Assembly: GCA_945865815.1 (NCBI GenBank)
Contig: CAMBFR010000043.1
Span: forward strand, 1-32,851
Reading direction: 5' to 3'
From: Candidatus Sulfopaludibacter sp. SbA3
GTDB lineage: Bacteria; Acidobacteriota; Terriglobia; 20CM-2-55-15
Length of the DNA stretch: 32,851 bases
A model generated the notes under the pieces. It did no database searches. It was not told the DNA's origin and worked only from the letters and a program-made list of their open reading frames with translations. A program made the position numbers and the translations under genes. This document shows positions 1 through 32,851 of this stretch, in pieces (position 1 is the first letter of the stretch; each line of letters starts with the position of its first letter).

Positions 1-1
1 C

Positions 2-73
2 AAACTTGCCGAGGAAGCCCTGGATGAACACCGTAGAGGCAAAACGCGGCCACTCGATCCTGAAGCTCTGTGA
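2..73 (+). CDS. Antitoxin of a type II toxin-antitoxin pair, C-terminal fragment
   Basis: The gene enters from the left edge and only its last 23 codons are visible, so the start and DNA-binding part are missing. The visible tail ends in KTRPLDPEAL and is charged. Small antitoxins that precede RelE/ParE-type toxins often end in a similar GKTRPLDP-type tail. Its TGA stop overlaps the GTG start of the toxin (GTGA), the translational coupling usual for antitoxin-toxin pairs. The call rests on this tail and on the toxin next to it. The antitoxin family cannot be named from this fragment. Confidence 0.6.
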   Translation, partial: KLAEEALDEHRRGKTRPLDPEAL

Positions 74-348
74 AGTCCCATACGACTGCCCGATTCAGGC
101 AGGCGTTTCGGGATCTTCCAGCTTCGGTCCAAAAGCAGGCTCGCGATGCGTATCGGATGTTTCGATCGAATCCGCAACATCCGGGACTTCGGTTCAAACG
201 AGTTCGCGACAAGCCACCAGTCTATTCGGCTCGGATCAATCGGAACTATCGGGTGGCGGGCGTGCTCCACGGAGACGAGATCGTTTGGTTTTGGATCGGC
301 TCGCACAAAGAATACGAACGACTGATTGCGCGCACCGAAACGGGCTAA
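70..348 (+). CDS. RelE/ParE-superfamily toxin
   Basis: A 92-residue basic protein with the RelE/ParE layout: an N-terminal helical hairpin (FRQAFRDLPASVQKQARDAY), then strands with a PVYSARINRNYRVAG segment, and a C-terminal WFWIGSHKEYERL strand and helix. The R-x-N-x-x-Y-R pattern is typical of the family. Family members act as ribosome-dependent mRNA endonucleases or gyrase poisons; which applies here cannot be told. It starts at GTG inside the antitoxin stop. Its TAA stop lies inside the R'' box of an integron attC site, so the pair is the gene content of an integron cassette. Selection to keep cassettes is the usual explanation for toxin-antitoxin pairs in such arrays. Confidence 0.8.
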   Translation: MKSHTTARFRQAFRDLPASVQKQARDAYRMFRSNPQHPGLRFKRVRDKPPVYSARINRNYRVAGVLHGDEIVWFWIGSHKEYERLIARTETG

Positions 349-442
349 CACCACGATGCAGCGGACAATCGGCGCGCATCGGCTTCAGCAACGCGAAGGG
401 TCGGTCTCGCGCCGCTTGCCGCTGATCGTGTAACCGTTATGC
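343..442 (+). other. Integron attC recombination site 1
   Basis: An imperfect inverted repeat of 100 bases separates two cassette genes. The right end is GTTATGC (436-442), a match to the R' core GTTRRRY. The left end GGCTAAC (343-349) is a near match to R''. The arms inside pair as ACGATgCAGCGGaCAA against TTGCCGCTGATCGT. The left arm carries two unpaired bases (lower case), the extrahelical bases by which IntI chooses the bottom strand of a folded attC. A GGCGCG/CGCGCC stem continues inward to a variable loop. Orientation is that of a cassette array read on the + strand. Confidence 0.85.
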
Positions 443-481
443 CTCTGCCTGCTGCTCAAAGCTCCATGAGACAATGGCGCG

Positions 482-793
482 GTGGCAAACCAGTTCGAGT
501 ATCAATTCGAGTGGGACCCTGTCAAAGCTGAGAGAAACGCGAAAGAACATGGCGTAACGTTCGAGCAGGCGGCTACAGTCTTCCTCGACGCTAGGTTATT
601 GTCCCAGCTTGACGACGAGCACGGGGATGAAGAGGAACGGTGGGTGAGCCTCGGCCTAGACAAGTCGACTCGCCTCTTGGTCGTTTGCCACACGTACAGG
701 CAGGTTACGGAAGACCGCGCAACTATCCGCATCTTCTCGGCGCGGAAGACAACTCGACACGAAACCAAGGAATACGAGAAACGAAAACCATGA
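482..793 (+). CDS. brnT: BrnT family toxin
   Basis: A 103-residue protein with the BrnT pattern: FEWDPVKAERNAKEHGVTF near the N-terminus, followed by an A-x-x-VF-x-D segment, and IRIFSARKTTRHETKEYE at the C-terminus. BrnT is a RelE-fold ribonuclease toxin neutralised by BrnA. The start is GTG at 482, since no ATG precedes the conserved FEWD segment in frame. The start lies about 45 bases after the R' box of the preceding attC, the usual distance in a cassette. Its stop overlaps the brnA start by four bases (ATGA). In BrnTA operons the toxin gene comes first, as here. Length and motifs agree with an intact gene. Confidence 0.88.
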   Translation: MANQFEYQFEWDPVKAERNAKEHGVTFEQAATVFLDARLLSQLDDEHGDEEERWVSLGLDKSTRLLVVCHTYRQVTEDRATIRIFSARKTTRHETKEYEKRKP

Positions 794-1005
794 AGAAAGA
801 ATACGATTTCTCAAAGGCGGAGCGCGGAAAGTTTTACAGAAAGGGAGCCGCTCTTCGTCTTCCGATCTACCTAGACGCGACGGTGCAGGACGAGGTTGAG
901 GATCTCGCAAATCGAACGGGCCGGAACATTCGGGACGTTGTTAATCGCATCGTTCGGGAACAAGTGCGGCTGATTGAAGGACTCGAGGCCCACAAAAAGG
1001 CATAA
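790..1005 (+). CDS. BrnA-type antitoxin
   Basis: A 71-residue protein whose first half (MKKEYDFSKAERGKFYRKGA) is the linker found in BrnA-like antitoxins that follow BrnT. The second half (LRLPIYLDATVQDEVEDLA, then TGRNIRDVVNRIVREQV) is a ribbon-helix-helix DNA-binding domain. It would bind and neutralise BrnT and repress its own promoter. It overlaps brnT by four bases and shares its cassette. The TAA stop falls inside the R'' box of the next attC, so the cassette carries almost no spare sequence. Confidence 0.85.
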   Translation: MKKEYDFSKAERGKFYRKGAALRLPIYLDATVQDEVEDLANRTGRNIRDVVNRIVREQVRLIEGLEAHKKA

Positions 1006-1069
1006 CAAGCAACTGGAGCGGGCCGCTGAAAAGCGCGCCGCTCGCGTCTGAGCGCCAGAGTCGTTAGGC
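1000..1069 (+). other. Integron attC recombination site 2
   Basis: A 70-base site with textbook ends: GCATAAC (1000-1006) as R'' and GTTAGGC (1063-1069) as R'. Just inside R'' is AAGCAACTGGAGCGG, an arrangement common in short environmental attC sites. The centre folds as GAGCGG..CGCT-GAAA-AGCG..CCGCTC, twelve positions with two mismatches and a GAAA loop. The outer arms pair less regularly. Together with attC 1 it delimits a cassette of about 627 bases that holds brnT and brnA. Confidence 0.88.
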
Positions 1070-1462
1070 CTCCCGGGGACACTCATGGCGCGCCGGCAAG
1101 CCAAACCGAAAGTGAGTGCCGTGCATCCTCGCAACACCGATGACATGAACGAAGGGAACCCCGGCACGGCATGAACAGCGACGCCTTTAAAGACATCGAA
1201 AAGCTCGCAGAGTAATTCGTGAGGCGTTCGTCATCGTTTCGAAGTGAAGCGTCGAGACGTCATCCGCCGATCAAACCTGCCTTTTTCAATCCCGCACAGA
1301 GTTTCGCACGGATGATCACCGACAAAGCCGGGACGGGGGCAAGCAGGAACAGGGGAGGAGCCGTCATCAGTCTATTCCTATGAAGCGGAACCACCTGCCT
1401 GATGTAGAATGCCGACCCATCCAGTCCAAATGAGTCAGCGGATATTCCAGTCGAGGAGGAAA
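1070..1462 (+). other. Decayed cassette-like stretch and intergenic region
   Basis: After attC 2 come two very short reading frames joined by an ATGA overlap: 1085-1174 (29 residues, beginning MARRQAKPKV) and 1171-1215 (14 residues, MNSDAFKDIEKLAE). The layout looks like the start of another cassette gene that has been cut short. No closing attC is visible and I recognise neither peptide. From about 1216 to 1450 I see no gene, RNA or repeat. A strong ribosome binding site for the amidase lies at 1453-1460 (GAGGAGGA). Confidence 0.35.
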
Positions 1463-3019
1463 ATGGAAAACTCCAGGTATGATCGCCGCGATTTCCTGAA
1501 ACTCGCGAGTGCAGGTGGATTAATCGGTACGCTCGCGAGTTGCAGCGGCACACAACAGCCTTCCCCGGAAGATGCGCAGGCACGGCCGGCGAATCCCGGC
1601 GACCTCTGCTACATGGACGCGAAAGACCTGGCTGCCCTGATTCAAACGCGCAAAGTGTCGGCGCGCGAAGTGATGGCCGCTCATCTGGATCGCATCAATC
1701 GACTCAACCCGAAGATCAATGCGATCGTCGCCCGGCTGGAAGATGAGAAGTGCCTTGCACTGGCCGATGCGGCCGATCAACAAACCGCAAAAGGAGAGCC
1801 CCTTCCACCGTTGCACGGACTCCCGATCGCGTTCAAGGATCTACAGCCGGCCGTCGGTTTCCCGTTCACGCGCGGCTCGCTGATCTATAAGGACGCCATG
1901 CCTGAACAGGACTCGGTTCTGGTCGAGCGATTGCGGAAAGCGGGCGCAATTGCCATCGGGAAGACAAACGTGCCCGAATTCGGCATGGGTTCGCATACCT
2001 ATAACAAGGTCTATGGAACGACCTTCAACCCCTACGACTTGACCAAGAGCGCCGGCGGCTCCAGCGGCGGCGCAGGAGCCGCGCTTGCCACAGGCATGTT
2101 GCCGATTGCGGACGGTACCGACATGGGCGGTTCTCTCAGGAATCCAGGGAACTTCAACAATGTCGTTGGCATGCGTCCGAGCGTCGGACTGGTTCCCACG
2201 GCCCCGAGCCCATTTCCGCTCCTCGGTTTTGCCGTTAACGGCCCGATGGCTCGAACAGTGAGCGACACGGCATTTCTTCTGAGCGTGATGGCCGGCGCCG
2301 ATCCGCGTGACCCTGGCTGCTATCCCTCCGATCCAACGATCTTTCGTGGGAGCCTGGAGCACAGTTTCAGAGGGACGCACGTCGCGTGGTGTCCGGATCT
2401 CGGAGGGCTCCCTCTCGACCCGCAGGTGCGCGCGGTGCTCGACGGGCAACGCAAGACGTTTGAGACACTGGGATGCGTGGTCGAGGACGCGGACCCGGAT
2501 CTCGGCGGAGCGGACTCGATCTTCCTTACGATTCGCGCTTTTCGAAGCGCCGCGGTGTACGGCCCACTGATGGCCCGGTATCGCAATCAGATGAAGCCTG
2601 AAGCGATCGCAGAGGTTGAATCAGGACTCGCGCTGACAAGCGCCGACGTGGCTCAGGCGATGATTCGGCATGGTCAGTTACTGGACCGTGTGCGCCGGTT
2701 CCAGGAGAAGTATGAGTTCATACTCTGTGCCGTGAATCAGGTGCCTCCCTTCGATGCAACCCTGGACTGGCCCAGGACAATCAACGGCGTAAAGATGGAC
2801 CACTATGTAGCGTGGATGAAATCCGCGTACTGGATCACAGCGACCTATCGCCCGGCCATCTCCGTGCCAGCCGGTTTTACCCCGGAGGGCTTGCCGGTCG
2901 GCATTCAGATTGTCGGCCGTTATCGAGACGATCTGGCGGTGCTCCGGCTTGCTCATGCCTTGGAGCAAGCCACGGGGTTTGGCAGGAAGCGCCCCCCGAT
3001 TGCGGCGGACGGACAATAA
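1463..3019 (+). CDS. Exported amidase (amidase signature family)
   Basis: A 518-residue amidase signature enzyme that would hydrolyse a carboxamide to acid and ammonia; the substrate is unknown. The Ser-cisSer-Lys triad is visible: Lys125 in GLPIAFKD, the cis-serine Ser200 in GGSSGG and the nucleophile Ser224 in DMGGSLR. The 75- and 24-residue spacings agree with fatty acid amide hydrolase. The N-terminus has a twin-arginine motif (RRDFLK, residues 8-13) followed by LASC at 24-27, a possible lipobox. The product may therefore be a Tat-exported lipoprotein. I chose ATG 1463 because GAGGAGGA sits just before it; 18 further in-frame codons upstream would add a tail before the signal. The next gene, also exported, follows after 36 bases. 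Confidence 0.88.
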   Translation: MENSRYDRRDFLKLASAGGLIGTLASCSGTQQPSPEDAQARPANPGDLCYMDAKDLAALIQTRKVSAREVMAAHLDRINRLNPKINAIVARLEDEKCLALADAADQQTAKGEPLPPLHGLPIAFKDLQPAVGFPFTRGSLIYKDAMPEQDSVLVERLRKAGAIAIGKTNVPEFGMGSHTYNKVYGTTFNPYDLTKSAGGSSGGAGAALATGMLPIADGTDMGGSLRNPGNFNNVVGMRPSVGLVPTAPSPFPLLGFAVNGPMARTVSDTAFLLSVMAGADPRDPGCYPSDPTIFRGSLEHSFRGTHVAWCPDLGGLPLDPQVRAVLDGQRKTFETLGCVVEDADPDLGGADSIFLTIRAFRSAAVYGPLMARYRNQMKPEAIAEVESGLALTSADVAQAMIRHGQLLDRVRRFQEKYEFILCAVNQVPPFDATLDWPRTINGVKMDHYVAWMKSAYWITATYRPAISVPAGFTPEGLPVGIQIVGRYRDDLAVLRLAHALEQATGFGRKRPPIAADGQ

Positions 3020-3055
3020 CAAGCTGCCAATACCGGCACATGGGAGGAGGAAACT

Positions 3056-4105
3056 TTGCGCCACATCCAGCCAACAGGGCCAACAGAGCCAACTGGCAAC
3101 ACCTTGGTAAGCCGCCGGGCGGTACTCGGCGGTTTCCTGGCAACAGTGGCGGCAACAGCGGTCGGAACGCTGCCGGCCCGGCAGATGCAGACTCACATGC
3201 CGCCGGGAGTAGTGCCAAAGCCGAAGGGCCCGCTTGTCTTTCTGGACTACGACAAGGAAGAGATCGACGCTGCTTACGACCAGGCGCCATGGGCGCCCAA
3301 CCAGGCGGAGATCGCCAGGCGAAACGCGCAAAAAAGCGCCGCGGCCATTGCGCGGCTGGGCCCGCCTCGCCGGCTGGCCTATGGTCCCACCGAAATCGAG
3401 AAGCTCGATCTCTATACGACAAAACAGCCAAACGCGCCTATCAACGTGTTCATTCACGGCGGCGCCTGGCGTGGTGGGAGCGCCGCCTCGGTAGCCTACA
3501 AGTCGGAAACGTTCGTCGATGCCGGGGCGCATTTCATTGCCCTCGATTTCAACAACGTCCTTGAGACCAACGGCAACCTCATGACGATGGCTGAGCAAGT
3601 TCGACGCGCCATCGCCTGGGTGCACAGGAATGCCGCGAGTTTTGGGGGCGATCCGAATCGGCTTTATGTGTCCGGTACTTCTTCAGGCGCGCACCTCGCC
3701 GCGGTAGCGCTCACGACGGACTGGCGGAAGGATTTCGGCCTGCCAGCGGACACTGTAAAAGGCGGGCTGTGCTGCAGTGGTTTATACGATCTCTATCCCG
3801 TGACCCTGTCGGGGAGAAGCAACTACGTAAAATTCACCAGTGAGGTCGTGGAGGCGTTGAGCCCCCAGCGCCATCTGGACAAGCTCGTGGCGCCGGTGAT
3901 TGTCGCTCACGGGACACTCGAGACTCCCGAGTTTCAACGCCAGAACCGCGATTTTGCCGCCGCGGTGAAAGCAGCGGGGAAACCGGTGACGTTCCTTATC
4001 GGCGAAGGTTATAACCACTTCGAAATTCAAGAGACGCTTGGCAACCCCTACGGCCTGCTTGGCCGCGCTGTCCTGGAACAGATGATGCTACCGAAGCAAG
4101 CCTGA
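3056..4105 (+). CDS. Exported alpha/beta hydrolase, arylformamidase/carboxylesterase-like
   Basis: A 349-residue alpha/beta hydrolase. The oxyanion motif HGGAW is at 134-138, the nucleophile elbow G-T-S-S-G places Ser209 as nucleophile, and His321 (GYNHFEI) is the likely base. The acid position appears to be Glu289 in GTLETPEF, where arylformamidase-like relatives usually have Asp. The N-terminus carries SRRAVLGGFLATVAATAVG, a Tat-type signal. The start is TTG at 3056, supported by a strong GGGAGGAGG ribosome binding site at 3042-3050. An ester or amide hydrolase acting outside the cytoplasm fits the amidase just upstream. The exact substrate cannot be told. Confidence 0.82.
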   Translation: MRHIQPTGPTEPTGNTLVSRRAVLGGFLATVAATAVGTLPARQMQTHMPPGVVPKPKGPLVFLDYDKEEIDAAYDQAPWAPNQAEIARRNAQKSAAAIARLGPPRRLAYGPTEIEKLDLYTTKQPNAPINVFIHGGAWRGGSAASVAYKSETFVDAGAHFIALDFNNVLETNGNLMTMAEQVRRAIAWVHRNAASFGGDPNRLYVSGTSSGAHLAAVALTTDWRKDFGLPADTVKGGLCCSGLYDLYPVTLSGRSNYVKFTSEVVEALSPQRHLDKLVAPVIVAHGTLETPEFQRQNRDFAAAVKAAGKPVTFLIGEGYNHFEIQETLGNPYGLLGRAVLEQMMLPKQA

Positions 4106-4132
4106 TAACTTGTCATTTCGACAGAATAACGG

Positions 4133-4150
4133 CCCTGCAACCGCGCAGGG
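4133..4150 (+). terminator. Possible terminator hairpin after the hydrolase gene
   Basis: CCCTGC and GCAGGG form a six-base-pair stem with a six-base loop, 28 bases after the hydrolase stop. No run of T follows, so intrinsic termination is uncertain. Confidence 0.3.
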
Positions 4151-4252
4151 ACCGAGACTCCCGGCGGCCCCTCATCTGTAATACGCACTCGCTTCAAGCC
4201 TTAGCATGCACACGTTTGGCTGCCTACGTGCGCCATCAAGGATGGAGGGTTT

Positions 4253-4612
4253 ATGAGAACCTCTGCCTTCTTGCTGATCGTGGCCTCGGTTACAGCGGTG
4301 TCGATCTTCGCGATTGGAATGCTTATCGATGTTGCTTCGACTGTCCCGCCGCGCACAGTACAGCTGCGAGCCACTGAAGGCGAGGTGTATTTCGACAACT
4401 GCGCGTCGTGTCATGCAAGGAACGGGAGTGGACAGACGGCCGAGGGATTCAGGATGAGGATCCCTGATCTTCGCAATACCGATTTTGAGAACAAGACCGC
4501 CGACCAGTTGATCGAGGATATCGCCAGGACGGAACCTCACCGCACGCTGAACCGAGACCTTGGAAGGACCGAAATGCTCGAGGCGATCGAGTTCGTGCGG
4601 CGCCTGCAATAG
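4253..4612 (+). CDS. Small cytochrome c family protein
   Basis: A 119-residue protein with one N-terminal hydrophobic segment (residues 4-25) that serves as signal or anchor, then a single haem c site CASCH at 50-54. Downstream Met68 (FRMRIPDL) is one candidate for the sixth haem ligand; the other methionine near the end is less likely. A soluble or membrane-tethered periplasmic electron carrier is the natural role. An A/G-rich ribosome binding site (GGATGGAGGG) precedes the ATG. It ends two bases before the convergent peptidase gene, so the two 3' ends abut without a visible terminator. Confidence 0.85.
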   Translation: MRTSAFLLIVASVTAVSIFAIGMLIDVASTVPPRTVQLRATEGEVYFDNCASCHARNGSGQTAEGFRMRIPDLRNTDFENKTADQLIEDIARTEPHRTLNRDLGRTEMLEAIEFVRRLQ

Positions 4613-4613
4613 T

Positions 4614-6524
4614 TCAGGGCTGCAGATTTTCTATCTCCACCGGCAGGATCTCGTCAGCGGACTTGAACCCAAACACACGACCATAAAAATACAATTCCGC
4701 TTCGGCTGCGCGCTGGATATTTGCCGCCTCGCGGAAGCCGTGCCCCTCCGTCGGAAAAGAGACGTAAGCGAAAGGTAGCCGCTTGGCGCGGAGCGCGCGA
4801 ATCATGATTTCAGCCTGCGAAGGTGGAACGACTTTGTCCTCCAGGCCCTGAAAAATGATCAGGGGACAGGAGAGCCGTTCGGCGTAGTTGATCGGTGAAC
4901 GCTTCTCGTACAACTCCGCCGCTTCCGGATAGGGACCGATGAGATTGTCCAGATACCGGGACTCGAACTTGTGCGTGTCTTTCGCAAGCGCCGCCAGGTC
5001 GGCCACACCATAATGACTTGCGCCGGCCGCGAAAACATTGCTGAAGACGAGCGCGCACAGGGTTGTGTATCCACCGGCGCTTCCTCCTCGAATCGCCATG
5101 CGCTTTCCGTCGACATCGCCGCGTTTCTCGAGAAAGCGCGCGGCATTGATGCAATCTTCCATGTCGACGATTCCCCAGGCGCCATTCAACCTCTGGCGAT
5201 AAGCGCGGCCATATCCCGAACTGCCGCCGTAATTCACGTCGACCACCGCAAAGCCGCGGCTGGTCCAATACTGGATTGCCAGCTTGAGAGCCGAAGTGGT
5301 GGCGCCAGTCGGACCGCCGTGACTGAGCACAAGCAGCGGCGGACGCTCGCCGGCCGCGCCCATGAAATCCTTGTTCTTCGGAGCGTAGTACAGCGCAAAG
5401 GCTGTCAGCCCATTCGACGTTGGAAATTCGATCGGCTCGGGAGACGAGATATAGCCTGTATCGACATCCACGTCCATGCTGCGCCGCAGCACCCGAATCT
5501 CTTTTGTGCTCACATCCATCGCCGCCACTTCCGCGGCCCTTGAAGGGGACGCGGCAATGAAGAACAGTTTGTTCCCGCCGTCGGATCGAATGCTTCCAAA
5601 TGTGCTGTATGGAACCACAAGCGTCTCGATTTCCTTTCCGCCGGGATAAATGATGCCGAGGTAGTCGAGTCCCTTCCTGCTGTAGACACAGGCAACGCGG
5701 CCGCCCGACAGAAAAGCGTAACGGGACATTCCGAATACCCACTGAGGCTGGCCGAACTCCGCATCCGCGGGCGCCAGCGGAGTGGCGGCGCCGTCAATCA
5801 ACGCGTAAATATTCCACCAGCCGGTGCGATCCGAAACGAAGTGAAGCGTCCCGCCCGGACTCCACTCCGGCTGGAAGATGGACTCGGAGTTCCCTCCAGC
5901 CACGCGTTTGTGATCCACCCACAACTCGGTCCCGTCCCATGGCATCTGCGGATGGTTCCACTGCAGCCATGCCAGCTTGCCGTCCGGGCTGATCCGCGGA
6001 GATGAGTAGAAGTCCGCTCCGGTCGCGATAACTTCAGGTGACCCAGACCCGTTGGCCGGCACGGCAACAATCTCGGTGATCACTTCCCCGCCGGGCTCGT
6101 GCCGCTCGCGCACACAGATGATCGTCCTGCCGTCGGGCGTTACCCGGCCATCGGCGAACCTGACGCTGCCGGGCGGGTCGGCTTCCGGAGTGATCGGAGG
6201 CGGAAATGACGATCCGTCGTGCCGATACATGCGCTGGTCCGAAAAGTTTGAAAAGAAGAGACCGCCCCCGTAAACAACGTACGCGCCGCCGCCGTACTCC
6301 TGAGCGCGCGTACGCGCGTTCTTGTTCCGCGGGATCTCCCAAACGGAACCATCAGGCTCGGCGCAAACCACAGCCACACGCCCGGACTCCGCAGGGCGCC
6401 CTTCAAGCCAGAAAACTCTTCCCTCGCAAAACACGACCTCCGCAAACGACACGCCCGCGGAAATCAGCAGCGAACTCGTAATAGGAGACTTCCAGGATCC
6501 GTATGGAGCGGGTACTGAACTCAT
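4614..6524 (-). CDS. S9 family peptidase (acylaminoacyl-peptidase/dipeptidyl-peptidase-like)
   Basis: A 636-residue serine peptidase of the prolyl oligopeptidase clan. The first 370 residues resemble a beta-propeller, with repeated blades such as [12 protein letters not shown] and [20 protein letters not shown]. The rest is an alpha/beta hydrolase domain with nucleophile Ser482 in RGGSAGGY, Asp563 in [10 protein letters not shown] and His595 in TEGHGFR. There is no signal peptide, so it probably acts in the cytoplasm on short peptides. Its ATG overlaps the hemL stop by four bases (ATGA), making it the last gene of the lptD-hemB-hemL run. Confidence 0.9.
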
Positions 6525-7795
6525 GCGAGTAAACCTCTGCGAGCCGCCTCGATGGTTTCGTCGATATCGGCCTCGTTATGGACGGCCGAAATAAACGCGG
6601 CCTCGAATTGAGACGGCGGAAGATAAATGCCTTGATCGAGCATCGAGTGAAAGAATCGATTGAATCGCCCGGTATCCGAAGTTTTGGCAGACGCGAAATC
6701 GGTTACCGGTTCGTCCGTAAAGAATAGCGTAAACATGGAACCCAGGCGATTCAGGCGCGCCGGCACACCGGCTTCCCGAACGGCGCTCATGAGGCCCTGC
6801 TCCAGGCGCCGGCCGAGGGCATCCAGTTTCTCGTACGGGTTCTCTTTTTCGATCCGCCGCAGCGTCGCCAATCCGGCCGAGACCGCAAGGGGGTTTCCCG
6901 AAAGCGTACCCGCCTGATAGATGGGACCTGCCGGAGCAATCTGATTCATGATCTCGGCTCTGCCGCCGTATGCGCCCACCGGCAGGCCGCCGCCAATGAT
7001 CTTTCCGAGCGTCGTGAGGTCCGGCTGAATGCCGTATCGTTGCTGTGCGCCTCCGGCGGCGACTCTGAAACCCGTCATCACTTCGTCGAAGATGAGCAGC
7101 GCCCGGTGGCGCGCCGTGAGATCGCGAAGAACTTCCAGATACCCGGGGTTCGGAGTTACACACCCCATGTTCCCCGCAACCGGCTCCACGATGACACAGG
7201 CGATTTGATCGCCGCTATGTTTGAACTCGGCAGCCGCGGCCTCAGCATCGTTGAAAGGCAACACGGTTGTCAGTTCCGCGAGCGCCTTTGGAACACCCGG
7301 ACTATCCGGCAATCCCAGGGTCGCGACACCCGAACCTGCCTTGACGAGCAGACTATCGCCATGACCGTGATAGCAGCCATCGAACTTCACGATGCGATCG
7401 CGGCCCGTGTAACCGCGCGCCAGGCGGATGGCGCTCATCGTGGCTTCGGTGCCGGAACTTACCAGGCGAACTTTTTCCACCGACGGGAAGAATTTCGTGA
7501 TCAGCGTGGCGAGCTCGACTTCCCGCTCGGTTGGGGCCCCGAAAGAAGTGCCGATCTCCAGGGCATCCGTCAACGCCTTCAAGACTTCCGGCGGACGATG
7601 GCCGAATATCAGAGGACCCCATGAACCGACGTAGTCGATGTATTCCTTCCCATCAACGTCGGTGATGCGCGAACCGTTTCCGCGGGCGATGAAAAGCGGC
7701 TTGCCGCCGACAGCGCGAAATGCGCGGACGGGAGAATTCACTCCACCGGGAATCAACTGTTGTGCGCGATTGAAAAGTTCTTCAGAGCGATTCAT
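6521..7795 (-). CDS. hemL: Glutamate-1-semialdehyde 2,1-aminomutase
   Basis: HemL is a PLP enzyme that converts glutamate-1-semialdehyde to 5-aminolevulinate in the C5 route to haem. The 424-residue protein begins [20 protein letters not shown], as family members do. It has the PLP-site region [10 protein letters not shown] and the Schiff-base lysine Lys265 in [14 protein letters not shown] five codons upstream is possible but adds nothing conserved, so I use the ATG. It follows hemB after 25 bases, and its stop overlaps the peptidase start. The product is the substrate of HemB, encoded just upstream. Confidence 0.96.
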
Positions 7796-7820
7796 CGGAT
7801 ATGAGACCAACCTGTGGGCG

Positions 7821-8789
7821 CTATAGTGTCTTCGCCAGTTCCAGGGCGTAATACGTTATCAAGATATCCGCGCCGGCGCGTTTTATCGCGGTTGTGGTTT
7901 CAAGAATGATGCGTTCGCGTTCGATCCAGCCGGCCCGGGCTGCGGCCTCGATCATCGAATACTCGCCGCTGACCTGGTAGGCGGCAAGCGGCACGTCAAA
8001 TCGTTCGCGCGCCTGCGAGATGACGTCGAGGTAGGCGAGCGCCGGTTTGACCATGACGATGTCCGCGCCTTCCTCGATATCCAGCGCAATTTCGCGCAGC
8101 GCCTCGCGCGCATTCGGCGGATCCATCTGGTAAGTACGGCGATCGCCGAACTTCGGCGTCGATCCCGCGGCCTCCCGAAATGGGCCGTAAAACCCGGACG
8201 CATACTTCGCGGCATACGACATGATCGGCGTTCCGGAAAACCCATCGTCATCCAGGGCGCGGCGAATGGCGGCGACGCGGCCGTCCATCATGTCGGAGGG
8301 AGCCACTATGTCCGCGCCCGCACGCACATGGCTGACCGCGCTGTCGGCCAGCAGCTTCAGCGTGGGATCGTTCTCAACATCTCCGTGGCGAATGACGCCG
8401 CAGTGTCCATGCGATGTGTATTCGCAGAGGCAGATATCCGTAACCAGCAGCAGGTCGCGGACGTTTTCGCGGATGGCGCGAAGCGCCTTCTGGATTATCC
8501 CGTCTTCGTTGAATGCGTCCGAGCCGAGTTCATCCTTCTCTTCGGGAATCCCGAACAGGAGGATTCCGGCGATGCCGGCCTGCTCGGCCTCTCGCGCCAC
8601 ATTGACGGCATTGTCGATGGACAGGTTGAACTGTCCGGGCATGGAACTGACTTCCCTTTTCACGTTGCCGCCCGGGCACACGAAGATGGGGTAGATCATG
8701 CATTCGGGCGAGAGCCTGGTCTCGCGAACCAGATTGCGAAGTCTTTGATTCCGCCGGAGGCGGCGCATGCGATTGGTCGGAAATGCCAT
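7821..8789 (-). CDS. hemB: Delta-aminolevulinic acid dehydratase (porphobilinogen synthase)
   Basis: HemB condenses two 5-aminolevulinate molecules to porphobilinogen. The 322-residue protein has both active-site lysines, Lys195 in [15 protein letters not shown] and Lys248 in [10 protein letters not shown]. Cys120, Cys122 and Cys130 in [15 protein letters not shown] mark the zinc-cysteine type of the enzyme rather than the magnesium type. The start codon shares one base with the lptD stop (TGATG), so translation is probably coupled. The gene sits between lptD and hemL. Confidence 0.97.
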
Positions 8790-10867
8790 CAGAAAAGTCT
8801 CTCTTGCTGCCGGAGTGTTCCGTACGAGCCTATGTTTTTCAGTGTGAACGAGAACCGGATCCGGCTTTCCTTGCGTGCGCCGAGATCGAATTGCATGAAC
8901 TCGAAGTTGAGGCCATAGCAGTCGGTATTATAGCCAACCTGGGCGATGGAATTCTGGAATAGCCTTCGTCCGACATCGTAATTCAGGCTGAAGGCCCCGC
9001 TGAAGCCGGGCTTCTGCTCGTTTCCGTAGTGAATAGCGGCGCGCAACTGGTTGTTTGGCGTCTGGACCGGGCTTCTTCGCGTGAAGAAATATGCGATGCT
9101 TCCAAAGGCCTGCCCTCGATTCAAGCCTCCCATGATTCCAGCGCTGCCGAACTCCCGGCGAACCGTATCGTAGTCGACAAGCAGGTCGGTCGAGGTGGAT
9201 GGACTCGTGGAAATGCGCATTGTCGAAACGATTGGCGAGAACCTGCGCCTTCCATCGGCGAAGGCAAAACCCGTAATGTCCAGCACCGGCGCAAAAACAT
9301 TTCGCTTGCCCGCCACGATTGCGCCGCCGAAGGTTGGATCGAAGAAATACTTCTGCGAAATCCGCCAGCTGAATACTTCGTGCCCCGTCAGAAAGCGATT
9401 GGTAACGCCGTACTCGAACTCGTTCGTGTTGGTAACGAGGTCCACCTGATCGACGACGATAACGTTATTGAACCGGTCGGCGCCCGTCAGGTAGTGGTAC
9501 TCCACCGTCGGCTCCACCACGTGTCTCCAGGTTCCAAAATTGCGTTCCGTCCGTGGCCCGGTAAAGTGGGTTCTGTATTCGAACGACAGACGATTCAGCG
9601 TATCCCGCTCGACACGAGCACTGCGGCTGTGCGTGTAGGCCGTCTCCCTGGCGGCGATCTGGTGCGACCATTCGAAGGCGTCGGACCGCAGCAACGGAAT
9701 CTCCAGGGTGGGCCGGACGTCCAGGCGCTGGACGAACGCCGGCGCCGCGATCTCGGAGTCGCGACGGGCGATTCCGGTGAACCCGCTCTCGAGACTGAAA
9801 TACACAGGCAGCGTAGACAGCCGGCGTTGAGCGAGACCTATATCGACTGAAGGAAATCGCCGAAGGGCCACGGACGGCTGGTCCGGAAAGAAAATGCCGG
9901 TGCGGCTGTACTGGGCGTTATAGCTGACGCGCGGTTGATTGTTCGTGAGGAAGGCCAATGAATGCTGGATCGGCGAAGAAATGACGTTGAATCCCTCCTC
10001 GAAGATCTGCCGGAAAATGAATGAACTCACCAGATTCATGTCGACCACGCCACGGTAACCGGCGCTGAAGTCGGTCGAGGTCAGGATTCGCACGCTTTGG
10101 CCGCCCTGCCCCAGGCGGTCCTTGGCGAAAAACGAGTTCACCACAATGTTGGATGCTGCGCTGGGACGAGCGCGAAAGTCGACGGACCCGGACATGCCGC
10201 GCTTGCTGAAATATTCGCCGGTAAACGTCGCGTCGGCGCTCCGGTTGATGGCGTAATAGAAGGACTGCCGAACGCTCCGGCCCTTTGTCGTCGATGTCGA
10301 TGTACCAGGAATGAGAAAGCCGGTGGACCGCGTCCTGTCCGTTGTCGGCGCAATCATGTAAGGCAGAAAAAAGACTGGAATCCCTTCGAATCGGAAAACC
10401 GTATTTCGGGCAACCACGCCGTTCTGGGGATCGATCACGGCCCGCGCGGCCCCGAAGGTCCAGCCCGGCTTTGGACCGTCGCAAGTCGTAACAGTAGCAT
10501 TGAGTAGTTCGTAGAATCCGTCCTCGCGGCGGCGGGCCTCCGCGGCGACAATGAAGAATCCGGAACCGAGCTGGCCGCGGGCATTTGTCAAGACGCCGGC
10601 CTTCGTATCCAGATCCATCTTCAGGCCGGATCCATCGAGGCTTTCGTTAGCTCGCGTGAACCGAACCCGGTCGCCGGCCTCGATCTCGTTGGTCGACTCG
10701 TTCCAGGTCAACCAATCCGCTTCGACGCGAACGTCCTGGTAGGTGATCGCAACGTTTGTCGTTACGCGAAAAACGGTTCCGTCCCTCTCCTGGGGACCAT
10801 CCGACGTGATGACCACCTCGCCCTGCTGGGGAATGACGAGCAGCAGCGACAGCGCGAGTTGCAACAT
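8789..10867 (-). CDS. lptD: LPS-assembly protein LptD-like outer membrane protein
   Basis: A 692-residue protein with a short signal sequence (about residues 1-16) and an N-terminal OstA/LptA-like beta-jellyroll domain (for example [20 protein letters not shown], about 25-120). A long LptD-type beta-barrel follows, rich in alternating aromatic strands and ending in [15 protein letters not shown]. LptD inserts lipopolysaccharide into the outer leaflet of the outer membrane. The segment [20 protein letters not shown] is typical of the family. It is the first gene of the run with hemB and hemL. Only 29 bases separate it from the divergent RDD gene. A weak -10-like CATACT lies seven bases before the ATG. 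Confidence 0.88.
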
Positions 10868-10896
10868 ACCGGTGAGTATGCCAGAATCGCCACGAA

Positions 10897-11412
10897 ATGG
10901 AACGTAAGCAGAAGCGGACCATCATTGCCCTTGAGGAATACCAGCCCGAACTTAATTTCGAAGAAGCTGAACACAGCCAGCCATTCAGTTTTCCGGAGTA
11001 CCAGCGCGAACTGCTATTTCCGCGGCTGGCAGCCGGAGCAACGGATCTCCTGATCGTGGCAGCCATATACCTATTGTTCCTGCTCACGACTTTGACGGAA
11101 ATGCCGGAAGGCGCCGAACTGGACCGTCGAATAGCCGGAATCTATATCGTGGGGTACTTTCTTCTGGTGGTGATTTACTTCTTCCTGTTCATGCTCAGCG
11201 CGAGCCAGACTCCCGGAATGAAGATGCGGCAACTCGCAGTGGTCACTCGCGACGGCGCGGCCCTCGATCTGAAAAGCGCATGCATGCGGGGATTTGGATA
11301 CTTGATCTCATTTCTCCCCGTGATGCTGGGGCTCGTCTGGGCCGTTATCGATCCCGAACATCTCACCTGGGCCGACAAAGTCTCCAGCACCTACGTCAGG
11401 AAAGTTTCGTAG
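10897..11412 (+). CDS. RDD family membrane protein
   Basis: A 171-residue integral membrane protein. A charged N-terminal tail of about 40 residues precedes the RDD domain. The first membrane segment follows RLAAGATDLLIVAAIYLLFL, where the conserved Arg and Asp of the family are visible. The second is IYIVGYFLLVVIYFFLF and the third GFGYLISFLPVMLGLVWAV. SASQTPGMKMRQLAVVTRDG between segments two and three is the usual family loop. RDD proteins have mixed roles, some in ion or small-molecule transport, and this one cannot be assigned. It is transcribed away from lptD. Confidence 0.8.
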   Translation: MERKQKRTIIALEEYQPELNFEEAEHSQPFSFPEYQRELLFPRLAAGATDLLIVAAIYLLFLLTTLTEMPEGAELDRRIAGIYIVGYFLLVVIYFFLFMLSASQTPGMKMRQLAVVTRDGAALDLKSACMRGFGYLISFLPVMLGLVWAVIDPEHLTWADKVSSTYVRKVS

Positions 11413-11413
11413 C

Positions 11414-11432
11414 CGCGGCCTTTACGGCCGCG
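11414..11432. terminator. Hairpin between convergent genes, possible bidirectional terminator
   Basis: CGCGGCC-TTTAC-GGCCGCG is a perfect seven-base-pair stem placed between the stops of the RDD gene (+) and the acetyltransferase gene (-). There is no T tract. The sequence resembles the inner hairpin of the palindromic element at 30474-30571 and may belong to the same family of GC-rich repeats. Confidence 0.4.
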
Positions 11433-11433
11433 T

Positions 11434-11979
11434 TCAATCCACGCGGGAAATTGACTTGTGCATTGGCACAAACTCGATCGTCAACCCGGGATCCAGTTCG
11501 TAGTGAACCGGACTTCGCGCCGTGTAGCCCATTGATCCATAGAGCCGCGCGCCTGGAAGCGTGGCCATGAGTTCAGCGCGAGAGAATCCGTGAGAGCGAG
11601 CGTCCGCTTCACACCGCTCCAGCAAGGCACGGCCAATCCCTCTGCGGGCGTGCGCCGGGTCGACAAAAAATGCGCGTATTTTAGCGGGCTCGGTCCGGGG
11701 ATCAAGCTCTGTGCCGTCCCGGCCCGTGCCCGCGTCACTGCCGAAAAGCGTTCGGCGACGGCTCCAACCACCGCAGCCCAGGATTTCACGACCGGATTCG
11801 GCGACGAAGTACGTCCCGTCAATAATGAGTTGCGTGTCCACGCCGAACGCCCCGCGAAGCGCGGCCTCGATTTGATCGGGTGTGTAGTCAGGCGCACACA
11901 GCGTGCGTGACGAGCGCGCGATCAGGTCCTCAAGATGCGCTTGATCGGCGAGAGTGGCTTTACGTAGCTGAAAAAACAC
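11434..11979 (-). CDS. GNAT family N-acetyltransferase
   Basis: A 181-residue acetyltransferase. The acetyl-CoA-binding motif is clear (IRAFFVDPAHARRGIGRALL, with R-R-G-I-G-R), followed by LYGSMGYTARSPVHYEL, the late strand-helix of the GNAT fold. The acceptor substrate cannot be named. It starts at GTG, with GGAGA about ten bases upstream. It lies at the end of the integron relic on the same strand as the decayed cassette genes, and acetyltransferases are common cassette cargo. No convincing attC flanks it, so whether it is cassette-borne stays open. Confidence 0.85.
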   Translation of the reverse strand: MFFQLRKATLADQAHLEDLIARSSRTLCAPDYTPDQIEAALRGAFGVDTQLIIDGTYFVAESGREILGCGGWSRRRTLFGSDAGTGRDGTELDPRTEPAKIRAFFVDPAHARRGIGRALLERCEADARSHGFSRAELMATLPGARLYGSMGYTARSPVHYELDPGLTIEFVPMHKSISRVD

Positions 11980-12086
11980 TGCGCTTCTCCGGGAACATCT
12001 GAGGACTCCGGCGACTCAGCCGCCGCGTTTCTCAGCAGTCGGCTGCATCGGCGTTTTATGCCTGGTCCAGTTCGCTGGGGCCAGCC

Positions 12087-12289
12087 CTGAAGTCTGTCGT
12101 ACAGTTCCGCGTCGTAGTCGAGCCACCACGCGAGCTGTGATAGGTAAGCTCTAAGTTGACCGTCGTTCCCCTCATCATCCTCTGTCAGCAACCAGCAGAC
12201 GCCAATCGACAGGCCGGAAACCCACCCAGGACGCGCAGCAGGCCGTACTTTCGGTGGTCGTTGATATCAGCGAAGTATTGGTTCTTCAC
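12087..12289 (-). pseudogene. Frameshifted and truncated cassette-type gene
   Basis: From a GTG at 12289 the reading begins MKNQYFADINDHRKYGLLRV and then runs into TGA at 12185-12187. Near 12230 the match moves to the adjacent frame, which continues GLSIGVCWLLTEDDEGNDG and later LDYDAELYDRLQ. Put together, this is the N-terminal third of a family of uncharacterised proteins that start M-K-N-Q-Y-F-G-D-I-N-D-Y-R-K-Y-G-L-L-R and carry a CWMLTPDDG segment. The rest of the family, including the FFDPDNG region, is missing. The gene is thus dead through a frameshift and loss of its 3' part. Family recognition is from memory. Confidence 0.7.
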
Positions 12290-12345
12290 GGATGCTCCGC
12301 TTGGCTAATGGCCTGGCGATGAGCCGCAAACGGACGCTTTCGAGA

Positions 12346-12789
12346 CTAGACCAGCACCCACATCACGACAATTACATAGAACAGTCCCGTTGCGATTAAC
12401 TCCAGCCGCAGATAGTGTTGCTGAATCCGGATGAACCCGGGCGAAGCTGGCTCGCCGAGTCTGGGAGACAGCTTCTCGAACTTCGGCTCGACGACAATGT
12501 CGATGATCGGACCCAGCACCCATATCGCTCCGACGAGGGCGAGTTTCACGACGAGCAGCGGCGTGAACGGGTACCCAAGCAGGAGCCAGCCGACACCCGA
12601 CAGCGTTAGCAGAGCCAGCCCCAGTACGATCAGTCGCGTGACAGGCTTGGCAGCCACGATATAGGCAGGCACGAAAGCCTGATCGGCCCTACACCTGACG
12701 AGCAACGTCAGTTTTGCAGTGGCGCAACCGACGCCCAACGCCAGTCCAATGAAGTGCGCCAGAGATAGGAGTGACGGCAGCGAGATCAT
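12346..12789 (-). CDS. Four-helix membrane protein of unknown function, probable integron cassette gene
   Basis: A 147-residue very hydrophobic protein with about four membrane segments: SLLSLAHFIGLALGVGCATA, LIVLGLALLTLSGVGWLLLG, LLVVKLALVGAIWVLGPIID, and LELIATGLFYVIVVMWVLV at the C-terminus. It recalls DUF2269-type proteins but I cannot assign it firmly. The ATG is 33 bases after a GTTATGC box on the same strand, the distance expected between an attC R' box and a cassette gene. The gene appears intact. Confidence 0.65.
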   Translation of the reverse strand: MISLPSLLSLAHFIGLALGVGCATAKLTLLVRCRADQAFVPAYIVAAKPVTRLIVLGLALLTLSGVGWLLLGYPFTPLLVVKLALVGAIWVLGPIIDIVVEPKFEKLSPRLGEPASPGFIRIQQHYLRLELIATGLFYVIVVMWVLV

Positions 12790-12822
12790 CTGATTATTCG
12801 TCCTGAACCTGTTATTAATGAC

Positions 12823-12910
12823 GCATAACGGCCTGCCGATCGGCCGCGCCGAGGCGAGCGTTTTTTGCGAGCCGGGGAAACGCGACGCGGCCCGCTGCGG
12901 AATTATATTC
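12823..12910 (-). other. attC-like site in the second integron relic
   Basis: On the minus strand this ends in GTTATGC (12829-12823), a match to R' (GTTRRRY). The arms CCGCAGCGGGCCGCGTCG and CGGCGCGGCCGATCGGCAGG pair with a few unpaired bases on one side, as in attC. The R'' box would be in ATATAATT near 12905 and is degenerate. The orientation puts the four-helix membrane gene in the cassette that follows. Confidence 0.6.
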
Positions 12911-12912
12911 GA

Positions 12913-13059
12913 CTACGTCCCCTTCAGCAGTACTGGAACTAGGATGGGGAAGCCGAAATCCAGAATCCTGGCAAAGGGTCGCAGCGAAGTGATTATGGCA
13001 ACACAGGATAGTGCCAGCACCGCATTCCTCCAAGCGATAATAGGCAGCGAGAACTGCAA
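12913..13059 (-). CDS. Possible 48-residue hydrophobic cassette ORF
   Basis: A short frame starting at TTG 13059 begins MQFSLPIIAWRNAVLALSC and ends ILVPVLLKGT, mostly hydrophobic. Its TAG lies directly before the degenerate R'' box of the attC-like site, as the stops of the two clear cassettes at the left end do. It lies between the integrase stop and that site. There is no good ribosome binding site and I recognise no family. It may instead be the remnant of a longer membrane protein. Confidence 0.3.
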   Translation of the reverse strand: MQFSLPIIAWRNAVLALSCVAIITSLRPFARILDFGFPILVPVLLKGT

Positions 13060-13083
13060 CCGAAATCCCGGTAAAGTAGGACG

Positions 13084-13362
13084 CTACAGGCTGTCGAATG
13101 GGCTGCGAACACCGCGCCGTCCTCGATTCAATACGTGCGTGTAGATCATGGTCGTCCGAACGTCGCTGTGCCCGAGCAGCTCCTGAGTGGTTCGAATGTC
13201 GTAGCCGGCTTCCAGCAAGTGCGTGGTGAAGCTGTGTCGAAGCGTGAGGCAGCTTGCCGGCTTGGTCACCTTCGCATCGCGTACGGCCTGCTTCATGGCG
13301 CGTTGAACTACGGACTCGTGCAGGTGATGCCTCCGTTCGATCCCCTGGCTCGGACAACTACT
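13084..13362 (-). pseudogene. intI: Integron integrase, 3' fragment
   Basis: Only the C-terminal 85 or so residues of an IntI tyrosine recombinase remain. The integrase-specific [18 protein letters not shown] segment is followed by [35 protein letters not shown] and the integron hallmark [16 protein letters not shown]. Arg of LRHSF, His of LLGHSDV and the nucleophile Tyr of MIYTHV are present. The His expected two residues before the LRHSF (CHTLRHSF in relatives) is Leu (CLTLRHSF, codon CTC for CAC). The frame is open only from a TGA at 13363-13365. The N-terminal three quarters are absent, and the NFACT gene begins 88 bases further on. Confidence 0.9.
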
Positions 13363-13449
13363 TCACAACAACGCGGAGGAATCAGCGATCGACCGGGCGC
13401 ACCGGGCTTGCATTCGCAGCCGTTCATTATCTTGATGTAAGCTGTTCGC

Positions 13450-15168
13450 ATGGAGAATTTCGCCCTGATCGCGCTTGTCGAGAACCTCCGGCCAATGATG
13501 GAGGGCCTGCTCATCCGGCGCGTCATTCAGCAGCAGGACAATGGGTTCATTTTCCAGACTCGCTCCGCAAGACTTCCAGCCATCAAGGTCCTGATGGAAG
13601 CGCGGAATCCCGCGATCTACATATCCGAAACCAGGCCGCCTACGGAAGCGCCAGGATTGGACTTCCTGATGGTTTTACGAAAGCACCTGACATCCGCGGA
13701 AATCGTCGACTTCCGAAAACCTCTATCGGAACGGGTTATCGAGTTTGTGTTCAAGACCGTCGTTCCATCCAGGGAACTCGAAACAATGTCGCTCGTGGTG
13801 GAACTCATACCGAACGCGCCAAACCTGATTCTGCTCGACGCCGAACGGCGTTTGGTTTCTTCATGGGTTCCGCTGACGCCTCAGCACGGAATGGGCGAAT
13901 ATGAGCAGTATTCCTTCCCGAAATCCGGCGACAAGCTCAGCCTCGATCAGATCATGGAACAGGAAATCCCCGAATTGGATGCGCTGGCCTCGGGCGAAGA
14001 TCCACGCGCGGCGCTGATGTCGCGTGTCGCCGGCCTGGGTCCGGTATTCGCGGCGGAGATCCTGCACCGCCAGAAGAAGAGCGGCCACCGTCTCACCGAA
14101 GAAATACGGTCGCTGGTCGAACGCGTCCGAAGCGCTTCAACACTCGCATGGCTTTACACGGAACTGCCGCTCAGTCACATCCTGGATCAGAACGATCTGC
14201 AAATGCTGAACAAGGCAATCCTCAGCCCTGTCGAGATGGAGTCTCTCCAGCGAAGCCACAGTTCGCGGCTGTTTGCGAATATGCAGGAAGCCGCCAGGTT
14301 CTATTACGATGAACTTGAAAGCCGGACCCTGCTCGAGCAGGCGAAGTTACCCGTCCTTCGGGACCTTCGGACGGCGGGCAGGAAGCTTGCGGATCGCGAG
14401 AAACGGTTGCTTCGGGACCAGCAGAAATACGCCGAAGCCGAGGCTCAACAGAAGACCGCGCAGATGCTGACGGCAAGCGGTATGAAAATGGAACAGCATT
14501 ACGAGTCCGTAACCGTCACCGACTACTTCGGCGACAAACCGCGGCGGATTGAGGTTCCTCTGGATTCATCCATCAGCCTGCGCGGAAACGTCGACAAGAT
14601 GTTCAAGCTGCAACACAAGGCCGCTCGAGGCCGAAACCTTGTGGCGCGGCGGCTTTCCGAGATTCAGAACAAACGCAGTGCGGTTGATGAGCAGGTGCGC
14701 CGTCTTGCGGCCATCAAAGACTGGGACACATGGCTCGCCGTCGCCGGCAAGCTTGAAAAGGTCCGAACCGGGGAGGTAGCCGCGCCGACCGGGCCAGAAA
14801 CGCCGCGGCGCCGGTTTCGCACGGTGACAATCGAGGGCCGCGAAATTCTTATAGGACGCAACAGCCGTGAGAACGAAGAAGTCACGTTTCATGCCGCCAT
14901 GCCGGATGATTTCTGGCTGCACGTGGCCGAATACAGCGGATCGCACGTCGTCGTACGGAATCCCAACAGAGACAGGGATCTTGACGAATCCATCCTGGTG
15001 AAGGCGGCGCAACTGGCGGCATATTTTTCCCAGGCGCGCAATTCATCCAAAGTCGAAGTGCACTACACAAAACGCAAGCACGTTGCCAAACCCAAACGTG
15101 CAAAAGCCGGACTTGTACGGTTGGCGGAGTTCAAGTCCGTTAAGGTGGAACCCAAAAGCTGGGAGTGA
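13450..15168 (+). CDS. NFACT family protein (RqcH/Rqc2-like ribosome quality control factor)
   Basis: A 572-residue NFACT protein. It has the NFACT-N domain from residue 1, a helical/coiled-coil part about 265-440 rich in Lys, Arg and Glu, and the NFACT-R domain from about 460. NFACT-R has the signature DDFWLHVAEYSGSHVVVRNP at 486-505 and ends with HYTKRKHVAKPKRAKAGLV. RqcH proteins bind stalled 50S-peptidyl-tRNA complexes and add alanine tails that mark the chain for decay. At the position of the tRNA-contacting Asp-Arg pair of B. subtilis RqcH (97-98) the sequence reads Glu94-Arg95 (PLSERVIEF). The start is ATG. The pgi gene follows four bases after the stop. Confidence 0.85.
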   Translation: MENFALIALVENLRPMMEGLLIRRVIQQQDNGFIFQTRSARLPAIKVLMEARNPAIYISETRPPTEAPGLDFLMVLRKHLTSAEIVDFRKPLSERVIEFVFKTVVPSRELETMSLVVELIPNAPNLILLDAERRLVSSWVPLTPQHGMGEYEQYSFPKSGDKLSLDQIMEQEIPELDALASGEDPRAALMSRVAGLGPVFAAEILHRQKKSGHRLTEEIRSLVERVRSASTLAWLYTELPLSHILDQNDLQMLNKAILSPVEMESLQRSHSSRLFANMQEAARFYYDELESRTLLEQAKLPVLRDLRTAGRKLADREKRLLRDQQKYAEAEAQQKTAQMLTASGMKMEQHYESVTVTDYFGDKPRRIEVPLDSSISLRGNVDKMFKLQHKAARGRNLVARRLSEIQNKRSAVDEQVRRLAAIKDWDTWLAVAGKLEKVRTGEVAAPTGPETPRRRFRTVTIEGREILIGRNSRENEEVTFHAAMPDDFWLHVAEYSGSHVVVRNPNRDRDLDESILVKAAQLAAYFSQARNSSKVEVHYTKRKHVAKPKRAKAGLVRLAEFKSVKVEPKSWE

Positions 15169-15172
15169 ACCG

Positions 15173-16534
15173 ATGCTGGAACTCGATTACACAAACGTCC
15201 TCGAAGATGCCGTGGGGGCCGCCCAGGGAATTCCCAAAGTTGCCTTTGATAAGGCTGCAGAATCCACAAAGCACATCGTTGACGCGCTTGAAGCCGCACG
15301 CAATTCCGGAGCGCTCGGATTCATGGCGCTGCCGTTCGATGACGCACCCGTAAAAGCGGTCACGGAATTTGCCCGGCAACACGCCATGCCGAACGTCCTG
15401 GTCCTGGGCATTGGAGGATCCGCACTGGGCCCGATGGCCCTCGATTCGGCGCTGGCACGGCCCCATTCGGGCAGACGTCTTGTGGTTCTCGACAACATCG
15501 ATCCGGATTTCATTGCCGACACGCTCGAGACGCTCGCGCCGCAGGACACGATTGTCAATGTGATCGCCAAGTCCGGTGTCACGGCGGAGACGATGGCGAC
15601 ATTCGCCATCGTTAGAAAATGGATGACGGATGCGCTGGGCGAGGGGCGGGCGCGGGAGCATTTCGTGGTAACGACGGATCCGGAAAAGGGCGACTTGCTT
15701 GCGATCGCCCGGCAGGAAAATTATCCCGCGTTTGTGATCCCTCCAAATGTGGGCGGACGCTTCAGCGTATTGACGCCCGTAGGCACGTTGCCGGCTGCGC
15801 TGCTGGGCTTCAACGTCGAATCGATCATGGAAGGCGCAAGACGCGCCGCGCACCAGGCGCGCCGGCCGCTTTTCGAGAACCCCGCCCTGGCGGCCGCCTT
15901 CATTGAGTTCGTCCTCGAACGTGAGCGCCGGAAGTCCATTCTGGTGCTGTTTCCCTATTCACAGGCGCTTTGGAAATTCGCGTTCTGGTTCAAGCAGCTT
16001 TGGGGCGAGAGCCTCGGCAAGAAACATGACCGGCGCGGCCGCGAGGTCTACTACGGGCAGACGCCGACCGCGGCGCTTGGCGTCACCGACCAGCATTCGC
16101 AGCTTCAGCTCTTCATCGAGGGTCCCAACGACAAGTCTTTCCTCTTCTGGGACGTGAAGGAATTCCGGAACAAGCTGGCGATCGAACACCCGTACTCGAA
16201 CTTTGATTCCATGGGCTATCTGCAAAACAAGACGATGCCGCACCTGTTTCGCGCGGAGAAACAGGCGACGGAAATCGCCTTGACCGAAGCCGGGCGTCCC
16301 AATGCGACGGTGACGGTCGATCGCATCGACGAGGAGACGGTCGGCGAGTTGCTCATGTTCTCACAGTACTTCACGGCATACGCAGGCGAGTTTTATGACA
16401 TAGACGCCTTTGACCAGCCGGGTGTCGAATACGGAAAGAAGCTGACATTCGCCATGATGGAACGTTCCGGATTCTCGGAATACCGCGGTAAGATCGAGGG
16501 GGTTCGACAGAAAGGAAGATTACTCATTCGATGA
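15173..16534 (+). CDS. pgi: Glucose-6-phosphate isomerase
   Basis: Interconverts glucose 6-phosphate and fructose 6-phosphate. The 453-residue protein is of the shorter bacterial type. Visible motifs are the sugar-phosphate-binding VLGIGGSALGPMA, the GGRFSVLTPVGTLPAALLGF signature, FKQLWGESLGKK with the catalytic Glu, TDQHSQLQ with the active-site His, and GVEYGKKLTF with the C-terminal catalytic Lys. The start is ATG 15173, four bases after the NFACT gene; an in-frame ATG 90 bases upstream lies inside that gene and adds nothing conserved. Its stop overlaps the next gene by four bases. Confidence 0.96.
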   Translation: MLELDYTNVLEDAVGAAQGIPKVAFDKAAESTKHIVDALEAARNSGALGFMALPFDDAPVKAVTEFARQHAMPNVLVLGIGGSALGPMALDSALARPHSGRRLVVLDNIDPDFIADTLETLAPQDTIVNVIAKSGVTAETMATFAIVRKWMTDALGEGRAREHFVVTTDPEKGDLLAIARQENYPAFVIPPNVGGRFSVLTPVGTLPAALLGFNVESIMEGARRAAHQARRPLFENPALAAAFIEFVLERERRKSILVLFPYSQALWKFAFWFKQLWGESLGKKHDRRGREVYYGQTPTAALGVTDQHSQLQLFIEGPNDKSFLFWDVKEFRNKLAIEHPYSNFDSMGYLQNKTMPHLFRAEKQATEIALTEAGRPNATVTVDRIDEETVGELLMFSQYFTAYAGEFYDIDAFDQPGVEYGKKLTFAMMERSGFSEYRGKIEGVRQKGRLLIR

Positions 16535-16974
16535 AGCGGCGCATCTCATTATTGTTTTTCGCCGGTATTTTCCTCGCGGGATCGACCGCGCTCGGCTATT
16601 ACTACTATTACGTTTACAGCCCGCCGCTCGAGGCCGCCGAGCGCTTCATGACGGCAATGGAGTCCGGGAAACCCGACGCCGTGCGCCCGGAAATCATCAT
16701 GAGCACGGAATCCGAGGGTGTTGAACTCCGTGAGCCTACCGATCAGGAGCTTCAAACGCTCGTCGCAACCCGGTTCGAGAGAGGCCGGATCCTGGACCAG
16801 CGCAGGCGCGAAGGCAACACGCGCGATTTCTACTATCTTGTGTATCGTGAGCCTGATGGGGCTGTTTACGCTCTCGTGATAACTGAGGTGGATGGCCGGT
16901 TTCGCGTCGTGATTCCAGTCATGCCTATGAGCAAGAGGCAGCAGTATCTTTGGGATTACGCATGGACGAACTAG
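16531..16974 (+). CDS. Membrane-anchored protein of unknown function
   Basis: A 147-residue protein with one N-terminal membrane segment (about residues 5-28, ending in a run of tyrosines, GYYYYYVY). The remaining 115 residues form a soluble, probably periplasmic domain that starts PPLEAAERFMTAMESG, a helix pattern seen in NTF2-like and lumazine-binding-like small domains. I do not recognise the family. The ATG overlaps the pgi stop (ATGA), so it is co-translated. tatA follows 46 bases later. Confidence 0.75.
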   Translation: MKRRISLLFFAGIFLAGSTALGYYYYYVYSPPLEAAERFMTAMESGKPDAVRPEIIMSTESEGVELREPTDQELQTLVATRFERGRILDQRRREGNTRDFYYLVYREPDGAVYALVITEVDGRFRVVIPVMPMSKRQQYLWDYAWTN

Positions 16975-17020
16975 GAGCGTCTCGCTATACTGACACAGGT
17001 TTTACTCCCCAGGAGGCGAT

Positions 17021-17197
17021 ATGTTTGGGCTAGGAATGCAGGAACTGGTCATCATTTTGATCATCGTTTTCTTTCTCTTCGGTGCGAAACGGCTGCCCGA
17101 AATGGGCAGAGGCATCGGCGAAGGAATCAAAAATTTCAAGAAATCGATGAAAGGCGACGAACCGCCAAGCAGTATCGACAAAGACAAGAGCGCGTAG
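17021..17197 (+). CDS. tatA: Twin-arginine translocase subunit TatA/TatE family
   Basis: A 58-residue protein with a short N-terminal membrane helix ([15 protein letters not shown]), the hinge motif [20 protein letters not shown] and a charged tail, exactly the TatA layout. TatA oligomers form the translocation path for folded proteins with RR signals, such as the amidase encoded at 1463. A strong AGGAGG lies five bases before the ATG. It has no tatB or tatC beside it. Its stop is one base away from the stop of selB on the other strand. Confidence 0.93.
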
Positions 17198-17198
17198 A

Positions 17199-19103
17199 CT
17201 ATAGAATCAGCCGATCTTCTCCCACCCTTCGAGTGACCCGTTGCCGATCCAAATACTCCAGCAGCGGGATTGCGTACTTTCTGGACACTCCGGTCAGTTC
17301 CTTGAATTCTCCGACTCCGAGTTTTGGATTTTTTGCTTTCATCGATCGAATGTCGGAAATCATCTTGTCCATGACCGTGCGATCGATGAACATTTCTTCG
17401 GTGACCTTCACGAGCACGTTTTCCTTCACCATCAGCTGGATCAGCTTCCGCGCGGTATTTTTGTCGATCTTAAGACCGCCGATGAGTTCGTCGACACCCG
17501 GAGCCTGCAGCCCCACGGACCGGATCTTGCCAATGATCTGGTTTCGCATGGCCTCTTCATCGGTCTTCAGCGTCACCCTCCGGCCAAACTCAAAAATGAC
17601 GTCCTGAACGCCGGCGATCTTCTTATCCGCGGCCAATTGGTCCATTGCAGTCTGAAAAACCAGATTCGGCGCGTCCGCGAAAATGCGTGTCTTCAGCTCC
17701 TCGCGGCTTATGCCTTGTACGAGCGGGTTCGCCTGATGGTATCGCTTCACTTCGTTGACGGCGCGTGTCAACAGCTCGTTGAACAAGGGCGCCGAAATAA
17801 CGGTGAGCGGGTTTTCTCCGAGAATGCGGACACGGCCGGTTTTCGCAAGGTTCAGAATTCTCTCTCGCGCCCGATCCGGAATCATGCCGAGGCGCCCGAC
17901 AAGTTGCTTCAGTTCGGCGGTTTGAGTTCCTGCTTCCTCGACCAGGGCCGCCAAACGGTCTTCGGGAGATCCGTCCCTGAGCGCCTTGAGGGTATTGAGA
18001 ACGGTCACATCCGAACGCCTGCGCTTCTTCGGCAGGTAATCCAGAATCTGGCCGCCTCCGATGGTGATCATCGGCGAATACTGGCGAAGGATGAACCGGT
18101 CGGAGGGCAGGGCGAACGCCGGCTCTTCAAGTCGAATCTGGGCAAATGACGATTTGCCCGGCTCCAGACGATCCTGGCCGACCAGCACAACGTAACCCAT
18201 GAGTTCGACCGTCCCCACGTGAAATCGAATTCTCTTTCGCAGTTGTATGGGCCCGGGCGCCGACGGAAGCAGTTCGATATGGCAGTCGAACATGGATGTC
18301 GGCTGAAAGTAGCCCGGGGTTGTCAGGACCATGCCGCGCTGGATGTCGGAGACGTCGATGCCCTGAAGGTTCAGCGCGGTACGCTGGCCGGCCCGCGCCT
18401 CATCGGACATGTGGCCATGGACTTGAATGCCGCGGACTCGCGCGACCCGTTGTGTTGGAAGAATTTCGACTTCCTGGTCCCTCCGGACCTGGCCTGAAAT
18501 GAGCGTGCCGGTAACGACGGTTCCAAATCCCTTCATCGTGAAACATCGATCGATGGGAAGGCGGAACAATTCCGCTGCATCTTTGGGTTCGACCTTTGCG
18601 GCAAAATCACGCAGGACGTCCACGAGCTGAGGTATGCCCTCCCGCGTCAGGGAGCTCACCCGAAGGATCGGCGAATTCTCCAGGAACGAACCCTTGAGGA
18701 ACTCGCGAACTTCCATTTCAACCAGGTCGACCATATCCGGCTCAACGTTATCGATCTTCGTGAGGACGGTTATTCCCCTCTTGATGTGGAGCAGCGAGCA
18801 GATGTCGAGGTGCTCGCGCGTCTGAGGCATGATCGATTCATCCGCCGCAATGACCAGCATGACCATATCGATTCCGCCGACGCCGGCAAGCATGTTCTTA
18901 ATGAACCGCTCGTGCCCGGGAACATCGACAAATCCGATCGTCGTCTGCGGATCGAGCTGAAGGTTCGCAAAACCGATATCGATGGTAATGCCGCGTTCCT
19001 TCTCCTCCTTCAGGCGATCCGCATCGATGCCGGTCAGTGCCTTGACGAGCGCCGTCTTGCCATGGTCGATGTGCCCTGCTGTACCTACGATAATGTGCGG
19101 CAT
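17199..19103 (-). CDS. selB: Selenocysteine-specific translation elongation factor SelB
   Basis: SelB delivers Sec-tRNA to ribosomes at UGA codons followed by a SECIS hairpin. The 634-residue protein has the GTPase motifs: [11 protein letters not shown] at 7-17, [13 protein letters not shown], and TKID. EF-Tu-like domains 2 and 3 follow. The C-terminus has winged-helix repeats that bind the SECIS (for example [20 protein letters not shown] and [20 protein letters not shown]), with the usual end [13 protein letters not shown]. It overlaps maf by 19 bases. No selA, selD or tRNA-Sec gene is seen in the window. Its presence supports reading the tandem UGA at 31321-31326 as selenocysteine. Confidence 0.95.
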
Positions 19104-19657
19104 AAAAGCTTATGAACGAGCGGTAACGGCAGCCCCACGACGTTGAAGTAGTTCCCGTCGATCTTTGTTATGTAAACACCCGCATAGCCTTGTATGGCAT
19201 ACGCACCGGCCTTGTCGAGCACGTTTTCGCGGCGAACGCAGTCCCGTATTTCGTGGTCCGTCATCGGCTCGAACCACACTTCGGTCTGGTCTACTTCCTC
19301 AAGGGTCTCCTGCTTCACCTGATTGATAACGCAGACGGCGGTCAGGACGGAATGACGGCGGCCCTGGAGTTTCGTCAGCATTCGAATCGCGTCATCCTCG
19401 CCGGCGGGCTTTCCGAGAATTTCGCCGCCGATCGTCACCACGGTGTCTGCCGACAGGACCACTGATTGCGAAACCCGCGAAGCGACCTCCATTCCCTTTT
19501 CCCGCGCGACACGGATGGCGAATTGCTTCGGATCTTCGCCGGGAGCAGGCTTTTCTTCAATAGCCGCGGGAACGATCGAGAAGGGAATCCCGAGCAATTC
19601 GAGCAGATCCTTGCGCCGGGGAGATTCCGATGCGAGCACCAGGGCAGGCTTCATCAT
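19085..19657 (-). CDS. maf: Maf family nucleoside triphosphate pyrophosphatase
   Basis: A 190-residue Maf protein that hydrolyses non-standard or specific NTPs such as dTTP and UTP to the monophosphate. [16 protein letters not shown] at the N-terminus, SADTVV and [13 protein letters not shown] are the signature segments, and [27 protein letters not shown] closes the fold. Two consecutive ATGs (19657 and 19654) overlap the FRG gene stop as ATGATG; either is possible. It overlaps selB by 19 bases, so the genes are translated together. Confidence 0.92.
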
Positions 19658-20460
19658 TTCTTGAGAGTACGCATCGTGCGCGGATCGAACGCCCAGTGAA
19701 ATTCGAGTTCATAAGCAAGGGATCGAGCCAGTCCATCCAGATCGGGAAACAGCGTGGCTTGAGTGATATTCATTCGATAAAGCTCACGCATTGCGTTTTC
19801 CCGGATATGGACTGGCAGAAGAAACTTGATCAGTGTGTTCCGTGGATCCGGATATTGTTTCAGAATGTCATCGACAGGCTTGTCGAGAACGCCGGGTACG
19901 ATGAATGTTCCGGACTGCGCAATCAGGCGGCGATTCATCGCATACGGTTCGCCCATCCAGACAAATGAGCCCGTCCGTGACAGGAAGTGCCTGCGAAAGT
20001 CGCCCGGCCTCTCCAGCTCAAATTTCTTAATGGCTTGGATTTCAAACGGATTGCACGCAAAGACGGCAGCCTCGACCGTGGCATTGTGCAGCGCGAGAAA
20101 CGCGGCGACATAGGGCGACCAGGTGAAATCGAGCAGCCGTGTGGGAGCTCCGTGGTCCTGCATCAATGCAAGCCACTGAAAATCGTCGTCGGGCTCGGGA
20201 ACATGCTGGAGAAAATTCGTGGCCTTGCGCTTGAAGATACGAAGAATGCGCTCTTCCTGATCGCGCCACGCCCTGGGGTCTACCTGAAAGACGTGAAGAT
20301 ACCGCGAGAGCGCGCTGGAAAGCGGCAGGCCGGCATCGCGTTGTCCGCGATATGCCCAGTTGTGATATGGCGCAGCCGTGCTGACGGAAACAAACTCGTC
20401 CCACGAGTTGAGACGGATAACCCGGTATGGAGTATCGGCGGATTTCTTCCTTGTCGCCAT
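19654..20460 (-). CDS. FRG domain-containing protein
   Basis: A 268-residue protein with the FRG domain: W-A-Y-R-G-Q near residue 36, then FQWLALMQDHGAPTRLLDFT and SPYVAAFLAL, the most conserved part. The family is named for its Phe-Arg-Gly motif, occurs in bacteria and phages and has no settled function; some members sit in defence or stress loci. There is no signal peptide. It begins two bases after the stop of the TPP enzyme gene and overlaps maf, so it is inside an otherwise metabolic and translational operon. The link between them is unknown. Confidence 0.85.
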   Translation of the reverse strand: MATRKKSADTPYRVIRLNSWDEFVSVSTAAPYHNWAYRGQRDAGLPLSSALSRYLHVFQVDPRAWRDQEERILRIFKRKATNFLQHVPEPDDDFQWLALMQDHGAPTRLLDFTWSPYVAAFLALHNATVEAAVFACNPFEIQAIKKFELERPGDFRRHFLSRTGSFVWMGEPYAMNRRLIAQSGTFIVPGVLDKPVDDILKQYPDPRNTLIKFLLPVHIRENAMRELYRMNITQATLFPDLDGLARSLAYELEFHWAFDPRTMRTLKK

Positions 20461-20462
20461 TG

Positions 20463-22130
20463 TCAGTGGGGCTTATACAACGCCACGCCGCCGTCGGGTC
20501 CGGCGAAGATCTTTTTCATGGGTCCGATGGCGTTTGAATCCACGACTACCATCCACGGCTGCCGCGACTTCACCGCCTGCGAAAAGGCATTGCGGAACTC
20601 GGCTGCCGACCGAACCCGCTCCGCCTGCCAGCCAAATCCGCGCGCGAGGGCAACGAAGTCCGGGCTTTCGAGATCCACTCCAACAGTCTTGCCGTCGTAA
20701 TGCGCATTCTGGATATTTCTCAGAACGCCGTATCCGGCATCGTCAAAAAGGATGGCGATGACCGGGGCCTTTTCCTGGCGTGCCGCGGCCATTTCGCCGA
20801 TGTTGACGAGCAGGCCTCCATCACCGCACATGAACACCACGGTCTTGCCGGGAGCTGCGACCTGGGCGCCAATGGCCATTGGCAGCGCCTGGCCGATTCC
20901 GCCGCCCGAGGCATGCACCGTTGTGCGGGGATACCGGCGGTCGATAAGCCGGGTGCCCCACGTCGTCGCCGGAACCGTGACATCGCGGACATAGATTGCA
21001 TCCTGGGGCATCACCTCCAGAATCGCATCGAGAATTCCCTGCCACGGGCCCAGCGTGTCGTGAACCTTGGTCCTCAACGCGCCGCGCAATGCAGCCACTT
21101 CCTCCCGGTAACCGGGCTTCGGCTTCGGATTCCTGGCGCCGATCAGCTTCACCAGCGAAGACAGGATCGCTTTGGCGTCGCCCACCAGGCCCACACTATG
21201 GGGAAAATTTCGATTGATCGCCGCGGGGTCCGCATCAATACCGATGTGCTCGGCAGGCACTTTGACGCTCCAATTTGAAGTTTCATTGCCGCGAAAGCGC
21301 ACTCCGATGCTGACCAGAAGGTCCGACTTACCGACAAAATCCCGTAACTCCGGGAACGTGGAATAATAGCCAAGGCAGCGCGAGTCGGTTTCCGGCACGA
21401 TTCCGCGGCCGCTCTGCGTGGTAGTCACGGCAGCATCCAATAACTCCATGAGCTTCGTAACCTCCGGAGAGGCATCCGAAAACATGGCGCCACTCCCCGC
21501 CCAGATCACCGGCCTTTCGGCTGCAATCATTTTTTCGGCGACGTTCGTGAGTTCGGACTCGGGGGGGGACAGTAGCTGCGAAGACGCGAACGCGATTTCC
21601 GGCGGCGTGATGAGCGCAGCCTGAAAATCGATCGGAATTTCGACGGTAACGGGGCCTGCCGGCGGCGTCATCGCCTCCGCGATGGCGCGGCGGAAGATCG
21701 AAACCGCCTGCTCGGGGCGCCGCAAGCGATACGCTTCCTTGCCGATTCCCTTCAGCATCCCGAACTGATCCTTTACGTCATGAATATAGCCGCGGCCCGT
21801 CTCGACAAACGCCGACCCGACCTGTCCGGTTATGTGCAGCAGGGGCGAGCCGCCGTTCCAGGCCTCCATAATTGCTCCCGCTGCGTTGCCGGCGCCCGTA
21901 CCCGTGCTGGTGATGGCGACTCCAAGTTTTCCCGAAACGCGTGAGTACGCGTCGGCCATATTGACAACGGCTCCTTCGTGGCGGGCCGTGACAACACGGA
22001 ATCCACCGTGCCGCTGGAGCGAGTCGTAGAAGGGAATGTTATGAATGCTGATAATGCCGAAAACCGTGTCGACTCCGATTCGCTCCAGTTCCTTCAGAAA
22101 CGAATCGGCCACCGTGACTCTATTTGTCAT
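20463..22130 (-). CDS. Thiamine pyrophosphate-dependent enzyme (acetolactate synthase-like)
   Basis: A TPP enzyme of about 555 residues with the three-domain layout of acetolactate synthases, benzoylformate decarboxylases and related enzymes. The N-terminal domain has the catalytic Glu in ARHEGAVVNMADAYSR (Glu52, counted from the ATG used here). The C-terminal domain has MCGDGGLLVNIGEM and FDDAGYG as the TPP-Mg site, with Asp-Asp where many relatives have Asn. The reaction cannot be named from motifs; it is not clearly the biosynthetic IlvB and has no regulatory subunit gene beside it. I start at ATG 22130, because the alternative TTG is one codon earlier. No ribosome binding site precedes it, and a -10-like element lies six bases upstream. 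Confidence 0.85.
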   Translation of the reverse strand: MTNRVTVADSFLKELERIGVDTVFGIISIHNIPFYDSLQRHGGFRVVTARHEGAVVNMADAYSRVSGKLGVAITSTGTGAGNAAGAIMEAWNGGSPLLHITGQVGSAFVETGRGYIHDVKDQFGMLKGIGKEAYRLRRPEQAVSIFRRAIAEAMTPPAGPVTVEIPIDFQAALITPPEIAFASSQLLSPPESELTNVAEKMIAAERPVIWAGSGAMFSDASPEVTKLMELLDAAVTTTQSGRGIVPETDSRCLGYYSTFPELRDFVGKSDLLVSIGVRFRGNETSNWSVKVPAEHIGIDADPAAINRNFPHSVGLVGDAKAILSSLVKLIGARNPKPKPGYREEVAALRGALRTKVHDTLGPWQGILDAILEVMPQDAIYVRDVTVPATTWGTRLIDRRYPRTTVHASGGGIGQALPMAIGAQVAAPGKTVVFMCGDGGLLVNIGEMAAARQEKAPVIAILFDDAGYGVLRNIQNAHYDGKTVGVDLESPDFVALARGFGWQAERVRSAAEFRNAFSQAVKSRQPWMVVVDSNAIGPMKKIFAGPDGGVALYKPH

Positions 22131-22136
22131 CAAGGG

Positions 22137-22165
22137 GTTATCTCATCCTCGCAGGTCCAAATCAA
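22137..22165 (-). promoter_or_regulatory. Possible promoter of the TPP enzyme operon
   Basis: On the minus strand TTGATT, 17 bases, GATAAC (-35 and -10 like) end six bases before the ATG at 22130. Transcription would start at or next to the A of the ATG, giving a leaderless message, in line with the lack of a ribosome binding site. Both boxes are only four-of-six matches. Confidence 0.4.
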
Positions 22166-22182
22166 ATACTTCCGAAATCTGT

Positions 22183-22211
22183 TTGACATGCGGACTCCAG
22201 ACAACTAATTT
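22183..22211 (+). promoter_or_regulatory. Sigma-70-type promoter of the GlcG/HbpS-like gene, probably leaderless
   Basis: TTGACA at 22183-22188, a 17-base spacer and TAATTT at 22206-22211 match the housekeeping consensus well. The next gene starts at 22218, six bases after the -10 box, so the expected start of transcription is the A of the ATG. No Shine-Dalgarno sequence is present in the short gap. Confidence 0.65.
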
Positions 22212-22217
22212 CTCGTC

Positions 22218-22625
22218 ATGCTTGGAACATCAAAATACATAACACTCGAAGGCGCGAAGAAAATGATGGCGGCGGCGGAAGCCGAAGCTCGAAAGAACAA
22301 CTGGAATGTGGCGATCGCTATTGTGGACGCAAGCGCGAACCTGATCATGTTCCAGAAGATAGACGAGACCCAGCCCGGCAGCGTCGCCATATCCATCGGC
22401 AAGGCGAAAACAGCCGCGAACTTCAAACGGCCGACAAGGGTTCTTGAAGAGATGATCGCGGGAGGCCGCATGGCCTTCCTGGCGGTAGAGGGAGCCACGC
22501 CGATGCAGGGAGGCTTGCCGGTGACCGTCGATGGAAAGATTATCGGAGCGGTCGGCGTCAGCGGCGTGAAGTCCTCGGAGGACGAGCAGGTGGCCCAGGC
22601 CGCGATCGACGCGCTGACACGCTGA
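22218..22625 (+). CDS. GlcG/HbpS-like heme-binding family protein
   Basis: A 135-residue protein of the GlcG/HbpS (DUF336) family. Typical segments are ITLEGAKKMMAAAEAEARKN, WNVAIAIVDASANLIMFQKI, a central FKRPTRVLEEM, GATPMQGGLPV and IIGAVGVSGVKSSEDEQVAQ. Family members bind haem or small molecules, or act as accessory subunits; no catalytic role can be claimed. There is no signal peptide. It is divergent from the TPP enzyme, with which it shares a short promoter region. Confidence 0.88.
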   Translation: MLGTSKYITLEGAKKMMAAAEAEARKNNWNVAIAIVDASANLIMFQKIDETQPGSVAISIGKAKTAANFKRPTRVLEEMIAGGRMAFLAVEGATPMQGGLPVTVDGKIIGAVGVSGVKSSEDEQVAQAAIDALTR

Positions 22626-22643
22626 TTCCGATGAATCCTGAAC

Positions 22644-22832
22644 ATTAATCATCAACCAATAATCAATTCTCATTTCTCGTCTGACCGACTAATCGCGCAA
22701 AAGACGACACTCCAGATGAAAACTGAAAATTGATTATTGGTTGATGATTAATTCCCCTGTTCAATCACCCAATTTCCTTATCTGCCAAGCAATTAGTCAT
22801 TACCCATTAATCAATTTTCAATTGTCATCCGG
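22644..22832. repeat. AT-rich inverted and direct repeats, left of the four-helix-bundle gene
   Basis: A perfect 25-base inverted repeat, arms 22644-22668 and 22728-22752 (ATTAATCATCAACCAATAAT... and its complement), encloses about 59 bases. These include GACACTCCAGATGAAAACTG. A further unit at 22781-22832 (TCTGCCAAGC ... ATTAATCAATTTTCAATTGT ... CATCCGG) repeats the arm motif. The base composition is far richer in A and T than the rest of the window. Near copies recur at 23272-23459. Confidence 0.85.
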
Positions 22833-22870
22833 TCGCGTTGGAATCAAAGCTGCTCACTGCGACCAACAGT

Positions 22871-23248
22871 ATGGCGCGGAACCCCAAAGCGGATGACCTC
22901 GAAGGACGTCTTGTTCGATTCGCAATCGATATCGTCACGCTGACGGGACAATTGCCGCCGAATTTTCAAGCAAAGCATATTGCAACTCAGTTGCTGCGTT
23001 CGGGTACGGCTGCTGCACCAAACTATGGCGAAGCGCGGGCCGCGGAAAGCCGGGCTGATTTTATTCACAAACTGAAGATTGCTTTGAAGGAGTTGAATGA
23101 GACCGCGGTCTGGCTTCGAATTCTTCAGGGAAGTTTCGCGGTTGACGCGGATTTTATTACTCGATTAGTCGCGGAAAACACGGAACTTTCGAAGATCCTC
23201 GTCTCGTCGATTCAAACCGCCCGTCGCAACGATAATCAAAGCCGCTGA
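22871..23248 (+). CDS. Four-helix bundle protein (S23/IVP family)
   Basis: A 125-residue all-helical protein of the family first described from 23S rRNA intervening sequences, also related to the Avd accessory protein of diversity-generating retroelements. Conserved segments are LEGRLVRFAIDIVTLTGQLP, IATQLLRSGTAAAPNYGEAR and FIHKLKIALKELNETAVWLR. I start at ATG 22871 (MARNPKADDLE); a TTG at 22838 would add eleven residues. No rRNA, reverse transcriptase or variable repeat is nearby. The gene is boxed on both sides by the same AT-rich repeats, which suggests the gene and repeats move or spread together. Confidence 0.85.
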   Translation: MARNPKADDLEGRLVRFAIDIVTLTGQLPPNFQAKHIATQLLRSGTAAAPNYGEARAAESRADFIHKLKIALKELNETAVWLRILQGSFAVDADFITRLVAENTELSKILVSSIQTARRNDNQSR

Positions 23249-23271
23249 AACCTAACGATTTCAATCTCATA

Positions 23272-23459
23272 TCTGCCAAGCAGCATTGATCATTAACCAC
23301 TAATCAATTTTCAATTCTCAACTGGCCCAATCATCCGATTAGTCGCCGAAAACACGACACTCCAGATGAAAAGTGAAAAGTGATTAATGGTTGATGATTA
23401 ATGCGCATGGAGATTCACATTAACCATTAACCATTAATCAATTTTCATTTTTCATCCGG
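23272..23459. repeat. AT-rich inverted and direct repeats, right of the four-helix-bundle gene
   Basis: Imperfect inverted arms of about 42 bases at 23284-23325 and 23362-23403 surround a middle with ACGACACTCCAGATGAAAA, shared with the left repeat block. TCTGCCAAGC at 23272 repeats the start of the left unit at 22781. A last unit, 23418-23459 (ATTAACCATTAACCATTAAT then CAATTTTCATTTTTCATCCGG), stops five bases before the gltD stop codon. Confidence 0.85.
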
Positions 23460-23464
23460 CGTGA

Positions 23465-24878
23465 CTATGGCAGGTCGGTGGCGCCCATCAGATACTTGTC
23501 TATGCAGCGCGCGGCGACGCGGCCTTCCTTGATCGCCCATACGACAAGAGACTGACCGCGAGACATGTCTCCTGCGGCAAAATCGCCGGGGACGCTGGTC
23601 ATCTTTTCCGCATCGGTCGCCACGTTTCCACGATCGGTGATTTTCACTCCCAGTTGATCGAGCATGCCGCTGCGTTCCGGACCGAGGAATCCCATTGCCA
23701 GCAGGACCAGGTCGGCCTCCAGCGTGAATTCGCTGCCGGGGACCTCCTGCATCTGCCTGTCGACAAACTCCACACGGACAGCATGAAGCCGTTCGACCTT
23801 TCCGCTGCCGCCGGTGAAGCTCGTTGTAAGAACGCTGAACTCCCGATCGCCGCCCTCTTCGTGCGCCGACGAAGTGCGGAAGATATTCGGCCAATTCGGC
23901 CACGGATTATCCGCGGCACGTTCGGCCGGCGGCCTGGGCAGCAGTTCAAACTGAACGATCGACCGGGCGCCCTGGCGGTGGGCGGTACCGAGGCAGTCGG
24001 CGCCGGTGTCGCCGCCGCCGATGATTACGACCCGCTTGTCTTTGGCCGTGATGAATTTTGAATCCTCAATGGTATCGCCTTCGCACCGCTTGTTCTGGAG
24101 CGGCAGGTACTCCATCGCGAAGTGAACGCCATTAAGCTTGCGGCCGGGAACGGGAAGATCGCGGGGAGCGGTTGATCCGCCGGCAAGCAGGACGGCATCG
24201 AAGTCGCGTCGAAGCTCATCGACGGAAACATTCGCGCCGACATTGGCATTGGTCCTGAATTTAACGCCTTCTTCGGTCATGATGTTCAACCGCCGATCCA
24301 GGACGGCCTTTTCCATTTTGAACTCCGGAATGCCGTAGCGGAGCAGGCCTCCGATTCTGTCCGCGCGTTCGAACACAGTCACCCAGTGGCCAGCTTGATT
24401 CAGCTGGGCCGCTGCTGCCAAGCCCGCGGGACCTGATCCCACGACGGCGACTTTCTTTCCGGTTCGAACGGCGGGAGGCGCCGGCCTGACCCAACCTTCC
24501 TTGAAGGCCCGGTCGATGATACTCACTTCGACGTTCTTGATTGTTACCGGATCGGCATTGATTCCCAGGACACACGAGCCTTCGCAGGGGGCAGGGCAAA
24601 TACGGCCCGTGAATTCGGGGAAATTGTTGGTGGCGAAGAGGCGCTGAAGCGCATCCTTCCAGCGATCGCGAAAGACGAGATCATTCCAGTCGGGAATGAT
24701 GTTCCCGAGCGGGCAACCCTGGTGACAGAAAGGGACGCCGCAATCCATGCAACGCGACGCCTGGGCTTTCAGCTTGTCCTCGGGAAAGTCCCTGTAAACT
24801 TCCTTCCAATCGTGGATTCGCTCGTCGACCGGACGCCGCTCGAAAGGAACACGGCTGATTTCCAGAAATCCGGTCGGA

Positions 24879-24886
<8 letters not shown>
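23465..24886 (-). CDS. gltD: Glutamate synthase small subunit
   Basis: The beta subunit of NADPH-dependent glutamate synthase passes electrons from NADPH to the large subunit. The 473-residue protein has N-terminal 4Fe-4S cysteines ([18 protein letters not shown] and [12 protein letters not shown]), an FAD-binding [17 protein letters not shown], and an NADPH-binding [36 protein letters not shown] near the end completes the FAD site. The length is usual. It overlaps the end of gltB by eight bases and is translated after it. Confidence 0.97.
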
Positions 24887-29408
<4,522 letters not shown>

Positions 29409-29572
29409 ACATACTCCGTCGTTGACTGCAAATAGCTATGTCAAGCGAGCCTATACTCTAGACGGTTTCAGATAATTAGTCAGTCCGCAAAATCAGCGTA
29501 CTCTACATAAGCAGAATTAATGGTATTGCGCGGCACAAATAAGGGGAGACGCGGCGGGCGGGACACATCGAA

Positions 29573-30349
29573 TCAGACGCGGCCGCCGGACCCGCCGGAG
29601 TAATCGTGGGCCCGGTCCGAATAGCGCTTTGGAATGGATTTATACGAGCGGCCGAGTCCGCAGAAAAGGTTGAAACGCAGGATGTACCAGAGGGCGAATA
29701 TGGCGTCGCGAGCGCCGATTTTCTTGCCTTCAAGATACGTGCGGCCGTAGTAGCTGATCGGGACTTCGTAAACAACCGCGCCGAGCTTGGCAACCTTCGC
29801 GGTGACCTCGATTTCGAATCCAAAACCCTTGGAATCGATAATCATGTTGCGAATGATATCGCCCCGAAATGCTTTGTAGCCGGTCTCGACGTCCGTCATG
29901 TTGAGATTGGTCAGCGCATTCGACAGAAACGTCAGAAAGACGTTTGCAATGTAGTGATAGAAGTAGAGGACGCGGGCAGCCCGCCGCACCAGAAAGCGCG
30001 ATCCATAGACGACGTCGGCTTGTCCATCCAGGATCGGCTGAACGACGTGTTCGATTTCAGCCGGATCGTACTCAAGATCGGCGTCCTGCACAATGACAAC
30101 CTCGCCGCGGCTCATCTCGAAGCCCTTCCTGAGGGCGGCGGTCTTTCCCGCATTCTTTTGATGGATCAGCCGGATTCGGCTGTCGTTGGCGGCAAGCCCC
30201 TCAAGAATTTCGGCGGTTCCGTCGTCTGAACCGTCATTGACGGCAATGACTTCCAGGTCAAAAGGCACTTCCAGCACACGGCGCATGACCCTGGAAATGG
30301 TCTCCGCCTCATTGAACACCGGCATGATGATCGACAGGGTGACGCTCAT
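29573..30349 (-). CDS. Family 2 glycosyltransferase, dolichol-phosphate mannosyltransferase-like
   Basis: A 258-residue GT-A fold enzyme. LSIIMPVFNEAETISRVM opens the fold, EVIAVNDGSDDGT follows, QDADLEYDP carries the metal-binding Asp motif, and ADVVYGSRF and TDVETGYKAFRGDIIRNM are typical of DPM1-like and polyprenyl-phosphate sugar transferases. There is no C-terminal membrane anchor; the hydrophobic stretch FYHYIANVFLTFLSNALTNL may lie along the membrane. It would transfer a sugar from a nucleotide donor to a lipid phosphate, but donor and acceptor are unknown. It stands alone between gltB and the palindromic element. Confidence 0.88.
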   Translation of the reverse strand: MSVTLSIIMPVFNEAETISRVMRRVLEVPFDLEVIAVNDGSDDGTAEILEGLAANDSRIRLIHQKNAGKTAALRKGFEMSRGEVVIVQDADLEYDPAEIEHVVQPILDGQADVVYGSRFLVRRAARVLYFYHYIANVFLTFLSNALTNLNMTDVETGYKAFRGDIIRNMIIDSKGFGFEIEVTAKVAKLGAVVYEVPISYYGRTYLEGKKIGARDAIFALWYILRFNLFCGLGRSYKSIPKRYSDRAHDYSGGSGGRV

Positions 30350-30473
30350 TGGGTCCGGAGTCTATACGAGTGGACAAAAAAGCTGCAATTCAAGACCAGT
30401 CTGGCCGCGAAACAAAGCGGTCGAGCCGGATCGTGGTTCGTCGTCTCAGATCCATATTGCAGTCTGAGGATAC

Positions 30474-30571
30474 GCTTCCTGTGGCCGCGGGCCTTAAGCC
30501 CGTGCAAAGTTCAAATGGAAAAGTCTTTTTGGAGCCTGGCACGGGGCTGAGGCCCCGCACCCACAGGAAGC
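30474..30571. repeat. 98-bp palindromic element with nested hairpins
   Basis: The ends are a perfect eleven-base inverted repeat, GCTTCCTGTGG and CCACAGGAAGC. Inside are two GC-rich hairpins, CGGGCCTTAAGCCCG (30488-30502) and CGGGGCTGAGGCCCCG (30542-30557), with an A/T-rich middle. No coding capacity is seen. It looks like a small repeat or MITE-type element and lies five bases from the stop of the heavy-metal-domain gene, where it could also act as a terminator. From 30350 to 30473 I see nothing else. Confidence 0.75.
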
Positions 30572-30575
30572 TACC

Positions 30576-31061
30576 TTATTGAGCCGACGCTTTGAAGGCC
30601 AGGACTTTCAACTCCATCGGACTCTGGCGGTCGTTGAGTATCCCCTCAATTGTCCCGGACGTCGCGGAGGGAACCTTTGGAGCATTGGCAGCGGCGGCGA
30701 GCAAAAATTTGTCCTTGCCAGCGACGAAGAACTGCTTTCCACCCTCGTCCTGCACCCGGCCTTTGGCGCTGATCTGGAATTGCGTAATTCCCACCTTTAG
30801 CGGGTCCAGAACTTTCCGAATCTCTGCCGGAAGGAACGGTGCGCCGGGCTTGTAGGCAATCATGATCGACTCATTGGACCGGCTGATCGTGACCTTGTCG
30901 ACACCCGTCATGCGTCGCAGGTTGACCTCGGAAACTGCGGCGCAAACACCGCAGGAAATTCCGGTCGTGCGCATCGCGGCCTTCTCGACTTGAGCGAATA
31001 CTGGAATGGCGGACGCCAGAACCAGCGACGACAGCAGCAGTATCTGTTTTTGGAGTTTCAT
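30576..31061 (-). CDS. Exported heavy-metal-associated domain protein (MerP-like)
   Basis: A 161-residue protein with a signal peptide (residues 1-23, ending VFA) and an HMA domain whose metal-binding motif is Cys37-Gly-Val-Cys40 (TTGISCGVCAA). It continues with VSEVNLRRMTGVDKVTISRS as in MerP and metallochaperones. The last 60 residues are an extension of unknown role. It should bind a soft metal ion in the periplasm. It lies ten bases after the MerT-like gene, with GAAGGAAA as ribosome binding site, so the two are co-transcribed as MerT and MerP usually are. An in-frame ATG 48 bases upstream lies inside the preceding gene. Confidence 0.8.
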   Translation of the reverse strand: MKLQKQILLLSSLVLASAIPVFAQVEKAAMRTTGISCGVCAAVSEVNLRRMTGVDKVTISRSNESIMIAYKPGAPFLPAEIRKVLDPLKVGITQFQISAKGRVQDEGGKQFFVAGKDKFLLAAAANAPKVPSATSGTIEGILNDRQSPMELKVLAFKASAQ

Positions 31062-31071
31062 CTTTTTTCCT

Positions 31072-31389
31072 TCATCGATATCGAATCGATAGAAAAACCC
31101 AGCCACCAACCATCAAGACGTTCATCAATATGCTAACCCCGAGAATCGCCTTGATTCCCCAGGTACGCATCGTTGGCGGACGACTGCGCACTATCCATAC
31201 CTGGTATGCAAGCGCCCCGACCGCCATTGTAAAGAAAAGCGGCTGAAGGCGCTCCAGCCAAATCAGACACGCACTAATAAACGAGAATGCGCCCAGTCCT
31301 GCCAGGACCGGAGCAATCACTCATCAGCTGGGCGTAAGCAGGGCTGCAACGATTGAAAGCACTCCAGCCCTCTTCGGATCGATTGTCAT
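31072..31389 (-). CDS. MerT-like membrane protein with two adjacent UGA codons, probable Sec-Sec selenoprotein
   Basis: From ATG 31389 the frame reads MTIDPKRAGVLSIVAALLTPS, then TGA-TGA (codons 22 and 23, 31326-31321), then VIAPVLAGLGAFSFISACLI and LERLQPLFFTMAVGALAYQV, ending in another membrane helix; 105 residues in all. MerT proteins have a first helix ending in a Cys-Cys pair, then a Gly-Pro-Leu-type segment, then a L-E-x-x-R-P-L-F stretch. Here the two UGA codons occupy the Cys-Cys place. Read as selenocysteine, the protein is a complete three-helix MerT. Bases 31293-31311 can form a SECIS-like hairpin and selB is in the window. Without recoding, only an N-terminally cut 82-residue protein from GTG 31320 could be made. 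The ribosome binding site is weak. Confidence 0.75.
31293..31311 (-). promoter_or_regulatory. SECIS-like hairpin downstream of the tandem UGA
   Basis: Beginning nine bases after the second UGA, CCGGTCCT-GGC-AGGACTGG forms an eight-base-pair stem with one G-U pair and a GGC loop. Bacterial SECIS elements lie inside the coding region shortly after the UGA, with G in the apical loop to contact SelB. Loop bases 18-20 after the second UGA fit that spacing. Confidence 0.6.
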
Positions 31390-31435
31390 GGTTGCTTTAT
31401 CTTACACCGACCACGCCTAATTCGGGGACAGGCCA

Positions 31436-32194
31436 CTATCCGCCTTGAAGCCGAACCAGCGACTCTTTCACGCTCGGAGATTTCCCCGCTTCGACATCGG
31501 TGCGCCGAAGCTGGTGGAATTTTGTAAGAATGTCATTCGCGCCGGCGAGCACCTTGATCCGTTCTGAATACTCCCCGATTCGCGCGCCGGGCAGCGCCCA
31601 AAGCGCGAAATCATCGGTGAGCACGTTCAGATAAGCGCGCGCTCCGCAGCAACCCAGGCTCAGCGCGGGTTTTCCGGTATTGATGGCTTGCGGAATTACC
31701 GCACAGGCAGGGCGGCCGAGAGCCGGTGGCACACCAGGCTCCACCTGTTGGACCGCCTCTGTGATGGCCAGGCTTTGCCGGGAATTCGCGAATAACAGAA
31801 CTGCGCTCGGAGCCACCGGAGTGGAGGCAAGCGGAGCGTACACGACGTATTTCGCCTCGTCCTTCAACACGGGGATGCCGGGAATATCTTCGGGACGAAC
31901 ATAGCCGAGATCTCCGAAGACTTTCAGGCAGTCATTCAAGTTCTCCTGCTGCGCGGCTGTCGCAAGCGGCATGTGATGCGTGTACATACCGACGACGCAG
32001 TTGTTATGGTCGTTCGGGGAGGTTACGAGAGCGCCCTGGGCTCCCCATTCCCAGAACACGCAGCCGGCGGCGGCCGGCTTTGACGGCCCCGTCACCCCCT
32101 GGGGCGGCTTGTCGGTCATGCAAACGGCGACGGGAGCAACCCGAAGCCCGAGCGAATCTGTAAGAACCTTGGCGATCGCGGAATAGTCACTCAT
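31436..32194 (-). CDS. DUF169 family protein
   Basis: A 252-residue cytoplasmic protein that I place in DUF169. It begins MSDYSAIAKVLTDSLGLRVA and has a cysteine in AAAGCVFWEWGAQGALVT, the motif NNCVVGMYTHHM, and LSLGCCGARAYL toward the end. Members are found with redox and metal genes but have no settled function. I start at ATG 32194; the GTG one codon earlier is also possible, and GGGAG precedes both. The MerT-like gene starts 46 bases after its stop on the same strand, so a shared transcript is plausible. Its cysteines might bind metal or haem, but that is a guess. Confidence 0.75.
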   Translation of the reverse strand: MSDYSAIAKVLTDSLGLRVAPVAVCMTDKPPQGVTGPSKPAAAGCVFWEWGAQGALVTSPNDHNNCVVGMYTHHMPLATAAQQENLNDCLKVFGDLGYVRPEDIPGIPVLKDEAKYVVYAPLASTPVAPSAVLLFANSRQSLAITEAVQQVEPGVPPALGRPACAVIPQAINTGKPALSLGCCGARAYLNVLTDDFALWALPGARIGEYSERIKVLAGANDILTKFHQLRRTDVEAGKSPSVKESLVRLQGG

Positions 32195-32259
32195 CACAAT
32201 TCTCCCTATTGATTTATGAAAGGCAAAACTCAGCCAACAATGGATGTGTGAATGGAGAT

Positions 32260-32625
32260 CTATCCCGCTCTCGGAGGAGGATTGGGATCGGAAAGGATCG
32301 GGTTCGAATAGAACGCAGCCGCCTCTATCACCATGGATTCCGCGGCAGCGATCCGCTCCGGCGAAATCTCAGAAGGAAGGATTGCCGCGCCAAAATCAAG
32401 GACACTGATGGATGTGTCGCTGCCCGGCAGCAAAAGACAGATCGCGCCTGCGTTTGCCCTGTGCTTCAGAGCGCATATGCGCGCACAATTGGCCTCTTCT
32501 TCCGACTGCGTCGAAGACCCGGTCCCAGCCCGTTGACCGTCGGATGGACCACTCTTACAGACCACCCACAGGCCACCAAGCAGCATCGCGGGCAATAAGA
32601 GACCAATGACCAGGTTGCGCGCCAT
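32260..32625 (-). CDS. Exported or membrane-anchored protein of unknown function with four cysteines
   Basis: I place the start at ATG 32625 (MARNLVIGLLLPAMLLGGLW), giving 121 residues with an N-terminal signal or anchor helix. Thirty further in-frame codons upstream would put a polar stretch before the signal. Cysteines are at 23, 47, 51 and 63, including C-x3-C in NCARICALKH. The tail is acidic to neutral and ends PNPPPRAG. I do not recognise it. It is upstream of the DUF169 gene on the same strand (65-base gap) and might belong to the same metal or redox cluster. From 32626 to 32693 nothing else is seen. Confidence 0.5.
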   Translation of the reverse strand: MARNLVIGLLLPAMLLGGLWVVCKSGPSDGQRAGTGSSTQSEEEANCARICALKHRANAGAICLLLPGSDTSISVLDFGAAILPSEISPERIAAAESMVIEAAAFYSNPILSDPNPPPRAG

Positions 32626-32693
32626 ATGAGAATTAAAATGAAAGTTTAAGGAGTCCCCTTGTAGCACTAAGAAGTAATCAGTGTCAAAGGTTA

Positions 32694-32754
32694 TGTCGGT
32701 AGCTGTCGGTAGCACATGATCTGTCCGGTGCCTGTAGCAAATGAAATGTCCGGT
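32694..32754. repeat. Tandem repeats at the left end of an insertion sequence
   Basis: TGTCGGTAGC occurs twice in a row (32694-32713). GTAGCACATGATCTGTCCGGT (32709-32729) is followed 25 bases on by GTAGCAAATGAAATGTCCGGT (32734-32754). Repeated blocks ending in TGTCCGGT are known at the ends of a group of insertion sequences with an rve-type transposase, and a transposase start lies 52 bases further on. The exact outer end is not defined here. Confidence 0.65.
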
Positions 32755-32806
32755 CTGAAGGGCAGGGTCGACGTAACGTCACATTCGCACTGGAGGTTAA
32801 GAGCGG

Positions 32807-32851
32807 ATGGCGTTATATCCGGCCCGAGCTTGGGAGCGGGCCATGAAGATC
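32807..32851 (+). CDS. Transposase, N-terminal fragment cut by the window end (ISNCY/IS481-like)
   Basis: The frame from ATG 32807 gives MALYPARAWERAMKI before the window ends. GGAGG lies 11-15 bases upstream. This opening resembles a group of helix-turn-helix plus rve transposases that begin with a segment ending in W-x-x-A-M-K, followed by an HTH. Only 15 residues are visible, so the family name rests on this opening and on the terminal repeats just upstream. Confidence 0.6.
   Translation, partial: MALYPARAWERAMKI

Follow-up and report, generated by a model that had tools for sequence, protein, structure and literature searches.

Tandem in-frame UGA codons at the Cys-Cys position of a MerT-like membrane protein: a predicted vicinal selenocysteine pair

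In the genome of Candidatus Sulfopaludibacter sp. SbA3 (Acidobacteriota), a gene for a small MerT-like membrane protein contains two consecutive in-frame TGA codons, located precisely where MerT proteins have a vicinal Cys-Cys pair. The stretch of DNA analysed, referred to hereafter as the window, is 32,851 nucleotides long (contig CAMBFR010000043.1). Based on comparisons of sequence, we consider it highly probable that the product is a tandem-Sec, MerT-like protein that would function as a soft-metal relay together with an HMA partner; Sec insertion at both codons, the relay, and the metal are inferred. The initial proposal that a Sec pair takes the place of the MerT Cys-Cys is thereby supported at the level of sequence, while insertion of Sec as such remains inferred. 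A more specific reading, which we regard as quite probable, is that both UGAs specify Sec through a single SECIS hairpin. This would create a vicinal Sec-Sec pair, serving either as a soft-metal ligand or as a diselenide switch, in a MerT-like transporter encoded in a two-gene unit whose second product is, in some genomes, a predicted selenoprotein as well.

The MerT-like gene occupies positions 31072..31389 on the minus strand, and its 106-codon frame consists of 105 residues and a stop. Codon 22 (31324..31326) and codon 23 (31321..31323), both on the minus strand, are the two TGAs, each a predicted Sec; the terminating codon, i.e., codon 106 (31074-31072, minus strand), is also TGA. With TGA read as Sec (U), the translation is MTIDPKRAGVLSIVAALLTPSUUVIAPVLAGLG...IRYR. 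The initial annotation had placed a TGA-TGA pair at 31326-31321 inside a MerT-like frame. This assignment was confirmed, the frame being read through on the minus strand.

Homologues were found in 9 of 61 genomes of relatives, with E-values from 1e-62 to 5e-29 and exactly two TGAs in each case. Of 399 genomes sampled from the class, 10 carry the tandem-TGA gene, one of these being from a further family; among 396 sampled from the phylum, one more homologue came to light, from another class. Each of these searches includes the copy in the window; the total is 11 distinct genomes, which span four families (f1, f4, f6 and f72). The homologues are 53-81% identical to the window protein and come from genomes as close as the same genus and as distant as another class of the phylum. 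Both TGAs are present in all 11, with no further internal stop, and the bases TGATGA and the subsequent GTG are identical in 11/11 sequences, as is TGATGAGTG. Neither a Cys-Cys nor a one-Sec intermediate was found within the family in the genomes searched, and a search of 38 genomes of the class of G517 revealed no additional tandem-TGA member.

If known from one genome alone, two such stops would look no different in a pseudogene or as a result of a sequencing or assembly error. However, the same two stops are found in 11 separate assemblies, with no other lesions and with low dN/dS on both sides of the pair. Specifically, the median dN/dS over sequence pairs is 0.16 in codons 1-21, where 36 of 55 pairs were usable and the rest saturated, and 0.22 in codons 34-106. 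Selection thus acts on codons 1-21 at the protein level and in the frame of the downstream part, which rules out a decayed gene. Because both TGAs are kept in 11/11 sequences and their flanks are under purifying selection, chance stops and sequencing errors are excluded as well: the double in-frame TGA is real. Pseudogene and sequencing error are refuted by 11 independent conserved copies, and we give them essentially no credence. The expectations raised at the outset are also borne out in this respect. That is, two chance stops were deemed unlikely, and every homologue has exactly these two and no other; the pair was not to be an error that resequencing would remove, and it is identical in 11 assemblies; and other UGA-UGA homologues, once sought, were found in ten further genomes with the same double TGA.

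Ordinary Cys-Cys MerT proteins exist in the class (L023-L027), and they feature the motif ASxCCxGP where the tandem family has TPSUUVxP. A profile of the tandem-UGA family was aligned with five MerT proteins using hhalign, resulting in a probability of 97.9 and an E-value of 4e-13 over 59 columns. In this alignment U22-U23 is opposite the Cys-Cys of MerT, with no gap at the pair, and the spacing between the UU pair and the VLAGLG stretch equals that of the Cys-Cys pair in L025. The claim that MerT can be followed across the UGA pair in the same frame therefore holds. The relationship is distant, with Cys relatives of the family at E-values of about 1e-4. The Pfam MerT model (PF02411) scores the tandem-UGA protein at 15.3 bits, under its cut-off of 32.9, and the MerT models of NCBIfam match it weakly. 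In a small tree with few, distant Cys sequences, the separation between the 11 UU proteins and the Cys forms is fully supported; this division would be as expected for a single origin.

According to the model reviewed in PMC5715351, Cys24-Cys25 in the first helix of MerT takes Hg(II) from Cys33/Cys36 of MerP, and the ion is then transferred to Cys76/Cys82. We looked for this cytoplasmic pair (Cys76/Cys82 in Tn21 MerT) in the tandem-UGA family and found no Cys at residues 64-90 in any member; there is one invariant Cys, at residue 41. With respect to the three transmembrane helices of MerT, an AlphaFold model of the protein, of low confidence (mean pLDDT of 63) and given no weight in the interpretation, includes helices at 5-18, 22-41, 43-69 and 77-104. 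A Foldseek comparison of this low-confidence model with the PDB gave no informative match, and no relative of the tandem-UGA protein was found among the sequences of solved structures.

The alignment with MerT also bears on whether the locus contains one gene or two. A 21-residue leader ending at the double stop could be followed by an 82-residue membrane protein starting at GTG, for example through termination-reinitiation; indeed, GTG is directly behind TGATGA in every sequence, and the 82-aa frame is present in the list of open reading frames. However, purifying selection acts on the first 21 codons, which correspond in frame to helix 1 of MerT, and such coding selection counts against two separate genes. 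The pair, moreover, coincides exactly with the Cys-Cys that is essential in MerT. Nor is there ribosome-binding-like pairing before the GTG: the duplex energy there is +0.6 to -2.5, whereas upstream of the ATG it is -2.4 to -6.9. A restart would also leave unexplained a frozen hairpin and the UxxC form of the neighboring protein, both of which are described below. We thus consider two genes to be very improbable, and favor a single gene in which both UGAs are decoded, putatively as Sec.

The hairpin in question, a putative bSECIS element, is located at 31293..31311 on the minus strand, and consists of an 8-bp stem, CCGGTCCT/AGGACTGG, with an apical loop GGC (31303-31301). This loop is 20 nt past the first UGA and 17 nt past the second, and these distances are the same in 11/11 sequences. 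The published bSECIS model specifies a loop of 3-9 nt, a stem of 4-16 bp, a G in the first two loop positions, a spacing of 16-37 nt, and an MFE of at most -7.5 (PMC13188914). The hairpin meets this model for both UGAs, with folding energies of -10.6 or below for the segments of the 11 sequences. The 8-bp stem can be formed in 11/11 sequences, with 100% of cells paired. One of its pairs is A-U in eight sequences and C-G in three, and another has changed on one side only, from A-U to G-U; these changes may reflect a single evolutionary event. Synonymous sites in the stem region are frozen, with a median dS of 0.25 in codons 24-33, as opposed to 1.43 downstream. The codons for V24 (GTG), V28 (GTC), L29 (CTG), A30 (GCA) and G31 (GGA) are invariant in 11/11 sequences. 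Among columns with an invariant residue, the codon is fixed in 5/7 inside the hairpin region and in 1/20 outside it (Fisher p = 0.0014).

A SECIS-like hairpin after the TGA pair had been noted at the outset, and it is indeed present and strictly conserved. Its mere presence, though, is weak evidence, because under a similar rule a bSECIS-like hairpin arises somewhere in range in 23-44% of synonymous recodings, used as a control; hence, only its conservation was counted. Relative to synonymous recodings, the regional folding energy is not unusual (z from -2.0 to +0.7), and total folding energy, not being significant in this comparison, was dropped as evidence for a SECIS. Rfam gave no match at the gathering score in the window.

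The machinery for Sec insertion is encoded in the same genome. selB, the gene for the Sec-specific elongation factor, is found in the window itself (17199..19103, minus strand; TIGR00475, 387 bits, cut-off 242), as had been reported. This nearness is however incidental, since selB is 12 kb away and is not beside the tandem-TGA gene in any other locus; it acts in trans and is outside the transcription unit of the MerT-like gene. Proximity of selB as a sign of a shared unit was rejected for lack of an adjoining selB elsewhere. The remaining components whose presence had been anticipated, namely selA, selD and tRNA-Sec, were found in addition to selB. The tRNA-Sec is on contig C16 (69.9 bits; ARAGORN tRNA-SeC, anticodon TCA) and selA is on C13. 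The selD gene (L038, G000:C15:15603-16520, minus strand) has one in-frame TGA at the expected Sec site (SAGUAGK) and a hairpin comparable to that of the MerT-like gene, with a GG loop 18 nt after the TGA. The SelD of this genome is thus itself a predicted selenoprotein.

tRNA-Sec is found in all 11 genomes, the ten others scoring 69-79 bits, well above the next matches. selA was identified in 8/10 class genomes with the tandem-TGA gene; it was not found at an E-value of 1e-60 in G001 and G006 (81% and 88% complete), both of which have tRNA-Sec. As 290/399 class genomes have selA, its presence is non-discriminating.

DNA cannot reveal the identity of the residue inserted. The UGAs might be read as another residue, i.e., Trp or Cys via a suppressor or a mischarged tRNA-Sec, or only one of them might be read as Sec; in the latter case, the 17 nt spacing of the second UGA is nearer to the 18 nt in the selD gene than the 20 nt of the first. 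Both spacings, however, are within the published range of 16-37 nt, and the Cys relatives point to either Sec or Cys. The MerT-like gene, moreover, ends at UGA, so UGA is not generally reassigned; with SelB, SelA and tRNA-Sec also present, genome-wide reassignment was rejected. We therefore see only a small chance for another residue or a single Sec. Sec at both codons nevertheless remains an inference, for which there is no protein-level evidence.

The gene for a secreted MerP/HMA-like metal-binding protein (30576..31061, minus strand) begins 10 bp downstream of the MerT-like gene in the window. It encodes a signal peptide, the motif GISCGVC, i.e., the Cys form, and a conserved C-terminal extension. 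A secreted protein of this kind, with GIS/TCxxC and the C-terminal extension, is the next gene in 10/11 loci; L044 (in G009) is the sole locus without a MerP-like partner downstream. The best NCBIfam match of the partner is the UxxU metal-binding (seleno)protein, followed by MerP, both under cut-off. In three loci the first Cys of the partner's motif is replaced by an in-frame TGA (L047:4472-4077, L049:1439-1029 and L052:8140-7736, all on the minus strand). There, the motif is GITUAAC or GITUPSC (UxxC), and behind it is a stem capped by an AUGGA loop. The MerP-like partner in these three genomes is thus predicted to be a second selenoprotein beside the tandem-UGA gene.

Beyond the MerP-like gene, neighbors are shared only with the nearest genome, G001 (DUF169 and a glycosyltransferase). 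The DUF169 protein, encoded directly upstream (31436-32197, minus strand), is common only to this same-genus genome, where it is 88% identical. Since neighbors are otherwise unshared, the unit consists of the MerT-like and MerP-like genes, without merA beside them. No merR was recognized beside the tandem-UGA gene at these loci. None of the 11 genomes has a MerA over the curated cut-off of TIGR02053 (0/11), and 13 matches of the MerA family, upon inspection, all proved to be without the C-terminal Cys-Cys. With no MerA found at the curated level, Hg(II) reduction of the classical kind is unlikely, and Hg(II) as the metal bound, which had been suggested initially along with other soft metals, is not supported.

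The mechanism we propose is as follows. Both metal-ligand Cys of the first helix would be replaced by Sec, resulting in a vicinal Sec22-Sec23 pair in an inner-membrane, MerT-related protein. SelB and Sec-tRNA would decode both UGAs, aided by the one downstream hairpin; how it might serve both is not established. Outside the membrane, the HMA motif of the secreted partner, which is CxxC or, in certain relatives, UxxC, would catch a soft metal ion. The HMA protein may then pass this ion to the selenolate pair, from where it would be moved across or into the membrane, although there is no evidence of transport. Soft-metal binding by the Sec-Sec pair is a deduction from what the Cys pair does in MerT and from the HMA partner; alternatively, a diselenide might have a structural or redox role.

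Sec is costly, and the ribosome must outcompete termination at each UGA; a short membrane protein would thus not be expected to have two of them consecutively. That the pair is retained across different families and more than one class of the phylum means that it repays this cost. The tandem-UGA gene offers a natural system in which to test how SelB and a single SECIS deal with adjacent UGAs, and also whether selenium is used to bind metal instead of for redox catalysis. A further implication is that soft metals may be handled by a selenium-based pathway without MerA. Gene callers will miss or shorten such genes.

No adjacent Sec-Sec in a bacterial protein was found in the literature searched; Zhang and Gladyshev 2007 and Haft and Tolstoy 2025 were outside its scope and might show UU, and the priority of the tandem-Sec MerT form is therefore not certain. 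MerT-related selenoproteins are themselves known as predictions. A Sec-containing 'putative mercuric transport protein' has been described in Carboxydothermus (ABB16073.1) and in GOS sequences (PMC9312934, PMC2398784, PMC13188914), and the MerT selenoproteins predicted earlier have one Sec, in the motif C/SxxU (PMC13188914). The protein described here is likewise a MerT-related predicted selenoprotein, but with two adjacent Sec instead of one. NF045683, the NCBIfam MerT/CopZ fusion-like heavy metal transport selenoprotein, similarly combines MerT-like and HMA/CopZ-like parts, with a proposed role in heavy-metal handling; it is however a single fusion protein, whereas here there are two separate genes. 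When this model was compared with the MerT-like part, 4/10 members matched, with a best E-value of 0.0021, far under cut-off.

NF041115, the UxxU metal-binding (seleno)protein for which two Sec are known, is the best match of the downstream HMA protein, which has Sec in its motif in three relatives. The HMA partner differs from it in having CGVC in the window and UxxC in those relatives, and in being longer, with a C-terminal extension; its scores are 30-46 bits, against a cut-off of 95 bits. NF033556, the MerTP fusion (e.g., Adhaeribacter swui, WP_185269809.1), also features MerT and MerP jointly, and is 42% identical over 67 aa; unlike the pair of proteins described here, it is fused, contains Cys only, and is one residue shorter from the Cys-Cys pair to the PVLA stretch. 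The local BLAST alignment to this Bacteroidota MerTP slips by one at the Cys-Cys pair. On the A. swui plasmid (NZ_CP055154.1; L081:2462-3291), the gene for the Cys-type MerTP adjoins one for a GDCCVxC domain (seleno)protein. It is also beside genes for an ArsR-family regulator and a heavy-metal P-type ATPase, a further link between a MerT relative and a selenoprotein family.

Lastly, the tandem-UGA protein resembles MerT (PF02411; Tn21/Tn501) in being a small helical membrane protein with a vicinal ligand pair in the first helix, in the spacing from this pair to an xxxxVLAGLG-like stretch, and in that its gene adjoins that of a MerP-like HMA protein. It differs from MerT in having UGA-UGA in place of Cys24-Cys25 and no Cys76/Cys82 pair, and its locus differs from mer loci in that neither merR nor merA is beside the gene.
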